The translations under genes and the position numbers were made by a program. DNA of 64,000 nucleotides, from assembly GCF_015751765.1 (NCBI RefSeq), contig NZ_JADOTX010000001.1:5022001-5086000 (forward strand), given 5' to 3'. The notes beneath the pieces are model-generated. The model made no database searches, was not told the DNA's origin, and was given only the letters and a program-made list of their open reading frames with translations. Source of the DNA: Micromonospora ureilytica (GTDB lineage Bacteria; Actinomycetota; Actinomycetes; Mycobacteriales; Micromonosporaceae). Positions 1 to 64,000 of this stretch are shown piece after piece. Every line of letters starts with the position of its first letter. Within the stretch, counting starts at the first letter, position 1.

Positions 1-127
1 CCACCGCGTCGGCGAACCAGTTGTCGAACTGGGTGTGCCAGTCGACGGCCAGGTCAGCCTCGGTCAGGCCCAGGTCCGCGGCGTACTCGTTACGCATCGC
101 AGCCGGGGCGGGTGTGTCACCCGTCAC
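1..127 (-). CDS. pdxH: Pyridoxamine 5'-phosphate oxidase, N-terminal fragment
   Basis: This is the first ~42 residues of a gene that continues past the left window edge. The reading MRNEYAADLGLTEADLAVDW followed by HTQFDNWFADAV matches the conserved N-terminus of PdxH, the FMN enzyme that oxidises PNP/PMP to PLP. I chose the GTG at 127 because AAGGAG (135-140 on the complement) lies 7 nt upstream; an in-frame ATG at 97 is the alternative. It is divergent from citA, a common actinobacterial arrangement. The FMN-binding domain is outside the window, so the call rests on the N-terminal signature only. Confidence 0.8.
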   Translation of the reverse strand, partial: MTGDTPAPAAMRNEYAADLGLTEADLAVDWHTQFDNWFADAV

Positions 128-375
128 GTCCCCACTCCTTCTCGGGGGCCCAACCAACGCCCTCCCGCGCTGGCCAGCCCACCCTGCCCAGTCTCACTGA
201 GCGGGGCGGAGAATGCGCGCCCGGGGATGTCGCGTGCAGCACAGTCGCAGCGGGTCGCGTATCCCTTACTCAGCAGGCAGTATGTTCCGAACACATCCCT
301 GAGGGTCGCCTAAGGCGCTCGGCCGATCGGGCCGGATGAGCGATCGGGCGCACCGACCAGATCCAGGAGAGCGAC

Positions 376-1482
376 ATGGCCGATTTCAAACCCGGGCTGG
401 AGGGCGTCGTCGCCTTCGAGACCGAGATCGCCGAACCTGACCGTGAGGGCGGCGCGCTGCGCTATCGCGGAGTCGACATCGAGGATCTGATCGGTCAGGT
501 GTCGTTCGGCAACGTGTGGGCACTGCTGGTCGACGGCCGTTTCGGGCCGGGCCTGCCGCCGGCGGAGCCGTTCCCGGTGCCGGTGCACTCCGGTGACATC
601 CGCGTCGACGTGCAGTCCGCGGTGGCCATGCTGGCCCCGTACTGGGGTCTCAACCAACTGCTGGACATCTCCGACGAGCGGGCCCGTGAGGATCTCGCCC
701 GGGTCTCGGTGACCGCGCTCTCCTTCGTCGCCCAGTCCGCCCGCGGCCTCGGCCTGCCGGCGGTGCCGCAGAAGGAGATCGACAAGGCGCAGACCATCGT
801 CGAGCGGTTCATGAAGCGCTGGCGCGGCGAGCCCGACCCACGGCACGTCAAGGCCGTCGACGCGTACTTCATCTCGGCCGCCGAGCACGGCCTGAACGCG
901 TCCACCTTCACCGCTCGCATCGTCGCCTCCACCGGGGCGGACGCGGCGGCCTGCATCTCGTCGGGCATCGGCGCCCTCTCCGGCCCGCTGCACGGCGGCG
1001 CCCCGTCCCGGGTGCTCACCATGCTGGAGGCGGTGGAGCGCAGCGGTGACGCGGAGGGCTACGTCAAGGGCGTCCTCGACCGCGGCGAGCGGTTGATGGG
1101 CTTCGGCCACCGCGTCTACCGTGCCGAGGACCCGCGCGCCCGAGTGCTCCGGCGCACGGCCAAGGAGCTGGGCGCGCCGCGCTTCGAGATCGCCGAGGCG
1201 CTGGAGAAGGCCGCCCTCGCCGAGCTTCAGGCCCGCCGCCCGGACCGGGTGCTGGCCACCAACGTCGAGTTCTGGTCGGCCGTCGTGCTGGACTTCGCCG
1301 AGGTGCCGGCGCACATGTTCACCTCGATGTTCACCTGCGCACGGATGGGCGGCTGGAGCGCGCACATCCTGGAGCAGAAGCGCCTCCAGCGGCTGGTCCG
1401 CCCGTCCGCCCGCTACATCGGCCCGGAGGCCCGCAAGCCGTCCGACGTCGAGGGCTGGGCGGCCATCCCGCACGGCGTCTGA
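376..1482 (+). CDS. citA: Citrate synthase 2 (citrate/2-methylcitrate synthase family)
   Basis: The 368-aa protein condenses oxaloacetate with acetyl-CoA in the cytoplasm. Citrate-synthase signatures are visible: HGLNASTFTARIVAST with its catalytic-region His (around residue 175), GPLHGGAPSRV (about 205-215), and MGFGHRVYR with the second catalytic His near residue 245. The length fits the short Gram-positive type rather than the ~430-aa hexameric type. The ATG follows AGGAGAGCGAC. Activity on propionyl-CoA cannot be excluded. It is transcribed alone and ends in a strong hairpin at 1490-1534. Confidence 0.9.
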   Translation: MADFKPGLEGVVAFETEIAEPDREGGALRYRGVDIEDLIGQVSFGNVWALLVDGRFGPGLPPAEPFPVPVHSGDIRVDVQSAVAMLAPYWGLNQLLDISDERAREDLARVSVTALSFVAQSARGLGLPAVPQKEIDKAQTIVERFMKRWRGEPDPRHVKAVDAYFISAAEHGLNASTFTARIVASTGADAAACISSGIGALSGPLHGGAPSRVLTMLEAVERSGDAEGYVKGVLDRGERLMGFGHRVYRAEDPRARVLRRTAKELGAPRFEIAEALEKAALAELQARRPDRVLATNVEFWSAVVLDFAEVPAHMFTSMFTCARMGGWSAHILEQKRLQRLVRPSARYIGPEARKPSDVEGWAAIPHGV

Positions 1483-1489
1483 GCGGTAG

Positions 1490-2815
<1,326 letters not shown>

Positions 2816-2823
2816 CGTTCGTC

Positions 2824-2863
2824 ACGGTCGGTGTCCGTCGGAGCCTCCACGGACACCGACCGT
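2824..2863 (+). terminator. Hairpin terminator after serC
   Basis: ACGGTCGGTGTCCGT (2824-2838) pairs perfectly with ACGGACACCGACCGT (2849-2863) around a 10-nt loop, starting 8 nt after the serC stop. Confidence 0.8.
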
Positions 2864-3000
2864 AGTCATCGCCGCAGCTCAGTCACGACATGCGGGGTGT
2901 CGCTTCCCCCACCCTGAGGCAGATGCGCGTACGGTGGTCCGAGACGCCTGGGTGGCCGACTCGTGGCGTGCGGCCAGCGAAGCGGGACGGAGGCAACGCT

Positions 3001-4077
3001 ATGCGCCCAGTACGCTTCGTCGCCCTCTCCGAGGACGGCCAGGCCCTGGTGCTCGCCGACGAGGTGGGGCGACTTCTCGCCCTGCCGATCGACGAACGCA
3101 TCGCCGGCGTGATGCACCCCGAGCCGGGTGCCCCACCGCTCGCGGTGGCACCGACCACCGCCGATCCGATTCCCTCACTGTCTCCTCGGGACATCCAGGC
3201 CCGCATTCGCTCCGGTGAGTCCGCCGAGGATGTCGCCCGCATCGCCGGGGTGCCTGTCGACCGGGTGCTGCGCTACGCCGGCCCGGTGCTCCAGGAGCGG
3301 GCGATGCTCGCCCAGCACGCCCGTCGCACCCGCCTCAAGGGTGCGGAGAAGCCCACCCCGCTCGCCGAGGTGGTCAACGGTCGGCTGAGCCAGCACGGCA
3401 TCGACACCGAGAAGATCTCCTGGGACGCCTACCGGCGCGACGACGGCACCTGGCGGATCATCGCCACCTGGCCGTCCGGCAAGGCCACCGCGCAGGCCAT
3501 CTGGGACATGGACAAGGCCCGGCAGGTGGTCACGCCGCACGACGACATGGCGCAGTACCTGTGCGCCGAGCGGCCCACGCCGATCCTCGGTCAGGAGCCG
3601 GCACCGGAGCGGACGGGGCACGGCCTGCCTGGTCCGTCGCGTGGCGAGCCGAGCCGTGGTGGGCACGGGTTGCCTGCCGCGTCCGAGCACCCGCGCCCCG
3701 GCCGCGATCCGATCCGGGCTGGCCGGGACGCGCTGCTCGCCTCCCTGGACCGCCCGCTCGGCGGCTCGTCGGGTCGTGGCCTTGAGCCGCGTACCCCGGC
3801 TGCTCTTGCCGGGTCCGACGCGCCTCGGCAGCGGCCCGTCGCTGGGGGTGCCGCCGCGCTGCTCGGCGGCGGCCAGGGGTCGGCCTTCGACGACGACTCG
3901 GACGCGCCCAAGGAGGTGCCGGCCGTGCCGTCGCTGGCGGTGCTGCGACCCCGACGGACGGCCGCCGCGGCGGCCTCCGGCGAGTCCACCGACGCCAACG
4001 GCAAGCCCCGCAAGCGGCTGCCGAGCTGGGACGACGTGCTCTTCGGCAGCGGCCCGGCCGCCCGCGAATCCTCCTGA
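3001..4077 (+). CDS. sepH: SepH-like cell-division protein (DUF3071)
   Basis: This 358-aa protein starts MRPVRFVALSEDGQALVLAD and carries the DUF3071 fold over roughly residues 1-170, including a helix-turn-helix-like segment (SAEDVARIAGVPVDRVLRYA). SepH of Streptomyces and Mycobacterium binds FtsZ and promotes its assembly. The rest (about 185-358) is low-complexity, Pro/Gly/Arg-rich and probably disordered, ending with a conserved-looking KRLPSWDDVLFG motif. The ATG at 3001 is chosen over the longer frame because GGAGG lies 5 nt upstream (2991-2995). Its position next to serC supports the call. Confidence 0.88.
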   Translation: MRPVRFVALSEDGQALVLADEVGRLLALPIDERIAGVMHPEPGAPPLAVAPTTADPIPSLSPRDIQARIRSGESAEDVARIAGVPVDRVLRYAGPVLQERAMLAQHARRTRLKGAEKPTPLAEVVNGRLSQHGIDTEKISWDAYRRDDGTWRIIATWPSGKATAQAIWDMDKARQVVTPHDDMAQYLCAERPTPILGQEPAPERTGHGLPGPSRGEPSRGGHGLPAASEHPRPGRDPIRAGRDALLASLDRPLGGSSGRGLEPRTPAALAGSDAPRQRPVAGGAAALLGGGQGSAFDDDSDAPKEVPAVPSLAVLRPRRTAAAAASGESTDANGKPRKRLPSWDDVLFGSGPAARESS

Positions 4078-4082
4078 CGCTT

Positions 4083-4119
4083 CGCGTTGACGGGTGACAG
4101 TGCGCCACCCGTCAACGCG
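4083..4119. terminator. Bidirectional hairpin terminator
   Basis: CGCGTTGACGGGTG (4083-4096) and CACCCGTCAACGCG (4106-4119) form a perfect 14-bp stem with a 9-nt loop, between the convergent sepH and hydrolase genes. Confidence 0.8.
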
Positions 4120-4131
4120 AGTGTCCGGACC

Positions 4132-4962
4132 TCACCGAGTGTCTCCGGCGCCTTCGCGACGAGGGGCGGCGACCCCGCGTACGGCGTCGGCGACGGCCCG
4201 GAAGTCCTTCTTGAGGATCGCGCCGTGGTTGCTGGCGACCTTCGCGCCGATCGTGATGTTCGGGTTGCGGGCGGTCACCGCGTCGAGGCTGGCCCGGATC
4301 TGTTCCTGCTCGTCACCCCGGCTGCCGAGGGACGTCCCGGAGGCGACCACGTACCGCACCGGGACGGTGATGGCGTCCAGCACCGGCCCCAGGTCGCGCT
4401 CGCGGGAGAGTTCGCCGAGTTCGATGTTGCTGTCCGCCATCTGGTCGGCGTTCATTCGTGGGGTCAGGCCGGTCGGGCGCAGCAGCGGCATGAACAGGTT
4501 CATCCGTCGGAACATCTTGCGGATCCGCTGCGCCATGGCCTCGTCGAGCCAGTCGTGCGGGAACGCGCCGTCGACCAGGACCGCGCCCAGGGCGCGCTCC
4601 GGGTTCCGGTTGGCCCAGTGTGCCCCGACCACCGCTCCGTAGGACCAACCCACGAGCACCGCCTGGTGTACGCCCCGGGCGGCGAGAACGGCGTCGACGT
4701 CCCGGACGGCCGCCTCGAACGAGTAGTCGGCTGAGCGCTTCGACTTCCTGCCGCGAGCCCTCTCGTCGTAGGTGATGTGCCGGAACCCGGTGCCCAGGTC
4801 GGTGATGACCCGCCGCCAGTAGCCCTGGGTGGCGAACTGGCCGTTGAGGTAGACCACGGGGGTGCCGGGACCGCCGGTGTCGGTGACGGCCAAGGCCGTG
4901 TCGTCGACCGACACCATGCCGGTCCACGCCGTACTGGTCGAGGACATGCTGTTGTTCGTCAT
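4132..4962 (-). CDS. Alpha/beta hydrolase
   Basis: The 276-aa protein has the alpha/beta-hydrolase fold: a strand/oxyanion region (VVYLNGQFATQGYW), the nucleophile elbow GWSYG (Ser near residue 105) and a C-terminal His in ASNHGAIL. The acid residue is probably in the VRYVVASG-SLGSRGDEQ region. No signal peptide is present, so it is cytoplasmic and the substrate is unknown. It lies 15 nt downstream of the DUF4097 gene and is almost certainly cotranscribed with it. That pairing, under a divergent HTH-MarR regulator, recurs in actinobacteria. Confidence 0.8.
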   Translation of the reverse strand: MTNNSMSSTSTAWTGMVSVDDTALAVTDTGGPGTPVVYLNGQFATQGYWRRVITDLGTGFRHITYDERARGRKSKRSADYSFEAAVRDVDAVLAARGVHQAVLVGWSYGAVVGAHWANRNPERALGAVLVDGAFPHDWLDEAMAQRIRKMFRRMNLFMPLLRPTGLTPRMNADQMADSNIELGELSRERDLGPVLDAITVPVRYVVASGTSLGSRGDEQEQIRASLDAVTARNPNITIGAKVASNHGAILKKDFRAVADAVRGVAAPRREGAGDTR

Positions 4963-4977
4963 CTCGATCCGTCCTTT

Positions 4978-5643
4978 TCAGAGGCTGCGGGCGTGGATGT
5001 CGCCCTGCATGGTGCTGGCGTGGATGTCGAGCTCGGTGGTGCCGTCGTTCCTGAGGGCGTTGCTGACGCGGCCGTGGCCGGTGCCAGCGTCCAGGGCGGC
5101 CGAGATGCCGGCCGCCGCCGCGACCGAGATGTCGCCGGACTGGGTACGGAGGACGACTTTGCCGCGCATGGCCTCGCCGACAGTGATGTCACCCCGGGCG
5201 GTGCTGATCTCGGCGGGGCCGTGGAGCCGGCCGACCTCGACGTCGCCGTCGATCGCGGTGAGGCGAACGCTCGCCGCCTCGTCAATCTTGATTTTCCGGT
5301 ACGCCCCGTCGAAGGCGACGTCGCCGAGGCGGCCGACGCCCCGAAGCTCGGCGCTGGCGGTCCTGGCCTCGACATGGGAGTCGGCGGGCACCCGGACGGT
5401 GACCTCCACAGAGCCGGAGGGTCCGAAGAGCTTGTTGATGGGACGTGCGGTCGTGATTCGCAGGACGCCGTCGGCATAGGCGACGCTGGTCTGCTCGGCG
5501 GCCCTGGTGTCGCTGCTCTTGGTGGGGTCGGCCGGGAGGATCTCGACGGTGGTGTCGGCGCGGTCCGCGGCGATGAGCTGGATGCGTCCGGCGGGGATGT
5601 CCAGGACGGCGGAGATGGGGGCGGGGGTGTCGAACGTCTGCAT
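4978..5643 (-). CDS. DUF4097-family beta-helix protein
   Basis: The 221-aa protein starts MQTFDTPAPISAVLDIPAGR and consists of repeating short beta strands of alternating hydrophobic/polar residues (IQLIAADRADTTVEI, ITVGEAMRGKVVLRT, GDISVAAAAGIS), typical of DUF4097/DUF4098 adhesin-like right-handed beta-solenoids. It has no signal peptide or TM segment, so it is probably cytosolic. The function of the family is unknown. It is first in an operon with the alpha/beta hydrolase and is divergent from the composite regulator, with palindromic sites upstream of its start. Confidence 0.75.
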   Translation of the reverse strand: MQTFDTPAPISAVLDIPAGRIQLIAADRADTTVEILPADPTKSSDTRAAEQTSVAYADGVLRITTARPINKLFGPSGSVEVTVRVPADSHVEARTASAELRGVGRLGDVAFDGAYRKIKIDEAASVRLTAIDGDVEVGRLHGPAEISTARGDITVGEAMRGKVVLRTQSGDISVAAAAGISAALDAGTGHGRVSNALRNDGTTELDIHASTMQGDIHARSL

Positions 5644-5706
5644 CGTGCTCTCCCAGGTTGGCGCTTGTTTCTGATGTGGGAAACGCTACGTTGCTTTCCA
5701 ATTTTC

Positions 5707-5811
5707 GCAACAACCTTGTTGCAGCAGTTCGGTGTTTTCGCTGTTCAACCTCGTAAAGTTGTTGCAACGACCCTGAATCTAATGCAACGCGACCCCGGTC
5801 TTCGTTGCATT
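5707..5811. promoter_or_regulatory. Three TTGCAAC-type dyads, likely regulator operators
   Basis: Between the divergent DUF4097 and HTH-MarR genes are three related dyads. They are GCAACAACCTTGTTGC (5707-5722, perfect 7-bp arms), GTTGTTGCAACGA (5758-5770, containing the perfect GTTGCAAC), and AATGCAACG with CGTTGCATT (5781-5789 and 5803-5811, perfect 9-bp arms, 13-nt spacer). The shared half-site is TTGCAAC/GCAAC. They lie where a repressor would block both promoters. The region is also markedly more AT-rich than its surroundings. Confidence 0.6.
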
Positions 5812-5880
5812 GGCATGTGGGTTAACGCTATGGTGACGGGGTCGGGGCGGCCGCCCTACGGGACCACGAGGGGGATCGCG

Positions 5881-6648
5881 ATGCCGGGAGGCAGGCTCAG
5901 TCAGCAGGAACGCCAGCAGATCGCGCTGGGGCTGGCCGACAGCCTCCCCTACGCCGAGATCGCCCGACGCCTCGACCGTCCCACCTCAACAGTCACGCGT
6001 GAGGTGATGCGCAACGGCGGCCCCACCGGCTACCGCGCCGACCTGGCCCACCACGCGACCGAGCGCCGCGCCCACCGGCGCAAGCCAGTCCCCTCCCGTA
6101 CGGCCGAGGCGGCCCGCCGACCAGACGGACGCGACGCCCAGGCCATGGCCGACTACGAGGAGACGTTCACCACCGTCCTCATGGCCTCCGGTCTGAACAA
6201 GATGGGGGCCCGAGTGTTGACCAATCTGTTCCTCACCGACTCGGGCAGCCGCACCGCGTCTGAGCTCGCCCAGCGCCTCCAGGTCAGCCCGGCGTCGATC
6301 TCCAAGGCGATCACCTTCCTGGAGAGCCAGAGCCTCGTCCGCCGCGAACGCGACGAACGCCGCCGCGAGCGTTACGTCGTCGACGACGAGCTCTTCTACC
6401 AGGCGACGATCGCCAGCGCTCGGGCCAACGACCATCTCGTCGCGACCGCACGCCAGGGCGTCGCCCTCCTCGGCGCGCACACCCCCGCCGCCGCCCGTCT
6501 GGAGAACATCGCCCGCTTCCTCGACTTCATCAGCGAGAGCATCACCCGCTCCGCCGAACAGGCCCGCGAGGTTCTCCGCAGCAGGCCTGCCACCGCGACC
6601 AGCCCCGTGCCACCGGGTCACAGCGACCAGGCGGCGATCCGTTCCTAG
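5881..6648 (+). CDS. Composite HTH (IS30-type HTH_38) plus MarR-like regulator
   Basis: The 255-aa protein has two DNA-binding modules. Residues ~3-48 (RLSQQERQQIALGLADSLPY, EIARRLDRPTSTVTREV) resemble the IS30-transposase N-terminal HTH. Residues ~90-170 form a MarR/GbsR winged helix (VLTNLFLTDSGSRTASELA, LQVSPASISKAITFLESQSL). The C-terminus is helical and may dimerise. I chose ATG 5881 because GAGGGGG precedes it by ~7 nt; ATG 5830 is in frame but lacks a ribosome site. It probably binds the TTGCAAC dyads upstream and controls itself and the divergent DUF4097-hydrolase operon. Confidence 0.75.
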   Translation: MPGGRLSQQERQQIALGLADSLPYAEIARRLDRPTSTVTREVMRNGGPTGYRADLAHHATERRAHRRKPVPSRTAEAARRPDGRDAQAMADYEETFTTVLMASGLNKMGARVLTNLFLTDSGSRTASELAQRLQVSPASISKAITFLESQSLVRRERDERRRERYVVDDELFYQATIASARANDHLVATARQGVALLGAHTPAAARLENIARFLDFISESITRSAEQAREVLRSRPATATSPVPPGHSDQAAIRS

Positions 6649-6741
6649 CGCGGTCGGCCGCCGGGGTGGCTACCCGTCCAGGCTTGCCCGGTCGGCCTGG
6701 ACGGGCGGACCGCGACGAAGAGTCGCACAGCGTGTGGCCGG

Positions 6742-7251
6742 TCAGCGGTGCCGCTGCCGAAGCCCCGCTCGGGCCGCCGGAAGGGCCAGCCCGGCGGCGT
6801 GCAGCACGCCCTCCACCCGGACCCGCTCGATCTCCTGATCGACGCCCTCCAGCTCGGCGAGGTGCTCGGTGATGCCGAGGGCGCGGCAGGCGAGGCGAAG
6901 CCGGTCGTCGTACGCCTGGAGCAGCGCGCTGTGCCAGACCATCGATCGGCCGGTGCCGCCGACCCGCTGACCGCCGAGACGGCGCAGGTCCGCGGCGAGC
7001 TGCTCCAGCGGCCGACGGTCAGTGCTGTCGAACTCGCTGAGGTCGATGTCCCGGGTCAGCGCGTCGGCCTCGACGGCCCGGTCGAGACGGGCGATCGTGC
7101 GCTTCTCCCGTCGGCGGTCACGCCACTCGGACCAGCCGCAGACCACCCGGTCGAGGATCTCGTCGTAGCAGAAGAGCAGCGCGAATGCCGCCGGCAGACT
7201 GGCCACGGCGAGGAACGCCAGGGCCAGCATCAGCGCACGTCCGACTCCCAC
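6742..7251 (-). CDS. Membrane-anchored protein of unknown function
   Basis: The 169-aa protein begins with a GTG and one hydrophobic segment (MLALAFLAVASLPAAFALLF, about residues 8-27). A charged, helical, probably coiled-coil cytoplasmic part follows (WRDRRREKRTIARLDRAVEA, LEQLAADLRRL, VDQEIERVRVEG). I recognise no named domain, although the architecture resembles conserved small membrane proteins of Micromonosporaceae. It lies 87 nt downstream of the MFS gene on the same strand and may be the last gene of that unit. Confidence 0.65.
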   Translation of the reverse strand: MGVGRALMLALAFLAVASLPAAFALLFCYDEILDRVVCGWSEWRDRRREKRTIARLDRAVEADALTRDIDLSEFDSTDRRPLEQLAADLRRLGGQRVGGTGRSMVWHSALLQAYDDRLRLACRALGITEHLAELEGVDQEIERVRVEGVLHAAGLALPAARAGLRQRHR

Positions 7252-7338
7252 GTATCGACGCTAAGCCCCACCGTGCCACCCCGCCAGCGATTTGGCCGCA
7301 TCCGCGCAACGGGACGCGGCCAGCGCCGGTGGTAAACC

Positions 7339-8655
7339 TCAGCAGTCGGTGGAGGTGACGTAGAAACGGGGCATCGGCAGCACCCGGAAACGCAGCCGGG
7401 CGCCGGAGTGGCGCAGCTGCCAGGTGAGGGCGATCAGCGCGGCGGCCAGCGAGATGAGCCCGCCCATCCAGATGCTGGCACCGGCACCGTAGTGCTCCGC
7501 GACCCAGCCGATCAACGGCGCGCCGACCGGGTTGGTGCCCAGGAACACCAGCACCCACAGGGCCATCACCCGCCCCCGGAAGGCCGCGTCGACGCCCATC
7601 TGGATCCGCTGGTTGGCAGCCTGCGCGAAGAACACCATGCTGAAGCCGGTCGGCACCAGCAGGGCCACGACCAGCCAGTACGCCGAGGAGAGGCCGACCA
7701 TGGTGCCGAAGCTGGCGCAGGCGATCGCCGCACCGAGCACCACCCACACCGACGGGCGGCTACGCCGACCGGTGCCGCTGAGCGCGCCGCCGAGCGCGCC
7801 GACGGCCAGCGCCGTGCTGAACAGGCCGAAGGAGGCAGCGCCGGTGTGGAAGACCGTCTTCGCCAACGCGGCGAGGGTGAGCTGGAAGTTGAAGAGCGAC
7901 ATGCCGATCACCGACATGATCGCCATCGGCAGCAGCAGGTCGGGGCGACGCCACACGTACCGCAGGCCGTCGACGACCCGGGCGGACGCCCGCTCGTCGC
8001 GCGGCAGCAGTGCGTCGCGGTGCAGGTCGGCCGTACGCATCCGGACCACGTTGACCAGGGGCGCGATGGAACTGACAGCCGTGAAGAGGAAGACCGGGCC
8101 CACGTCGAACGCGGCGATGGCCAGGCCGGCGACGGCCGGGCCGACGATCCGGGCGGAGTTGAACACGGCGGCGTTCAGCGACAGCGCGTTGGGCAGCAGC
8201 GGCGTGCCGACCAGTTCGGAGACGAACGCCTGCCGGACCGGAGTCTCCACGGCGTTAGCCGTGCCGAGCAGCGCGGCGAAGGCGAAGACGTGCCAGAGCT
8301 GCACCAGGTCGGTGAGGACCAGCAGGGACATGCCGAGCGCCAGCAGGCTCCAGAAGGCGTTGGCGGCGAAGAGCAACACCCGCTTGTCGTACCGGTCGGC
8401 GAGCCGGCCGGAGAGCAGGGTGAGCAGGAGCACCGGGGTGAACTGGCAGGCGGTGACCACGCCGAGCGCGGTCGCCGAGTTGTTGGAGAGCTCGAGGACG
8501 AGCCAGTCCTGGGCGATGAACATCATCCAGACGCCGATCAACTTGATCAGCTGCCCGGATGCGAAAAGGCGGTAGTTGCGGACCTGTAGGGACTGGAACA
8601 TCGTGCTCAGCTTCGCCTGCACTCTTGGTGCGCCTCCTCCGGACGTACGCGTCAT
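7339..8655 (-). CDS. MFS transporter (EntS/MFS_3-like exporter)
   Basis: The 438-aa protein starts near FQSLQVRNYRLFASGQLIKL and has about 12 hydrophobic segments, with the MFS loop signature GRLADRYDKR after TM2. The pattern of a short N-terminus entering TM1 through NYRLF fits the enterobactin-exporter-like branch (drug or metabolite efflux). A MarR gene lies 39 nt upstream on the same strand, so efflux is probably induced by a MarR ligand. The start has only a weak ribosome site; an internal ATG at the FQSL position is an alternative. Confidence 0.85.
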   Translation of the reverse strand: MTRTSGGGAPRVQAKLSTMFQSLQVRNYRLFASGQLIKLIGVWMMFIAQDWLVLELSNNSATALGVVTACQFTPVLLLTLLSGRLADRYDKRVLLFAANAFWSLLALGMSLLVLTDLVQLWHVFAFAALLGTANAVETPVRQAFVSELVGTPLLPNALSLNAAVFNSARIVGPAVAGLAIAAFDVGPVFLFTAVSSIAPLVNVVRMRTADLHRDALLPRDERASARVVDGLRYVWRRPDLLLPMAIMSVIGMSLFNFQLTLAALAKTVFHTGAASFGLFSTALAVGALGGALSGTGRRSRPSVWVVLGAAIACASFGTMVGLSSAYWLVVALLVPTGFSMVFFAQAANQRIQMGVDAAFRGRVMALWVLVFLGTNPVGAPLIGWVAEHYGAGASIWMGGLISLAAALIALTWQLRHSGARLRFRVLPMPRFYVTSTDC

Positions 8656-8694
8656 CGACAGGTGACGGCACGGACCCGGTGGCGCGGGTGCGGC

Positions 8695-9144
8695 TCAGGC
8701 GCGAGCGAGCTGCTGGAGAATCTCGGCGGCCCTCTGCAGGGTCTCCCGTTCGTCCTCGTCGAGTGCGGCCAGCCGGTGGGCCAGCCACTCGTCGCGGGCC
8801 CGCTCGAACTGGTCGAGCACGGCCTGCCCTCCTTCGGTCGCCGCGAGGATGACCTGCCGGCCGTCGGTCGGGTGGGGTGTCCGCCGCACGAGGCCGCGGT
8901 CTTCCAACTTCCCGACGATCTTGGTCATCGTCGGCGGCTGCACCCGCTCCACGTCGGCCAGCTCCCGGGGTGTCATCGTGCCCGCCAGCCGCAGGCTGGT
9001 GAGCGCGGAGACCTGGGTGACCGTGAGGTCGCCGACCGGTCGGGCCTGTCGGACCCGCCGGTTGAGTCGGGTGATCGCATCACGCAGCTGGGGAGCCAGC
9101 TGCGCCGGTGGCACGCGTTCCGCCGTCACCGTCCGCTCCGTCAC
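8695..9144 (-). CDS. MarR-family transcriptional regulator
   Basis: The 149-aa winged-helix protein contains the MarR recognition region (MTPRELADVERVQPPTMTKI) and wing (LVRRTPHPTDGRQVILAATE). Flanking helices would form the dimer interface. It is the first gene of a two-gene operon with the MFS exporter and likely represses it. The GTG start at 9144 has no visible ribosome site. TAAGCT lies 7 nt upstream and looks like a -10 element, so the mRNA may be leaderless. A TTAG-N5-CTAA dyad overlaps this promoter. Confidence 0.88.
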   Translation of the reverse strand: MTERTVTAERVPPAQLAPQLRDAITRLNRRVRQARPVGDLTVTQVSALTSLRLAGTMTPRELADVERVQPPTMTKIVGKLEDRGLVRRTPHPTDGRQVILAATEGGQAVLDQFERARDEWLAHRLAALDEDERETLQRAAEILQQLARA

Positions 9145-9149
9145 AGTAG

Positions 9150-9162
9150 TTAGCTTAACTAA
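9150..9162. promoter_or_regulatory. Probable MarR operator TTAGCTTAACTAA
   Basis: TTAG-N5-CTAA is a short AT-rich dyad in otherwise very GC-rich DNA. It begins 6 nt upstream of the marR start and overlaps its presumed -10 box, as expected of an autorepression site. A second CTAAC lies nearby at about 9172. Confidence 0.5.
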
Positions 9163-9219
9163 TGAGCATGGCTAACGAGATCCGTTATGACCAGGCTCAC
9201 GAGGGGCTTCAGATCGTAC

Positions 9220-9249
9220 GGGCGGGGAATCCTGATCGACTCCCCGCCC
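9220..9249 (-). terminator. Hairpin terminator after the purine permease
   Basis: GGGCGGGGA (9220-9228) and TCCCCGCCC (9241-9249) form a perfect 9-bp stem with a 12-nt loop, 10 nt beyond the permease stop on the complement. Confidence 0.65.
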
Positions 9250-9258
9250 GGACGTGTC

Positions 9259-10737
9259 TCAGAGCACCAGGGACTCGATCGGCCCACGCAGGAAGTACAG
9301 CACGAACAGCGCGGCCACCCCGTACAGCAACGGGTGGACCTCCCGGGCCTTGCCCCGGGCCAGCTTGACCACCACGAAGGTGATCAGACCTGCGCCGATC
9401 CCGTTGGAGATCGAGTAGGTGAACGGCATCAGCACGATGGTGAGGAACGCCGGAATGGCGATCTCGTAGTCCGACCAGTCGATCGTCCGCACCGCTGTCA
9501 TCATCAGGAAACCGACCACCACCAGGGCCGTCGACGCCGCCTCGAACGGCACGATTACGACCAGTGGCGCCAGGAACATCGCGAGCAGGAAGAGTGCGCC
9601 GGTGACCAGGTTGGCCACGCCGGTCCGCGCACCCTCCGCGACACCGGCGGCACTCTCGATGTACGACGTGTTGCTGGAGGTGCTGGCCGCACCGCCGGCC
9701 GCCGCCGCGATCGAGTCGACGAGCAGGATCTCCTTGGCCTTCGGCGGGGTGCCCTGCTCGTCGAGCAGGTCACCCTCCTGGCCGACCGCGACCATCGTGC
9801 CCATGGTGTCGAAGAAGTCCGTGATCAACAGCGTGAAGATGAACATCAGCACGACCAGCCAACCGGCCCGGCCCCACGAGTCGAGCACGTTGAACTTGCC
9901 GAGCAGCGACAGGTCCGGCAGGTCGACCACCGTCTTGGGCAACTCCGGCACGTTCAGCGACCAGCCCTTCGGGTTGGGCTGTCCGTTGACGAACGACGGG
10001 CCGATGTTGCCGATCGCCTCGACGATCACCGCCAGCACCGTCGAGGCGAGGATGCCGATCAGGATCGCGCCCTTGACCCGACGGACCACCAGCACCAGCG
10101 TGATCAGCAGGCCCACCACGAAGACCAGCATCGGCCAGCTCACCAGCTTGCCGCCGATGCCCAGGCCGACCGGAACCGTGGTGTTGGCGGCGTCCGGGAT
10201 GCGCCGGACGAAGCCGGCGTCCACCAGGCCGATGATGGTCAGGAACAGGCCGATGCCGACCCCGATCGCGGTCTTCAGCTGGGTCGGCACCGAGCGGAAC
10301 ACAGCGGTCCGCAGACCGGTCAGCACCAGCACCGCGATGATCAGACCCTCGATCACCACCAGGCCCATCGCGTCGGCCCAGGTCATCTCGGGGGCGATCT
10401 CGTACGCCACCAGGGCGTTGACGCCCAGACCGGCGGCGAGGGCCAGCGGGAACCGGCCGACCACACCCATCAGGATGGTCATCAGACCGGCGACCAGCGC
10501 GGTCGCGGCAGCCAGTGCGGGAATCGGGAGGCTCTTGCCGTCACCGTCGACGGCGCCGCCCAGGATCAGCGGGTTGAGCACCACGATGTACGCCATCGTG
10601 AAGAAGGTCGCCAGGCCACCGCGTACCTCACGGCTCAACGTCGAGCCACGGGCGGAGATCTCGAAGAACCGGTCGAAACCGTTACGCGGATGAGCGGGAT
10701 TGGGAGGTGTGCCGTTCTCGGGCGGCGCTACTGCCAT
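9259..10737 (-). CDS. NCS2-family purine permease (AzgA/PbuG-like)
   Basis: The 492-aa integral membrane protein starts NGFDRFFEISARGSTLSREV, followed by GGLATFFTMAYIVVLNPLIL, the characteristic N-terminus of the AzgA/PbuG/PbuO branch (adenine, guanine, hypoxanthine uptake by proton symport). It has about 12-14 hydrophobic segments. Branch motifs include GLGVNALVAYEI and DFFDTMGTMVAVGQEGDLLD, plus the half-helix region AGGAASTSSNTSYIESAAGVAE, all involved in substrate binding in this family. The gene is monocistronic, with its own hairpin terminator. The exact base specificity cannot be read from sequence. Confidence 0.9.
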   Translation of the reverse strand: MAVAPPENGTPPNPAHPRNGFDRFFEISARGSTLSREVRGGLATFFTMAYIVVLNPLILGGAVDGDGKSLPIPALAAATALVAGLMTILMGVVGRFPLALAAGLGVNALVAYEIAPEMTWADAMGLVVIEGLIIAVLVLTGLRTAVFRSVPTQLKTAIGVGIGLFLTIIGLVDAGFVRRIPDAANTTVPVGLGIGGKLVSWPMLVFVVGLLITLVLVVRRVKGAILIGILASTVLAVIVEAIGNIGPSFVNGQPNPKGWSLNVPELPKTVVDLPDLSLLGKFNVLDSWGRAGWLVVLMFIFTLLITDFFDTMGTMVAVGQEGDLLDEQGTPPKAKEILLVDSIAAAAGGAASTSSNTSYIESAAGVAEGARTGVANLVTGALFLLAMFLAPLVVIVPFEAASTALVVVGFLMMTAVRTIDWSDYEIAIPAFLTIVLMPFTYSISNGIGAGLITFVVVKLARGKAREVHPLLYGVAALFVLYFLRGPIESLVL

Positions 10738-10825
10738 CAGGTCCTCGCAGGTGATCTTCCAGTTGTCGCGCGCATCGTCCCAGATCGTCGGTGGGCAGGG
10801 GAAGCAGATCCCGTACGCTTGCCGA

Positions 10826-11071
10826 ATGCCGAACGAGCAGCCACCGCGGCCCGCACCACTGGATCCGCCGATGGTGCCGTTCGCCCTCGCCGGGTTGATC
10901 GCGTGGGCGGTGGCCGGGCTGGTCCTGCTGATCTTCTTCCGGGGTTGGCTGACCGACCACGGTCACCAGAACTGGCTCTGGACCTGCCTCGCCGGTTTCC
11001 TCTGGGGCTTTCCGGGCCTCGCCGTGATGATGCGGCACGACGCCAACCGACGCCGCCGCCGCGCGAGGTGA
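10826..11071 (+). CDS. DUF2530 small membrane protein
   Basis: The 81-aa protein has two hydrophobic segments (VPFALAGLIAWAVAGLVLLI and WLWTCLAGFLWGFPGLAVMM) and a basic tail (RHDANRRRRRAR), the layout of actinobacterial DUF2530 proteins. ATG 10826 gives the family-typical N-terminus (MPNEQPPRPAPLDPP); longer in-frame starts are not credible. It is divergent from the purine permease, with an 88-nt gap. Function unknown. Confidence 0.75.
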   Translation: MPNEQPPRPAPLDPPMVPFALAGLIAWAVAGLVLLIFFRGWLTDHGHQNWLWTCLAGFLWGFPGLAVMMRHDANRRRRRAR

Positions 11072-11107
11072 CCTGGCCACCGCGCCGGAGCACTCCGGCG
11101 CGGACGA

Positions 11108-11947
11108 TCAGGAGTGCCCGTACGGCTCCGCCGGCTCAGCGGCCTCGACCGAGCCCGGGGCCCGGCTGACCGACATGGCCTCCACGGCGCTGTCGTCGTA
11201 CACCGTGGGCAGTTCCTCGACAGCGGTCTCGGCCGCCTCGATCAACGTCTCGGAGTGAGCGCCGCAACCGTGATCGGCGCTCACCACCCGGCCGTCATCG
11301 GGGGCGTAGAAGTTGCCACACGCCCCGAATGCCTGCCGCATCGCACCGGCCAGCGGCAGGTAGAAGCCGCAGGTGCCGCAGCGGGCGGCGGTCGGAGCGG
11401 CGGTCGAGATGGCCGCGGCGGGGCCGTGGTCACCCTCGTACCAGCGCTGCGCCGTGTCGATGCGCCCCTCCCGGGAGAGCACACGGGCGCGCCCAAGACC
11501 CAACTCCCACGCCGTCTCCTCGACCGCCGGGTCGTCGGAGAGCAGGTAACCCGGGACCAGTCGATCGTCGTCGGGGGAGGTCGGGAGCAGGTCGCCCGGG
11601 CCCAGATCGCCCGGCTTGAGACGCTCCTGCCAGGGCAACCAGCCGGGCGCGAGCAGCGCGTCCGGGCCGGGCAGCAACACCGTCTCGCAGATGGTCACCG
11701 TCTTGCTGCGTGGCACCCGGGTGACGGTGACGGCCCAGCGCCAGCCGTTGTAGCCGGCGAGGCGGCATTCGAAGTAGTGGGTGACCAGCCGATCACCCTC
11801 GGCCACGACCTGCAGGTGGTCGCCGACATCGTCGGCGTCCACCTCGGTGATGCCTGCGCGGGCCACCTCGACGGCGGCGGCGCAGACCTGGTCGAGACGG
11901 GCGGCGCGGGTGGAGGCGGGCCTGGTCACCTCACCATTGTTCCCCAT
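11108..11947 (-). CDS. DUF3027 protein with Cys-rich zinc-finger-like segment
   Basis: The 279-aa protein matches the actinobacterial DUF3027 pattern. The N-terminal part is helical (LDQVCAAAVEVARAGI). The central region has HYFECRLAGYNGWRWAVTVT, and the C-terminal region carries CGTCGFYLPLAG, FGACGNFYAPDD and HGCGAHSE, four or five Cys plus His suited to metal binding. Function unknown. ATG 11947 is preferred because it opens the conserved part; the upstream extension of the frame overlaps the divergent MFS gene and is not credible. It is divergent from the MFS-mqnB operon. Confidence 0.75.
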   Translation of the reverse strand: MGNNGEVTRPASTRAARLDQVCAAAVEVARAGITEVDADDVGDHLQVVAEGDRLVTHYFECRLAGYNGWRWAVTVTRVPRSKTVTICETVLLPGPDALLAPGWLPWQERLKPGDLGPGDLLPTSPDDDRLVPGYLLSDDPAVEETAWELGLGRARVLSREGRIDTAQRWYEGDHGPAAAISTAAPTAARCGTCGFYLPLAGAMRQAFGACGNFYAPDDGRVVSADHGCGAHSETLIEAAETAVEELPTVYDDSAVEAMSVSRAPGSVEAAEPAEPYGHS

Positions 11948-12035
11948 GCGCCTCGCAGGGGTGACAGGGACTCCCGGGGAACCTTTCCCAGCGGTGGTGC
12001 GGCGTACCCGGATCGGATGGGCGAGGATGGTGCAC

Positions 12036-13643
12036 ATGCCGTCGTACTCCCGCTCCGGGCGATCCGTCCTCGGTCGGACCGTCGGCACCGGCATTCGCGC
12101 CATCCGCCTGCTGTTGCGCGGTTCGGTGGGCAGCGGCCGCTGGGTGACCCGCCGGGCCGGTCGGGCCCGCGCCCGGGGCGCCGGCGGCGAGGTCGGCATG
12201 GTTCGCCTGTTCGACCTGCACGCGCTCTCCTGTGCCGGTGACACTCTGATCGCCATTGGTCTGGCCGGCACGATCTTCTTCAACGTGCCGCTCGGCGAGG
12301 CCCGCAGCAAGGTCGCCCTCTACCTGCTGGTGACCATGGTGCCGTTCGCGATGCTCGCCCCGGTGGTGGGCCCGCTGCTGGATCACTTCCGGCACGGCCG
12401 GCGGTACGCCCTGGCCGCGACGATGCTCGGCCGCGCCTTCCTGGCCTGGTTGATCTCCGACTACATCCACGGCTTCGGGCTCTATCCGGCCGCGTTCGGG
12501 GTGCTCGCGCTCTCCCGGGCGTACGGCGTGGCCCGCTCCGCGGCGGTGCCCCGGTTGTTGCCGGAGGGCCTCGGCCTGTCCCAGGTGGGTGCCCGGGCCA
12601 GCGTCTACGGCACGGTCGCGGGCGCGCTGGTGGCGCCGATCGGGTTGGCCGCGTTCTGGTTCGGGCCGCAGTGGCCGCTACGGGTCGCGTCGGTGATCTT
12701 CCTGGTCGGCATGGTGATCTCGCTGCGGCTGCCACCGAAGGCCGACTCGGAGCCACCGGAGCGGGTCCCCCGGCCACTGCGCGCGCTGGGCCGTCGCCGT
12801 GGCGACCGGCCGCTGGGCCGGGGCCGACCGTCCGGCCGGCTGGTGATCGCCACCCTGATCGGCGCGGCGACGCTACGCGCGCTCTACGGCTTCCTGCTGC
12901 TCTTCCTCGCCTTCGCGATCAAGAAGGGCGACCTGACCACTGTCGTGTTCGGTCGGGATCTGGGCGCCGAGTGGGCGTTGGGTGTGGTCGGCGGCGCGCT
13001 CGCGGTCGGCACCTTCCTGGCCACCGCCATCGGCACCCGACTGCGCATCCATCGGCCGACCGCCATCCAGTCCAGCAGCATGATCATCGTGGCCGGGGTG
13101 GCGGTGCTCGCCGTCATCCAGTTCTCGCTGCTGATGGTCGCCCTGCTCTGCCTGGTCGCCGCGATGGCCAGCGGGATAGCCAAGCTGGCCGTGGACGCCT
13201 CGATCCAGGAGCGCATCCCGGAACGGTTGCGGGCCAGTTCCTTCGCCCATTCCGAAACAGTGCTGATGCTCGCCTTCGTCGCCGGCGGCGGGCTGGGGCT
13301 GGTGCCGTTCGATGGTCGGATGGGCATCGCCGTGGCCGCCGGGGTCGGCGTACTGGCCGCGATCCGAGGTGTACTGGCCGCCGCCCGGCTGCGCGGCGAA
13401 AAGCTGGCCGGCCGGCCGCTCGGCGACGACGAGCTGACCGAGGCCGAGCTGGCGGACGAGCCCGGAGACCCCGCGCCCACATCACCGGCACCGGCACCGG
13501 CCCAGAGCAGCTCCCCGCAGCACGACGACCCGAGCCTCGCCCCGCCGGGCTACCACATCTACCGCCCGTCGTCGGCGGTTGGCGGCCCGGGAGGCGGGGC
13601 CGACGACGAAACCCGGCGCGAGTCCCCCGGCTCACTCTCGTGA
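12036..13643 (+). CDS. MFS transporter
   Basis: The 535-aa protein has a long basic N-terminus (RAIRLLLRGSVGSGRWVTRR) and then about 10-12 hydrophobic segments, with an MFS-type loop (PLLDHFRHGRR). The C-terminal ~80 residues are acidic and then Pro/Ser-rich (ending GYHIYRPSSAVGG...), unusual for an MFS and probably cytoplasmic and disordered. The stop overlaps the GTG of mqnB (GTGA), so the two are translationally coupled. This suggests, but does not prove, a link to menaquinone or nucleoside metabolism. ATG 12036 follows GAGG at ~9 nt. Confidence 0.8.
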   Translation: MPSYSRSGRSVLGRTVGTGIRAIRLLLRGSVGSGRWVTRRAGRARARGAGGEVGMVRLFDLHALSCAGDTLIAIGLAGTIFFNVPLGEARSKVALYLLVTMVPFAMLAPVVGPLLDHFRHGRRYALAATMLGRAFLAWLISDYIHGFGLYPAAFGVLALSRAYGVARSAAVPRLLPEGLGLSQVGARASVYGTVAGALVAPIGLAAFWFGPQWPLRVASVIFLVGMVISLRLPPKADSEPPERVPRPLRALGRRRGDRPLGRGRPSGRLVIATLIGAATLRALYGFLLLFLAFAIKKGDLTTVVFGRDLGAEWALGVVGGALAVGTFLATAIGTRLRIHRPTAIQSSSMIIVAGVAVLAVIQFSLLMVALLCLVAAMASGIAKLAVDASIQERIPERLRASSFAHSETVLMLAFVAGGGLGLVPFDGRMGIAVAAGVGVLAAIRGVLAAARLRGEKLAGRPLGDDELTEAELADEPGDPAPTSPAPAPAQSSSPQHDDPSLAPPGYHIYRPSSAVGGPGGGADDETRRESPGSLS

Positions 13644-14290
13644 CCGGTCTGCTGGTGGTGACGGCGGTTCCCGCCGAGGCGGACGCGGTCCGCGCCGGGC
13701 TGACCGACCGCACCGTGACCGTCACCCCGATCGGTGTGGGCCCGGCCGTCGCCGGTGCCGCCACCGCCCGGCTGCTGGCGCTGGCCGAGGCCGCCGGCCG
13801 CCCGTACCGTGCGGTGGTCAGCGCCGGTGTGGCCGGCGGCTTCACCGGCCGGGCCGAAGTCGGCGACACGGTGCTCGGCACCGCCAGCATCGCCGCCGAC
13901 CTGGGCGCCGAGTCGCCCGACGGTTTCATCCCCGTCGACGAGCTGGGCATGCCGCTCGCGATGCTCGGCGCCGGCAGCAGAATGCCGGCGGACCCGGGCC
14001 TGCTGGCGGCACTGCGGGCCGCCCTCCCGACGGCCACGGCCGGCCCGGTGCTCACGGTTAGCACCGTCACCGGCACCACCACCAGCACCGACGAGCTGCG
14101 CCGGAGGCATCCGGAAGCGGTCGCCGAAGCCATGGAGGGGTACGGCGTGGCGATCGCCGCGGCGCAGGCCGGGGTGCCCTTCGCCGAACTACGCACCATC
14201 TCCAACCCGATCGGCCCCCGCGACCGGGACGCCTGGCGGCTGCACGAAGCCCTCGCCGCCCTGACCGCGGCAGCCCCGGCGCTGCGCTGA
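13640..14290 (+). CDS. mqnB: Futalosine hydrolase
   Basis: The 216-aa nucleoside-phosphorylase-like protein starts VTGLLVVTAVPAEADAV. It has SAGVAGGFTGRAEVGD, the nucleoside-binding EAMEGYGVA (MTAN-like MEG) and NPIGPRDRDAW, the segment typical of MqnB. It cleaves futalosine to dehypoxanthine futalosine and hypoxanthine in the alternative menaquinone pathway. It is coupled to the MFS gene by a 4-nt GTGA overlap. mqnD lies 1.6 kb further along, with the XRE-GNAT gene and repeat DNA between them. Confidence 0.88.
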   Translation: MTGLLVVTAVPAEADAVRAGLTDRTVTVTPIGVGPAVAGAATARLLALAEAAGRPYRAVVSAGVAGGFTGRAEVGDTVLGTASIAADLGAESPDGFIPVDELGMPLAMLGAGSRMPADPGLLAALRAALPTATAGPVLTVSTVTGTTTSTDELRRRHPEAVAEAMEGYGVAIAAAQAGVPFAELRTISNPIGPRDRDAWRLHEALAALTAAAPALR

Positions 14291-14303
14291 CCGGGCGGCG
14301 CGC

Positions 14304-15182
14304 TCAGGAGAAGCAGCGTTTGCCACGGTGGCCCAGGCGCAGTGCGGCTGGACGGCGTGCCTCGATCTCGAAGCCGCACGCCCGCAGCAGGTCGGTGCCG
14401 GATCCCTCGGCGATTGCGGCCGCGTCGTCGATGCCCGCCTCGCGCATCCCGGTCACCAGTGCGGTCACCAGCCGACGCCCAAGCCCCAACCGCCGGTACC
14501 GGGCATCAACGAGTACGCCGTCGAGCACCATCTCCCGCTCCGGCTGGTCCGGATGCCACTCCCCGTACTCCAGAAACGGGCTGCGCTCATGGGCCCGCAG
14601 CTCACCAACCAGTTGCCCGTCGGGAAGCTCGGCGACGTACCGCCAGCAGGTGGCCGGCAGGTCGCTACCGGTCACCCGACGCACCTGCGTAGTCCGCCGG
14701 ACCTCGGCACCCCACCGCCGGTTGTCGCGATAGCGCCGGTTCAGCTCGTAGGCGGCCGGTGGCAGCGGAAGTGGATACCGCTCAGGCGGCAACCGGTACC
14801 ACTCCGCCCACCAGGCGCCGGGCCAGTCCCGAGGCTCGTGGACCGGCCAGACGTCCAGGTGAGCCGGGTACCGGCGGCCTGCCTCGTCCCGCATGTCGTC
14901 ATGCGGGACCGGCGTGGGTTCGCTGACGCCGGAGATCAATGGTGGGACGCCAATCGCCACCTCCCCACCTGCCGCCCGCACGAGGCGCTCCACTGTCCGG
15001 AATCGGGGATCGACCGCCCGCCCCGACTCGATCCGGGCCAGCGTCGGCTGCGGCACCCCGGATTTCTCGGCCAACTGCCGCTGACTCAGATCGGCCCGCC
15101 GACGCAGTGCACGGAGCGCCGGGCCGAGATCGGCTCCGTCGGCTCCGTCGGCCTCGTCGATGTGGTCACTCGCCTCGGTCAC
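14304..15182 (-). CDS. XRE-type HTH fused to GNAT acetyltransferase
   Basis: The 292-aa protein has an N-terminal XRE helix-turn-helix (LRRRADLSQRQLAEKSGVPQ, TLARIESGRAV; residues ~24-70). A Pro/Trp-rich linker (WPGAWWAEWYRLPPERYPLP) follows, then a C-terminal GNAT domain (residues ~195-285). Its acetyl-CoA-binding loop is RYRRLGLGRRLV, of the Q/RxxGxG/A type. It could be a regulator whose activity depends on acetyl-CoA or acetylation. GTG 15182 is taken because it begins just before the HTH; the ribosome site is weak. Confidence 0.75.
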   Translation of the reverse strand: MTEASDHIDEADGADGADLGPALRALRRRADLSQRQLAEKSGVPQPTLARIESGRAVDPRFRTVERLVRAAGGEVAIGVPPLISGVSEPTPVPHDDMRDEAGRRYPAHLDVWPVHEPRDWPGAWWAEWYRLPPERYPLPLPPAAYELNRRYRDNRRWGAEVRRTTQVRRVTGSDLPATCWRYVAELPDGQLVGELRAHERSPFLEYGEWHPDQPEREMVLDGVLVDARYRRLGLGRRLVTALVTGMREAGIDDAAAIAEGSGTDLLRACGFEIEARRPAALRLGHRGKRCFS

Positions 15183-15288
15183 AGTCCGATGTTCCCGACT
15201 CGTCAGCGAGCTATCAACACCCTTCGTCTGGCTGTGGATAACCCTGTGGACAACCCCTCCGACCGGTGGATGACCTACTTCTGCGGAT

Positions 15289-15697
15289 CCCTTTGGAGCT
15301 GAATCGTTTGCGGCATCACCACTTTCTCGGGCCCCGCCGCGGTCCAGCCGCTCCCAGCTCCCAGCCCTCAACCTTCGGCTCGCAGCCCTCAACCGTCGGC
15401 TCCCAGCCCTCAGACCTCGGCCGTCAGCCCTCAGCTCCAGCACTCAACCCTCGGCCGTCGGCCCCCAGCCCCCGACCGTCGGCCCCCAGCCCCCAGCCCC
15501 CGACCCTCGACCGGCGGCCCTCAGCCCCCAGCCCCCGACCCTCGACCGGCGGCCCTCAGCCCCCGACCCTCAACGCCAGCGCCCGGCCTCCGGCCCCGGC
15601 TCTGAACTGCTGGCTTGCGGGCTTGCGGGCCAGGACCCAGCTCCGGACCACGGTCACCGACTCTGGGCGATTCGTTTACGGCATCAGCTCCAAAGGG
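15289..15697. repeat. Repeat unit with inverted ends and low-complexity core (MITE-like)
   Basis: CCCTTTGGAGCTGA at 15289-15302 and its exact complement TCAGCTCCAAAGGG at 15684-15697 bound a ~409-bp stretch. Just inside the left end is ATCGTTTGCGGCATCA; just inside the right end is ATTCGTTTACGGCATCA. The core (about 15345-15605) is degenerate tandem repeats of CAGCCCCCGACCCTC/CGGCCCTCAG type. Long Pro/Ser/Arg-rich frames across it are compositional artefacts. No clear target-site duplication was seen. The whole 15183-15908 gap contains no credible gene. Confidence 0.55.
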
Positions 15698-15908
15698 AGA
15701 GTGGGGAGGGTGCCCGCCCCTGCTGGGCCAGCCGCTTCGGCGCGTCGTTCACCCGGCGGGCATTCGTCGGAGTTCGGGCCGCCGCCCGATCCGACGCGGA
15801 TCACGCTTACGGGTGTCGGGCGCCAGTCGCGGATCAGGGTCGTGGTCGCGGATCACAGTTGCGGGGTGGGCACGGGCCCCGGGCAGAGGGCGGGGCTAAC
15901 GTGAGGGG

Positions 15909-16757
15909 GTGGCGCTCTCCCTGGCGATCTCGCCCTGCCCCAACGACACGTTCGTCTTCCACGCGCTGGTGCACGGGCGGGTGCCCGGCGCGCCGCCGGT
16001 CGAGGTGACGTACGCCGACGTCGACGTCACCAACACGGCGGCCGAGCGGGGCGCGTTCGACCTGGTGAAGGTGAGCTTCGCGGCGCTGCCCTGGCTGCTC
16101 GACGACTACCACCTGCTGCCCTGCGGCGGCGCGCTCGGCCGCGGCTGTGGCCCACTGGTGCTCACCCGGGGCGACCGCGACGGCGGGCCGGACCGCACCG
16201 ACCTGACCGGCGCCACGGTGGCGGTGCCGGGTGACCGGACCACCGCGTACCTGCTGTTCCGGCTCTGGTCGGCCGGGCGGCCGCCGGCCCGGATCGAGGT
16301 GGTGCCGTTCCACGAGATCATGCCGGGCGTGGCGGCTGGGCGTTACGACGCCGGGCTGGTCATCCACGAGGCCCGATTCACCTACCACCGACACGGCCTG
16401 AGCGCCCTTGTCGACCTCGGCGAGTGGTGGGAGGCCGACACCGGCCTGCCCATCCCCCTCGGCGCGATCCTGGCCCGTCGTGGGGCGGTGGACCCGGAGG
16501 CCGCGGCCGGCTGGGTCCGCGAGTCGGTCCGGCAGGCGTGGGCGGACCCGGCCGCCAGCCGGGAGTACGTGCTGGCGCACGCCCAGGAGATGGAACTCGA
16601 CGTGGTGGACCGGCACATCGGCCTCTACGTCAACGAGTTCACCGCAGACCTGGGCGAGGCCGGTTTCGCCGCGGTGGCGGCACTGCTCGACCGGGCCGCC
16701 ACCGCCGGCCTGGTGCCTCAGACCTCCAGCTCGCGGGCCACCGCGTGGACCAACTGA
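15909..16757 (+). CDS. mqnD: 1,4-dihydroxy-6-naphthoate synthase
   Basis: The 282-aa protein starts MALSLAISPCPNDTFVFHAL, the hallmark of MqnD, and contains DVTNTAAERGAFDLVKVSFA and HEIMPGVAAGRYDAGLVIHEARFTY (the conserved His/ExR region). It converts cyclic dehypoxanthine futalosine to 1,4-dihydroxy-6-naphthoate in the futalosine route to menaquinone. The start is GTG. Its last 40 nt overlap the 3' end of the convergent cold-shock gene. The other mqn genes are not in the window. Confidence 0.92.
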   Translation: MALSLAISPCPNDTFVFHALVHGRVPGAPPVEVTYADVDVTNTAAERGAFDLVKVSFAALPWLLDDYHLLPCGGALGRGCGPLVLTRGDRDGGPDRTDLTGATVAVPGDRTTAYLLFRLWSAGRPPARIEVVPFHEIMPGVAAGRYDAGLVIHEARFTYHRHGLSALVDLGEWWEADTGLPIPLGAILARRGAVDPEAAAGWVRESVRQAWADPAASREYVLAHAQEMELDVVDRHIGLYVNEFTADLGEAGFAAVAALLDRAATAGLVPQTSSSRATAWTN

Positions 16758-17104
16758 GCGATCTTCTGCGCGGACTTCTTGTCCGGGTACCGACCCCGGC
16801 GCAGGTCCGGCTGGACCTTCGCCTCCAGCACCTTGATCATGTCTTCGACCAGGCCGTGCAGCTCCTCGGCCGGCCGACGGCGCAGCTCCGCCATCGACGG
16901 CGGCGCGTCCAGCAGCTTGACTCCCATGGCCTGCGCGCCCCGACGGCTGTCCACCACGCTGAAGTCGACCCGCTGGCCACCCTTGAGGTCGGTGACACCC
17001 GCCGGCAGTGCCCCCTTGGGCAGGAACACGTCGCCGCCCTCGTCACTCGTGACGAAGCCGTATCCCTTGGCCGTGTCGTACCACTTCACTCGACCCGTAG
17101 GCAC
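16718..17104 (-). CDS. Cold-shock-domain protein with C-terminal extension
   Basis: The 128-aa protein carries a CSD in residues 1-65: VKWYDTAKGYGFVTSDEGGD (RNP1-like KGYGFV) and DVFLPKGAL (RNP2-like), followed by RVDFSVVDSRRGAQAMGVKL. A helical ~60-residue extension (MAELRRRPAEELHGLVEDMI and later) is seen in actinobacterial CspB-type proteins. It probably binds RNA or ssDNA. It starts with GTG, 27 nt after the HAD gene on the same strand. Its 3' end overlaps mqnD tail to tail. Confidence 0.88.
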   Translation of the reverse strand: MPTGRVKWYDTAKGYGFVTSDEGGDVFLPKGALPAGVTDLKGGQRVDFSVVDSRRGAQAMGVKLLDAPPSMAELRRRPAEELHGLVEDMIKVLEAKVQPDLRRGRYPDKKSAQKIAQLVHAVARELEV

Positions 17105-17131
17105 CTGAAAACCCCTGCTTCACTTGAGCCG

Positions 17132-17755
17132 CTACTGCTCCAAGGCTAGCTGGATCATCCCGTCGAGCGCCGCTGGGAATTCGGTGAGCTCGTTCAGCAC
17201 CACTTCCGCCCCGGCCTCGCGCAGCTCAGCGGAGGAGCACGGGCCGGTCGCGACACCGATGCCGGGCACCCCGGCCGCTGCCGCCGCCACCATGTCCGCG
17301 ACGTGGTCACCGACGTAGTGGGTGGCGCCGTGCTCCCGCAGCGCTGTCGCCTTCTGCTCGGCGAACAGGTCGCCGGCCAACTCGTCGACAGCGAGGCCGA
17401 GGTGGTCCAGGTGCAGCCGGGCCAGCCGGCCGATCTTGGACGTGACGACCAGCACCCGGCCACCCCGCGCACGGATCGCGTCGATGGCCTCCCGCGCGCC
17501 GGGCAGCAGGAGCGTCGGGGTGATCGCGTACGCCGGATACAGCTCGCGGTACACCCGCACGGCCGACTCGACCTGATCCGGGGGAAACCAGTGCGCGATC
17601 TCGGTACGCAGCGGCGGCCCGAGCCGGGACACCGCCAGTTCGGCGTCGACCGGCACCCCGGTCCTCGCGGTCAGTGCCCGGTACGCAGCGGCGATGCCGG
17701 GGCGGGAATCCACCAGGGTCATGTCGAGGTCGAATCCGACGGTCAGTGCGGGCAT
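17132..17755 (-). CDS. HAD-superfamily phosphatase (PGPase/Gph-like)
   Basis: The 207-aa protein shows the HAD motifs: I, GFDLDMTLVDSR (nucleophile Asp 9); II, VVTSKIGR; III, the Lys in AEQKATAL; IV, YVGDHVADMVAA. An alpha-helical cap lies between motifs I and II, as in phosphoglycolate-phosphatase-like enzymes. The substrate is unknown. ATG 17755 gives the usual short N-terminus. It is first in an operon with the cold-shock gene and divergent from the helicase-associated gene (83-nt gap). Confidence 0.83.
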   Translation of the reverse strand: MPALTVGFDLDMTLVDSRPGIAAAYRALTARTGVPVDAELAVSRLGPPLRTEIAHWFPPDQVESAVRVYRELYPAYAITPTLLLPGAREAIDAIRARGGRVLVVTSKIGRLARLHLDHLGLAVDELAGDLFAEQKATALREHGATHYVGDHVADMVAAAAAGVPGIGVATGPCSSAELREAGAEVVLNELTEFPAALDGMIQLALEQ

Positions 17756-17838
17756 GTCGAGAAACGTACCGGCTACTCCCAGTCGGCCGGACGTCCGAGG
17801 GGCGCGGAAGCCCAGTGCCGGGCTAGCGTGGAAAGACG

Positions 17839-20325
17839 ATGACCACCTCACTCGCCGACCACCTGCGGTCGCTGCCCGACGAGTCACTGGCCGCGCTCCT
17901 CCAGCTGCGGCCCGACCTCGTCGTGCCCGTGCCGGCCGACGTCTCCGCCCTGGCCATCCGGGCCCAGTCCCGGGTCTCCGTGGCCCGCGCTCTGGACGGT
18001 CTGGACCAGTTCACCCTCCAGATCCTCGACGCCGCCCGCCTCACCCGAAATCCGGACGACGCCACCACGGCCACCGACACCGTGCTCGCGATGGCGACCG
18101 CCGGGCCGCAACCGCCGGCTCCGACGGCCGTCCGGGCCGCCGTGGGCCGACTGCGTGCGCTCTTCCTGCTGTACGGCCCGGAGCACGCGCTCCGGGTGGT
18201 ACCCGCCGTCGACGAAGTCTCCCCGCACCCCGCTGGGCTCGGCCGGCCCGCCGCGGAGCTGGACCCGCGCACGGCTGCGCTCTGCGCGGACCCGGCGAAG
18301 CTGCGACGGACGGTGCTCGCCGCCCCGCCCTCGGCCCGGGCGATCCTGGACCGGTTGGCGGCCGGCCCGCCGGTGGGCAGCGTGCCGCCGGGGGCGTTGC
18401 AGGCGCCGCCACTCGGCGCGGAGGACCCGGTCCTCACCGACCCGACCAACGGTGGCGCGCCGACCGGCTCCCCGGTGCGGTGGCTCGTCGACAACCGGCT
18501 GCTGGTCCCGGTGACGACCGGCTCGTCCACGGCCAGCGGAACTGTGGAGTTGCCCCGCGAGGTCGGCCTGCTGCTGCGCCGCGACAGCGGTCCGCTCGGG
18601 CCCCTGCGCACCAGCCCACCGCAGGTGGCCGCCGCGCCGCGTGAGCCGAAGGCTGTCGACTCGGCCGGGGCCGGGCAGACCATGGAGGTGGTCCGGCACA
18701 CCGAAGGGCTGCTGGAGCAGCTCGCCGACGAACCCGCGCCGGTGCTGCGTTCGGGCGGCATCGGTGTGCGGGATCTGCGCCGGTTGGCGCGTACCGCCGG
18801 GTTGGACGAACCGACCACGGCGCTGCTGCTGGAGGTCGCGTACGCGGCAGGGCTCGTCGGTGAGCTGGAGATGCCCGGTTCGGTCACCGGCCGGTACGGG
18901 GCGGATCAGCAGGTTCTGCCGACCGGCGGGTACGAGGTGTGGCGGGCCGCCTCGCTGGCCCAACGGTGGGAGCAGCTCGCCCGAGCCTGGCTGACAATGA
19001 CCCGGCAGGTGGGGCTGGTCGGCCGCCGTGACGACCGGGACCGGCCGATCACCGCGCTCTCCGCCGAGGCCGAACGGGCCAGCGTGCCGGCCACCCGGCG
19101 GGCGGTGCTCGGCGTACTCGTCGATCTGGAGCCGGCGACGGCGCCCACCCCGGAGGAGGTGCAGGACCTGCTGGACTGGCGGGCCCCACGCCGCAGCCGG
19201 GGCCGGGAGGCCGCCCACCGGGAGGTGTTGGCCGAGGCCGCACAGCTGGGCGTGACGGGTTTGGGGGCGCTCACCTCGTACGGTCGGCTGCTGCTCGGTG
19301 ACCTGACGTCGGCCGACGAGCGGGGCGGCGACGACCCGCTGGGCGTGCACGCGGACGTCGAGAGCGGCGACCCGTCCAGTGCCGTCCGGGCATTGGACGC
19401 GTTGCTGCCCGCACCGGTCGACCACTTCCTGGTGCAGGCCGATCTGACCGTGGTGGTGCCCGGCCCACCCGAGCCGGCGCTCGCCGTCGAGCTGGAGGCG
19501 ATGACCGAGCTCGAGTCGGCCGGCGGGGCCAGCGTGCACCGGGTGACCACGGCGAGCGTGCGACGGGCACTGGATTCCGGCTACACGGCCAACGACCTGC
19601 ACGACGTGTTCCGGCGCCGGTCGCGTACCCCGGTGCCGCAGGGGCTCACCTACCTGATCGACGACGTGGCCCGTAAGCACGGTGGGCTACGGGTCGGCCT
19701 GGCCGGGGCGTACCTGCGCAGCGACGACGAGACGCTGATCAGCGAGGTGCTGGCCGACCGGCGGCTGGAGTCGTTGGCGCTGCGCCGGCTCGCCCCGACG
19801 GTGCTGTGCACGCAGTATCAGGTTGGTCGGCTGCTGGGCGCGCTTCGCGACGTGGGGTACGCCCCGGTGCAGGAGGACGGCACCGGCAGCACAGTGCTGG
19901 CCCGGCCGCGAATCCGGCGTGCCCCGCCCCGGGTGTCGGTGACCACTCGGACGATCGACCCGCTGGCCGCCCCGAAGCTGCCGATGCCCCGGCTGCTCGG
20001 CGTGGTGGAGCACATCCGACGCGGTGACGCGGCGGCGCGGGCGGCCCGACGGGCACCGGCGGTGGTGCGCGGCGGCGCGCCGGGGCTGGGTGGCGGCCCG
20101 GTGCCGGCGCACACCCACAGCGAGGCCCTGGCGGTGCTCCAGCAGGCGGTCCGGGACAAGGCGCTGGTCTGGGTCGGGTACGTCGACGCGCACGGGGCGA
20201 CCGCGTCGCGCCTGCTCAAGCCGGTCTCGATCGGTGCCGGCTACCTGCGGGCCGAGGACGAACGGACCGAGATGCTGCACACGTTCGCGCTGCACCGGAT
20301 CACCGCGGCGGTGGTGGCGGACTGA
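17839..20325 (+). CDS. Helicase-associated (XPB partner) domain protein
   Basis: The 828-aa protein starts MTTSLADHLRSLPDESLAAL LQLRPDLVVPVP, the signature of the actinobacterial helicase-C-terminal/XPB-associated family (Mycobacterium homologue beside ercc3). The N-terminal half is helical winged-helix-like. It includes VDHFLVQADLTVVVPGPPEP (around residue 530) and ends with a WYL-like beta domain (WVGYVDAHGATASRLLKPVS). It has no Walker motifs. It is likely a regulator or accessory of the XPB helicase encoded 1.4 kb downstream, with two opposing genes between them. Confidence 0.8.
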   Translation: MTTSLADHLRSLPDESLAALLQLRPDLVVPVPADVSALAIRAQSRVSVARALDGLDQFTLQILDAARLTRNPDDATTATDTVLAMATAGPQPPAPTAVRAAVGRLRALFLLYGPEHALRVVPAVDEVSPHPAGLGRPAAELDPRTAALCADPAKLRRTVLAAPPSARAILDRLAAGPPVGSVPPGALQAPPLGAEDPVLTDPTNGGAPTGSPVRWLVDNRLLVPVTTGSSTASGTVELPREVGLLLRRDSGPLGPLRTSPPQVAAAPREPKAVDSAGAGQTMEVVRHTEGLLEQLADEPAPVLRSGGIGVRDLRRLARTAGLDEPTTALLLEVAYAAGLVGELEMPGSVTGRYGADQQVLPTGGYEVWRAASLAQRWEQLARAWLTMTRQVGLVGRRDDRDRPITALSAEAERASVPATRRAVLGVLVDLEPATAPTPEEVQDLLDWRAPRRSRGREAAHREVLAEAAQLGVTGLGALTSYGRLLLGDLTSADERGGDDPLGVHADVESGDPSSAVRALDALLPAPVDHFLVQADLTVVVPGPPEPALAVELEAMTELESAGGASVHRVTTASVRRALDSGYTANDLHDVFRRRSRTPVPQGLTYLIDDVARKHGGLRVGLAGAYLRSDDETLISEVLADRRLESLALRRLAPTVLCTQYQVGRLLGALRDVGYAPVQEDGTGSTVLARPRIRRAPPRVSVTTRTIDPLAAPKLPMPRLLGVVEHIRRGDAAARAARRAPAVVRGGAPGLGGGPVPAHTHSEALAVLQQAVRDKALVWVGYVDAHGATASRLLKPVSIGAGYLRAEDERTEMLHTFALHRITAAVVAD

Positions 20326-20354
20326 CCGGCGGCGCCCCGCGCGGGCGCTGTCGG

Positions 20355-20591
20355 TCAGCGGCGGCTACGGCGTACGGTGCCGACCACCGAGATGATCAGC
20401 AGCAGCGCGAAGCCGGCGCCGGCGGACTCCCCGACCGAGTCGACGAAGCCCTGCTGGAGCACCAGCCAGCCGAAGAGGAACCACCCGAGGAGGAGCGTCG
20501 CGGCGACGGCGTACGCGATCACTGTCGCTCGGGACACCTCGTCGGGTGATGCTTGCTCGTGCTCCGCGATCACGTCACGGTCGACCGTCAT
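20355..20591 (-). CDS. Small two-TM membrane protein
   Basis: The 78-aa protein has a charged N-terminus (MTVDRDVIAEHEQASPDEVS) and two hydrophobic helices (VIAYAVAATLLLGWFLFGWL; GAGFALLLIISVVGTV), ending in RRSRR. No named family is recognised. It is downstream of the L,D-transpeptidase on the same strand (97-nt gap) and could be cotranscribed. Confidence 0.6.
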   Translation of the reverse strand: MTVDRDVIAEHEQASPDEVSRATVIAYAVAATLLLGWFLFGWLVLQQGFVDSVGESAGAGFALLLIISVVGTVRRSRR

Positions 20592-20688
20592 GCCCAGCCT
20601 CCCCGCCCGGTCCGGCCCTGGACTCCCAGGGTGACACTCGAAAGTCCGGTCGGACAGGGGGTTACCGCCGTGATTCGCTCCGTGTCGC

Positions 20689-21570
20689 TCAGGTGCCGGG
20701 GCGCCGACCGATCAGCACGACCCGGGTGCCGACCTTTCCGAGCTCCCACATCCGGACGGCGTCCGCGTGCAGGAGGTTGACGCACCCGTGCGAGCCGATC
20801 GACTTCTCGTGCAGGTAGGTGGTGGTCTCGTGGAAGCCCATCCCCTGGGTGAAGTGCTGCCAGTACGGCAGCCACACCTCGTACGGGTTGGACCACTCCT
20901 TGGGGTTGCGGTAGTTGACGGCGTACGTGCCGGCCGGGGTGCGGTAGCCGGACATGCCGGTGCGGGTCACCGTCGGCGCCATGATCACCTTGCCGCCGCG
21001 GAGCGCCCAGACGGTCTGCCGGGTCAGGTCCACGCAGAACGTGGTGCCGGTGCCGGCCTTGCAGCGGGTCGTGTCGGTGGTGGCGAGGCGCTGGGCCACG
21101 TCGAGGGTGGTCGGTCCGGCGCGACCCTCGACGGGGCGGATGCCGTACCTCTTCTGGAACTTCTTGATCGCGGCGCAGTCGGCGGCGGACTGCCGACCAT
21201 CCACTGTCACCGCCCCGAACCCGCCCAACCGGGCCAGGTGGGTCTCCACGGCACGCTGGTGCTGGCCCTGGGGGCAGCCGGCGACTGTCGGCGTACCGGT
21301 GCCGGGGGTCGTCGTGGGTGCTGCCGTGCGGGTCGGCTTCGGCGTGGGTTTCCGGGAGGGTTTCGGGGTGGGCACGGCCGGCGTGGGCCGGCCGTGCTGG
21401 TCCGGCCGGGACGTGTCGCTCGCCCCCGTTGCCTGTTCCGCCGCACCGGCTGGGGCGGCTCCCCCGCCACCACTCCCGCCGGACTGCGGATCGAACGCGC
21501 ACGCACCCGCGCCGACCAGCACGACCACCACAAGGGTGACCAGCCGGGAAGTAATCCGGACATGCTCCAT
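20689..21570 (-). CDS. L,D-transpeptidase (YkuD) with peptidoglycan-binding domain
   Basis: The 293-aa secreted protein has an N-terminal hydrophobic signal (LVTLVVVVLVGAGACAF, with Cys ~24 in an imperfect lipobox), a Pro/Thr-rich stalk (PTPKPSRKPTPKPTRTAAPT), a PG_binding_1-like domain (about residues 100-160, CAAIKKFQKRYGIRP) and a YkuD domain. The catalytic SHGCVNL motif (Cys near residue 266) and upstream His of HEKSIGSHG are intact. It should form 3-3 cross-links or anchor proteins in peptidoglycan. It is divergent from the XPB helicase gene. Confidence 0.88.
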   Translation of the reverse strand: MEHVRITSRLVTLVVVVLVGAGACAFDPQSGGSGGGGAAPAGAAEQATGASDTSRPDQHGRPTPAVPTPKPSRKPTPKPTRTAAPTTTPGTGTPTVAGCPQGQHQRAVETHLARLGGFGAVTVDGRQSAADCAAIKKFQKRYGIRPVEGRAGPTTLDVAQRLATTDTTRCKAGTGTTFCVDLTRQTVWALRGGKVIMAPTVTRTGMSGYRTPAGTYAVNYRNPKEWSNPYEVWLPYWQHFTQGMGFHETTTYLHEKSIGSHGCVNLLHADAVRMWELGKVGTRVVLIGRRPGT

Positions 21571-21742
21571 GGCACCTCCCCAGACAGTCGTCCCTTTACT
21601 AGACGTTCGTGAGTGCCGTCACGGTTGCGGCCGGTGAGCATCTTTCTTTCGTCGTCCCGCATCGTGCAACACTGGATGGTCGGCCAGCGGCGGGTATGCG
21701 ACCCGTCCCGGCCGGACGGCCAACCGAGGAGAGGACGCTGGC

Positions 21743-23422
21743 GTGAGCGGTGGACCACTGATCGTGCAGTCGGACAAGACCCTGCTGCTGGAGATCGACC
21801 ACCCCGACGCGCAAGCCTGCCGGATGGCGATCGCGCCGTTCGCGGAGCTGGAACGCTCGCCGGAGCACGTGCACACCTACCGCCTGACCCCGCTGGGTCT
21901 GTGGAACGCCCGCGCCGCGGGGCACGACGCCGAGGGTGTCGTGGACTCGCTGCTCAAGTACTCCCGCTACCCGGTGCCGCACGCGCTGCTGGTGGACGTG
22001 GCCGACACGATGGACCGGTACGGCCGGCTTCAGCTCGCCAACGACCCGGCGTACGGGCTGGTGCTGCGCGCACTGGACCGGCTGGTGCTGATCGAGGTGG
22101 CCAAGAGCAAGAAGCTCGCCGGGATGCTCGGCGACAAGATCGACGACGACACCATCCGGGTGCACCCGTCCGAGCGCGGCCGGCTCAAGCAGGCGCTGCT
22201 CAAGCTGGGCTGGCCGGCGGAGGACCTGGCCGGTTACGTCGACGGTGAGGCGCACCCGATCGAGCTGGCCGAGGCCGGCAAGGACGGGCGCAAGCCGTGG
22301 ACGCTGCGCTCGTACCAGCGGGAGGCCGTCGAGGCGTTCTGGGCCGGCGGGTCGGGGGTGGTGGTGCTGCCCTGTGGCGCCGGCAAGACCCTGGTCGGCG
22401 CGGCGGCGATGGCCGAGGCGAAGGCGACCACCCTGATCCTGGTCACCAACACGGTCGCCGGCCGGCAGTGGAAGCGGGAGCTGATCGCCCGCACGTCGCT
22501 GACCGAGGAGGAGATCGGCGAGTACTCCGGTGAGCGCAAGGAGATCCGCCCGGTCACCATCGCCACGTACCAGGTGCTCACCTCGCGGCGCGGCGGCGCG
22601 TTCACCCACCTGGACCTCTTCGGGGCCCGCGACTGGGGCCTGGTCGTCTACGACGAGGTGCACCTGCTGCCCGCGCCGATCTTCCGGTTCACCGCGGACC
22701 TCCAGGCCCGCCGCCGGCTGGGCCTCACCGCGACTCTGGTACGCGAGGACGGCCGCGAGGGTGACGTGTTCAGCCTCATCGGCCCGAAGCGGTACGACGC
22801 GCCGTGGAAGGACATCGAGTCGCAGGGCTGGATCGCCCCGGCCGAGTGCACCGAGGTCCGGGTGACCCTGACCGACGCGGAGCGGATGTCGTACGCGACT
22901 GCGGAGGCCGAGGAGCGCTACCGGATGGCGGCCACCGCCCGCACCAAGCTGCCGGTGGTCAAGGCGCTTGTCGACCGGCACCCGGACGACCAGGTGCTGG
23001 TGATCGGCGCGTACATCGATCAGCTGCACCAGCTCGGCGAGTACCTGGACGCGCCGATCATCCAGGGCTCGACCACCAACAAGGAGCGGGAGCGGCTCTT
23101 CGACGCGTTCCGCACCGGGGAGATCCGCACCCTGGTGATCTCGAAGGTCGGCAACTTCTCCATCGACCTGCCCGAGGCGGCGGTGGCGATCCAGGTGTCG
23201 GGGACGTTCGGGTCGCGGCAGGAGGAGGCGCAGCGGTTGGGCCGGGTGCTCCGGCCGAAGGCCGACGGCCGGCAGGCGCACTTCTACACTGTGGTGTCCC
23301 GGGACACGATCGACACCGAATACGCGGCACACCGGCAGCGCTTCCTCGCCGAGCAGGGGTACGCGTACACGATCGTCGACGCCGACGACGTCCTCGGCCC
23401 GTCGCTGCCGTCCCTCGACTAA
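21743..23422 (+). CDS. DNA repair helicase, XPB/ERCC3 type
   Basis: The 559-aa SF2 helicase starts SGGPLIVQSDKTLLLEIDHP, the N-terminal damage-recognition-like region of bacterial XPB. Walker A is LPCGAGKTLVG (~residue 210), motif II DEVH (~304), motif III TATL, and motif VI QEEAQRLGRVLRPK (~491). Bacterial XPB is a 3'-5' helicase that works with the Bax1 nuclease in some lineages; no bax1 is visible here. The GTG start has a strong GAGGAGAGG upstream. A nested-hairpin repeat follows the stop. Confidence 0.93.
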   Translation: MSGGPLIVQSDKTLLLEIDHPDAQACRMAIAPFAELERSPEHVHTYRLTPLGLWNARAAGHDAEGVVDSLLKYSRYPVPHALLVDVADTMDRYGRLQLANDPAYGLVLRALDRLVLIEVAKSKKLAGMLGDKIDDDTIRVHPSERGRLKQALLKLGWPAEDLAGYVDGEAHPIELAEAGKDGRKPWTLRSYQREAVEAFWAGGSGVVVLPCGAGKTLVGAAAMAEAKATTLILVTNTVAGRQWKRELIARTSLTEEEIGEYSGERKEIRPVTIATYQVLTSRRGGAFTHLDLFGARDWGLVVYDEVHLLPAPIFRFTADLQARRRLGLTATLVREDGREGDVFSLIGPKRYDAPWKDIESQGWIAPAECTEVRVTLTDAERMSYATAEAEERYRMAATARTKLPVVKALVDRHPDDQVLVIGAYIDQLHQLGEYLDAPIIQGSTTNKERERLFDAFRTGEIRTLVISKVGNFSIDLPEAAVAIQVSGTFGSRQEEAQRLGRVLRPKADGRQAHFYTVVSRDTIDTEYAAHRQRFLAEQGYAYTIVDADDVLGPSLPSLD

Positions 23423-23439
23423 CGACGCGCGCGCGGCCT

Positions 23440-23516
23440 TGATCGACTCGGTTTTCAGGAAGTCGCGGTGTCCGGGGCGCTTCGATGCCCCGGTTTCCTG
23501 AAACCCGAGTCGATCA
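23440..23516. repeat. Nested-hairpin intergenic repeat / terminator
   Basis: The left arm (23440-23461, TGATCGACTCGG...) and right arm (23495-23516, ...CCGAGTCGATCA) are 22-nt inverted repeats with a single mismatch. Inside them is a second hairpin of CCGGGGC and GCCCCGG. It starts 18 nt after the helicase stop, so it can end that transcript. The length and nesting go beyond an ordinary terminator. Confidence 0.65.
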
Positions 23517-23563
23517 GCGCGGTGGGTGCGGCCGCGGGGCGGGGACGTGGTGTCTCGCGCGCC

Positions 23564-23592
23564 CCCTATGGAGCTGATGTCGTAAACGAATC
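23564..23592 (+). repeat. Copy of the 29-bp GGAGCTGATG...CGTAAACGAATC motif
   Basis: This 29-bp stretch matches the complement of 15669-15697 at 27 of 29 positions. It is followed by GCC, so that GCTGA and TCAGC form the ends of a dyad. As in the 15.3 kb locus, it stands beside degenerate tandem repeats. Confidence 0.6.
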
Positions 23593-23649
23593 AGCCGTAC
23601 GGCGTGGACGGCGGCCACTGGCAGCGCCGGGCAGCCGCGCACCGCGCTC

Positions 23650-23745
23650 CGGGCAGTCACGCCTCGGGCAACGCTTCAGGCAGTCACGCCTCATGCACCC
23701 TTCAGGCAGTCACGCCTCGTGCACCGTGCTCCGGGCAGCCAGCGA
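23650..23745. repeat. Degenerate ~26-bp tandem repeat
   Basis: Four imperfect units of the form CAGGCAGTCACGCCTCRTGCACC run in tandem up to the gntR 3' end. The last unit is strongly diverged. The 23423-23748 gap holds no credible gene. Confidence 0.55.
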
Positions 23746-23748
23746 GCG

Positions 23749-23976
23749 TCAGCGCATGCGGGACTCCGCGACGAAGACCCCGCGCCCCGGACGTCCGACG
23801 AGCACGTCCTGCTTCCGCAGCTTCGCCACCGCACGGTGGATGGTCGACACCGACACGTCGTAGTGGTCGGACAGCTGCTGGGTGGACGGTATCTGCGACC
23901 CGGGCGGGAACTCACCCACCTTGATCCGCCTCAGCAGATCATCGATCAACTCGCTCATGGTCGGGGGAATCGGCAC
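23749..23976 (-). CDS. Small GntR-type winged-helix regulator
   Basis: The 75-aa protein is just a GntR DNA-binding domain: ELIDDLLRRIKVGEFPPGSQ, IPSTQQLSDHYDVSVSTIHR, and RKQDVLVGRPGRGVFVAES. It lacks any effector-binding domain. GTG 23976 is preferred since AAGGGG precedes it by 8 nt; ATG 23958 has no ribosome site. The gene faces away from a coupled pair of small ORFs across a ~350-nt intergenic region holding a good promoter, so it may regulate that pair. Confidence 0.8.
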   Translation of the reverse strand: MPIPPTMSELIDDLLRRIKVGEFPPGSQIPSTQQLSDHYDVSVSTIHRAVAKLRKQDVLVGRPGRGVFVAESRMR

Positions 23977-24095
23977 GCGGAGGCCCCTTGCAGTCGGTTG
24001 GCCCGCCCAGTATCGAGCACCGGGTGAAAGAGCGGCAACAACTGGAAGGGAAGCAGCAGCAACCACAGCAGCGAGATTTGCAAGATAGGAGAGCG

Positions 24096-24124
24096 TTGAC
24101 AGAGGTGACAGGTATCGGTAGCGT
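24096..24124 (+). promoter_or_regulatory. Sigma-70-like promoter TTGACA-N17-TAGCGT
   Basis: A consensus -35 TTGACA (24096-24101) is spaced 17 nt from TAGCGT (24119-24124), directed towards the small coding pair at 24328. TGACAG recurs 9 nt downstream within the spacer, which could be a GntR contact site. The 23977-24327 gap otherwise shows CAG-rich low complexity and no gene. Confidence 0.5.
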
Positions 24125-24327
24125 CGCTCTCGGTGATGCGGTGCCGCTGCGGTCGGTTGGCGCCTCTCGTACTGGTCTCGCATCGCTGTTCAGGCCCCAC
24201 CCGCCGCGCTCCCCCGCGCGGACCTGCTGCCGTACCCCCGAACGGCCGCAGGTGGGCGGTCTCCGCCGAGCGCAACCGGCGGAGACCGCCCCTCCACGTC
24301 GATCCCATCCGACGAAGGGCAACCACC

Positions 24328-24441
24328 GTGCGCAACCAGACCCGTCGGCCGGCGAGCCGACGCGACGAGCCACCTCCGACGAGAAGGTGGGAAGAGTCGC
24401 CGCAGCCCTGGCAGATCTTCGAACAGCGCCGCTACCGATGA
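24328..24441 (+). CDS. 37-aa Arg/Pro-rich small protein
   Basis: A GTG preceded by GAAGGG (8 nt) opens a 37-aa frame reading VRNQTRRPASRRDEPPPTRR then WEESPQPWQIFEQRRYR. Its TGA overlaps the ATG of the next gene (ATGA). A good ribosome site and the overlap argue that it is translated. It may be a leader or coupling peptide, or a small basic protein. No family recognised. Confidence 0.5.
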   Translation: MRNQTRRPASRRDEPPPTRRWEESPQPWQIFEQRRYR

Positions 24442-24704
24442 GCGACCGCTGGGTGATCCACCTGCCGATCACCGCGCCTGACCTGCTGCGCGCCCGGATC
24501 TTCGCGCGTACCGCCGCTCGGGTATTGGTCCGGCTCAGCGCGCGGGTCGAGCCGGGCGGGGTGACCGTCTCGGCGGAGGACCAGCAGGGCGTACGACATT
24601 GGGTCTTCTGTGATCGGCCACTGCCCGGCGGCGCGCGGTGCGCCCTGCCGGTTGACCACCTCGCGCACTGCGCCCGGCGCACGCCCAGGCCCAGCGGTCG
24701 GTGA
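24438..24704 (+). CDS. Conserved-looking 88-aa hypothetical protein
   Basis: The 88-aa protein reads MSDRWVIHLPITAPDLLRAR, with two beta-rich stretches (RVLVRLSARVEPGGVTVSAE and HWVFCDRPLPGGARCALPVD) and a C-terminal CxxxxxxxCxxxxxHxxHC pattern (Cys and His residues from ~63 to ~80) that could bind a metal. It starts inside the ATGA overlap with the upstream 37-aa frame. It is opposite the small GntR gene. Function unknown. Confidence 0.6.
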   Translation: MSDRWVIHLPITAPDLLRARIFARTAARVLVRLSARVEPGGVTVSAEDQQGVRHWVFCDRPLPGGARCALPVDHLAHCARRTPRPSGR

Positions 24705-24725
24705 ATTCGGTGCGCGCGGCAGCGC

Positions 24726-25298
24726 TCACCGGGAGAAGCGGGCCACCAGCACCGCCAGCCGGTGGTCGTGGCCGGCGCGGCGGAGTCGGCCGCTGCGCAT
24801 CAGCGTGACCAGCCCGTGCAGGCCGGCCCAGAAGGTTTCGGTGACCGTCTCCAGGTCGTCGTCCCCAGCGACCGGGCGCACTGTCTCGGACAGTTCGGCG
24901 AAGCCTCGGGCCAGGTCCGTCGGGACGTCCTGAGTGGCGAACGGCAGGTCCACGGCGAGGGTGAACATCGCGTCGTAGATCGCGGGCCGCTGCTGGGCGA
25001 ACGCGACGTACGCGGCTGCCACGTCGGCGACCGCCTGCCGGGGGCTGGCGGCCGAGGCTCGGGCCGTGGCCACGGCGTTGGCCAGCTCGGCGAAGCCCTC
25101 GACGGCTACCGCCGCCATGATGGCGTCCTTGCCCTTGAAGTGGCTGTAGAGGACGGGCTGGCTGTACTCGATTTCGGCGGCGAGCCGCCGGGTGGTCACC
25201 GCGTCCCAGCCTTCTGCCAACGCCAGGTCCCGTGCCGCGCTGATGATTGCCTGCTCCCGCTCAGCCCGCTCACGCTGCCGGCGCGCCTGTGTCGACAT
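24726..25298 (-). CDS. TetR-family transcriptional regulator
   Basis: The 190-aa protein has a TetR N-terminal HTH: IISAARDLALAEGWDAVTTR, RLAAEIEYSQPVLYSHFKGK (recognition helix QPVLYSHF), then a helical ligand-binding domain of the TetR_C_33-like type (RGFAELSETV...WAGLHGLVTLMRSGRL). It is divergent from a DUF4267 membrane protein, with two identical CTAGCACCGCTAG sites between them. It should repress itself and that gene in the absence of an unknown ligand. Confidence 0.88.
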   Translation of the reverse strand: MSTQARRQRERAEREQAIISAARDLALAEGWDAVTTRRLAAEIEYSQPVLYSHFKGKDAIMAAVAVEGFAELANAVATARASAASPRQAVADVAAAYVAFAQQRPAIYDAMFTLAVDLPFATQDVPTDLARGFAELSETVRPVAGDDDLETVTETFWAGLHGLVTLMRSGRLRRAGHDHRLAVLVARFSR

Positions 25299-25307
25299 GA
25301 CAGGATC

Positions 25308-25320
25308 CTAGCACCGCTAG
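25308..25320. promoter_or_regulatory. TetR operator copy 1 (CTAGCACCGCTAG)
   Basis: CTAGC-ACC-GCTAG is a perfect 5-bp-arm dyad 10 nt upstream of the tetR start. An identical 13-mer occurs 50 bp away, about five helical turns. Confidence 0.7.
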
Positions 25321-25357
25321 CGATCCTGCCGGCGCTCTGCTAGCGTCGCTCTCACAT

Positions 25358-25370
25358 CTAGCACCGCTAG
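25358..25370. promoter_or_regulatory. TetR operator copy 2 (CTAGCACCGCTAG)
   Basis: This 13-mer is identical to 25308-25320 and lies 16 nt before the DUF4267 ATG, just upstream of its GGAG ribosome site. A half-like GCTAGCG lies between the copies near 25339. Confidence 0.7.
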
Positions 25371-25386
25371 GAATTGGAGCAGACTC

Positions 25387-25758
25387 ATGCTGGCACCCCT
25401 TGCCTACGGGCTCGCCGTCGTACTCAGCCTTTTCGTTGCCTTTATCGGTCTGCGGTTCCTGCTGGTGCCCCAGGCCGCAGCCGCGGGGTACGGCGTTCCG
25501 GCCCGGCCGGACGGTGATCCCGCCTACCTGACGGTCAAGGGCCTGAAGGACCTCACCTTCGGGCTGCTCGGCCTCACCCTGATCGCCTTCACCACCGCCG
25601 ACGCGGTCGCGTGGTTCATGCTGGTCGTCGCGCTCGTCCCGCTTGGCGACACCGTCATCGTGCTGCGGAACGGCGGGACGAAGGCCGTCGCCTTCGGCAT
25701 CCACTTCGCCACCGCCGTAGTGGTCCTCCTGGACGCCGCCCTGCTGTTCGCCCTGTGA
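25387..25758 (+). CDS. DUF4267 integral membrane protein
   Basis: The 123-aa protein has four hydrophobic helices (LAYGLAVVLSLFVAFIGLRF; LTFGLLGLTLIAFTTADAVA; WFMLVVALVPLGDTVIVL; AFGIHFATAVVVLLDAALLF). The conserved YGVP...YLTVKGLKDLTFGLL stretch is typical of DUF4267. Function unknown; regulation by the adjacent TetR points to a stress or detoxification role. ATG 25387 follows GGAGC. Confidence 0.8.
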   Translation: MLAPLAYGLAVVLSLFVAFIGLRFLLVPQAAAAGYGVPARPDGDPAYLTVKGLKDLTFGLLGLTLIAFTTADAVAWFMLVVALVPLGDTVIVLRNGGTKAVAFGIHFATAVVVLLDAALLFAL

Positions 25759-25768
25759 CCAGCGCGCC

Positions 25769-26488
25769 TTACGAGGTGGGGGGTGGGCAGCGGTCGGGGA
25801 GTGTGACCTCGCCGGGGCGGTGGTCGAACGTCTGCATCGTGAACCACTCGTCCAGCTCCGGGTCAAAGAGGTTCTGCAGGCCGAACTGCAACACCTGCCA
25901 CCAGCGGCTCGGGTCCCGCTGGTCGACGTAGATGTCGCCGAGCGCGAGCGGGAACCGGAAGAACTCCCCCGGCACTGTCGAACCGCCGACGACGCCGACC
26001 CGCCAGTGGTCGACGTGCCGGTCCTGGTCACCCTGCAGGATCTCCGGACCCACGTAGCGGGAGGTCTTCAGCTTGTCGTTGAAGATCTGCCGGTTGAAGA
26101 ACCCCGGGATCTTGCTGCACGCGCGGGGCGGGAACAGCGGAATGTTCGGCCACCTGTAGGTGAGCGTGTAGAGCGTGTTCTCGTAGATCAGGTTCGTGAA
26201 CCAGATCGGGTGGTCCGGGCCGCCGGCGGTCATCTGACTGTTGCCGTTCCGGCCCTGCCAGCTGAACGGAACGTCGATGCCGAGGTCACGCACGATGTAC
26301 CGGCCGGTGCCCTGGAAGTCGGCGGGGAGCAGCGGTGGGCGCGGCTCGCGCCGGTCGGGGGCGGTGGGGCCGTCGGCCTGGGCAGCGCGGGGCGGCGGCG
26401 CCGCCGGACCGGGCGCGACCACCCCGAGGGCGAGCAGGCCGCCGGCCACCGCCGAAACCAGAGTCCGACGGGTACGCCTCAACGCCAT
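25769..26488 (-). CDS. Secreted protein of unknown function
   Basis: The 239-aa protein has a signal peptide with a twin-arginine-like start (MALRRTRRTLVSAVAGGLLA) ending near AAPPPRAAQA, then a Pro-rich linker. The mature domain is rich in aromatics (IPFSWQ-like VPFSWQGRNGNS, WFTNLIYENTLYTLTYRWPN, SRWWQVLQFGLQNLFDPELD). I recognise no family. ATG 26488 follows GGAGGGGAC, a strong ribosome site. Its stop is 11 nt from the convergent DUF4267 stop. Confidence 0.65.
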   Translation of the reverse strand: MALRRTRRTLVSAVAGGLLALGVVAPGPAAPPPRAAQADGPTAPDRREPRPPLLPADFQGTGRYIVRDLGIDVPFSWQGRNGNSQMTAGGPDHPIWFTNLIYENTLYTLTYRWPNIPLFPPRACSKIPGFFNRQIFNDKLKTSRYVGPEILQGDQDRHVDHWRVGVVGGSTVPGEFFRFPLALGDIYVDQRDPSRWWQVLQFGLQNLFDPELDEWFTMQTFDHRPGEVTLPDRCPPPTS

Positions 26489-26616
26489 GTCCCCTCCGCC
26501 AACGTGCACAGTGGCCGGCGCACTGACCGCGCGTGCCTTCGGCGAAGCGTAGGAGCGGGAAAAACATGAGAGCGGGCGGAACGGATGGCCTCCACCGGAC
26601 GGGTGACGAGACGGCC

Positions 26617-27369
26617 TCAGAGGACCCGGGTCACCCGTTCGGCGGCGACGACCGCGTCCCGTCGCGACGGGTCGAGGTTGGCGCTGATGACCACGGAAGC
26701 GCCGGCCGAGAGCGGCGCGAGCAACCACTTCAGCGGCTGCTCGGTCTCCGCGGCGTCGACCAACAGGCGGTCACCGGCACGCAGCTCCAGCATCCCGGCG
26801 AACTCCTGGGCGAGCGCACCCCACTGGCCGTAGGTGGTGCCGTCCGCGGTGGCCGGGTCCGACGGGTGGATGGCGGTGTGGTCGGGCGCGGCGTCGCCGT
26901 GTCGAAGCACCTCGGCGGACCAGTCCAACCAGCCCAACGGCACGTCGTCCACCTGCCCCGGCCCGGTGCCGACGAGATAGCGGTGCGGCGCGTCCGGCAC
27001 GTCCTCCAGCCAGTCGTCCTGCCGCTCCGGCGTTACGAAGACGGCGTCGAACGGCCGGTCGCCGCCGGGTTCGAGCACCGCCAGGCCCGCTGTGGCGCGC
27101 GGTCGGAACGACACCGCCAGGCCGGAGGCCCAGGCGCCCAACAACACCGCGGCGGTACGCCAGTGCGGCGGCAGCAGGACCGCTACGCGGCTGCCGGGGC
27201 CGAGCCCGCAGCCGTCCCGCAGCAGGCTCGCGCTGCGGGCCGCCCACGAGCCGACCTGCTGTGCGGTCAGGTCGACGCGCTCGCCGGTCGCCTCGTCGCG
27301 GTAGCTGAGCAGCGGAAGCTCGACCTCGACGGGTCGGGCCGCCAGGTCGGCCGTGACGGTTGGCTGCAT
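26617..27369 (-). CDS. TIGR03089-family protein (AMP-binding-like, truncated)
   Basis: The 250-aa protein resembles the N-terminal part of ANL/AMP-binding enzymes (LSYRDEATGERVDLTAQQVG, GPGSRVAVLLPPHWRTAAVL, DRLLVDAAETEQPLKWLLAP) but lacks the P-loop SGTTG and the C-terminal subdomain. That is the normal actinobacterial TIGR03089 architecture rather than a broken gene. Adenylation activity is unlikely. ATG 27369 has GGGGAG 7 nt upstream. No operon partner is apparent. Confidence 0.75.
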   Translation of the reverse strand: MQPTVTADLAARPVEVELPLLSYRDEATGERVDLTAQQVGSWAARSASLLRDGCGLGPGSRVAVLLPPHWRTAAVLLGAWASGLAVSFRPRATAGLAVLEPGGDRPFDAVFVTPERQDDWLEDVPDAPHRYLVGTGPGQVDDVPLGWLDWSAEVLRHGDAAPDHTAIHPSDPATADGTTYGQWGALAQEFAGMLELRAGDRLLVDAAETEQPLKWLLAPLSAGASVVISANLDPSRRDAVVAAERVTRVL

Positions 27370-27511
27370 CTCCACGCTCCCCGGGGTCGACGTCGGCACC
27401 ACAGTACTCAACGACTTTGGTCACCCCGGTCGCCGACCGATGGCCGTATCGGGTGACCGGGTGGCCCGCGCACGGTGTAGATGACCCCCGCGACGCCGTC
27501 GAGGAGCGCCC

Positions 27512-28600
27512 GTGCCGATTGGACCCGACCCCGTCGCCGCCGACCATCCCACCGCCGACCGCCCTGCCGCCTCCGACCGCCCTGCCGCCGCTGCGCGTCT
27601 GCCACTGCGCCGGCGGCTCCTGCCGGTGATCGCGTTGCTGCTGCTCGCACCCTGGGCGGCGGAGTGCTCATGGGGTGGCTTCGCCATTGACGACTTCCTC
27701 CCGGTGCTCATCTTCCTGGGGCCGATGTACGGCGGCGCGGCGATCCTGATCCGGGAGACCGCCCGGCACCTCGGCGCGGGTTGGCCGACGATCGTGCTGC
27801 TCGCCGCCGCGTTCGGCGTACTCCAGGCCGGGCTGGTCGACCAGTCGCTGTTCAACAGCGACTTCCTCGACGACACCCAGTACGCCGACACCCGCGCCGC
27901 CGCCGAGGCGACGCTGGTGCCGGGGCTCGAATTCAGCCTCCGGCAGGCCTTCGACTACGTGGGCAACCACATCGTGCTGACCATCTGCGCGCCGATCGTG
28001 CTCATCGAGTCGTTCCTCGGGCCGGAGCGACGGCTGAAGCCGTGGCTGGGCCGGCCCGGTCTCGCCGTGGTCGGCGTGCTCTACCTGCTCGGCAGCCTGC
28101 TGATCTTCTCGGACAGCAGCGGCCGGAAGAACTTCCTGGCCAGCCCGCTCCAGCTGGCCTTCGCCGCGGTGCTGGTCCTCGTACTGGTCGCGGTCGCCCT
28201 GCTGCCCCGCTGGCGCCGCACCCGCCCGCGCCGGGCCCGTCGGGCGCCGCATCCGCTCTGGGTGGGCCTGCCGGTCGTCCTGGTCCGCCTCGGCTCCGAC
28301 CTGACGCCCGGTTGGGCGGGGATGGCGATCGCGCTGGCGCTAGCGGCCGCCGCCGGTGGGCTGATCGCGTACTGGTCGTCCCGCAACGGTTGGGGGCAGC
28401 GGCACGTGCTCGTGGCTGGCACGGCGGGCCTGGTCATGGCCTCCGCGTTCGCGTACCTGGTGCCGCCGTACTCCCCGGCGAGCCCGGCGGCGGCCCTGGC
28501 CGGCGACGTCGCGGTCACCGTCGTCACGGTCACCCTGGTCGTGGGTGCCTGGTGGCGGCTGCGCGGTGCTTCGCCGACTGTTCATGTCGGCGCAAGCTGA
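27512..28600 (+). CDS. Polytopic membrane protein of unknown function
   Basis: The 362-aa protein has a Pro/Ala-rich N-terminus and about 8-9 hydrophobic segments (LLPVIALLLLAPWAAECSWG; VLIFLGPMYGGAAILI; IVLLAAAFGVLQAGLV; IVLTICAPIVLIESFL; LAVVGVLYLLGSLLIF; LAFAAVLVLVLVAVALL; and more). YGGAAILIRETAR and QAGLVDQSLFN are distinctive. I know no function. GTG 27512 follows GAGGAG. Confidence 0.65.
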   Translation: MPIGPDPVAADHPTADRPAASDRPAAAARLPLRRRLLPVIALLLLAPWAAECSWGGFAIDDFLPVLIFLGPMYGGAAILIRETARHLGAGWPTIVLLAAAFGVLQAGLVDQSLFNSDFLDDTQYADTRAAAEATLVPGLEFSLRQAFDYVGNHIVLTICAPIVLIESFLGPERRLKPWLGRPGLAVVGVLYLLGSLLIFSDSSGRKNFLASPLQLAFAAVLVLVLVAVALLPRWRRTRPRRARRAPHPLWVGLPVVLVRLGSDLTPGWAGMAIALALAAAAGGLIAYWSSRNGWGQRHVLVAGTAGLVMASAFAYLVPPYSPASPAAALAGDVAVTVVTVTLVVGAWWRLRGASPTVHVGAS

Positions 28601-28654
28601 CGCTCCCCAACAACTGTCAGCCTCCGTGCGGGTACGACCTAACGGAGGAAGTCC

Positions 28655-30955
28655 TTGACACTCAGAAGAGCATTCACCGCGCTCACCGCAGCCGGTGTCG
28701 CCGCCGCCAGCCTGACCGGGGCCACCCCCGCGTCGGCCGGCGCGCACCACCACCCTTCGCTCGCCTTCGACCGGGTCGCCACGTACCCGGTGTTCCAGAA
28801 CCGTCCGGCCGGCGAGGATCCGACGACCGCGACGGTCGCCGAGATCTCCGCGGTCAGCGAGGACGGTCGCACCCTGATCCACACCGACGCGCTGGCCCGG
28901 CGCATCGGCTTCCTGGACATCTCCCGTGCCGACCGGCCGCGCGGTCTCGGCACGCTCTCCCTGGCCCAGCTCGGCAACGCCGAGGACGAGCCGACCTCGG
29001 TCGCCGTGGTCGGCAGGTACGTGCTGGTGGTGGTGAACACCAGCGCCAGCTACACCGCGCCGTCCGGCCGACTCGACGTGATCGAGCTGGCCAGTCGGAA
29101 GCGGGTGGCCAGCTTCGATCTCGGCGGTCAGCCCGACTCCATCGCGATCAGCACTGACAAGCGGTACGCGGCGATCGCCATCGAGAACGAGCGCGACGAG
29201 GAGGCCACCCCGCCCGGCGGCGAGGAGGGCGACCTGCCCCAGGCGCCCGCAGGTTTCGTGCAGATCGTCGACCTGGCCGGGAAGGCACCGGCCGGTTGGC
29301 GGCTGCGGCCGGTCGCGCTGACCGGGGCCGACGGCAGTGCGCTGCCCGCGCTGGCGCAGGCCGGCCTCGCCGCGCCGACCGACCCCGAGCCGGAGTACGT
29401 CTCGATCAACAGCCGCAACCAGTTGGCCGTGACGCTTCAGGAGAACAACGGCGTCGTCCTGATCGATCTGCCCACCGGTCGGATCACCAAGGTGTTCAGC
29501 GCCGGCACCGCCACGATCAGCGGCATCGACACCAAGAAGGACGGTGTCATCGACCTGACCGGCAGCATCACCGACGTACCGCGCGAGCCGGACGCGGTGG
29601 CCTGGGTCGACGACAGCTATCTCGCCACCGCCAATGAGGGCGACTGGCACGGCGGCACCCGTGGCTGGTCGGTCTTCGACAGTCGCAGCGGACGCGTCGC
29701 CTGGGACGCCGGCAACACCTTCGAGCGGCTCGCCGTCACGTACGGGCTGCACAACGAGGACCGGGCCGCCAAGAAGGGCACCGAGCCGGAGGGCGTGGCC
29801 GTCGCCGAGTACGACGGCGTCCGTTACGCCTTCGTCGGCTCGGAGCGGAGCAACTTCGTCGCCGTCTACGACCTGGGCGACCCCACCCGGCCGGTCTTCC
29901 GGCAGGTCCTGCCGACCACCAACGGGCCGGAGGGGCTGCTTCCCATCCCGTCGCGCGGGCTGCTCGCGGTCTCCAGTGAGGAGGACGACGCTTCGGTGAA
30001 CGTGCGGGCCTCGGTGTCGCTCTTCCAGCTCGGCAAGGGCACCCCGGCGTTCCCGAGCATCGTCTCCGGCACCGACCGGGCCGGCACCCCGACCGGTTGG
30101 GGCGCACTCGGCGCGCTGAGCGCCGTCCCGGGCAAGCGGGACCAGCTCTACAGCGTCACCGACGCGGCGTACGGCCAGACCCGCATCCTCACCGTCGACG
30201 CGAAGCGGACCCCAGCCGTGATCACCGGCGCGCTGCCGGTGCGGGACGCGGCCGGCGCTCCGATCGGGTACGACGCGGAGGGCATCTTCGCCCGTCCGCA
30301 GGGCGGCTTCTGGCTCGCTGTGGAGGGCGCCAAGGGCGCGGAGAACACGCTGGTCCGGCTCGACGCCGCCGGGGTGACCCGGCAGACCGTCGCGCTGCCC
30401 GCCGAGGTCGCCGCCGGCCTCGGTAAGCAGGGCCTGGAGGGGGTCACCGCGACCACCGACCGGCAGGGCCGGGAGATCGTCTGGGTGGCCGTGCAGCGGG
30501 AGTTGAGCACCGACCCGGCCGGCATCGTCCGGCTCGGCCGCTACGACGTCGCGGCGGGCACCTGGAGTTGGTTCGGGTACCGGTTGGGGGCCACCACAGT
30601 GCCCGGCGACTGGATGGGCCTCTCCGAGATCACAGTGGTCGGTGACCGGCTCGCGGTCATCGAGCGGGACAAGCTGAACGGCCCGGCCGCCACTGTCAAG
30701 CGGATCTACACGGTGCCACTGCCCGGTGCGGCGGCGACCGGTCCGCTGACCGTGCTGCCGAAGACGCTCGCCGTCGACGTGCTGCCCGCGCTGCGCGCCA
30801 CCAACGGGTGGACGCAGGAAAAGCTGGAGGGTCTGACGGTGGCCGGCAACGGCGAGGTGTACGCGATCACCGACAACGACGGGGTCCAGGACGCCACCGG
30901 CGAGACGGTGCTCCTGCGCCTCGGTTCCAGCCGCAAGGTCTTCGGCCGCCGCTGA
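28655..30955 (+). CDS. Secreted phytase-like esterase (PF13449 type)
   Basis: The 766-aa exported protein has a signal peptide (TLRRAFTALTAAGVAAASLT, cut near PASA-GA; the RR-x-F may be Tat-like). A beta-propeller-like N-terminal region (residues ~40-430: RIGFLDISRADRPRGLGTLS, LDVIELASRKRVASFDL, PDSIAISTDKRYAAIAIE) is followed by a phytase-like esterase domain (~450-760: YDAEGIFARPQGGFWLAVEG, KLEGLTVAGNGEVYAITDND). The start appears to be TTG 28655, with GGAGGA 6 nt upstream. Phosphate-ester hydrolysis outside the cell is the likely role. Confidence 0.82.
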   Translation: MTLRRAFTALTAAGVAAASLTGATPASAGAHHHPSLAFDRVATYPVFQNRPAGEDPTTATVAEISAVSEDGRTLIHTDALARRIGFLDISRADRPRGLGTLSLAQLGNAEDEPTSVAVVGRYVLVVVNTSASYTAPSGRLDVIELASRKRVASFDLGGQPDSIAISTDKRYAAIAIENERDEEATPPGGEEGDLPQAPAGFVQIVDLAGKAPAGWRLRPVALTGADGSALPALAQAGLAAPTDPEPEYVSINSRNQLAVTLQENNGVVLIDLPTGRITKVFSAGTATISGIDTKKDGVIDLTGSITDVPREPDAVAWVDDSYLATANEGDWHGGTRGWSVFDSRSGRVAWDAGNTFERLAVTYGLHNEDRAAKKGTEPEGVAVAEYDGVRYAFVGSERSNFVAVYDLGDPTRPVFRQVLPTTNGPEGLLPIPSRGLLAVSSEEDDASVNVRASVSLFQLGKGTPAFPSIVSGTDRAGTPTGWGALGALSAVPGKRDQLYSVTDAAYGQTRILTVDAKRTPAVITGALPVRDAAGAPIGYDAEGIFARPQGGFWLAVEGAKGAENTLVRLDAAGVTRQTVALPAEVAAGLGKQGLEGVTATTDRQGREIVWVAVQRELSTDPAGIVRLGRYDVAAGTWSWFGYRLGATTVPGDWMGLSEITVVGDRLAVIERDKLNGPAATVKRIYTVPLPGAAATGPLTVLPKTLAVDVLPALRATNGWTQEKLEGLTVAGNGEVYAITDNDGVQDATGETVLLRLGSSRKVFGRR

Positions 30956-30970
30956 GCCGGTAGCCGACTC

Positions 30971-31002
30971 GGCCCGGCGTCCACCGACGTGGACGCCGGG
31001 CC
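30971..31002. terminator. Bidirectional hairpin terminator
   Basis: GGCCCGGCGTCCAC (30971-30984) and GTGGACGCCGGGCC (30989-31002) form a perfect 14-bp stem with a CGAC loop, between the convergent phytase-like and ligD-polymerase genes. Confidence 0.85.
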
Positions 31003-31011
31003 GCGCACCCG

Positions 31012-31926
31012 TCAGCGGGTGGGCAGTTCCGGGCCGCCGTCGAGCAGGGGGGCGAGCAGGTCGTCGTACTCCTCGACCCGGGCCAGGACCTCGGCGGCGG
31101 TGAACTGGCGGACGGCCGGTTTCCGGCCGCGCGCGCCGGCCTCGACCTCGTCCCAGGTCAGCGGCGTCGACACCGACGGCACCGACTGGGCTCGCAGCGA
31201 GTACGGCGCCACTGTGGTCTTCGCCGCGTTGTTCTGACTCCAGTCGATGAAGACCTTGCCCGGCCGGAGGTTCTTCGCCATCTTCGACACGATCAGCTTC
31301 GGGTGGGCCTGCTCCAACTCCTGGGCGATCCGCCGGGCGTAGTCGGAGACGAGATCCGACGACTGGGTGCCGGCGATCGGGCAGCAGAGCTGCATGCCCT
31401 TCTTGCCGGAGGTCTTCGGGTACGACTCGATGCCGTCGTCGGCGAGGCGGTCGCGCATCAGGACCGCCACGGGGCAACACTCGGCGAGCCCGGCCGGCGG
31501 CCCCGGGTCCAGGTCGACGACCATCATGTCCGGGTCCTGGCCGACCTTCCACTGCGGTGTGTGCAGCTCCAGCGCGGCCAGGTTCGCCAGCCAGACCAGG
31601 GTGGGCAGGTCGTCGGCGACCACGTAGTCGATGGTCTCCCGGCCCTTCGTCGACCCGGGCGCGGGCAGATTCTCCACCCGCACCCAGTCCGGGGTCGCGG
31701 CCGGCTTGTTCTTCTCGAAGAACGACTTGTCGTCCACCCCGTTGGGGAAGCGGATCCGGGTGACCGGTCGGTCCCGCAGGTGCGGCAGCAGCACCGGGGA
31801 GATCCGGGTGTAGTAGTCGATCACCTCACCCTTGGTGAACCCGGCCGCCGGGTAGAGCACCTTGTCCAGGTTGGACAGCTCCAGCGCACGGCCCTCGACG
31901 TCCACCCGTAGCCGCTCAGTCGGCAT
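31012..31926 (-). CDS. ligD: LigD-type DNA polymerase (PrimPol) domain protein
   Basis: The 304-aa protein is the polymerase domain of LigD as a stand-alone gene: LELSNLDKVLYPAAGFTKGE, PVTRIRFPNGVDDKSFFEKN, LHTPQWK, the catalytic DLDPG (Asp pair near residue 137), SGKKGMQL and VFIDWSQNNAAKTTVAPYSL. It fills gaps and adds ribonucleotides at broken ends in NHEJ. It overlaps the ligase gene's 3' end by 11 nt and is downstream of it. The phosphoesterase domain of full-length LigD is absent. Confidence 0.92.
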   Translation of the reverse strand: MPTERLRVDVEGRALELSNLDKVLYPAAGFTKGEVIDYYTRISPVLLPHLRDRPVTRIRFPNGVDDKSFFEKNKPAATPDWVRVENLPAPGSTKGRETIDYVVADDLPTLVWLANLAALELHTPQWKVGQDPDMMVVDLDPGPPAGLAECCPVAVLMRDRLADDGIESYPKTSGKKGMQLCCPIAGTQSSDLVSDYARRIAQELEQAHPKLIVSKMAKNLRPGKVFIDWSQNNAAKTTVAPYSLRAQSVPSVSTPLTWDEVEAGARGRKPAVRQFTAAEVLARVEEYDDLLAPLLDGGPELPTR

Positions 31927-32857
31927 CGTCGACCTCCTCCGGAGGCTTGTCCGGGCGCAGCCGCAGCACCCGGGGGAAGCGCAGCCGGCCGTCGGGGGTG
32001 CGCTGGCCGTACTTCACCTCCACCACCACCAGGGGTTCTACCCAGATGGCACCCCGCGCATCCTCGCGTGGCACACCCGGCGCGAACGGTGACACGCCGG
32101 AGCGCAGCGGCTCCAGCTCGGCGAGGAGCTGCCGCTCGATGGCCGCGCCGATCCCGCCACCGACCCGACCCCGGTAGATCAACCGACCGTCCGGGCCGGG
32201 GACCCCGACCAGCAGCCCGCCGATCCGGCGCGCGCCCGGTCGCCAACCGCCGATGACGAAGTCGCCGGTCACCTCCAGCTTGACCTTCACCCAGTCCGGC
32301 GAGCGCACCCCCGGGCGGTAGACGGCCCCGACCCGCTTGGCCATCACACCCTCCAGGCCGTGCTCCCCGGCCGCCTCGTAGGTCGCCGGCCCGTCGTTGA
32401 ACGTCGGCGGCACCGCCCACCGGAGGCCACCGAGCGCGAGCGCGTCCAGCGCCTCCCGGCGGCGCTCGTACGGCCAGCCGGTCAGGTCGTCGCCGTTCAA
32501 CCGGAGCAGGTCGAAGATCATGTACGTCACCGGCATGACCGCGGCCAACCGGGCCGCCTTGTTCCGGTCCCGTACGTGCATCCGCTCGGCCAGCGCGGTG
32601 AACGACGGCTGCCCGCCCTGGCCGAGCAGCACCACCTCGCCGTCGAGCAGCGCGTCGTCGACCTGCTCGGGCAGTGTGGCCAGCTCCGGGTACGCGGCGG
32701 TGATCTCCACGCCGGAACGGGCATACAGGTGCTGGCCGCCGCCGGAGATGTCGGCCAGGGCGCGGACGCCGTCCCACTTGAACTCGTAGGCCCAGCCGTC
32801 ACCCGCCGGGAGCGGCCCGGTCATCGCGAGCATCGGCTTGAGCGGCGCGCCGGGCAC
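31916..32857 (-). CDS. ATP-dependent DNA ligase (LigD ligase domain)
   Basis: The 313-aa protein has nucleotidyltransferase motif I EFKWDGVRA (adenylated Lys near residue 26), motif III YMIFDLLRLNG, motif IV EGVMAKRVGAVYRPG, motif V DWVKVKLEVTGDFVIGG, and an OB-fold C-terminal part. The start is taken as GTG 32857 (VPGAPLKPMLAMTG). It seals double-strand breaks with Ku. The Ku gene begins divergently only 85 nt away, so pol, lig and ku form a compact NHEJ locus. Confidence 0.9.
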   Translation of the reverse strand: MPGAPLKPMLAMTGPLPAGDGWAYEFKWDGVRALADISGGGQHLYARSGVEITAAYPELATLPEQVDDALLDGEVVLLGQGGQPSFTALAERMHVRDRNKAARLAAVMPVTYMIFDLLRLNGDDLTGWPYERRREALDALALGGLRWAVPPTFNDGPATYEAAGEHGLEGVMAKRVGAVYRPGVRSPDWVKVKLEVTGDFVIGGWRPGARRIGGLLVGVPGPDGRLIYRGRVGGGIGAAIERQLLAELEPLRSGVSPFAPGVPREDARGAIWVEPLVVVEVKYGQRTPDGRLRFPRVLRLRPDKPPEEVDDAD

Positions 32858-32942
32858 GACCCGACTGTAGTAGCAGCCCGAACACCTCGCGTCAGGTTCT
32901 TTCGGATGCGAGCATGGTCGAGACCGGGGAAGGGAGCGCAGG

Positions 32943-33971
32943 ATGCGTGCCATCTGGAAGGGAGCCGTGTCGTTCGGGCTCGTCTCGATCGGGGTGAAGC
33001 TCTACTCCGCCACCGAGGAGAAGGACATTCGGTTCCACCAGGTGCACCGCGAGGACGGCGGTCGGATCCGCTACAAGCGCACCTGCTCGGTCTGCGGCGA
33101 AGAGGTCACCTACGACGACATCGCCAAGGGCTACGACATCGGCGGTGGCGAGATGGTGATCCTCACCGACGAGGACTTCGCCGACCTGCCGTTGACCAGC
33201 TCCCGTGCCATCGACGTGCTGGAGTTCGTGCCGGCCGAGCAGGTCGACCCGATCCTCTACAACAAGGCGTACTTTCTCGAGCCGGAGGGCGCGGCGACCA
33301 AGCCGTACGTGCTGCTGCGCGACGCGCTGATCGACTCGGAGCGGGTCGCCATCGTCAAGGTGGCGCTGCGCCAGCGGGAGCAGCTGGCCACGCTGCGGGT
33401 CCGCGAGGGTGTGCTGCTGCTCAACACCATGCTCTGGCCGGACGAGATCCGTACCCCGGACTTCGGCTTCCTCGACGAGGACCTCAAGGTGCGCCCGCCG
33501 GAGCTGGCCATGGCCAGCTCACTTATCGACTCGATGACCGGCGAGTTCGAGCCGGACGTCTTCACCGACGACTACCGGGCCGCGTTGCAGGAGGTCATCG
33601 ACGCCAAGGTGGAGGGTCGGGAGGTCGTCCAGCCGGAGGAGGTCGAGGAGGCCCCGGCCGCGGCGGTGGACCTGATGGCCGCGTTGAAGGCCTCGGTGGA
33701 GCGCGCCAAGGCGGCTCGCGGCGAGCAGCCCGCCCGCAGTGGTGGTGGCGGCGGCGAGCCGACGCCCATCTCGTCGGCCCGGTCGGCGCAGAAGGCAGCC
33801 GAGAAGAAGGCGGCCAAGGCACCCGCGAAGAAGACAGCTGCGAAGAAGACGGCCGAGAAGAAGACGGCCGAGCCGGCGAAGAAGACCGCCGCCAAGAAGG
33901 CAGCCGCGAAGAAGGCGGAGCCGGCGAAGAAGACCGCCGCGCGCAAGACCGCACCCCGCAAGAGCGCCTGA
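32943..33971 (+). CDS. ku: Ku protein, NHEJ end-binding
   Basis: The 342-aa protein starts MRAIWKGAVSFGLVSIGVKL, the classical bacterial Ku N-terminus, with a Zn-ribbon-like CSVCGEEV, and has the beta-barrel core to about residue 255. The C-terminal ~75 residues are an Ala/Lys repeat tail (KKTAAKKTAEKKTAEPAKKT) like histone H1, which in other Ku proteins aids DNA binding and ligase recruitment. ATG follows GGAAGGGAGC. It is divergent from the ligase gene. Confidence 0.95.
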   Translation: MRAIWKGAVSFGLVSIGVKLYSATEEKDIRFHQVHREDGGRIRYKRTCSVCGEEVTYDDIAKGYDIGGGEMVILTDEDFADLPLTSSRAIDVLEFVPAEQVDPILYNKAYFLEPEGAATKPYVLLRDALIDSERVAIVKVALRQREQLATLRVREGVLLLNTMLWPDEIRTPDFGFLDEDLKVRPPELAMASSLIDSMTGEFEPDVFTDDYRAALQEVIDAKVEGREVVQPEEVEEAPAAAVDLMAALKASVERAKAARGEQPARSGGGGGEPTPISSARSAQKAAEKKAAKAPAKKTAAKKTAEKKTAEPAKKTAAKKAAAKKAEPAKKTAARKTAPRKSA

Positions 33972-34043
33972 CGTACGGCAGCGGCGGCGGTGTCCGCCGG
34001 GCCGGGTACGCTCCGCCGGCCGCTGGCGACCGGAGGAGCCCCC

Positions 34044-34682
34044 ATGCCGTACACCCCTGATCTGGACCGGTTACTGACGCCCGGCGCCCGTTTCACCGAC
34101 GAGCACGGCGGATACGTGATCGAGGTTCACCCGGTGGGCGACATCGTGTTGCCGACCGGCCGCGTGGTCGGGTGTGACCCGCTGGTGTGCCCGGAGGCGG
34201 AGCCGTTCACGGTGACCGTGCCGCCGGGGCGGCATCCCGCCCGCGCCTGGGTGGCGGTGGTGCTCCGGGAGGACGCCGAGGTGGACCGACGGGTCGCCGC
34301 GTTGGAGCTGGTCGTCTCCGCCGAGCCGACGATCCGTTGGGAGCCGGCCGTCGCGGGTGACCAGGACGTCGCCACGCTCGGCGCGGACGACTACTTCGGG
34401 TACGGGGTGGACGCCGGTGTCGGCACCTTCGCCGACCCGACCGCGCTCGCCGTCCTGGAGGGCTGGGACTCCGACCGGGTCGAGGAGGTGTTCATCCCGA
34501 CCGAGCTGCCCTCGTCCCCGGTTCCGGGGCTGATCAGCGCCGTGTTGGACGAGGCCAGCGGCGCCAACGTCGTCACCGTGGCCACGGGTTGGGGCGACGG
34601 CTGCTACGGCACCTGGATCGGTCGTGCCGCCGATGGCCGGGTCACCTCGTTCGTGACCGACTTCATGGTCGTCCCGGAATAG
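34044..34682 (+). CDS. DUF4241 protein
   Basis: The 212-aa protein contains FTVTVPPGRHPARAWVAVVL and ALELVVSAEPTIRWEPAVAG, then GVDAGVGTFADPTALAVL and VVTVATGWGDGCYGTWIGRA, the pattern of DUF4241 proteins. These are of unknown function and are sometimes linked to immunity or toxin contexts. It has no signal peptide. ATG 34044 follows GGAGGA. No operon partner is evident. Confidence 0.8.
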   Translation: MPYTPDLDRLLTPGARFTDEHGGYVIEVHPVGDIVLPTGRVVGCDPLVCPEAEPFTVTVPPGRHPARAWVAVVLREDAEVDRRVAALELVVSAEPTIRWEPAVAGDQDVATLGADDYFGYGVDAGVGTFADPTALAVLEGWDSDRVEEVFIPTELPSSPVPGLISAVLDEASGANVVTVATGWGDGCYGTWIGRAADGRVTSFVTDFMVVPE

Positions 34683-34828
34683 GCGCCCGGGAAGACCCCG
34701 GAACTGTCGCGCTGGGCGATCCGAGGCGTCCGCGGCCGGCACGGTAGGCCGCGGTGCGGGTACCGTGTGCGTCGGCTTTCCCCCCGGCACCGGGTGCCGG
34801 CCACACTTCGCAGCAGGGAGTCGACGAC

Positions 34829-35500
34829 GTGAGCGAGCGGACGCAGCAGAAGGGCCCGGACCAGAGCCCGGCAACCAAGTCGGGGCGCCGCCTGGCCGCC
34901 CAGTTGGCGGAGAAGAAGGCCGCCGACGCGAGGCGCAAGCGCAACGCGTGGGCCAGCGGCCTCGCCGCCGTCGCCGTGGTCGGGGTGCTGATCGGCGTCT
35001 TCGTGACGATCGGCGGGGGCGACGACAAGCCCAAGACGCAGGCCGACGCGACCCCGTCCGCCTCTGCCCCGGCCCCCGACGAGGCCGGCGCGCCGCCCGC
35101 TCCGCAGCTGCCCGAGGGCGCCGACCCGGCGCTGGGTAGCAAGCCGACGGTGGCGCCCGGCACGGGTGACCTCAAGAAGCTCACGGTCACCCCGCTGATC
35201 AAGGGCACCGGCCCGGCCGTGCAGAAGGGCCAGAACATCACCACCAACTACGTGGGGGTGTTCTACAAGGACGGCAAGGAGTTCGACTCCTCCTGGAAGG
35301 CCGGGCAGCCGGCGACCTTCCCGATCGGCGTCGGCCAGGTCATCCCCGGCTGGGACCAGGGCCTGGTCGGTGTGACGGTGGGCAGCCGGGTGCAGCTCGA
35401 CATTCCGGGCGAGCTGGCGTACGGCAACGAAGCGGCCGCCGGCGATGGACGTCCGACCGGCCCGCTGCGCTTCGTGGTGGACGTGCTCGCCGCCCAGTGA
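34829..35500 (+). CDS. Membrane-anchored FKBP-type peptidyl-prolyl isomerase
   Basis: The 223-aa protein has a basic cytoplasmic N-terminus (RRLAAQLAEKKAADARRKRN), one TM helix (WASGLAAVAVVGVLIGVFVT, about 42-62), a Pro/Ala linker, and an FKBP domain (residues ~125-223) with YVGVFYKDGKEFDSSWKAGQ, FPIGVGQVIPGWDQGLVG and IPGELAYG, retaining the usual active-site aromatic/Asp residues. It should fold secreted proteins outside the membrane. The start is GTG with GGGAG upstream. Confidence 0.9.
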   Translation: MSERTQQKGPDQSPATKSGRRLAAQLAEKKAADARRKRNAWASGLAAVAVVGVLIGVFVTIGGGDDKPKTQADATPSASAPAPDEAGAPPAPQLPEGADPALGSKPTVAPGTGDLKKLTVTPLIKGTGPAVQKGQNITTNYVGVFYKDGKEFDSSWKAGQPATFPIGVGQVIPGWDQGLVGVTVGSRVQLDIPGELAYGNEAAAGDGRPTGPLRFVVDVLAAQ

Positions 35501-35651
35501 CCTGTCCGGGTCGTCCCGGTTGCCGCCGGGTCGCGATGGAGTTGTTCACATGGGGCTTCCGGCCCGTCACCCAGCGGCAGTAGGTTCGGCGTCACCCCGG
35601 GCGGTTCGCCGCCCGGGGTGAGCATCCGGAACCCGGGACGCGGAGGTGCAT

Positions 35652-36518
35652 GTGACGGCGCTGGACGAGCCTGGGCGGACCGCCCGGTCGATGTGGGCGT
35701 ACTTCGAGCCGGTGCACGCGGTCACCTACCTCCACCCCCGGGCCCGTGCCGCGTACGAGGCGGTCGGGCTGCGCGGCTACTGGCGTGGTTACTTCGCCGG
35801 CCGGGCCGCGCCGCTGGGAGCCACCGAGGCGGCCCCGGTGATCGCCGCCTTCTTCAACTTCGCGCCGCCGATGGTGGCCCGCGCGTTGCCGGCGGTGTGG
35901 CGGTTGGCCACCCCGCAGGAGGCGTTGCGCGCCCGCCTGACCGGTGCCGTGCAGGCGCTCGCCGAGCTGACCTACGAGCTGCCCGAGTCGCACCTGGTGG
36001 AGGCCGCCGACCTGCTGGAGCGGGCCGCCTCGGCGGCGCAGACCGCCGGCCGGGTGCTCGCCGCGGTCAACGCGGCGCTCCCGGTCGGGGAGTACCCTCT
36101 CGCGCGGCTCTGGCAGGCCGCCACCACGCTGCGCGAACACCGGGGCGACGGGCACGTGGCGGCGCTGGTGGCCGCCGGCCTGGACCCGGTGGAGACGCTT
36201 ACCGGGCGGGTCGCGCTCGACGGTTCGCCGCCGCAGTACCTGCTGGGTCGGGGCTGGTCCGAGGAGCAGTGGCACGCCGCCCGCGAGCGGCTCACCCAGC
36301 GGGGCTGGTTGACCGGGGACGGCGCGGCCACCGACCACGCCCGGGCCGCGTTCCAGGCCGTCGAGGACGCCACCGACCGGGCCGCCGCACATCCGTGGCA
36401 GGCGCTCGGCTCCCAGGACACGGACCGGCTCCAAGAGCTGCTGGAGCCGATCGCCCGGGCCGGCCACACCCTGCTCCCCGAGGACAGCCCGCTCGGCCTG
36501 CCCGCGCTGCCCGGCTGA
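35652..36518 (+). CDS. SCO6745-family protein (SalK-like)
   Basis: The 288-aa, all-helical soluble protein begins TARSMWAYFEPVHAVTYLHP and has AAFFNFAPPMVARALPAVW, then repeated Ala-rich helices to HTLLPEDSPLGLPALPG. These are marks of the actinobacterial SCO6745/SalK-like family; no reaction has been assigned that I can state with confidence. GTG 35652 follows GGAGG at ~5 nt; GTG 35646 is the alternative. It sits 32 nt before a HAD gene and is probably cotranscribed. Confidence 0.75.
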   Translation: MTALDEPGRTARSMWAYFEPVHAVTYLHPRARAAYEAVGLRGYWRGYFAGRAAPLGATEAAPVIAAFFNFAPPMVARALPAVWRLATPQEALRARLTGAVQALAELTYELPESHLVEAADLLERAASAAQTAGRVLAAVNAALPVGEYPLARLWQAATTLREHRGDGHVAALVAAGLDPVETLTGRVALDGSPPQYLLGRGWSEEQWHAARERLTQRGWLTGDGAATDHARAAFQAVEDATDRAAAHPWQALGSQDTDRLQELLEPIARAGHTLLPEDSPLGLPALPG

Positions 36519-36550
36519 CCGGGCGCCCATCCGTCGGGCAGGATGGGCCC

Positions 36551-37204
36551 GTGACGGATGCGGTGGTATTCGACCTGGACGGCGTGATCGTGGATTCCGA
36601 GCCGGTGTGGGAGGAGGTCCGTCGGGCGTACGTGGCGGCGCACGGCGGGACGTGGCAGCCGGACACGCAACGCCGACTGATGGGGATGAGCACCGGCGAG
36701 TGGGCCCACTACCTCAGCGGAGAGCTGGGCGTCGGCCGCACCGCCGAGCAGGTCGCCGTCGAGGTGGTCGAGGAGATGACCCGACGCTACCGGGACCACG
36801 TACCCCTCATCGACGGTGCCGACCAGGTCGTACGCCGGCTGGCCGCGCGGTGGCCGCTCGGGTTGGCCAGTTCGTCGCCGACCCGGCTGATCGAGGCGGC
36901 GCTGGCGGCGACCGGTCTGACCGACGCGTTCGGCGCGACCCTCTCCACCGAGCAGACCGAGCGGGGCAAGCCCGCGCCGGACGTGTACCTGAGCGTGGCG
37001 CGGCGCCTCGGCGTCGACCCGACCCGCTGTGTGGCGGTGGAGGACTCGTCCAACGGGGTGCGCTCCGCCGCGGCGGCGGGGATGCGGGTGGTGGCGGTGC
37101 CGCACGGCTCGTACCCGCTCGATCCGGACGCCGCCGGGCTGGCCGTGGTGACGCTGAAGGCGATCGGTGAGCTGACCCCCGAGCTGGTGGACGAGCTGGG
37201 TTGA
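36551..37204 (+). CDS. HAD-IA hydrolase (beta-phosphoglucomutase-like)
   Basis: The 217-aa protein has motif I VVFDLDGVIVDSEP (Asp 8 nucleophile), motif II LASSSP, motif III Lys in RGKPAPDVYL, and motif IV VEDSSNGVRSAAAAGM. The cap domain with GMSTGEWAHYL fits the beta-PGM/phosphatase subgroup acting on sugar phosphates. The start is GTG. It lies between the SCO6745-like gene and a quinone-oxidoreductase-like gene, all on one strand with short gaps (32 and 28 nt). Confidence 0.85.
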   Translation: MTDAVVFDLDGVIVDSEPVWEEVRRAYVAAHGGTWQPDTQRRLMGMSTGEWAHYLSGELGVGRTAEQVAVEVVEEMTRRYRDHVPLIDGADQVVRRLAARWPLGLASSSPTRLIEAALAATGLTDAFGATLSTEQTERGKPAPDVYLSVARRLGVDPTRCVAVEDSSNGVRSAAAAGMRVVAVPHGSYPLDPDAAGLAVVTLKAIGELTPELVDELG

Positions 37205-37232
37205 CTGGAGTCGAGCCGGGTAGAGACCACGG

Positions 37233-38243
37233 ATGAAGGCCATCGTGTACGAGCGCAACGGCGACCCTTCGGTGCTCGATCTGGTCGACCGGCCGGTGCC
37301 GGAGCCGGGTGCGGGCGAGGTCCTGGTGCGGATGGCGGTCTCCGGGGTCAACCCGACCGACTGGAAGTCCCGCCGCAACTCCCCGCCGGACGGGTGGCAG
37401 ATCCCCGGGCAGGACGGCGCGGGGGTGGTCGAGGCGGTCGGCGAGGGGGTCGACCCCGACCTGATCGGTGAGCGGGTGTGGGTCTGGGAGGCCGCCTGGC
37501 AGCGACAGTGGGGCACGACGGCGGAGTACACGCTGGTGCCGGTCCGGCAGGCGGTACGCCTCGGCCCCGCTCCGTTCGAGCTGGGCGCAGCCCTGGGCAT
37601 CCCGTTCCTCACCGCGCACCGTTGTCTGACCGCCGGCGAGTTCATGCCGGACACGCTGCGGGCCGGCGCGTTGGCGGATCACACGGTGCTGGTGCAGGGC
37701 GGCGCGGGCGCGGTCGGCAACGCAGCGATCCAGCTCGCCCGTTGGGCCGACGCCACGGTGATCGCCACTGTGAGCAGTGCGGAGAAGGCGCAGCTCGCGG
37801 CGTCGGCCGGCGCCTCCTTTGTGATCAACTATCGGGAGCAGGACGTGGTCGAGGAGGTCCACAAGATCGCCCCCGACGGGGTCCACACGATCGTGGAGGT
37901 CTCTCCCGCCCGCAACGCCTCGACCGACGTGCAGGTGCTGCGGCACGGTGGCGCGGTCTGCATGTACGCCGACAACGGCGGGGCCGAGGTGAGCATCCCG
38001 ATTCGGGCGATGATGGCGCCGAACGCCCGCTGGCAGTTCGTGCTGGTCTACACGGAGCCGAAGGCGGCCAAGGCGCAGGGCGTGAAGGACGTGGCGGCGG
38101 CGGCCAGTCAGGGCGGCATCCGGGTGGGCGCGGACGCCGGCCTGCCGCTGCACTACTACCCCCTGGCCGAGGCAGCCGCGGCGCACCAGGCGGTGGAGGA
38201 CTCGACGGTGGGCAAGGTGCTCATCATGACCAGCGACGCCTGA
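37233..38243 (+). CDS. NADPH:quinone reductase-like oxidoreductase (zinc-free MDR)
   Basis: The 336-aa medium-chain dehydrogenase has MKAIVYERNGDPSVLDLVDR at its N-terminus, a GroES-like domain, and a Rossmann motif VLVQGGAGAVGNAAIQLARW (~150-170). It lacks the structural-zinc Cys cluster, fitting quinone/enone reductases. It is the last gene before a bidirectional terminator. The true electron acceptor is unknown. Confidence 0.87.
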   Translation: MKAIVYERNGDPSVLDLVDRPVPEPGAGEVLVRMAVSGVNPTDWKSRRNSPPDGWQIPGQDGAGVVEAVGEGVDPDLIGERVWVWEAAWQRQWGTTAEYTLVPVRQAVRLGPAPFELGAALGIPFLTAHRCLTAGEFMPDTLRAGALADHTVLVQGGAGAVGNAAIQLARWADATVIATVSSAEKAQLAASAGASFVINYREQDVVEEVHKIAPDGVHTIVEVSPARNASTDVQVLRHGGAVCMYADNGGAEVSIPIRAMMAPNARWQFVLVYTEPKAAKAQGVKDVAAAASQGGIRVGADAGLPLHYYPLAEAAAAHQAVEDSTVGKVLIMTSDA

Positions 38244-38335
38244 TCGGGTCGCTGACCACCTGATTTCCCCATCAGCAGGACAGAAGCGAATAACCTTCGC
38301 AACAATGACTGTGTGCGGGTCACCCCGCGTGGAGC

Positions 38336-38372
38336 GGGCGGCCCCGGCGCGGTGCGAACGCCGGGGCCGCCC
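38336..38372. terminator. Bidirectional hairpin terminator
   Basis: GGGCGGCCCCGGCG (38336-38349) and CGCCGGGGCCGCCC (38359-38372) make a perfect 14-bp stem with a 9-nt loop, between two convergent genes. Confidence 0.85.
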
Positions 38373-38422
38373 CTGGGGAGGGTTGTTCTTTCGCCCAATA
38401 GGCGACGGGGCTCAGGAGAACG

Positions 38423-40072
38423 TTACGGGGCGGTCAGCTCCCGGACAGTCAGCTCGCCCTCGGCGTACCGCGAACGAACGACCTTCTTGTCGAACTTGCC
38501 CACGCTCGTCTTCGGCACCGTGTCGATGAACGCCCAGCGCTCGGGCAGCTGCCAGCGCGCCACCGACCCGGCCAGGAAGTCCCGTAACTCCTCGGCGGTC
38601 ACCGACGCGCCCTCCCGGAGCACCACTGTGGCCAGCGGGCGTTCGTCCCACCGCTCGTCCGGGACACCCACCACGCACGCCTCCAGCACCGCCGGGTGGG
38701 CCATCAGCGCGTTCTCCAGCTCCACCGACGAAATCCACTCACCACCGGACTTGATCACGTCCTTGGCGCGGTCGGTCAGCGTGATGTACCCGTCCGGCGA
38801 GAGGGTGCCCACGTCGCCGGTGCGCAGCCAGCCGTCGCGGAACTTCTCCTCGTCCGGGGCGTCGTCACCGACGTACCTGGCGGTCACCCACGGCCCCCGG
38901 ACCTCCAGCTCGCCCACGGCCTTGCCATCGGCGGGCATCGGGTCGCCCGACGGGCCGACAATCCGTGCCTGCACGCCCGCCGGCACCCGCCCCTGGGTGT
39001 AGCGGTAGCGCCACGCCTGCTCACCTGTCGCACCGGCGGGCGGCCGCGAGACCGACCCCAGCGGGGACATCTCGGTCATCCCCCAGGCATGGATGACATC
39101 GATTCCGTGCCGCTCGTCGAACGCGTGCATCAGCGCTGGCGGGCACGCGGAGCCGCCGACGATCACCTCACCGAGCGAGGAGGTGTCCACGTCGTGGGTG
39201 TCCAGGTAGGCCAGCAGATCGGTCCAGATGGTCGGCACCGCGCCGGCCAGGGTGGGCCGCTCGGCGGCGATCATCTCGGCGATCGGCGCGGCCTGGAGGA
39301 ACCGGTCCGGCATGATCAGCGACGCGCCGGAGAGGAAGGCCGCGTACGGCAGGCCCCACGACATCGCGTGGAACATCGGCACGATGGCCAACTCGCGGTC
39401 GGTCGGCCCGAGACCGAAACCCTCAGGCATGCAGACCTGCAACGAGTGCAGATAGATCGACCGGTGCGAGTAGGCCACACCCTTCGGGTTGCCTGTGGTG
39501 CCCGACGTGTAGCAGAGCGCCGCGGCGTCACGCTCGTCGACCTCGGGCCAGTCGTACGTGTCGGGCCGGTCGGCGAGCAACGCGTCCCAGTGGTGCACAG
39601 TGATCCGGTCGCCGGCAGCCGCCACCAGCGGCGCCGGGTCGCCGCCGCCGACCACCACGACGTGCCGCACCGTGGTCAGCTCACCGATCACGCGGGCCAG
39701 CAGCGGGAGCAGCGTGCTGTCGACGAGCACCACACGGTCCTCGGCGTGATTGGCGATGTAGACGACCTGGTCGGGGAAGAGCCGGATGTTGAGCGTGTGC
39801 AGCACCGCACCCATGCTCGGCACCGCGAAGTAGGCGACCAGGTGCTCGTTGTTGTTCCACATGAAGGTGGCGACCCGCTCGTCGCCGCTCACCCCACACT
39901 CGTCGCGTAGCGCGTGTGCCAGCCGGGCGGCGGCACGACCGACCTCGGCGTACGTCATCCGGCGGGGTTCGGCGCCCGTCCAGGTGACCACCTCGGCCGT
40001 GCCGTGCACCAGTGCGCCGTGGTCGAGGATCCGGGAGATCTGCAGGGGGGCGCCCATCATCGTGCTACGCAT
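38423..40072 (-). CDS. Medium/long-chain fatty acyl-CoA synthetase
   Basis: The 549-aa ANL enzyme has P-loop YTSGTTGNPKG (~residue 187), the AMP motif HAWGMTEMSPLGS, the hinge GWLRTGDVGTLSPDGYITLT-DRAKDVIKSGGEWIS, and the catalytic C-terminal Lys in KTSVGKFDKK. It activates fatty acids as acyl-AMP and then acyl-CoA. The N-terminus MRSTMMGAPLQISRILDHGA is typical for this branch, so ATG 40072 is used. It is monocistronic and divergent from a NUDIX gene. Confidence 0.92.
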   Translation of the reverse strand: MRSTMMGAPLQISRILDHGALVHGTAEVVTWTGAEPRRMTYAEVGRAAARLAHALRDECGVSGDERVATFMWNNNEHLVAYFAVPSMGAVLHTLNIRLFPDQVVYIANHAEDRVVLVDSTLLPLLARVIGELTTVRHVVVVGGGDPAPLVAAAGDRITVHHWDALLADRPDTYDWPEVDERDAAALCYTSGTTGNPKGVAYSHRSIYLHSLQVCMPEGFGLGPTDRELAIVPMFHAMSWGLPYAAFLSGASLIMPDRFLQAAPIAEMIAAERPTLAGAVPTIWTDLLAYLDTHDVDTSSLGEVIVGGSACPPALMHAFDERHGIDVIHAWGMTEMSPLGSVSRPPAGATGEQAWRYRYTQGRVPAGVQARIVGPSGDPMPADGKAVGELEVRGPWVTARYVGDDAPDEEKFRDGWLRTGDVGTLSPDGYITLTDRAKDVIKSGGEWISSVELENALMAHPAVLEACVVGVPDERWDERPLATVVLREGASVTAEELRDFLAGSVARWQLPERWAFIDTVPKTSVGKFDKKVVRSRYAEGELTVRELTAP

Positions 40073-40128
40073 GGGTAACAAGCTAGTGTCGCCGGTCACA
40101 CGTTGGGAACCCCCGTAAGTTGGCGCAG

Positions 40129-40620
40129 GTGAGCATCTCCTGGGCCGACTCGTACGTGGGGCAGTTACGCGCGCTCGCCGGGGACCGGACGCTGATGTTC
40201 GTCGGCGCCCGAGCCGTGGTCAACGACGACGCTGGACGCATTCTGCTGATCAAACGCTCGGACAACGGCCAGTGGGCCATGCCGGCCGGCGCGATGGAGC
40301 TGGGCGAGTCGATCGCCGACTGCGCGGTGCGCGAGGTCCGTGAGGAGACCGGGCTGCGCGCGCTGCGGGTCTGCGCGTTCGCCCTCTACACCGGCCCGGA
40401 CCGGACGAGCACCAACATGTACGGCCACACGTACCAGGTGTTCACGACGGCGTTCAAGGTGGAGGAGTGGGACGGGCAGTTGGCCCGGGTCACCGACGAG
40501 ACCACCGACGCCGGCTTCTTCGCCCGCGACCGGTTCCCCGTCCCACTCTCCACCTCGGTCATCGAGACCCTTGCCGACCTGGACGTCTTCGACCAGACCA
40601 ACAGGCTCATCCTCAAGTAG
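40129..40620 (+). CDS. NUDIX hydrolase
   Basis: The 163-aa protein has a complete Nudix box, GAMELGESIADCAVREVREE followed by TGL (residues ~50-72), and the flanking fold (ILLIKRSDNGQWAMPAG, EEWDGQLARVTDETTDAGFF). The substrate, a nucleoside diphosphate linked to X, is unknown. GTG 40129 or TTG 40120 could start it; neither has a clear ribosome site. Confidence 0.88.
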   Translation: MSISWADSYVGQLRALAGDRTLMFVGARAVVNDDAGRILLIKRSDNGQWAMPAGAMELGESIADCAVREVREETGLRALRVCAFALYTGPDRTSTNMYGHTYQVFTTAFKVEEWDGQLARVTDETTDAGFFARDRFPVPLSTSVIETLADLDVFDQTNRLILK

Positions 40621-40635
40621 GTCGGCCGGGCCGCG

Positions 40636-41670
40636 TTACTGCGGGTAGCGCATCCCGGCGAAGAACCCTTCCTGGATCCAGTTCGGGTACGCGACGGGCA
40701 GCTTGGTGGCCTCGTCCAGCGCGGTGAGATCCTCCGCGGTCAGCGTGAGGTCCGAGGCGGCGATGTTGTCGACCAACTGCTCGTGCTTGCGGGCACCGAC
40801 GATCACGCTGGTCACGGCCGGCCGGGACAGCAGCCAGGCGACCGCCGCCCGGGCCGGGCTGACCTCGTGCCGCTCGGCCACGCCCTTGAGCACGTCGACC
40901 ACCCCGAAGGCGTGCTCCGGGTCGAACGGCGTGAAGCTGGCGTAGCCGGGCTGGGCGCTACGCGCGCCGCTGTCGGCGACGGCGCCGTCCCGGCTGACCT
41001 TGCCGGAGAGGAAACCACCGGCGAGCGGGCTCCAGACGGTCAGCCCGACACCCTCGTTGAGCGCCATCGGCACCACGTCGCGTTCCACGTCCCGGCCCAG
41101 CAGCGAGTAGTACTCCTGCACCGAGACGAACCCGGCCAGGTTCTCCCGGGCAGAGATGCCCAGTGCCTTGGAGATCTGCCAGGCGGCGAAGTTGGCGGCG
41201 CCGATGTAGCGGACCTTGCCCTGCCGGACCGCGTCGTCGAGCGCGCGCAGCATCTCCTCCATCGGGGTGACCTGGTCGAAGTTGTGGATCTGGTACAGGT
41301 CGATGTGATCGGTGCCCAACCGGCGCAGGCTGTCCTCCAGGTTCTGCATGATGTGCAGCCGGGAGGTGCCGACGTCGTTCGGGCCGGGGCCCGTCCGGGA
41401 GTGCACCTTCGTCGCCAGCACGACGTCGCGACGCCGCTTGCCGAGCGCCTGGCCGAGCAGTTCCTCGCTCTCGCCGTCGCTGTAGCCGTCGGCGGTGTCG
41501 ACGAAGTTGACGCCCGCGTCCAGCGCGGTGTCCACCAGTCGCTGCACCTCGGGCAGCGCCAGCCCACCGAGGGTGCCCCAGAGCGGGTGCCCCTTGCCAC
41601 CGAAGGTCATCGCGCCGAGCGAGATCTCCGAGACGTACACCCCGGTGTTGCCCAGCAGTCGGTACTTCAC
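40636..41670 (-). CDS. Aldo/keto reductase
   Basis: The 344-aa NADPH-dependent reductase has the AKR tetrad context: DTADGYSDGESEELLGQALG (Asp and Tyr near 58-63), LATKVHS (Lys ~84) and the His in LYQIHNFDQ. Coenzyme-loop residues are in VTSVIVGARKHEQLVDN. GTG 41670 follows GAGGAGC. It is divergent from a TetR gene, with a perfect 15-bp palindrome in between, so it is likely TetR-repressed. Close to AKR families that act on xenobiotic aldehydes. Confidence 0.9.
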   Translation of the reverse strand: MKYRLLGNTGVYVSEISLGAMTFGGKGHPLWGTLGGLALPEVQRLVDTALDAGVNFVDTADGYSDGESEELLGQALGKRRRDVVLATKVHSRTGPGPNDVGTSRLHIMQNLEDSLRRLGTDHIDLYQIHNFDQVTPMEEMLRALDDAVRQGKVRYIGAANFAAWQISKALGISARENLAGFVSVQEYYSLLGRDVERDVVPMALNEGVGLTVWSPLAGGFLSGKVSRDGAVADSGARSAQPGYASFTPFDPEHAFGVVDVLKGVAERHEVSPARAAVAWLLSRPAVTSVIVGARKHEQLVDNIAASDLTLTAEDLTALDEATKLPVAYPNWIQEGFFAGMRYPQ

Positions 41671-41729
41671 GTGTGTTGCTCCTCGTGGTGGGTCGGAGGC
41701 CGAGGTCAGGCGCTCCGTGGTCACTATGT

Positions 41730-41744
41730 CGGACACTGTGTCCG
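41730..41744. promoter_or_regulatory. TetR operator palindrome CGGACACTGTGTCCG
   Basis: A perfect 15-bp dyad (7-bp arms, central T) lies midway between the divergent AKR (start 41670) and TetR (start 41796) genes. ACTATGT overlaps its left edge and could include a -10 box. Confidence 0.7.
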
Positions 41745-41795
41745 GCAACGAGCGTACGTCGCCCACCCGACCCCCTGCCACCTAGGATTCCGGCT

Positions 41796-42428
41796 ATGCC
41801 CTCGATCACCCGCCGCCGCCCGCGCAACCCCGACGGACGTGCGGCAGTCGAAGCGCGGGTGCTGGCGGCCACCGAACGGCTCCTGAAGGAGGGGATCCGC
41901 TTCACGGACCTCGGCGTCCAGCGGATCGCCGCCGAGGCCGGCGTGGCGCGGTCGACCTTCTACACCCACTTCCGGGACAAGACCGAACTGCTCATGCGCC
42001 TCGCCGGCACCATGCGGGAGAGCTCGTTCGACCGCACCGGCGGCTGGGACCCGGGCGGGCCCGGCGATCCACTCGCACGGCTGACCGAGGTCTTCGCCGA
42101 CGTGATCCGGATATACCGGACGTACGCCCCGGTACTGGCCGCGGTCAGCGAGGTCGCCGCCTACGACGAGGCGGTCCGGGAGTACTGGGCGTCCGGGCTG
42201 GAGCAGTTCGTGGCCCGCACCGTGGACGCGCTCCGGATCGAGCAGCAGGCCGGGCGTACCCCCGCCGACCTGGACGTGACGGCGGCCAGCCGGCTGATCG
42301 TGGTCGGCGGCGACCGCTTCCTGGCCGACCACGTCAGCACGACCTCGGCCGACCCCGAGACCGACGCGGCGGCCGCCCGGGAGTTGGCCGCTACCTGGTG
42401 GTACGGCGTCTACCGCCGTCCCGCCTAA
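41796..42428 (+). CDS. TetR-family transcriptional regulator
   Basis: The 210-aa protein has a TetR HTH in residues ~20-65 (LAATERLLKEGIRFTDLGVQ, RIAAEAGVARSTFYTHFRDK) and a variable helical ligand domain (FADVIRIYRTYAPVLAAVSE). It starts at ATG 41796. It is divergent from the aldo/keto reductase and probably binds the 41730-41744 palindrome. It converges on the EmrB-type exporter across a strong terminator. Confidence 0.88.
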   Translation: MPSITRRRPRNPDGRAAVEARVLAATERLLKEGIRFTDLGVQRIAAEAGVARSTFYTHFRDKTELLMRLAGTMRESSFDRTGGWDPGGPGDPLARLTEVFADVIRIYRTYAPVLAAVSEVAAYDEAVREYWASGLEQFVARTVDALRIEQQAGRTPADLDVTAASRLIVVGGDRFLADHVSTTSADPETDAAAARELAATWWYGVYRRPA

Positions 42429-42453
42429 GGACCGACGGCCCGGCCGACCGACA

Positions 42454-42485
42454 CCGACCGCCCCGGAGCCGTCCGGGGCGGTCGG
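42454..42485. terminator. Bidirectional hairpin terminator
   Basis: CCGACCGCCCCGGA (42454-42467) and TCCGGGGCGGTCGG (42472-42485) form a perfect 14-bp stem closed by GCCG, between the convergent tetR and exporter genes. Confidence 0.85.
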
Positions 42486-42495
42486 GTCGAGACGC

Positions 42496-44172
42496 TCAGA
42501 TCATCGTCTGGGACTTGGCCTCCATGTCGGCGGCCGCCTCCTCCTTGGATTCCCGGGTCAACGGCTTACCGCCCGGCGCCGGAGCCTCGCCGCCGAGCGG
42601 GTCGGCACCACCGGTGGCGCCCTTCGGGCCGGCACCCCGCAGCTGCGTGTTGGGCAGCGCCAGGGTGACCACCACCGCCACGATCGCGATCAGACCGGCG
42701 GTCAGGAAGACCATGTCCAGCGCGTCGACGAAGGCGCCCTGGATGGCCGCGCGCACCGGCCCCGGCAGGGCCAGGATGGTCGCCGGATCGTTGATCGAGA
42801 TGTTGGCGCCGCCACTCGCCGCCACCGCGGCCTGCTCCTGCGGCGGAAGCTGCGCGATCGCGCCGGGCAACCGATCGGCGAGCCCGCCGGTCAGCCGGGA
42901 CGAGAGCACCGTGCCGAGAATCGCCACCCCGAACGAACCGCCCAGCGACCGGAAGAAGGTCGCCGAGGAGGTGCCGGCACCCAGGTCGCGTACGGAGACC
43001 GCGTTCTGCACCGCCAGGATCAGCGACTGCATGCACAGACCCAGCCCGACGCCGATCACCACCATGAACCCGAACGCGACCCAGAGCGAGGTGGCCACCT
43101 CCAACTGGGTGAAGAGGAACATGCCGACCAGGAGGGTCACCGAACCGGCCACCGGGAACCACTTGTAGCGGCCGATCCGGGTCATGGCGCGGCCGGTCAG
43201 GATCGAGGTGATGATGATGCCGGCCATCATCGGCAGCATCAGCAGACCACTGCGGGTCGGCGAGGCGCCCTTCACGATCTGCAGGTACAGCGGAATGAAG
43301 ATGATCGAACCGAACATCACCAGACCGATGATGAGCAGCGCCGAGTTGGCCAGCGCGAAGGTGGCGCTGCGGAACAGGCGCAGCGGCAGGATCGGCTCGG
43401 CCACCCGGGCCTCCTGGAGGACGAAGAGGACCCCCAGCACCGCGCCGACCACGAAGAGCGTGATGATCACGCCGGAGCCCCAGGCGTACTCGTTGCCACC
43501 CCAGCTCAACGCGAGCAGCAGCGAACTCACCCCGGCCACCAGCAGGCCGGCGCCGAGCCAGTCGATCGAGTGGTCCCGACGTTCGAACGGGATCAGCCGC
43601 ATCACGTGGTAGCAGACGACGATCGCCAGGATCGCCAGCGGCACGTTGATGTAGAAGATCCACCGCCAGTCGGTCTCCGCGAAGTAACCGCCCACCAGCG
43701 GCCCGGCGACCGACGAGATCCCGAAGACCGCGCCGAACAGGCCCTGGTAGCGACCGCGCTCCCGGGGCGACACCACGTCCGAGATGATGGTGAACGCGAG
43801 CGTCAGCAGACCACCGGCGCCGAGACCCTGGATACCCCGGGTGACGATCAACTGGGTCATGTTCTGCGACAGCCCGGCCAACAACGACCCGACCAGGAAC
43901 GTGCCGATCGAGAAGAGGAAGACCGGTCGGCGGCCGTACAGGTCGGCCATCTTGCCGTAGAGCGGCGTCGACGCGGTCGAGGCGAGCAGGTACGCGGTGA
44001 CCACCCACGAGTAGTGGTTGATTCCGCCCAGCTCGCCCACGATGGTCGGCAGCGCCGTGCCGACGATGGTCTGGTCGAGTGCGGCCAGCAGCATGCCGGT
44101 CATCAGGCCGAACATGAGCAGTCGGATCTGCTGACGGTTCAGCACCGGCGCGTCTGAGGCTTCGGTGGTCAT
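42496..44172 (-). CDS. DHA2/EmrB-QacA-type MFS multidrug exporter
   Basis: The 558-aa protein has about 14 TM segments. Motif D1-like LDQTIVGTALPTIVGELGG is in TM1, motif A GKMADLYGRRP after TM2, and motif C-like GAVFGISSVAGPLVGGYFAE in TM5, the antiporter signature. It should export hydrophobic drugs using protons. The C-terminal ~55 residues are Gly/Glu-rich and cytosolic. ATG 44172 is used, with AAGGG close upstream. No dedicated regulator is on the same strand. Confidence 0.92.
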   Translation of the reverse strand: MTTEASDAPVLNRQQIRLLMFGLMTGMLLAALDQTIVGTALPTIVGELGGINHYSWVVTAYLLASTASTPLYGKMADLYGRRPVFLFSIGTFLVGSLLAGLSQNMTQLIVTRGIQGLGAGGLLTLAFTIISDVVSPRERGRYQGLFGAVFGISSVAGPLVGGYFAETDWRWIFYINVPLAILAIVVCYHVMRLIPFERRDHSIDWLGAGLLVAGVSSLLLALSWGGNEYAWGSGVIITLFVVGAVLGVLFVLQEARVAEPILPLRLFRSATFALANSALLIIGLVMFGSIIFIPLYLQIVKGASPTRSGLLMLPMMAGIIITSILTGRAMTRIGRYKWFPVAGSVTLLVGMFLFTQLEVATSLWVAFGFMVVIGVGLGLCMQSLILAVQNAVSVRDLGAGTSSATFFRSLGGSFGVAILGTVLSSRLTGGLADRLPGAIAQLPPQEQAAVAASGGANISINDPATILALPGPVRAAIQGAFVDALDMVFLTAGLIAIVAVVVTLALPNTQLRGAGPKGATGGADPLGGEAPAPGGKPLTRESKEEAAADMEAKSQTMI

Positions 44173-44250
44173 GTGCCCTTCTATCCGTCGAGCAGCAGAA
44201 CATGCGCCGAACCCCCAAAAAACAACCCCCACCGAACCCCCCTAGAGCGC

Positions 44251-44311
44251 GTTGATCATGAAGTTATTGCCACCGCGCGCGGCGTGTCGTGGCAATAACT
44301 TCATGATCAAC
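44251..44311. repeat. Long-hairpin intergenic repeat, copy 1
   Basis: The left arm 44251-44273 (GTTGATCATGAAGTTATTGC plus CAC) is exactly complementary to 44289-44311, a 23-bp perfect stem with a 15-nt loop containing GGCGTGTC. A second family member is at 59586-59646. It lies 15 nt past the pfpI-like stop and probably terminates that gene. Confidence 0.85.
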
Positions 44312-44325
44312 CGGGGTTTGTGGGG

Positions 44326-44868
44326 TTAGGGGGTGGTGAAGGTTTTGGTGATTTCTGCGCAGAAGGCGGGGAGGTCGTCGGGCTTGCGGCTGCTGGTCAG
44401 GTTGCCGTCCGTCACGCACTCCTCGTCCACCCAGGTGGCGCCGGCGTTGGTCAGGTCGGTACGGAGGGTGGGCCAGGAGGTGATCCGCCGGCCACGCACC
44501 ACGTCCGCCTCGATGAGCGTCCACGGGCCGTGACAGATCACCCCGACCGGCTTGCCCGCGTCGAAGAACGCCTTCACGAACCGCACCGCGTCCTGGTCGC
44601 CCCGCAGGAAGTCCGGGTTCGCCACCCCTCCGGGCAGCACCAGTGCGTCGTAGCCGGCCGCGTCGGCCTTGTCGACTGTCACGTCCACGTCGTACGTCTT
44701 GGAGTGGTCCAGGTGGTTGAAGGACTGGATCGAACCGGGCTTCAGCGAGACCAACTCGGCCGTCGCGCCGGCGTTCTCGACCGCCTCGCGCGGCTGGACG
44801 TACTCGACCTCCTCGACACCGTCGGCGGCCAGGAAGGCGATCCGCTTGCCCTGCAATGTCGCTGCCAT
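44326..44868 (-). CDS. DJ-1/PfpI family protein (YhbO/type 1 glutamine amidotransferase-like)
   Basis: The 180-aa protein starts KRIAFLAADGVEEVEYVQPR and carries the nucleophile elbow VICHGPW (Cys ~113, adjacent His), with DALVLPGG and LTSSRKPDDLPAF, as in PfpI/YhbO. Family members are proposed stress proteins acting as deglycases, glyoxalases or proteases; which applies is not settled. A strong AAAGGAGAT precedes the ATG. It is divergent from hldE. Confidence 0.88.
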   Translation of the reverse strand: MAATLQGKRIAFLAADGVEEVEYVQPREAVENAGATAELVSLKPGSIQSFNHLDHSKTYDVDVTVDKADAAGYDALVLPGGVANPDFLRGDQDAVRFVKAFFDAGKPVGVICHGPWTLIEADVVRGRRITSWPTLRTDLTNAGATWVDEECVTDGNLTSSRKPDDLPAFCAEITKTFTTP

Positions 44869-45022
44869 CTCGGTACATCTCCTTTCCGGGGTACCTCAAT
44901 TCCCTTCCCGACTCCGAACGTCCGAAACGGCCCAGCCGAGCACGAAGGGCACGCCGGTGACGTAGCCGCAGGTCAGACACCGCGCAGGTTTGTCCGCCAG
45001 GCCGCTGGGGACCCGGGGAGGC

Positions 45023-46849
45023 ATGGCAGGAGCAGCAGCGGAACAGCGCCGGCTCGCCACCGTCGTGGAGAGCTGGCTCGGACGCCCAGTCCTGATCGTC
45101 GGTGACGCCATGTTGGACGAATGGCGGTTCGCCGACTCCGACCGGCTCTGCCGGGAGGCGCCCGCACCGGTCCTCACCCTGCGTCGGCGCATCTCCGCCG
45201 CCGGTGGGGCCGCGAACACCGCGGTGAACGTCGCCGCCCTCGGCGGCCGGGCGGTGCTGGTGGCACCGGTCGGCGCCGACGTCGCCGGGGACGAACTGCA
45301 CGACTGCCTGGACCGCGCGAGCGTCTGGGACCGCACCGTCAACGTGCCTGGGCGGCCCACCCCGGTGAAGCGGCGAATGTTGGCCGGCAACCAGATCCTG
45401 CTGCGTGAGGACTCCGGAGACCCGGAGGACGCCCTGGACCACGACGGGGTGTCCCGGCTGCTCACCGCCCTGAGCTGCGCGACCGAGGAGTTGCGCGCCG
45501 CAGCCGGCGGGGAGGCGCCGACCCTGGTGGTCTGCGACTACGGCCTGGGCGCGCTGCCCGCGCCGGTCCGCGCGTGGCTGGTCGAGAACCGCCACCGGTA
45601 CGCCACCGTCGCGCTGGACGCCCATGACCTGGCCGACTGGCGGGGCCTCGCGCCGACAGTGGTCACCCCCAGCTTCGCCGAGGCGACCCGACTGTTGGCC
45701 CGGGCGGGCGGTACGACCCGACCGACTGGCGGAACCGAACTGCACCTGGAACACCCGGACGGCGACCCGGCCGACGGGCCCTCGGAGATGACCGCGGGCG
45801 CGGCCCCGGGCGCGGTACGCGCCGACGACGTCACCGCCCCGGAGCCGGCACAGGACCGCAGTCCCGGGCCGGTCGGTGAGCCCACCCCTGGCGAGGGACG
45901 GGTGGCTCTCACCGGCGACGGGCTCAGCGTCACCGGCACCGGCGTCACAGTGAACACCCGGGCCGGAGAGGGCGTCGACCGGGCCGTCCTGGCCGAGTCG
46001 CGGCTGGCCGAACTGCGTGCGCACACCGGCGCAGACGTGGTCGCGGTGACCCTGGACACCGAGGGCGCGGTGGTCGGCGGCGCCGACGGGGAGCCACGAC
46101 GCAGCCACAGCACCCCGGTGCCGGCGAGCCACGCCGTGGGTGCCGGCGACGCGTACCTGGCGGCGATGACGTTGGCCCTGGCCGCCGACGCGCCCCTGCC
46201 CACCGCAGCCCAACTGGCCCAGCTGGCGGCCACCATCACCGTCTCGGACACCGGCACCTGCGTGTGCCGGCGGGACGACCTGCTCGCCGCGCTCGACCAG
46301 CCGACCGACACGACGAGTCACCCCGCGCTTGTCGGCGGCGACGAGTTGGACGCGATCGTCGCCGAGTACCGCGAGGCGGGACGGTCAGTGGTCTTCACCA
46401 ACGGCTGCTTCGACGTGCTGCACCGCGGGCACGTGCGCTACCTGGAGCAGGCCAGCGCGTTGGGCGACCTGCTCATCGTGGCGGTCAACTCCGACGACAG
46501 CGTACGACGGCTGAAGGGCCCGGACCGGCCGGTCAACCCGGTCGAGGACCGCGGCGCCCTGCTGGCCGCGCTCGCCTGCGTGGACCACGTGGTGGTCTTC
46601 GAGGAGGACTCACCCGCCGCGCTGATCGAGGCGGTCCGACCCGACGTGTACGTCAAGGGCGGCGACTATCCGCCGGAGCTGGTGCCGGAGGCGCCGCTGG
46701 TGCGCCGGCTGGGCGGTCAGGTGCGCACCCTGGGGTACGTGCCGGACCGGTCCACCTCCGCGATCATCGAGCGGATCCGGTCACACAGCCAGGACCCGTC
46801 GCCACACATCAACGACCCGTCGCTCAGCTCCCGCACCCAGGCGTCGTGA
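45023..46849 (+). CDS. hldE: Bifunctional heptose-7-P kinase / heptose-1-P nucleotidyltransferase
   Basis: The 608-aa protein has a PfkB/ribokinase-like domain: VLIVGDAMLDEWRFADSDRL, AAGGAANTAVNVAALGG, NQILLREDSG, CDYGLGALP, and the catalytic AVGAGDAYLAAM (~373). A cytidylyltransferase-fold domain follows (TNGCFDVLHRGHVRYLEQAS ~460, GLYVKGGDY-like VYVKGGDYPPE, YVPDRSTSAIIERI). Together these make ADP-D-glycero-beta-D-manno-heptose precursors. About 90 Pro/Gly-rich residues (~228-317) interrupt the kinase. It is coupled by GTGA to a GT2 gene. ATG 45023 is the best start, though its ribosome site is very close. Confidence 0.9.
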   Translation: MAGAAAEQRRLATVVESWLGRPVLIVGDAMLDEWRFADSDRLCREAPAPVLTLRRRISAAGGAANTAVNVAALGGRAVLVAPVGADVAGDELHDCLDRASVWDRTVNVPGRPTPVKRRMLAGNQILLREDSGDPEDALDHDGVSRLLTALSCATEELRAAAGGEAPTLVVCDYGLGALPAPVRAWLVENRHRYATVALDAHDLADWRGLAPTVVTPSFAEATRLLARAGGTTRPTGGTELHLEHPDGDPADGPSEMTAGAAPGAVRADDVTAPEPAQDRSPGPVGEPTPGEGRVALTGDGLSVTGTGVTVNTRAGEGVDRAVLAESRLAELRAHTGADVVAVTLDTEGAVVGGADGEPRRSHSTPVPASHAVGAGDAYLAAMTLALAADAPLPTAAQLAQLAATITVSDTGTCVCRRDDLLAALDQPTDTTSHPALVGGDELDAIVAEYREAGRSVVFTNGCFDVLHRGHVRYLEQASALGDLLIVAVNSDDSVRRLKGPDRPVNPVEDRGALLAALACVDHVVVFEEDSPAALIEAVRPDVYVKGGDYPPELVPEAPLVRRLGGQVRTLGYVPDRSTSAIIERIRSHSQDPSPHINDPSLSSRTQAS

Positions 46850-47724
46850 ACCGCCCCCTCGACCCCGGCGCCCCGGAGGGGTTCCGCGCCGACCGGCTGG
46901 TCGACGTGCTGATTCCGACCCGGAACCGGCCCGCCGAGCTGGCCGTCACCCTGGGCGGGCTCGCCGCCCAGGACGGCGTACCCGGCTTCGGCGTGGTCGT
47001 CAGCGATCAGTCCGACGGGGATCCGGCGTACGCGCATCCCGCCGCGGCCACAATGGTCCGGGCGCTGCGCCACCGGGGTCACCCGGTGCTGCTCACCCGC
47101 CGGCTGCCCCGGCGAGGGTTGGCCGAACACCGCGCGTACCTGCTCGCCGCCTCGGCCGCCCGGTACGTCCTCAGCCTCGACGACGACATCTGGCTGGAAC
47201 CGGGTGCGCTGCACCGACTGGTCACCGCGATCGGTGAGCTGGGCTGCGGGTTCGTCGGCAACGGCGTGCACGGGCTCTCGTACACCGATGACGTGCGGCC
47301 GGAATCGCACGGCCACTACGAGGAGTGGGTGGGCACGCCCACACCTGAGCGGATCCGCCCCGACACCCCGGAGTGGAACCGGGCCCAGATCCACTCGGCC
47401 GCCAACCTGCTGCACATCACCGAGCAGTTGGCGCTGCCGCCGGGTGCGTGGCGGGCGTACAAGGTTTCCTGGATCGGCGGGTGCGTGCTCTACGACCGGG
47501 CCAAACTCGTCGACGCCGGTGGCTTCGACTTCTGGCGTCGGGTGCAGGAGAAGCACCAGGGCGAGGACGTGGCCGCGCAGCTCGCCGTGTTGTCCCGCTA
47601 CGGCGGCGCGGGCATCCTGCCCAGCGGCGCGTACCACCTGGAGTCCCCCACCACCGTCACCGACCGGGACGTGGAGGCGTGGGAGGTCGTCCTCGCCGAC
47701 GAGGACACCCCGCAGCCGGCCTGA
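46846..47724 (+). CDS. GT2-family glycosyltransferase
   Basis: The 292-aa GT-A protein has LVDVLIPTRNRPAELAVTLG at the N-terminus, SDQSDGDPAYAHPAAATM, and the metal-binding DxD in YVLSLDDDIWLE (~110). A mid-region Trp-rich segment (AYKVSWIGGCVLYDRAKLVD) and HQGEDVAAQLAVLSRYGG are consistent with an acceptor site. It starts with GTG within the hldE stop (GTGA). With hldE it may build or transfer a heptose-containing glycan. No TM segment is visible. Confidence 0.85.
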   Translation: MNRPLDPGAPEGFRADRLVDVLIPTRNRPAELAVTLGGLAAQDGVPGFGVVVSDQSDGDPAYAHPAAATMVRALRHRGHPVLLTRRLPRRGLAEHRAYLLAASAARYVLSLDDDIWLEPGALHRLVTAIGELGCGFVGNGVHGLSYTDDVRPESHGHYEEWVGTPTPERIRPDTPEWNRAQIHSAANLLHITEQLALPPGAWRAYKVSWIGGCVLYDRAKLVDAGGFDFWRRVQEKHQGEDVAAQLAVLSRYGGAGILPSGAYHLESPTTVTDRDVEAWEVVLADEDTPQPA

Positions 47725-47725
47725 A

Positions 47726-48832
47726 CTACGGGGTGAGCAACTCCCGGGCGGCTTCCAGCACCTCGATCACCGGAACGTCGGTGACGAACGAGTCCCGGTG
47801 CGGGCACTCACCGTCGCCGGGCCGGTGCGGATAGATGCCCGGTGTGCAGTCGACAGCGCAGACCGGGCAGTGCACGGTCCAGGAGCTGATCGGCCGGTGC
47901 CGGCCCCGCAGCGGGCTGGCCCCGTTGATCAGGTTGCCGACCCAGAAGATGCCCACCGTTGGCGTACCCACCGCCGCCGCCACGTGCAGCGGGCCGGTGT
48001 CGTTCGAGACGACCAACGCGCAGTCGGCGTAGCAACCCAGCAGCCCGCCGAGGCTGAGCGTGCCCACCTGCGGTCGCACCGGCACCCCGGCCGCCGCGAC
48101 GACCCGGTCCACCACCTCCTGCTCGGAGGGCGTGCCGGTGACCAGCACCTCGTAGCCGTCCTCGTGCAGCGCGCGGGCCACCTCGGCGAAGCGCTCGGCG
48201 GGCCACCGACGGCGGGTGTCGGTGGCGCCCGGATGCAACGCCACCCGGGGGCGGCCCGCCGGGCCGAGCACCTGGGCGGCCTCGGCCCGGTCGGCGTCGG
48301 TCACCGCCAGCATCGGCGTGATGGTGGTGGCCGGTGCTCCCACCAGCGCCACCACCTCCAGGTAGCGGATCACCTCGTGCTGGTAGTAGACGTAGCGGAG
48401 CCACCGGTCCAGCGGCGGCGCGTCGTCGGCGCGCAGGCCGACGGTCAACCGGGCGCCAAGCCGACTGATCAGCGGGTTGGAATTGGCGCCCCCACCGTGG
48501 ATCTGCACCGCCACGTCGAATTCCGCACCGGTGGCAGCGGCCAGGAAGTCGTCCATCGACGACTCCGGCTCGCCCGCATCCGCGGTACGGATGCCGGGCG
48601 TCGGTGGCACCACCAGCACCCGGTCCACCGGGCCGGGCCGGTCGCGCCAGAGCTTCGCGTGCCACGGCGCACCGAGCAACACGATCTCCGCCGAGGGGTA
48701 CGCGCCGCGCAGCGCGTCCAGCGCGGGCAAGGCGAAGATGAAGTCACCGAGCGCGTTGGCGCGCAGCACGGCGATCCGCCGCACGTCGGGAAGGCGCTCG
48801 GCGGTCGGGCCGAGCACGGACGGGGTGACCAT
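47726..48832 (-). CDS. GT9-family glycosyltransferase (ADP-heptosyltransferase-like)
   Basis: The 368-aa GT-B protein begins DVRRIAVLRANALGDFIFAL, the GT9 heptosyltransferase hallmark, and has ALHPGATDTRRRWPAERFAE and VSNDTGPLHVAAAVGTPTVG, the nucleotide-sugar-binding motif of GT9. A C-terminal CPVCAVDCTPGIYPHRPGDG-EC cluster resembles Cys-rich heptosyltransferase ends. It follows the Hsp20 gene by 8 nt and converges 1 nt from the GT2 gene end. It is the likely user of the hldE product. Confidence 0.9.
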   Translation of the reverse strand: MVTPSVLGPTAERLPDVRRIAVLRANALGDFIFALPALDALRGAYPSAEIVLLGAPWHAKLWRDRPGPVDRVLVVPPTPGIRTADAGEPESSMDDFLAAATGAEFDVAVQIHGGGANSNPLISRLGARLTVGLRADDAPPLDRWLRYVYYQHEVIRYLEVVALVGAPATTITPMLAVTDADRAEAAQVLGPAGRPRVALHPGATDTRRRWPAERFAEVARALHEDGYEVLVTGTPSEQEVVDRVVAAAGVPVRPQVGTLSLGGLLGCYADCALVVSNDTGPLHVAAAVGTPTVGIFWVGNLINGASPLRGRHRPISSWTVHCPVCAVDCTPGIYPHRPGDGECPHRDSFVTDVPVIEVLEAARELLTP

Positions 48833-48840
48833 GCGGCCCG

Positions 48841-49392
48841 CTACGGCCGGTCGATCTCGCCGGCGGTGTCCGGGCGGTGCAGCTCCCGGTCCGCGGCGGG
48901 ATCGGCAGGCATCGGCGTACCCGTGGAGACGTCGCCGGAGCGCGGCCCGGTGCGGCCCACAGTGATGGTGCGCGGCGTGGGCCGCGTCGCCCGAGGTAGA
49001 CGGACCCGGAGCAGACCGTGGTCCATCACCGCGTCGATGGCGTCCGGCTCGACCCGCGACGGCAGATTGACCCGGTACTCGAAACCGCGCGTCTCGAAGC
49101 CGCCGGGTATGCCCTGGTCCGCGTTGACCTCCGCCTCCGAGCGGGCCCGCACGCACAACTCGAGGTCGTCCAACTCGACGGCCACCTCCTCCGGCGCCAC
49201 CCCGGGCAGCCGGACGACCACCTCCCAGCCGTCCGAGGTCTCGGTCAACTCGACGTCGGACGCCCCGCCGCGACCACCGACCAGGCGACTCAACTCGGAG
49301 CGCAGCGACTGCAACTCCCCCATCGGGTCCCAGCCCTGCTGCCGGTTGCCGCGCCACCCCCGGCCGAAACCGCCAAACTGCTGTTCGCTCAT
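48841..49392 (-). CDS. Hsp20/alpha-crystallin small heat-shock protein
   Basis: The 183-aa protein has an N-terminal FGGFGRGWRGNRQQGWDPMG arm, an alpha-crystallin domain (~45-140) with VELTETSDGWEVVVRLPGVA, EEVAVELDDLELCVRAR and the GxLxVxLPR-like GLLRVRLPRATRPTPRTI, and a disordered tail. It is an ATP-independent holdase. ATG 49392 shares a base with the stop of the DUF2231 gene (TGATG), and GGAGAGG precedes it. Grouping with a GT9 gene is odd. Confidence 0.88.
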   Translation of the reverse strand: MSEQQFGGFGRGWRGNRQQGWDPMGELQSLRSELSRLVGGRGGASDVELTETSDGWEVVVRLPGVAPEEVAVELDDLELCVRARSEAEVNADQGIPGGFETRGFEYRVNLPSRVEPDAIDAVMDHGLLRVRLPRATRPTPRTITVGRTGPRSGDVSTGTPMPADPAADRELHRPDTAGEIDRP

Positions 49393-49895
49393 CACACCTC
49401 TCCGATCCGCTGGGTGGCCGCCGGCGGCCGTAGCGAGCTGGGCGCGTCCAGGCCGGCGTCGCTGTCGACGCCCACACCGAGCCGATCGACCAGCTCACCG
49501 CCGAGCCAGGCGCTGATGCCGAGAATCGCCACCGCGACCACCTCGATGGCGACCAGTGCCCCACCGGCGGCCCGGGAATCCGCGTTGAGCCGGACGGCCC
49601 ACACGGCGGCGAAGAGCAGGATCACCGCGACGTTGGCGCCCGCGTGCAGCAGACCCACCCGCTTGGCTCGGGTGCCGGTCGGAATCGCCAACAGGTCGAA
49701 CGAGCCGGCCGCCGCGGCGAGCAGGCCACCGATCAGGCCGACTGTGATGTTCCAGTACGCGACCTCGCCGAGGAAGTCCGGACCACCCACGGTGTCCACC
49801 ACGTCGAACAGCACCGCCGTGGCCAGCAGCGCGACCGGGAACATCACCAGCATCGGATGGACTGGGTGACCCAGCACCTTGAGTCGGCTCTCCAT
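49392..49895 (-). CDS. DUF2231 membrane protein
   Basis: The 167-aa protein starts MESRLKVLGHPVHPMLVMFP (the HPVHPMLV motif typical of DUF2231) and has four hydrophobic segments (LVMFPVALLATAVLFDVVDT; AYWNITVGLIGGLLAAAAGS; VGLLHAGANVAVILLFAAVW; ALVAIEVVAVAILGISAWLG). Function is unknown; His-rich members may bind heme. It is first gene of DUF2231-hsp20-GT9, coupled by overlaps. ATG 49895 follows GGGAG. Confidence 0.85.
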   Translation of the reverse strand: MESRLKVLGHPVHPMLVMFPVALLATAVLFDVVDTVGGPDFLGEVAYWNITVGLIGGLLAAAAGSFDLLAIPTGTRAKRVGLLHAGANVAVILLFAAVWAVRLNADSRAAGGALVAIEVVAVAILGISAWLGGELVDRLGVGVDSDAGLDAPSSLRPPAATQRIGEV

Positions 49896-50061
49896 CTCCC
49901 GGCCTCCACTGGTCGGCGTCCTGCGAAACGGTCTCGTTTGCGGCGGCGCGTCGCGTGAGGCCGTACCCCCGGCAACCATGCACAAACCTCGCGCTGGTCA
50001 CGGCGGCCTAGGCTGACGACGGTGGTGCCCGCCACCGGGTCAACGGCTGAGGGAGGACAAC

Positions 50062-50679
50062 GTGACGGTGGAGATCACCTCGCACGAGGAGTTGCGCGAG
50101 CTGCTCGGCGTACCGCACGCTCGTGCCGCCAACAAGGAACGCACCCGCCTGCACGAGCGCGACCGCGAGTGGCTCGGCGCCTCGCCGTTCTGTCTGCTCG
50201 CCACGGCCGGCGCAGACGGCAGCTGCGACGTCTCCCCCAAGGGCGACCCCGCCGGATTCGCCCTGGTGCTGGACGACACGACCATCGCCCTGCCCGAGCG
50301 GCCCGGCAACAAGCGGGCCGACGGCTACCGCAACATCCTCGACAACCCGCACGTCGGGATGCTCTTCCTGATCCCCGGGCGGACCGACACGCTACGGATC
50401 AACGGACGGGCCCGCCTGGTCAGCGACGCGCCCTGGTTCGACGACATGGTGGTCAAGGGGCACCGGCCGGTGCTCGCCGTGGTGGTGGAGATCGAGCAGA
50501 TCTTCTACCACTGCGCGAAGGCGTTCCTGCGGTCCGCGCTGTGGCGGCCAGAGACCTGGCAGCCCGAGGCGCTGCCGACCCGGGCACGCCTGATCAAGGA
50601 GGTCGAGGCACCGACGGAGAGCCTCGAAGACCTGGAACGGCACTACGGCCCGGAGTACGCCAAGAAGATCTACGTCTGA
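50062..50679 (+). CDS. Pyridoxamine 5'-phosphate oxidase-like (MSMEG_1061/FMN-binding) protein
   Basis: The 205-aa protein has the split-barrel flavin/F420 fold: FCLLATAGADGSCDVSPKGD, IALPERPGNKRADGYRNILD, HVGMLFLIPGRTDTLRINGR, with FYHCAKAFLRSALWRPETW at the C-terminus, as in MSMEG_1061-type PPOX proteins. It probably reduces small organics with flavin; the substrate is unknown. GTG 50062 follows GGGAGGACAAC. Confidence 0.85.
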   Translation: MTVEITSHEELRELLGVPHARAANKERTRLHERDREWLGASPFCLLATAGADGSCDVSPKGDPAGFALVLDDTTIALPERPGNKRADGYRNILDNPHVGMLFLIPGRTDTLRINGRARLVSDAPWFDDMVVKGHRPVLAVVVEIEQIFYHCAKAFLRSALWRPETWQPEALPTRARLIKEVEAPTESLEDLERHYGPEYAKKIYV

Positions 50680-50714
50680 TCCTGGTCCTCGTCGCGCGAG
50701 CCGCGTGATGCCGG

Positions 50715-51269
50715 TCAGGCCGACCAGCCGGCCGGGTTGCCGAACGACTCCCGGGAGATCCCGGAACCGGTATCCGGCCACGAACCGAACCGGTCGTTGT
50801 GCAGGTGCGCGAAGAAGTAGCACATGGCTTCGCAGTCGGCGTCCAGCAGAGCCATCGCGGGGTCGGCGAGGACCGCCTCGTAGTACGCCCGGCCCAGGGC
50901 CACGATGAAACCTCGGCAGTAGAGGAAGCCGTCGTCCGACCCGTCGGTCACCTCGTGGATGTCCTCCCGATCGAGGTCGTGCAGCTTGCGCTCCACCACC
51001 CGGTCGAGATCGGTCAGCTCCTGCCCCGTCAACTCGACGGTCAGCTGCCCGAGGCGGTCCAGGAAAGGATCAAGCCAGGCGTCGATCGCGGAGGACGGGC
51101 CGTCATCGTCATCGCCGTGGTCATTGGTGGGGTCGCGCTCGACGAGGGCCTGCCGCAGCGCCAAGGGTTCAGCGCCCAACTCGGCCCAGGCCGCCTCGAT
51201 GAGTGCCCACAGCCGGGCCTCGTCGGCGGGGGTGGGCAGCGTCCCGGGGGCATCGGTGGTCACGGTCAC
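50715..51269 (-). CDS. DUF4240 protein
   Basis: The 184-aa acidic protein has LWALIEAAWAELGAEPLALR at its start and DGSDDGFLYCRGFIVALGRA followed by YYEAVLADPAMAL, typical of DUF4240 (unknown function, frequent in actinobacteria and near toxin-immunity genes). GTG 51269 or 51263 may be the start; no ribosome site is evident. It is divergent from the methyltransferase. Confidence 0.75.
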   Translation of the reverse strand: MTVTTDAPGTLPTPADEARLWALIEAAWAELGAEPLALRQALVERDPTNDHGDDDDGPSSAIDAWLDPFLDRLGQLTVELTGQELTDLDRVVERKLHDLDREDIHEVTDGSDDGFLYCRGFIVALGRAYYEAVLADPAMALLDADCEAMCYFFAHLHNDRFGSWPDTGSGISRESFGNPAGWSA

Positions 51270-51379
51270 CGGCGGACCATATCGACCACCGCCGACACTT
51301 TCGCCACCTCCGCAGACCACCAGATTCGCCGAACCTCCACATCGGCCGGTCGCCGTGTCGCTGCTCTAGCGTTGGCGTC

Positions 51380-52024
51380 GTGGACGATGACGGCTGGTTG
51401 GCAGAAACCCGTACCTCCTACGACACGGTCGCGGTCAGCTACGCGCGCCTGGTACATGACCTCTTGGCGGGGGCACCGCACGAACGAGCCGCTCTGGCGT
51501 CGTTCGCGGAGCTGGTGCAGGGTGCCGGCGGCGGGCCGGTCGCGGACGTCGGCTGCGGACCGGGGCGAATCACCGCCCACCTGCACACGCTCGGCGTCGA
51601 CGCCTTCGGGATCGATCTCTCGCCCGGGATGATCGACGTGGCCCGCCGTGATCACCCAGAACTGAGGTTCGAGGTCGGTTCGATGACCGACCTCGATCTG
51701 GCCGATGGCTCGGTCGCCGGCCTGATCGCCTGGTACTCCCTCATCCACATCCCCGACGACCAGATCGGCGCGGTGTTCGCGCACTTCCGGCGAGTGGTGC
51801 GTCCCGGTGGGCCCCTGCTGCTCGGCTTCCACGTGGGCGACGAGACGACAGTGAAGACGGAGGGCTACGGCGGCCACCCGATGAACGTGCACGTCCATCG
51901 TCGGCAGCCAGCCCAGGTGGCGGCCTGGCTGCGCCGGTACGGGTTCACAGTCGACTCGCAGACCACTGTCACCTCGGCGGAGAGCCGGCTCGGCGGGATC
52001 ATCGTCGGACGACGGGAGCCCTGA
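51380..52024 (+). CDS. Class I SAM-dependent methyltransferase
   Basis: The 214-aa protein has motif I VADVGCGPGRITAHL (SAM-binding GxGxG-like), acidic loop DAFGIDLSPGMIDVAR, post-I GSMTDLDLADGSVAGLIAWY and motif III VVRPGGPLLLGFHVG. The substrate is unknown. It starts at GTG 51380, close to the divergent DUF4240 gene; no extended leader is visible. Confidence 0.85.
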   Translation: MDDDGWLAETRTSYDTVAVSYARLVHDLLAGAPHERAALASFAELVQGAGGGPVADVGCGPGRITAHLHTLGVDAFGIDLSPGMIDVARRDHPELRFEVGSMTDLDLADGSVAGLIAWYSLIHIPDDQIGAVFAHFRRVVRPGGPLLLGFHVGDETTVKTEGYGGHPMNVHVHRRQPAQVAAWLRRYGFTVDSQTTVTSAESRLGGIIVGRREP

Positions 52025-52307
52025 GCGGCGCCGCACTTGCGGAGACATCGCCGGGGCGGCGACCCACTGTCAAACGTGACGAGCCCTTTGCGATGGGTGG
52101 CCCCGGGTGGGCGGGTCCTTCAACACGGTGGCCAGGGCTTATGCGCTTTTTCGTAAGTAAATTCCACTTTCTCCTAAATATACCTATATGACGTCGAAAC
52201 CCCTCTCGACCGGCCAATCAGTCGAATACGCTACGACTCGCCCAGCCGATAACGGCAGGTGACTAGTAGGTAGCTCTGGGTATATCCGGGGTGGCTCTGG
52301 AGGGGTC
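52025..52307 (+). promoter_or_regulatory. AT-rich leader region of the collagen-like operon
   Basis: This 283-nt gap contains no gene. Its part 52135-52200 is conspicuously AT-rich for this genome (TTTTTCGTAAGTAAATTCC, CTAAATATACCTATATGACG), with TATACC and TATATG as possible -10 boxes. GGAGGGG precedes the ATG at 52308. Promoter position cannot be fixed by eye. Confidence 0.4.
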
Positions 52308-54623
52308 ATGAGCAACAACCGACGGCTGCGGCGGCGACTGAACCATGGCCGGGCCGCTTCCGGGCTGAGTTCCGCCCTACTGGTAGTCGGGATGACGGGT
52401 GGGCCCGCAGCCGCAGCGCAACCCGTGGAAGCGAAGCCGTCCGCACAGGACGTGCACGTCGGTACGCCCGGTCCGCTCGGCCAGTACGGCGGGTGGCCCT
52501 CAAGCCTCCTAGCTGTCCGCCAAGACGGCGACGGACCTGACGATTCGTGGGACCAGTACCCCGACGGGCAAACGGACTACGGCCCACAGGGCTGGCAGAG
52601 CCCATGGGGCGGCCACGACAAGGGCAAGGACAAGGGGGGCTACCCGCACGGCAAGCGTGGCCCTCAAGGCCCCCAGGGTGCTCAAGGCGACGCGGGCGCT
52701 CACGGTGCTCAAGGCGCCCAGGGCGACGCAGGTGCGAGAGGCGCGCAGGGCTTCCAAGGCGAGGCGGGCGCGCAAGGCAACACGGGCGCTCAAGGCGCGA
52801 CCGGCGCTCAAGGCGCGACCGGCGCTCAAGGCGACGCAGGCGCGCAGGGCGCTCAAGGCTTCCAAGGCGCGACCGGCGCTCAGGGCTCGCAAGGCGACAC
52901 GGGCGCTCAAGGCGCGACCGGCGCCCAAGGCCCGCAAGGCGACGCGGGCGCCCAAGGCGCTCAGGGCGACACGGGCGCCCAAGGCGCTCAGGGCGACACG
53001 GGCGCACAAGGCGCGACCGGCGCTCAGGGCCCGCAAGGCGACACGGGCGCTCAAGGCGTGACCGGCGCTCAGGGCCCGCAGGGCGACGCAGGCGTCCAGG
53101 GTGCTCAAGGCTTCCAAGGCGCGACCGGCGCCCAAGGCCCGCAGGGCGACGCAGGCGTCCAGGGTGCTCAAGGCTTCCAAGGCGCGACCGGCGCTCAGGG
53201 CTCGCAAGGCGACACGGGCGCTCAGGGCGCGACCGGCGCCCAAGGCCCGCAGGGCGACGCAGGCGTCCAGGGTGCTCAAGGCTTCCAAGGCGCGACCGGC
53301 GCTCAGGGCTCGCAAGGCGACACCGGCGCACAAGGCGCGACCGGCGCCCAAGGCCCGCAAGGCGACACCGGCGCACAAGGCGCGACCGGCGCCCAAGGCC
53401 CGCAAGGCGACACGGGCGCACAAGGCGCGACCGGCGCCCAAGGCCCGCAAGGCGACGCAGGTGTCCAGGGCGCTCAAGGCTTCCAAGGCGTGACCGGCGC
53501 GCAAGGCGACACGGGCGCTCAAGGCCCGCAAGGCGACGCAGGCGCGCAAGGCGCGCAAGGCGCCGCAGGCGTCCAGGGTGCTCAAGGCTTCCAAGGCGCG
53601 ACCGGCGCCCAAGGCTCGCAAGGCGACACGGGCGCGCAAGGCGCGACCGGCGCCCAAGGCCCGCAAGGCGACGCAGGCGCGCAAGGCGCTCAGGGCGACA
53701 CGGGCGCGCAAGGCGCGACCGGCGCCCAAGGCCCGCAAGGCGACGCAGGCGCGCAAGGCGCTCAGGGCGACACGGGCGCTCAGGGCGCGACCGGCGCTCA
53801 AGGCGACACGGGCGCGCAAGGCGCGACCGGCGCCCAAGGCCCGCAAGGCGACACCGGCGCACAAGGCGCGACCGGCGCCCAAGGCCCGCAAGGCGACGCA
53901 GGCGCACAAGGCGCTCAAGGCTTCCAAGGCGCGACCGGCGCTCAAGGCGACACGGGCGCACAAGGCGCGACCGGCGCACAAGGCCCGCAAGGCGACACCG
54001 GCGCTCAAGGCGCGACCGGCGCCCAAGGCGCTCAGGGCGACGCAGGCATCCAGGGCGCCCAAGGCTTTCAAGGCGCCACCGGCGCACAAGGCCCGCAAGG
54101 TGACGCAGGCGCACAAGGCGCTCAAGGGTTCCAAGGTGCACAGGGAGCCCAGGGCGACGCGGGCGCGCAAGGCGCTCAAGGCTTCCAAGGTGCACAGGGA
54201 GCCCCGGGCGACACGGGGGCACAGGGCCCCCAGGGCCTGCAGGGTGCCACGGGCGCCCAAGGGCCCCAGGGCGTGGCGGGCAACGGAATCGAGGCCGCCT
54301 ACATTCAAGGCCCACTGACGGTTATCGCAGACACCCCTGTCGATTTCGGCTGCGAGCCCGGAGACATTGCTGTCGGAACTGGCTATCAACTCTCGGGTGC
54401 AGGCGTCAATCCGGTGCTCATCCAGCCACTCTCGACCAGTGGCTACCAGTTCACCTTTACCGGCGGAGGCGCCGACATCTGGGTGTCCTGCATCTCACTC
54501 GGCACGCCGGTGGCGTTGACAGCTCCGTCCAACACGTCGGGCCGGGCGACGTCCAACAGTAGCGGGGCCGGCCGGCCGGACAGCAGGTCGAAGCGCCCCG
54601 TCGTCGTCGAGGAGGAGAAATGA
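52308..54623 (+). CDS. Secreted collagen-like protein, 180 Gly-X-Y triplets
   Basis: The 771-aa protein has a basic signal peptide ([20 protein letters not shown] to GGPAAAA, cut ~residue 38) and a charged spacer (~39-117). Residues 118-657 are 180 uninterrupted Gly-X-Y triplets, mostly GAQ, GAT, GDT, GDA, GPQ and GFQ. Thr occurs only at Y in the triplets I read, the preferred site for O-glycosylation in bacterial collagens. A C-terminal ~110-residue domain ([20 protein letters not shown], Cys in DFGCEPGD and WVSCISLG) may seed trimerisation, followed by a Ser-rich RPVVVEEEK tail. There is no LPXTG. The stop overlaps the next ATG. Confidence 0.9.
52659..54278 (+). repeat. Gly-X-Y coding repeat tract
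   Basis: 1,620 nt of near-tandem 9-bp/36-aa-scale modules such as [20 protein letters not shown] then [15 protein letters not shown], repeated with silent differences. The module around 53101-53310 recurs almost exactly about three times, so slippage and length variation are expected. Long open frames on both strands here are a by-product of the repeat. Confidence 0.9.
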
Positions 54624-55231
54624 GCATGCGCCAGATATTCGGGTCACTGGCCTGCGGTGCGGTCCTGCTGACCGGAGTCACGGCATGCAGTGACAAGCCT
54701 GCCGAGAAGCCACAGACGAACAACGCCGGCAACAAGACGAACGGCGGCGCCGAGACGCCGGAAGACCTGCTCAAGCTCGGTGTCGAGCAGGGCCAAGCCG
54801 GCAATTTCGACGCGGCGAAGGCAACCTTCGAGAAGCTGCTGGACGCTGAGGCCGACAACAAGTTCGCCTGGTTCAACCTGGGCTACATCGCCCAGTCGCG
54901 CAACCAAGCCGACGAGGCGGTCAGCGCCTACGACAAGGCATTGGCGGCCGACGCCAACTACAAGCCTGCCCTCTACAACAAGGCCATCGCTCTGGAAGGT
55001 AAGGCACCGACCACGTCGATAGACATCTACCGCAAGGTCGTGTCGATCGATGACAAGTCGTCAACTGCCTACCTCCGACTGGGCATGTTGCTGTCCCAGT
55101 CCGGTGAGGAGACGGCGGCGCGGGACGCCTTCAAGGCCGCGATCCGTCTGGACAAGGGGCTCACCTCAGCGGTTCCAGCGAAGTACCGACCGACCCCTAC
55201 CTCTAAGTCCTCGACTCCGGCGGGTAGGTGA
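54620..55231 (+). CDS. TPR lipoprotein
   Basis: The 203-aa protein has a lipoprotein signal ([23 protein letters not shown], lipobox VTAC with Cys ~23), an Asn/Lys/Thr-rich linker, then tetratricopeptide repeats (~48-170): [75 protein letters not shown]. It should be a scaffold on the outer face of the membrane. Its ATG overlaps the collagen-like stop (ATGA) and its stop overlaps the GT-methyltransferase GTG (GTGA). Confidence 0.85.
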
Positions 55232-56505
55232 TCGGCTTCATGCGCGCACCTCGCGTAACGGTCTTCACGGGGAGCAACCGCACCCGTTTCATCGACGAAT
55301 GTTTCGAATCCCTCGTCGCGCAGACCTTCACTGACTGGGAATGGGTGGTCATCCTCAATCAAGGGTCGCGTTGGCGGCCCGAGAGGCACGACGATCGGAT
55401 CCGGCTCATTGTCCAGGACGACCTGAACGGCGTCGGTGCCGTGAAGGGGTACGCCTGCGCCGAGGCTGCCGGGGAAATCCTGGTCGAACTTGACGACGAC
55501 GATCTGCTCAGCAGCGACTGTCTGCAAGAAATAGTCGACGCCTTCGACTCCAACCCGGAGGTGGGGTTCGTCTACAGCGACACCGCGCAGATCCAGGAGG
55601 ACGGCACCCGCTGTGAGGACCGTTTCGCGAGTTCGTTCGGCTGGCGGCACTACGACGACAAGGTAGACGGCCGCGAAGTGCTGGTCTGCCGGGCATTGCC
55701 GCCGACGCCGCACAACGTGAGCTACATCTGGTACGCACCGAACCACGTGCGGGCGTTCCGCCGGGACATCTACGAGAAGGTCGGCGGGTACGACGAGTCG
55801 CTCGACGTCGCGGACGACGCCGATCTCATGGCTCGGATGTACCAGGTGAGCGAGTTCCATCACATCCAGAAATGCCTGTACCTCCAACGCATGCATGCCA
55901 AGAACACGCAGCGCATTCCAGATGTCAACGCTCGCATCCAGCAGCGCACGGTGGAGATCTACGACCGGAACATCCAACATAATGTGCTGGCCTGGTCGCG
56001 ACGGCAGGGACTTATGGCGCTCGACCTGGGCGCCGCTCACAACAAGCCGGAGGGGTACCTCGGCCTGGATTACCACGACGGGCAGGGCGTCGACATTGTT
56101 TGCGACATAACGAAAGGTGTCGACCTGCCGGACAACAGCGTCGGGGTCATTCGGGCGGTGGATTTCCTGGAACACATCCCGGACAAGATCGCGCTGTTCA
56201 ACGAACTGTACCGACTGCTCGCACCGAACGGAATGTTGTTGTCGCTGACCCCCAGCACCGACGGCCGAGGCGCCTACCAGGACCCAACACACGTGGCGTT
56301 CTACAACGAGAACTCCTTCTGGTACTTCACGGACGCCAAATATTCTCGGTTCGTACCTGAAATCACATGCCGGTTCCAGGCGTCGCGGCTGGTCACGTAC
56401 TTCCCGAGTGAATGGCACCAGGCGCACAACATCCCGTACGTCTCGGCGAACCTGATAGCAATCAAGGACGACGCCGTGCGCAACGGTGGCCTGCTGAACA
56501 TCTGA
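55228..56505 (+). CDS. GT2 glycosyltransferase fused to SAM methyltransferase
   Basis: The 425-aa protein has an N-terminal GT-A domain (~1-235): VTVFTGSNRTRFIDECFESL, the DxD region ILVELDDDDLLSSDC, and DIYEKVGGYDESLDVADDAD. The C-terminal methyltransferase-like domain (~265-400) has MALDLGAAHNKPEGYLGLDY, the acidic SAM loop, VIRAVDFLEHIPDKIALFNE and LLAPNGMLLSLTPS. It has no signal peptide, so it acts in the cytoplasm. Plausible job: transfer a sugar to the collagen-like protein or another surface glycan and methylate it. Codon use is less GC-biased (AATATTCTCGG, ATAGCAATC). GTG 55228 sits in a GTGA overlap; ATG 55240 is the alternative. Confidence 0.82.
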   Translation: MIGFMRAPRVTVFTGSNRTRFIDECFESLVAQTFTDWEWVVILNQGSRWRPERHDDRIRLIVQDDLNGVGAVKGYACAEAAGEILVELDDDDLLSSDCLQEIVDAFDSNPEVGFVYSDTAQIQEDGTRCEDRFASSFGWRHYDDKVDGREVLVCRALPPTPHNVSYIWYAPNHVRAFRRDIYEKVGGYDESLDVADDADLMARMYQVSEFHHIQKCLYLQRMHAKNTQRIPDVNARIQQRTVEIYDRNIQHNVLAWSRRQGLMALDLGAAHNKPEGYLGLDYHDGQGVDIVCDITKGVDLPDNSVGVIRAVDFLEHIPDKIALFNELYRLLAPNGMLLSLTPSTDGRGAYQDPTHVAFYNENSFWYFTDAKYSRFVPEITCRFQASRLVTYFPSEWHQAHNIPYVSANLIAIKDDAVRNGGLLNI

Positions 56506-56590
56506 CCATCGCGCGGCGGGCACTACCAGGCGGCGCCCGCCGACCCCTGGGTGGGTGGCCGGGCTGGCCTCCACTACGTACTGTCGTCTC

Positions 56591-56809
56591 GTGGTTGACA
56601 CCGATGAGGCCATCCAGATCGCGATGCGATTCCTGGCCTGTCGCCTCGCTGAGCGTCAGGATCTGCGCGAGCCACCGAGCGTGCAGGGGGTGACCGTCGA
56701 GCAGGTGATGACCGTGACCGGCGAGAGGCCCTGTCACATCGTGAGTTTCGGATGGCCGCTGCGGGTGGCTGTCGATCAGGAAACGGGCGACGCGGACATG
56801 CTGCGGTAA
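56591..56809 (+). CDS. Small protein, 72 aa, unknown
   Basis: The frame VVDTDEAIQIAMRFLACRLA, then ERQDLREPPSVQGVTVEQVM and HIVSFGWPLRVAVDQETGDA-DMLR, has alternating hydrophobic residues consistent with an alpha-beta fold. I recognise no family. GTG 56591 is preferred to an upstream in-frame ATG. It comes 85 nt after the GT-methyltransferase gene and may be in the same unit. Confidence 0.55.
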   Translation: MVDTDEAIQIAMRFLACRLAERQDLREPPSVQGVTVEQVMTVTGERPCHIVSFGWPLRVAVDQETGDADMLR

Positions 56810-56905
56810 GCGATGCCCGTCGGCGGTGGCCGTCCTGGGGATCGGCTACTGGCACGTGGATGGCACGGACCACGCGTTAGGGGATCGAGGCCCTAAGCTG
56901 TCGCG

Positions 56906-57484
56906 GTGCCTGAGCATGACGTGATCGATCTCGACGAGCACAAGCATGTGCCGGCCGAATCGGGTGCCACCTCTACCCGTCGTGCGGTCAAGAAGGCCCA
57001 ACTGCGCCTCATCGCCGCCTTCCTGGTCGGCTTGCTGCTGGGCGGCGTCAGTGTCAACGAGTTGCGAGACCGTCGTGAGCAGCGGGAACGGGCCGCGTCG
57101 GTCGCACTCGTCGTCATACCGGGGGCGGCCCGTACCGACGGCGTCGTTACCGAGGGCGTCGCCGAATTGGACGGGTCGGTGGAAGTGTCCAACTTTGGCC
57201 CTCTGCCGGTCACGATCCGTGCGGTGCAAGCGCAGACATCTGGCGTCCTGATTCAGGACACCGGCCAGTCCCAGTCGCTGCGCCCCGGGAGCACCCGCTG
57301 GCTCGACGTCAAGCTGCGGCTTCAGTGCCCGTCCGAAGTCCGGGACGAGCCGTTGTCGATGCGCATCTCAGTAGAGACAGCCGACAGGAAAGTCAGAGAG
57401 TTCGGCTACCCGGTAGACCTATACCGAAGCGGCTGGCACACCCAGGCTGGGATCCTGTGCTTGGAAGCAGGTCTGGACTGGTGA
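56906..57484 (+). CDS. Single-pass membrane protein of unknown function
   Basis: The 192-aa protein has an N-terminal cytoplasmic tail (~1-35), a TM helix (RLIAAFLVGLLLGGVSVNEL, ~34-52), a short charged linker and an extracellular Ig/beta-sandwich-looking domain (ALVVIPGAARTDGVVTEGVA, VSNFGPLPVTIRAVQAQTSG, STRWLDVKLRLQCPSEVRDE, with two Cys that could pair). The start is GTG. It may belong with the collagen-like operon, but no motif proves that. Confidence 0.6.
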   Translation: MPEHDVIDLDEHKHVPAESGATSTRRAVKKAQLRLIAAFLVGLLLGGVSVNELRDRREQRERAASVALVVIPGAARTDGVVTEGVAELDGSVEVSNFGPLPVTIRAVQAQTSGVLIQDTGQSQSLRPGSTRWLDVKLRLQCPSEVRDEPLSMRISVETADRKVREFGYPVDLYRSGWHTQAGILCLEAGLDW

Positions 57485-57551
57485 GATGTGACAACGGGGC
57501 CAAGGGCTTGAGGGACGTCCGGCGGCGCTGTCGTGGACCTTGGGAAACGGC

Positions 57552-57578
57552 GAAGCCCAGGTCAATGACCTGGGCTTC
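57552..57578 (-). terminator. Hairpin terminator after tRNA-Thr
   Basis: GAAGCCCAGGT (57552-57562) and ACCTGGGCTTC (57568-57578) form a perfect 11-bp stem with a 5-nt loop, directly 3' of the tRNA on the complement. Confidence 0.75.
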
Positions 57579-57585
57579 TGTACCG

Positions 57586-57659
57586 AGCCGCCTGACGGAA
57601 TCGAACCGTCGACCTACGCATTACGAGTGCGTCGCTCTAGCCGACTGAGCTAAGGCGGC
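57586..57659 (-). tRNA. tRNA-Thr (CGT anticodon)
   Basis: The complement folds as a cloverleaf: acceptor GCCGCCT/AGGCGGC, D-arm GCTC/GAGC, anticodon stem ACGCA/TGCGT with loop CTCGTAA (anticodon CGT, reading ACG), and T-arm GACGG-TTCGATT-CCGTC. CCA is not encoded. The 3' end points towards the 52.3-57.5 kb block, the usual orientation for island integration, but no integrase or repeated att site was seen. Confidence 0.95.
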
Positions 57660-57803
57660 AACGATCAGCAAGTGTACGGCACCCCGGCGGCACCGCCCGA
57701 ACGGGATACCCCCATCGCGCCTGCCAGCACCAACCGGACATCGGCCGCCATCTGGACGCTTACCGGACAGCGGATGATCGCGGCCGGGACTACGCTGCGG
57801 CGG

Positions 57804-59558
57804 GTGAGCGACGAACGCGACCACCCCGAACGTCAGGACGAACCCACCGAACGCCCTGACCGTGCGCCGGCCGGTGAACGCGCCGCCCACCGGCCGCGCA
57901 GCACCGACCCGCTGGAACTGGGCTTCACGCCGCGCAAACCGGTGCCGTGGCTGGCGCCGTTCCTGCTGATCAGCACCGGCATTCGTACGCTGCTCGCGGT
58001 GCTCTTCGGGGCGTACCTCGACAAGCGCGAGTTGCAGAACGCGTTCGGTGACGGCGTATTCCGCCAGGTCGGGCCGGACGGCGGGTTGTGGCTCGACTAC
58101 GTGGCGGACCTGGGTGACGGCTTCAACGCCACGTACTCGGTGGCGTACCTGCTGGCGCAGCCCGAGCTGACCGTCGACGGGCACCGCCTACCCCGGGCAC
58201 AGACCCTGGTGATGGGCGGCGACCAGGTGTACCCGTCGGCGGCCTACGCCGCGTACGAGGACCGGTGCAAGGGCCCCTACCAGGCCGCCCTGCCGGTGGC
58301 CCCGGCCGCGAAGCCCACGCTCTTCGCGGTGCCGGGCAACCATGACTGGTACGACGGCCTCACCGCGTTCCTGCGGTTGTTCGTCCGCTCCCGGGACCGG
58401 AACTTCGCGGGCTGGGGCACCGGGCAGTCCCGGTCGTACTTCGCTGTGGAGTTGCCGGCCGGCTGGTGGTTGCTCGGCGTGGACGACCAGTCCGGCTCGT
58501 ATCTCGACGACCCGCAGCTGGCCTACTTCGACGAGGTGGCCCGGCGGCTCGGTCCGGAGTCCAAAGTGATCATCGCCGCGCCGGCGCCGACCTGGGTCAA
58601 GGCCGCCGACAACCCCACGGCGTACGACTCGATCGACTACTTCATCCGCACGATCATCGACCCGACCGGGGCGCGGGTGCGGCTGCTGCTCTCCGGCGAC
58701 CTGCACCACTACGCCCGCTATTCGGGGCCGGACCGGCAGCTGATCACGTGCGGTGGCGGCGGCGCGTACCTCTACCCCACGCACAAGCTGCCGGAGCGCA
58801 TCGAGGTGCCACCGCGGGACACGCTTGCCCGCAAGGCCAGCTCCGCCCAGCCGTACGACCTGGTGGCCCGTTACCCGGACGCCGCTCGGTCCCGTCGCTA
58901 CGGCTGGGGCATCTTCCCCCGGTTGCCGTTCCGCAATCCCGGCTTCACCACGTTGCTCGGCACCCTGCACACCCTGCTGATGCTGGCCATGGCGGGTGCG
59001 ACGGCGAACTGGGCCGACAGCACCGACCAGCGGCTGTTCAGCGTTCCGCTGGTGCTGATGGTGCTCGTGACGGTGATCGCGGCGGCCCTGTTCGCCAAGC
59101 CGCCGAGCGCGAGCGGCAAACGGCACGCGCGGCACTGGATCCTCGGCGTCGGCCACGGCGTGGCGCAGGTGGCCCTGGGGGCTGCCGGCACCTGGGCGTG
59201 GTTGGCGCTGCCGTTCTACGACTGGCCGTGGCCGCTGCCGGCAGCCGCCGCGGCGGTGCTCTACGGCCCGGTGATCGGTCTGGTCGCAAGCCAGCTGGTG
59301 GCGGCGTATCTGCTGGTGGCGGGCTCGTTCGGGGTGAACGTCAACGAACTCTTCGCCGGCCAGGGCATTGAGGACTCCAAGTCGTTCCTGCGGCTGCGCA
59401 TCGACCCGGACGGCACGTTGACCATCTACCCGTTGGGGGTGGACCGCGTCTCCCGCGACTGGCAGGTAAATCCCGACCAGTCCCCCACCGAAAGCTGGCT
59501 AATCCCCAAATCCCCCCTAACCCCCCACCTAACCGAACCCCCCACAGTCCTGCGCTAA
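57804..59558 (+). CDS. Membrane metallophosphoesterase
   Basis: The 584-aa protein has an N-terminal hydrophobic stretch (WLAPFLLISTGIRTLLAVLF), then calcineurin-like motifs: MGGDQVYPSAA (~135), VPGNHDWYDG (~175), and LLSGDLHHYARY (~300). About four C-terminal TM helices follow (TTLLGTLHTLLMLAMAGATA; VPLVLMVLVTVIAAALFA; AAAAAVLYGPVIGLVASQLV and beyond). The GTG at 57804 is taken as start; ATG 57774 is possible. The substrate is unknown. It ends near a long-hairpin repeat shared with 44251. Confidence 0.85.
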   Translation: MSDERDHPERQDEPTERPDRAPAGERAAHRPRSTDPLELGFTPRKPVPWLAPFLLISTGIRTLLAVLFGAYLDKRELQNAFGDGVFRQVGPDGGLWLDYVADLGDGFNATYSVAYLLAQPELTVDGHRLPRAQTLVMGGDQVYPSAAYAAYEDRCKGPYQAALPVAPAAKPTLFAVPGNHDWYDGLTAFLRLFVRSRDRNFAGWGTGQSRSYFAVELPAGWWLLGVDDQSGSYLDDPQLAYFDEVARRLGPESKVIIAAPAPTWVKAADNPTAYDSIDYFIRTIIDPTGARVRLLLSGDLHHYARYSGPDRQLITCGGGGAYLYPTHKLPERIEVPPRDTLARKASSAQPYDLVARYPDAARSRRYGWGIFPRLPFRNPGFTTLLGTLHTLLMLAMAGATANWADSTDQRLFSVPLVLMVLVTVIAAALFAKPPSASGKRHARHWILGVGHGVAQVALGAAGTWAWLALPFYDWPWPLPAAAAAVLYGPVIGLVASQLVAAYLLVAGSFGVNVNELFAGQGIEDSKSFLRLRIDPDGTLTIYPLGVDRVSRDWQVNPDQSPTESWLIPKSPLTPHLTEPPTVLR

Positions 59559-59585
59559 AGCCACCCCACCCCACCCCACCCCACC

Positions 59586-59646
59586 GTTGATCATGAAGTT
59601 ATTGCCCCGACACGCCGCTGAGGGTGGCAATAACTTCATGATCAAC
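59586..59646. repeat. Long-hairpin intergenic repeat, copy 2
   Basis: Its arms 59586-59606 and 59626-59646 are perfect 21-bp complements, with the same arm sequence as 44251. The loop CCGACACGCCGCTGAGGGT resembles the complement of the copy 1 loop, so the copies are in opposite orientation. It lies between convergent genes and may terminate both. G/C homopolymer-like runs surround it. Confidence 0.85.
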
Positions 59647-59705
59647 ACGGGGGACGGGCCCGGGGGCCGGGAGCGGGGGCGGGTGGGAGGGGGAAGGGTG
59701 CGGGG

Positions 59706-60545
59706 TTAGGGGGTGTAGTGCTGGTCGTGGGCTTGGCGGGGGGCGCAGACGGAGGCTCGGGAGCAGGAGCAGCGGGAGCCGTCCGCGTCCAGGCGTACCG
59801 TCACCGCGTCTCTCGGGACGCTGTGGCCGACGACCCGGCCGTCGCCCTCCGGGGTGGAGACCCGACTGCCGACTGCCGGGGCGGTCTCCTGAAAGCGCTG
59901 GTACAGCGGGTGCTCGTACTTGAGGCAGCACATCAGCCGGCCGCACGCGCCGGAGATGCGCAGCGGGTTGAGCGGCAGGTCCTGGTCCTTCGCCATCCGG
60001 ATGGTCACCGGCTCGAAGTCGGTGAGGAACGTGGCGCAGCACAGGTCGCGACCGCAGGAGCCGATGCCGCCCTGCACCCGCGCCGAGTCGCGTGCGGAGA
60101 GCTGGCGCAGCTCCACCCGACAGTGCAGGGTTGCGCCCAGGTCGCGGACCAGGGAACGGAAGTCCACCCGGTGCGGGGCGGTGAAGTACACGGTGCTGCG
60201 CTCACCGCCGCTCTCGGCGGAGCCGAGCACGTGGTCGACAGCCACCACCTTCATCGGCAGGCCGTGCGAGCGGATCAGCCGTTTCGCGGCGACCTTCGCC
60301 TCGGCCTTACGCCGACGCAACGCCTCGTCCCGACGTAGGTCGTCGTCGCCGGCCAGCCCCACCAGGCGGGGGAAACCGTCGGTCTCCTCGGTCACCCACT
60401 GCGCGGCCCACACACACTCCGCCACCTCGGGCCCGTCATCGGTGGGCACCAGCACCCGGTCGCCCACCTGCGGACGCAACTCACCGGGGTCGAGGTAGTA
60501 GAGCCGCCCGTACCGGTTGAAGCTGACCGCGCAGAGCATGCCCAT
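59706..60545 (-). CDS. PSP1/RicT-like regulatory protein
   Basis: The 279-aa protein starts MGMLCAVSFNRYGRLYYLDP and contains the PSP1 region HRVDFRSLVRDLGATLHCRV, with Cys clusters IGSCGRDLCCATFL and SGACGRLMCCLKYEH. In Bacillus the homologue YaaT/RicT is part of an Fe-S-containing complex affecting RNA processing and sporulation. It lies near holB and tmk, as in many Firmicutes and actinobacteria. GGTGGGGGG precedes the ATG. Confidence 0.9.
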   Translation of the reverse strand: MGMLCAVSFNRYGRLYYLDPGELRPQVGDRVLVPTDDGPEVAECVWAAQWVTEETDGFPRLVGLAGDDDLRRDEALRRRKAEAKVAAKRLIRSHGLPMKVVAVDHVLGSAESGGERSTVYFTAPHRVDFRSLVRDLGATLHCRVELRQLSARDSARVQGGIGSCGRDLCCATFLTDFEPVTIRMAKDQDLPLNPLRISGACGRLMCCLKYEHPLYQRFQETAPAVGSRVSTPEGDGRVVGHSVPRDAVTVRLDADGSRCSCSRASVCAPRQAHDQHYTP

Positions 60546-60822
60546 CCCCCCACCCTACGACGGGTCGCCGCGCAGGGCGCATCGGCCGGCTACGCCTCGC
60601 CGCATTCATGACCGTCGACTCGACCTATTGCCGGGCGTCCCGTCGTGCCGTTACTCCTCGCCCGGACGGTTGAATCCGGGGCCGGGCAGGAGACAAGACG
60701 TGCTTCGGCGGCGTTGAGTGGAGGCAGACCTGCGGGGGGTGCAGGGGGAAGACCACGGCGTCGCCGTGGGCACCGGCTCAGGTCGGGCGCCCGCGAGCGA
60801 CGCCGTGGCCTGCCCGGAGCAC

Positions 60823-60927
60823 CGCGGCCGCCGCCGGAAGAGCGAAGGTCCGAGCAACGCGGCCACGGCCGGATGACCAAAGGCCGGGCCAACGCGCCCA
60901 CGGCCGGAAGACCGAGGGGCGGCTACC
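60823..60927. repeat. Three 35-bp imperfect tandem repeats
   Basis: Units begin at 60823, 60858 and 60893, each 35 bp, of the form CGCGGCCACGGCCGGAAGAC plus ~15 more. The last overlaps the 3' end of the WXG-like gene (stop 60923). The rest of 60546-60922 shows GC-rich sequence without a credible gene. Confidence 0.6.
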
Positions 60928-61603
60928 AGCCGACCCGGGTGGGCTGGTCGTAGCGGGGCCGCCCGTCCGTTGGCGGACGCCACGCGGTTTCGGCCAGGCT
61001 CGGCCCCCACTGTCGCAGCAGCGTCTCCGCGCCGTCGTACGCGACGCAGAGCACCGCCAGCACCCGTGCGGCGATCTCGGCCGCGTCGGCCACACCGGGC
61101 CCGACCGGTCCGGGGCGTGTCGACCCAGCGGTGGCGGTGGCGGCGACCACGGCGACCGCCTCGGCCGAGCGGAGCACGTCGGCCAACGTGCGGGCCAGCG
61201 CGAGACGGCTGCCCTCCACCCAGTCGGCGAGGGCGTCGGCGTAACCGGCGGTGGAGTCGATGCGCCCGACGAGGCTGTCCGGCCCCTCGTCGAGATGGCG
61301 CAGCAGCGCGGCCCGCTGTTGCCCGTACGCCGTGGCGGCCGGGCCGGACCAGAGCACCGAGTCGGTGAGCGCGGCGGAGACCTCGTCGTACCCCCGGATG
61401 AGCCGGCGCACGGCGTGGCCGGCGCTGGCGAGGGGCACCGGGTGCAGGTCGAGGAAGCTGCGGACCGCGTCGCCCGGCAGCACCTGCATGCGGCGCAGCA
61501 GGGGCCAGACCCGGTGGCCCTCGGGGACGCCGGCCGCGATCAGCGTGTCCACCCGGCGGAGCAGGTCGAGGCCGGGCTCGGCGAGCCGGTCCAGCGCGTC
61601 CAT
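60923..61603 (-). CDS. WXG100-like helical protein
   Basis: The 226-aa protein is all-helical. SAALTDSVLWSGPAATAYGQ around residue 80 includes a W-S-G turn with YxxQ after it, like WXG100 proteins. Long Ala-rich helices follow and a polar C-terminal tail ends YDQPTRVGW. It may be an ESX-type secreted or structural protein. ATG 61603 shares a base with the upstream TGA, with GGAG at ~7 nt. No secretion machinery is in the window. Confidence 0.6.
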   Translation of the reverse strand: MDALDRLAEPGLDLLRRVDTLIAAGVPEGHRVWPLLRRMQVLPGDAVRSFLDLHPVPLASAGHAVRRLIRGYDEVSAALTDSVLWSGPAATAYGQQRAALLRHLDEGPDSLVGRIDSTAGYADALADWVEGSRLALARTLADVLRSAEAVAVVAATATAGSTRPGPVGPGVADAAEIAARVLAVLCVAYDGAETLLRQWGPSLAETAWRPPTDGRPRYDQPTRVGW

Positions 61604-61908
61604 CACGGTTCTCCGGTGAGCCGGCGGCGGGCGGCCCGGTCGACCTCAGCGTAGCGGTCGGCGGCCTCCCGGACCGCCGCCGCGGCTGCGGCCAGGCGGC
61701 CGGCGGCGGCGCGGGCCTCCCGGGCCCGGTCGTCGGTGGCGGTGGTCCACTGCCGGTGCAGCGCCCGACCGATCTCACCCGGGCGGCCCGGCGCGTCGGC
61801 GCCGAACGCGGCCTGGGGCGGATCGCTGGCGGTGACGGTGTGCGAGATGAGGGTGAGCGTGGCGCTCGCCTCGTCCAGTCGGGCGGAGAGCGCGCGCAGT
61901 GTGTCCAT
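61603..61908 (-). CDS. Small helical ESX-like protein
   Basis: The 101-aa protein reads MDTLRALSARLDEASATLTL then helix after helix (GRALHRQWTTATDDRAREAR, AAAGRLAAAAAAVREAADRY). The size and alpha-helical hairpin look like WXG100/DUF2580-type proteins, though the classical WxG is weak. It follows the YbaB-like gene by 1 nt and overlaps the next gene, so the three are one operon. Confidence 0.6.
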   Translation of the reverse strand: MDTLRALSARLDEASATLTLISHTVTASDPPQAAFGADAPGRPGEIGRALHRQWTTATDDRAREARAAAGRLAAAAAAVREAADRYAEVDRAARRRLTGEP

Positions 61909-61909
61909 C

Positions 61910-62239
61910 TCAGGCCCCCGCGAGCGGTCGGTAGGCGGCGAACGTCTCGTTGTGCAGCTTCTCCCGGGCCCACTCGGCGGCGTCGGCCGCCGCGGTGACC
62001 GCGGCCTGCACGGAACCGGCCACGTCGCGCGGGCTGCGGGTGTGCAGCGGCCCGAGGAACCGCACGTCGGTGATCCGTCCACCGGCGGTGACCACCACCT
62101 CGACCAGACCGTCCGGCGAGCGGACGGTCACCTCGACGGTCGACACCGCCTGGTCGAACTCGGCCTGGAGGGACTCGATCCGGCGGTAGCGTCGCACCGC
62201 CTCCTCGATCCAGGCTTCGTCGATCTCCCCCCGCGGCAT
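61910..62239 (-). CDS. YbaB/EbfC-family nucleoid-associated protein
   Basis: The 109-aa protein has YRRIESLQAEFDQAVSTVEV, VTVRSPDGLVEVVVTAGGRI and TDVRFLG, the YbaB/EbfC pattern (dimeric DNA-binding family). YbaB genes usually sit next to dnaX/recR; here holB is upstream on the same strand, and this copy is linked instead to WXG-like genes. ATG 62239 follows GGGAGGAG. Confidence 0.72.
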   Translation of the reverse strand: MPRGEIDEAWIEEAVRRYRRIESLQAEFDQAVSTVEVTVRSPDGLVEVVVTAGGRITDVRFLGPLHTRSPRDVAGSVQAAVTAAADAAEWAREKLHNETFAAYRPLAGA

Positions 62240-62361
62240 CGGCCGACTCCTCCCGGGTGATCCATCACTCAGTGTGCTGCCACCGTCACCACGGCACACG
62301 GACGGTACCGCACCACAATCGGGCCTGTCGATGCCTGTGGACAACGCCGGGAAGCGCGGGG

Positions 62362-63615
62362 TCAGCCCTTCCACAGGGCGAGCATCATGGCCTCGACCGC
62401 GATCCGCGGCTTGACGTTCGCCTCGATCGCCGCGCGGCAGGCGAGCACGGCCTCCAACCGGCGCAGCGACCCCTCGGCGTCCCATTTCTGCGCGCCGGCG
62501 CCGGCCAGCGCGGCCGTGTCGGTGTGCACCGGGGCGACGGGTGCGCGCAGCGCCATGGTGAGCGCGTCCCGGTAGAAGCCCGCCAGGTCGACAAGCGCCC
62601 GGTCCAGTGCGTCCCGCTGGGCTCGGGTGGCCCGGGACTTCTGCCGCTTCTCCAATTCCTTGAGTTGCCCGGCGGCACCCCGCATGGCGCCGGCCGCGCC
62701 CCGGCCGGTGCCGCCCGCGCCGAGCGCGGTCTCCAGGGCCGCCCGCTCGGTCGTGTCGGATTCGGTGACCGACGCCTCGGCCTCCGCCTCGGCCGCCTCG
62801 ATCAGCGCGGACGCTGCGTCGAACGCCGCGCCGACACCTGTCAGCCGGCGTGGCACCGCGAGCACCGCCTCGCGCCGTTTGCGGGCCTCCGGGTCGCGGG
62901 CCAGCCGGCGGGCCCGACCCACGTGACCCTGCGCGGCAGCGGCCGCCCACTGCGCCACGTCGGGCGCGATGCCGTCCCGACGAACCAGCACCTCGGCCAC
63001 CGCGGTGGCCGGCGGCTGCCGCAGGGGTACGACCCGACAGCGCGACCGGATGGTCACCGAGATGTCGTCCGGGTGGGTGGACGGCGCGCAGAGCAGGAAG
63101 ACCGTCCGCGGCGGGGGCTCCTCGATCGCCTTGAGCAGCGCGTTGCCGGCGGCCTCGGTGAGCCGGTCGGCGTCCTCGATGACCACCACCTGCCAGCGCC
63201 CGCCGGATGGGGTGCTGGCCGCGCGGAGCACCAGCGCGCGCATCTCGCCGACGCCGATGGAGAGCCCTTCCGGCACCACCATCCGCACGTCGGCGTTGGT
63301 GGCGCCCATTGTGGTGTGGCAGCCGGGGCACTCACCGCAGCCGGTGCCGTGCACGCACTGGAGTGCGGCGGCGAACGCCCGTGCGGCGACCGAGCGGCCG
63401 GAGCCGGGTGGCCCGGTGAAGATCCACGCGTGCGTCATCCCGGTGGACGGGTCCACCGCGCCGGGTGTGCTCACGGGCTCGGCAGCGCCGGCCGGGCCGG
63501 CGGCGACCAACGCGGCCGCGCCAGCACGCAGGACGGCGGCCGCTGCGGCGGCGGCGCGACGCAGCTCGACCACCGCCTCGTCCTGACCGACCAGGTCGGC
63601 GAAGACGTCCGACAT
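62362..63615 (-). CDS. holB: DNA polymerase III delta' subunit
   Basis: The 417-aa clamp-loader subunit has the RFC-box start MSDVFADLVGQDEAVVELRR, a P-loop-like FTGPPGSGRSVAARAFA, zinc-binding GCGECPGCHTTM with an upstream Cys, and the DEAD-like VVVIEDADRLTEAAGNALLK followed by IEEPPPRTVFLL. It is a DnaX-homologous clamp-loader subunit. Its ATG overlaps the tmk TAA by one base. Its C-terminus ends 120 nt before the YbaB-like gene. Confidence 0.92.
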   Translation of the reverse strand: MSDVFADLVGQDEAVVELRRAAAAAAAVLRAGAAALVAAGPAGAAEPVSTPGAVDPSTGMTHAWIFTGPPGSGRSVAARAFAAALQCVHGTGCGECPGCHTTMGATNADVRMVVPEGLSIGVGEMRALVLRAASTPSGGRWQVVVIEDADRLTEAAGNALLKAIEEPPPRTVFLLCAPSTHPDDISVTIRSRCRVVPLRQPPATAVAEVLVRRDGIAPDVAQWAAAAAQGHVGRARRLARDPEARKRREAVLAVPRRLTGVGAAFDAASALIEAAEAEAEASVTESDTTERAALETALGAGGTGRGAAGAMRGAAGQLKELEKRQKSRATRAQRDALDRALVDLAGFYRDALTMALRAPVAPVHTDTAALAGAGAQKWDAEGSLRRLEAVLACRAAIEANVKPRIAVEAMMLALWKG

Positions 63616-64000
63616 TAGGTCTTGTGCTCCATCGTCACCAGCTCCGCGTCGGATAACTCAGGTTGCACCGAGGTGTCCGGGCCCTGTGCCGGCCGCGGGT
63701 GCACGATGCCGCCGGGCTTGCCGAGCATCTCCTCGACCCGTCGGACCACCCGCGCGGTGATCTCCTCGGTCGACCGGGACGCGTCGAGCACCAGGTAGCG
63801 CTTCGGGTCGGCGGCGGCGAGGTCGAGGAACGCGTACCGGACGCGCTCGTGGAAGGCGATCGACTCGGCCTCCAGCCGGTCGGTGCCGGTGTTGCGCGAG
63901 GCCACCCGGGACAGACCGGTGCGCGGCTCGACGTCCAGCAGCACCACCAGGTCGGGCTTGAGCCCACCGGTGGCCCAGGAGGAGAGCCAGGAGACCTCGT
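63615..64000 (-). CDS. tmk: Thymidylate kinase, C-terminal fragment
   Basis: The last ~127 residues lie in the window; the rest extends past the right edge. GGLKPDLVVLLDVEPRTGLS and DRLEAESIAFHERVRYAFLD are standard dTMP-kinase C-terminal motifs (DVxPxxxLxR-like), and YLVLDASRSTEEI fits. It phosphorylates dTMP to dTDP. The stop overlaps the holB start. The P-loop is outside the window. Confidence 0.9.
   Translation of the reverse strand, partial: EVSWLSSWATGGLKPDLVVLLDVEPRTGLSRVASRNTGTDRLEAESIAFHERVRYAFLDLAAADPKRYLVLDASRSTEEITARVVRRVEEMLGKPGGIVHPRPAQGPDTSVQPELSDAELVTMEHKT

Follow-up and report, generated by a model that had tools for sequence, protein, structure and literature searches.

Beyond Bacillus spores and streptococci, little is known about how bacterial collagens are stabilized and displayed; to our knowledge, these proteins lack hydroxyproline. 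One described case is BclA, whose Thr-dense Gly-Pro-Thr repeats serve as glycan acceptors and whose gene lies near rhamnose genes. BclA of the Bacillus anthracis/cereus exosporium is described as a trimeric collagen-like surface protein with a collagen-like region densely glycosylated with GalNAc-Rha-Rha-Rha-Ant (PMC10050317), and anthrose is described elsewhere as carrying a methyl group at O-2 (PMC9614988). The latter source also presents protein A064R of chlorovirus PBCV-1, a rhamnosyltransferase-rhamnosyltransferase-methyltransferase that methylates O-2 of a terminal L-rhamnose (PMC9614988).

The locus considered here belongs to a stretch of 64,000 nucleotides from Micromonospora ureilytica, hereafter the window. 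Within positions 52308-56505, ORF calls and sequence reading place three overlapping genes encoding a collagen-like protein, a TPR protein and a glycosyltransferase-methyltransferase fusion (GT-MT), joined by ATGA and then GTGA junctions as the preliminary description of this DNA had stated (Table 1). An alternative ATG start of the GT-MT gene is located at 55240. Upstream of the cassette, the element GTCGAATACGCTACGACTCGCCC is near-identical in five of seven aligned Micromonospora cassettes (the window, L031, L032, L038 and L043), diverged in L034 and absent from L089, and is possibly a promoter or operator. A GCCGATAA box, which we take to be a WhiG-like motif, lies at 52245, and the window has no second exact copy of it. 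Control by a sporulation sigma factor was considered and rejected, as a looser GCCGATAA form, sought over at most 900 bp leading up to the Gly-X-Y region, occurred in 4 of 52 collagen genes, about the control expectation (0.0975 per kb per strand).

Table 1. Features of the cassette and its upstream region (window coordinates).
Feature	Coordinates	Strand	Details	Basis
Upstream element GTCGAATACGCTACGACTCGCCC	52221..52243	+		Alignment of 7 Micromonospora cassettes
Collagen-like, apparently exported protein	52308..54623	+	771 aa	ORF; PF01391 (Collagen) E 1.2e-84
Putative signal peptide	52308..52418	+	n-region rich in Arg, then a hydrophobic core and an AAAA/Q end; approximate boundary	By eye
Uninterrupted Gly-X-Y triplets	52650..54287	+	182 triplets; Y = Gln 116, Thr 43, Ala 18	
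C-terminal beta domain (head)	54288..54500	+	About 71 aa	Alignment, model
GAGGAGGAGAA	54609..54619	+	Ribosome-binding-site-like run overlapping last codons of collagen gene	By eye
TPR lipoprotein	54620..55231	+	203 aa; VTAC lipobox; roughly 3 TPRs	ORF; Pfam; homologues in same 11/61 Micromonospora genomes as GT-MT
GT2 glycosyltransferase - class I SAM methyltransferase fusion (GT-MT)	55228..56505	+	425 aa	ORF, Pfam, alignment, model

The N-terminus of the collagen-like protein resembles a signal peptide by eye and has similar counterparts in relatives; the protein is apparently secreted. Its Gly-X-Y run is uninterrupted as previously described, the number of triplets being slightly higher than the 180 first given. 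Across 5309 triplets, tallied from runs selected for high Gln or Thr content, the Y position is occupied by Gln in 64.2% and by Thr in 13.6%. In many members of a Streptomyces clade, Ser and Thr together make up only 0-5% of the collagen stretch, for instance 0% of 126 residues in L088 and 1% of 264 in L103. In the head, relatives share the motif C..GGG..P..GW..C, in which two Cys and one Gly are invariant over 54 aligned rows. The model of the head has a pLDDT of 88.1, and the window's copy gave no Pfam match at E 0.1. In a fold search the head weakly resembled resistin and PCSK9 C-terminal modules, with H-type lectins further down the list.

The second product had been announced as a TPR lipoprotein, and this assignment holds, with a V-T-A-C lipobox read by eye at residues 20-23 and a TPR_8 match over three stretches (Pfam, E 1.3e-15). 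Its Streptomyces counterparts appear to be TM-anchored rather than lipidated. Among the 25 families listed, all named TPR (lipo)protein families (PilW, PrsT, Tgl, NlpI etc.) scored below cut-off, PrsT reaching 50.6 against a curated cut-off of 312.2.

The third product likewise proved to be what had been proposed, a GT-A glycosyltransferase joined to a SAM methyltransferase. The profiles exceed their cut-offs for Glycos_transf_2 (PF00535, 45.0 bits vs 23.3), Methyltransf_11 (PF08241, 28.3 vs 21.2) and Methyltransf_23 (PF13489, 28.7 vs 27), and the glycosyltransferase half adopts a GT-A fold in a model of mean pLDDT 88.5. GT2 / GT-A glycosyltransferases carry a conserved DxD-type motif and a later Asp pair; D85, D87, D88, D192 and D193 of GT-MT are invariant in 45 aligned rows. 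By profile, Asp motifs and fold, the enzyme thus belongs to this group, a fold from which donor and acceptor cannot be read. In comparisons of this half, K4 chondroitin polymerase is closest and outscores RmlT. The same 45 rows retain DxGxA, presumably the SAM-binding motif of class I methyltransferases, and a later D; profile and motif together identify the second domain as a predicted class I SAM methyltransferase.

The preliminary description would have been contradicted had the triplet been conserved nowhere else. It recurs: of 61 Micromonospora genomes, the 11 with a GT-MT gene are exactly those with a TPR gene. One of them has two copies of each, and every carrier has a Gly-X-Y gene roughly 1 kb upstream. 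Over 80 GT-MT loci from Actinobacteriota, the flanks include a collagen-like gene in 75, a TPR gene in 58 and both in 55; no TPR gene was found in the flanks of the other 22, and L067 has GT-MT with no collagen-like run within 6 kb on either side. The pair of collagen and GT-MT spans Micromonospora, Streptomyces, Frankia, Acidimicrobiales and Solirubrobacterales. Twenty control segments of 20 kb, taken at round coordinates in three genomes, contained no Gln-rich Gly-X-Y run, and only one stretch in them, rich in Gly and Trp, reached 10 or more Gly-x-x; the association of a collagen run with GT-MT exceeds chance. The cassette itself is well supported, and the claim of a self-contained three-gene unit stands as regards a real unit, kept at several genomic sites, across different families and classes and as a duplicate. 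As a strict set of three it does not, given the loci in which no TPR gene was found and the rhamnose genes that join in one Streptomyces clade. The core is the collagen and GT-MT pair. No account of the cassette was found in the open-access literature, a search mostly outside subscription journals.

These counts rely on gene positions. Profile PF01391 at E 1e-3 matches 55 of 61 Micromonospora genomes, many matches lying on both strands or falling, outside the cassette, in Pro/Ser/Thr-rich Gly-X-Y stretches, and was dropped as a genome-wide measure for that reason. A phylum-wide search with this profile at E 1e-9 was too strict, missing the window's own gene and scoring another Gly-X-Y protein of that genome. 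A Gln-run DNA pattern gave 7-60 matches in each of the 11 carriers and at most 5 in the 50 other genomes, with a split point chosen after the counts were known. Its backward-pattern control gave 7 in the non-carrier G033, and among ten matches listed for the carrier G001, one is at the cassette and eight are on another contig. Gene positions were preferred to these counts on all three grounds.

The sequences show the Gly-X-Y protein, the anchored TPR protein and GT-MT to be inherited and moved together. At a probability of about 55%, the cassette produces a collagen-like fibre of the cell surface and decorates it, GT-MT adding and methylating a sugar and the TPR protein acting at export or assembly. 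We infer the collagen protein as acceptor, the identity of the sugar and the role of the TPR protein. GT-MT would act in the cytoplasm, transferring a sugar, of which L-rhamnose donated by dTDP-rhamnose is the likeliest, to Thr of Gly-X-Thr where present and otherwise to the Ser/Thr-rich C-terminal head of the collagen-like protein, and its methyltransferase domain would O-methylate the added sugar. After modification, the protein would be exported and trimerise, and the TPR protein would hold or assemble it at the membrane as a methyl-sugar-coated surface fibre. Thr of Gly-X-Thr as a universal acceptor is ruled out because of the Ser/Thr-poor collagens of the Streptomyces clade, such as L088 and L103. 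A direct partnership of the TPR protein with the glycosyltransferase is disfavoured by topology; as the former is anchored outside and GT-MT is by eye devoid of signal peptide and TM helix, contact between them is unlikely.

The glycosylation idea is strengthened by the dTDP-L-rhamnose (Rml) genes that surround the collagen gene in the Streptomyces clade, where two or more are present in 19 of 32 loci and the collagen gene stands between them in 13. Two Rml genes were found in the flank of none of the 48 loci outside this clade, so that rhamnose as the sugar added in the window's system is a guess; RmlC is encoded elsewhere in its genome. This restriction to one clade and the unreadable GT2 donor would fit a GT-MT that adds a sugar other than rhamnose to collagen or methylates protein rather than sugar, the Rml link being a separate local addition, but the position of the collagen run between Rml genes goes beyond mere vicinity, and this explanation is judged doubtful. 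As several partner collagens have almost no Ser or Thr, a bolder variant would have a dedicated cytoplasmic GT-MT coat the collagen of filamentous actinobacteria with O-methylated rhamnose through a non-Thr acceptor, linked via Gln, Asp or the head domain. The cassette would then be a mobile, self-contained module for fibre decoration, which is equally a long shot.

It is unlikely, if somewhat less so, that GT-MT builds a methylated wall or capsule glycan instead of a glycoprotein, with the collagen head binding or crosslinking this glycan and the TPR protein organising a surface complex. Such a role would agree with the weak likenesses of the head, the retention of GT-MT beside Ser/Thr-poor collagens, the proximity of its GT2 domain to K4 chondroitin polymerase, and the presence of a membrane glycosyltransferase (PMT_2/GT87) at 3 and of a second GT2 at 8 of the 80 loci. 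The window's cassette sits in a variable stretch beside tRNA-Thr, measuring 115 bp to 5.7 kb in five cassette-less relatives, where genes without common function might simply have collected; since the same genes persist together at unrelated sites, extend to further families and classes and also occur as a duplicate, such an artefact is highly improbable.

The steady collagen and GT-MT pair provides one candidate enzyme, with which it can be tested directly whether actinobacterial collagen-like proteins are glycosylated, with which sugar and at which site. A compact enzyme that glycosylates collagen would, if confirmed, be useful for recombinant collagen, and in some soil and plant bacteria the gene set has stayed together across wide evolutionary distances.

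Compared with known systems, the window's protein resembles the streptococcal SclB adhesin in its long Gly-X-Y region, scoring 343.3 against the NCBIfam NF038329 cut-off of 325 with the best stretch of the match inside that region, whereas its C-terminus, as read from the sequence, is without the LPXTG sorting signal. Listeria RmlT, which acts on wall teichoic acid, and Bacillus SpsA are GT2 (GT-A) glycosyltransferases at 11-23% identity, and we know of no methyltransferase domain in either. With BclA, the system shares a collagen-like Gly-X-Y protein, its export being here read by eye. It differs by Gln-rich repeats in place of Gly-Pro-Thr, without the Thr-dense acceptor, and by its actinobacterial host, fused glycosyltransferase and methyltransferase, head of unassigned family and anchored TPR protein. 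The 80 GT-MT loci retained, all from Actinobacteriota, include no Bacillus row, and BclA is a parallel in make-up rather than a demonstrated homologue. A064R differs in having three domains and in acting on the N-glycan of a viral capsid protein, but by description it offers the same arrangement as that proposed for GT-MT, one polypeptide that both adds a sugar and methylates.

Reading of the sequence and of its ORFs bore out the preliminary description of three ORFs joined by four-base overlaps. The first gene encodes a collagen-like protein with 182 Gly-X-Y triplets without break, 116 of them with Gln and 43 with Thr at the Y position; the second encodes a TPR protein with a lipobox recognized by eye, and Pfam profiles identify the third product as a fusion of a GT2 glycosyltransferase and a methyltransferase (GT-MT). 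The window belongs to a Micromonospora chromosome (genome G000, 7.1 Mb), and the nearest named relatives of its GT-MT are from Micromonospora, with up to 98% identity. The collagen gene also passes the cut-off of NCBIfam NF038329, the LPXTG-anchored SclB adhesin, yet lacks an LPXTG motif, and automatic annotation may mislabel such genes.

Features discussed in the text, with coordinates in the window or in the locus (L) or genome (G) indicated
Feature	Sequence	Coordinates	Strand
Collagen gene	window	52308-54623	+
TPR lipoprotein gene	window	54620-55231	+
GT-MT gene	window	55228-56505	+
Variable stretch holding the cassette	window	52025-57585	
Second GT2 glycosyltransferase family, two copies	L104	2070-5111	
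PMT_2/GT87-type glycosyltransferase	L045	7277-8854	
PMT_2/GT87-type glycosyltransferase	L050	2373-3938	
PMT_2/GT87-type glycosyltransferase	L065	2214-3794	
GT-MT of M. tulbaghiae	L042	6001-7260	
tRNA-Thr, anticodon TGT, of M. chokoriensis	L043	7719-7795	
Tandem head-domain ORF	L271 (G000:C1)	4395399-4396163	
Pro/Ser/Thr-rich Gly-X-Y class	L121 (G000:C1)	3511413	

A phylum-wide scan of genome contigs returned 161 GT-MT relatives, of which the best 80 loci were analysed and all inspected, a collagen-like run being defined as at least 10 Gly-X-Y triplets with Gln or Thr at 8% or more in the available flank. Such a run accompanies GT-MT at 75 of these 80 best loci, which cover Micromonospora, Plantactinospora, Frankia, Streptomyces, Kitasatospora, Agromyces, Acidimicrobiales, Solirubrobacterales and others. 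Five loci lack it: in L060 an ORF flanked by RmlB and RmlC contains a run of 7 triplets, the contigs of L052, L078 and L082 end no more than 1.1 kb away on one side, and L067 shows none despite 6 kb searched on both sides of GT-MT. No Gln-rich Gly-X-Y run occurs in 20 control segments of 20 kb taken at round coordinates (6 from G000, 6 from G007 and 8 from Streptomyces G123). The TPR gene lies immediately upstream of GT-MT at 55/80 loci and at any position at 58/80, the 22 others being chiefly Frankia and part of the Streptomyces clade described below, some with less than 1 kb of upstream sequence. The proposed recurrence of the triplet across actinobacteria is thus found, all three genes being present at 55 of the 80 loci. 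As judged from these gene neighbourhoods, the best-supported reading is that the collagen-like protein and GT-MT form one functional unit.

GT-MT is rare in a separate even draw, with matches in 6/396 actinobacterial genomes at E 1e-40, one of which (G347) covers the methyltransferase half alone. A collagen-like gene lies close to four of the five full-length copies (those of the window, L193, L195 and L198); none is present around the remaining copy, L194, in 10.7 kb, a sequence that stops 0.4 kb upstream of GT-MT and is apparently the same contig as L078 (both 14,186 bases). Within Micromonospora, a full-length GT-MT is found in 11 of 61 genomes (E < 1e-230), the best match in the remaining 50 being partial, at E 1e-15 or weaker. 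These 11 genomes, and none of the others, also encode the TPR protein (E up to 1e-20); they hold 12 copies of each gene because G029 carries two cassettes, and a Gly-X-Y match stands about 0.9-1.1 kb upstream of GT-MT in 12/12 copies. The count of a Gln-run pattern separates the same carriers from the other 50, with a split point chosen after the counts were seen; moreover, a control with the pattern reversed gave 7 in the non-carrier G033, and of ten hits listed for carrier G001 a single one falls at the cassette. As the 61 genomes are akin to each other, these counts are not independent. In the assemblies of L029, L030, L036, L039 and L041, draft contigs start inside the repeat and so truncate the collagen gene. 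The GT-MT of M. tulbaghiae is interrupted by an in-frame stop (residue 28 of the part that matches), and its collagen region contains N letters, reflecting either decay or sequencing error. A second, Pro/Ser/Thr-rich Gly-X-Y class is seen both in carriers of the cassette and in Micromonospora genomes that lack it. Plant-associated names recur among carriers (M. trifolii, lupini, phaseoli, endophytica and Frankia; L029, L034, L036, L040, L046 and others), which could be due to kinship.

In the window, the cassette fills a variable stretch bounded on the left by a methyltransferase gene and on the right by tRNA-Thr(CGT). The same interval measures 115 bp (L264), 1.8-1.9 kb (L265, L268) or 4.6-5.7 kb (L266, L267) in five cassette-less relatives, four of which have other genes there, making it an apparent insertion hot spot. 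In G007, 1.1 Mb separate the cassette from the gene that neighbours it on the right in the window. In G023, the cassette is on a contig that carries neither of the two neighbour genes, and it adjoins another tRNA-Thr (L043, M. chokoriensis); these differing sites indicate that the three genes move or persist together.

In the tree of GT-MT loci, 32 from Streptomyces form one clade, and wherever their collagen gene was found it lies downstream of GT-MT. At least two of the dTDP-L-rhamnose genes RmlA, B, C and D occur at 19 of these loci, with the collagen run between Rml genes at 13, and at 0/48 loci outside the clade. A single RmlD flanks L034; at L104, NCBIfam rmlD, rmlB and rmlA are over cut-off and rmlC slightly under (147.9 vs 155.75). 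Streptomyces G123, from the separate draw, displays RmlA-RmlC-collagen-RmlB-RmlD, convergent with GT-MT. The 20 controls gave one RmlC-like (49% identity) and one RmlB-like (33%) match, both in Micromonospora segments, and the window's genome, searched for RmlC, has one copy, 2.7 Mb from the cassette.

Over the associated runs, preselected as Gln- or Thr-rich, Y is Gln in 64.2% and Thr in 13.6% of 5309 triplets. An alignment of 54 rows reveals a common C-terminal domain, the head, which is about 70 residues long, keeps two Cys in every row and is predicted to fold into six beta strands, with only weak structural matches. One ORF of the window's genome (L271) carries three tandem head copies and an export-like N-terminus, without Gly-X-Y region. 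A loose pattern finds a lipobox in 24/60 TPR proteins (L080 looks false and L040 missed), and in 47/60 a stretch of 17 residues at the N-terminal end reaches a mean hydropathy of at least 1.6; in Streptomyces members, this stretch follows Arg/Lys, without convincing lipobox. The common TPR feature is therefore membrane anchoring rather than lipidation.

Since the collagen gene is the most constant neighbour of GT-MT, the simplest reading is that the collagen-like protein is the GT-MT substrate. Alternatively, and less probably, GT-MT would build a methylated surface glycan that the collagen-like protein binds or crosslinks via its head. The chief difficulty is that several of the associated collagens, in the Streptomyces clade, are Ser/Thr-poor, which either makes the choice of acceptor uncertain or favours the Ser/Thr-rich head as acceptor or the surface glycan. 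A PMT_2/GT87-type membrane glycosyltransferase directly adjoining GT-MT at L045, L050 and L065 (type tested in L045) could fit either a glycoprotein or a polysaccharide; a second GT2 family is found near the cassette at 8/80 loci. With the collagen-like protein as substrate, the cassette is predicted to be a glycosylated collagen-like surface protein system, of which the parts of the open-access literature surveyed hold no account. The sugar added by GT-MT may be rhamnose, with the methyl group on that sugar. Precedent for such sugar and methyl chemistry is provided by BclA, the glycosylated collagen-like protein of Bacillus, and by A064R, the rhamnosyltransferase-methyltransferase of chlorovirus PBCV-1 (PMC10050317, PMC9614988).
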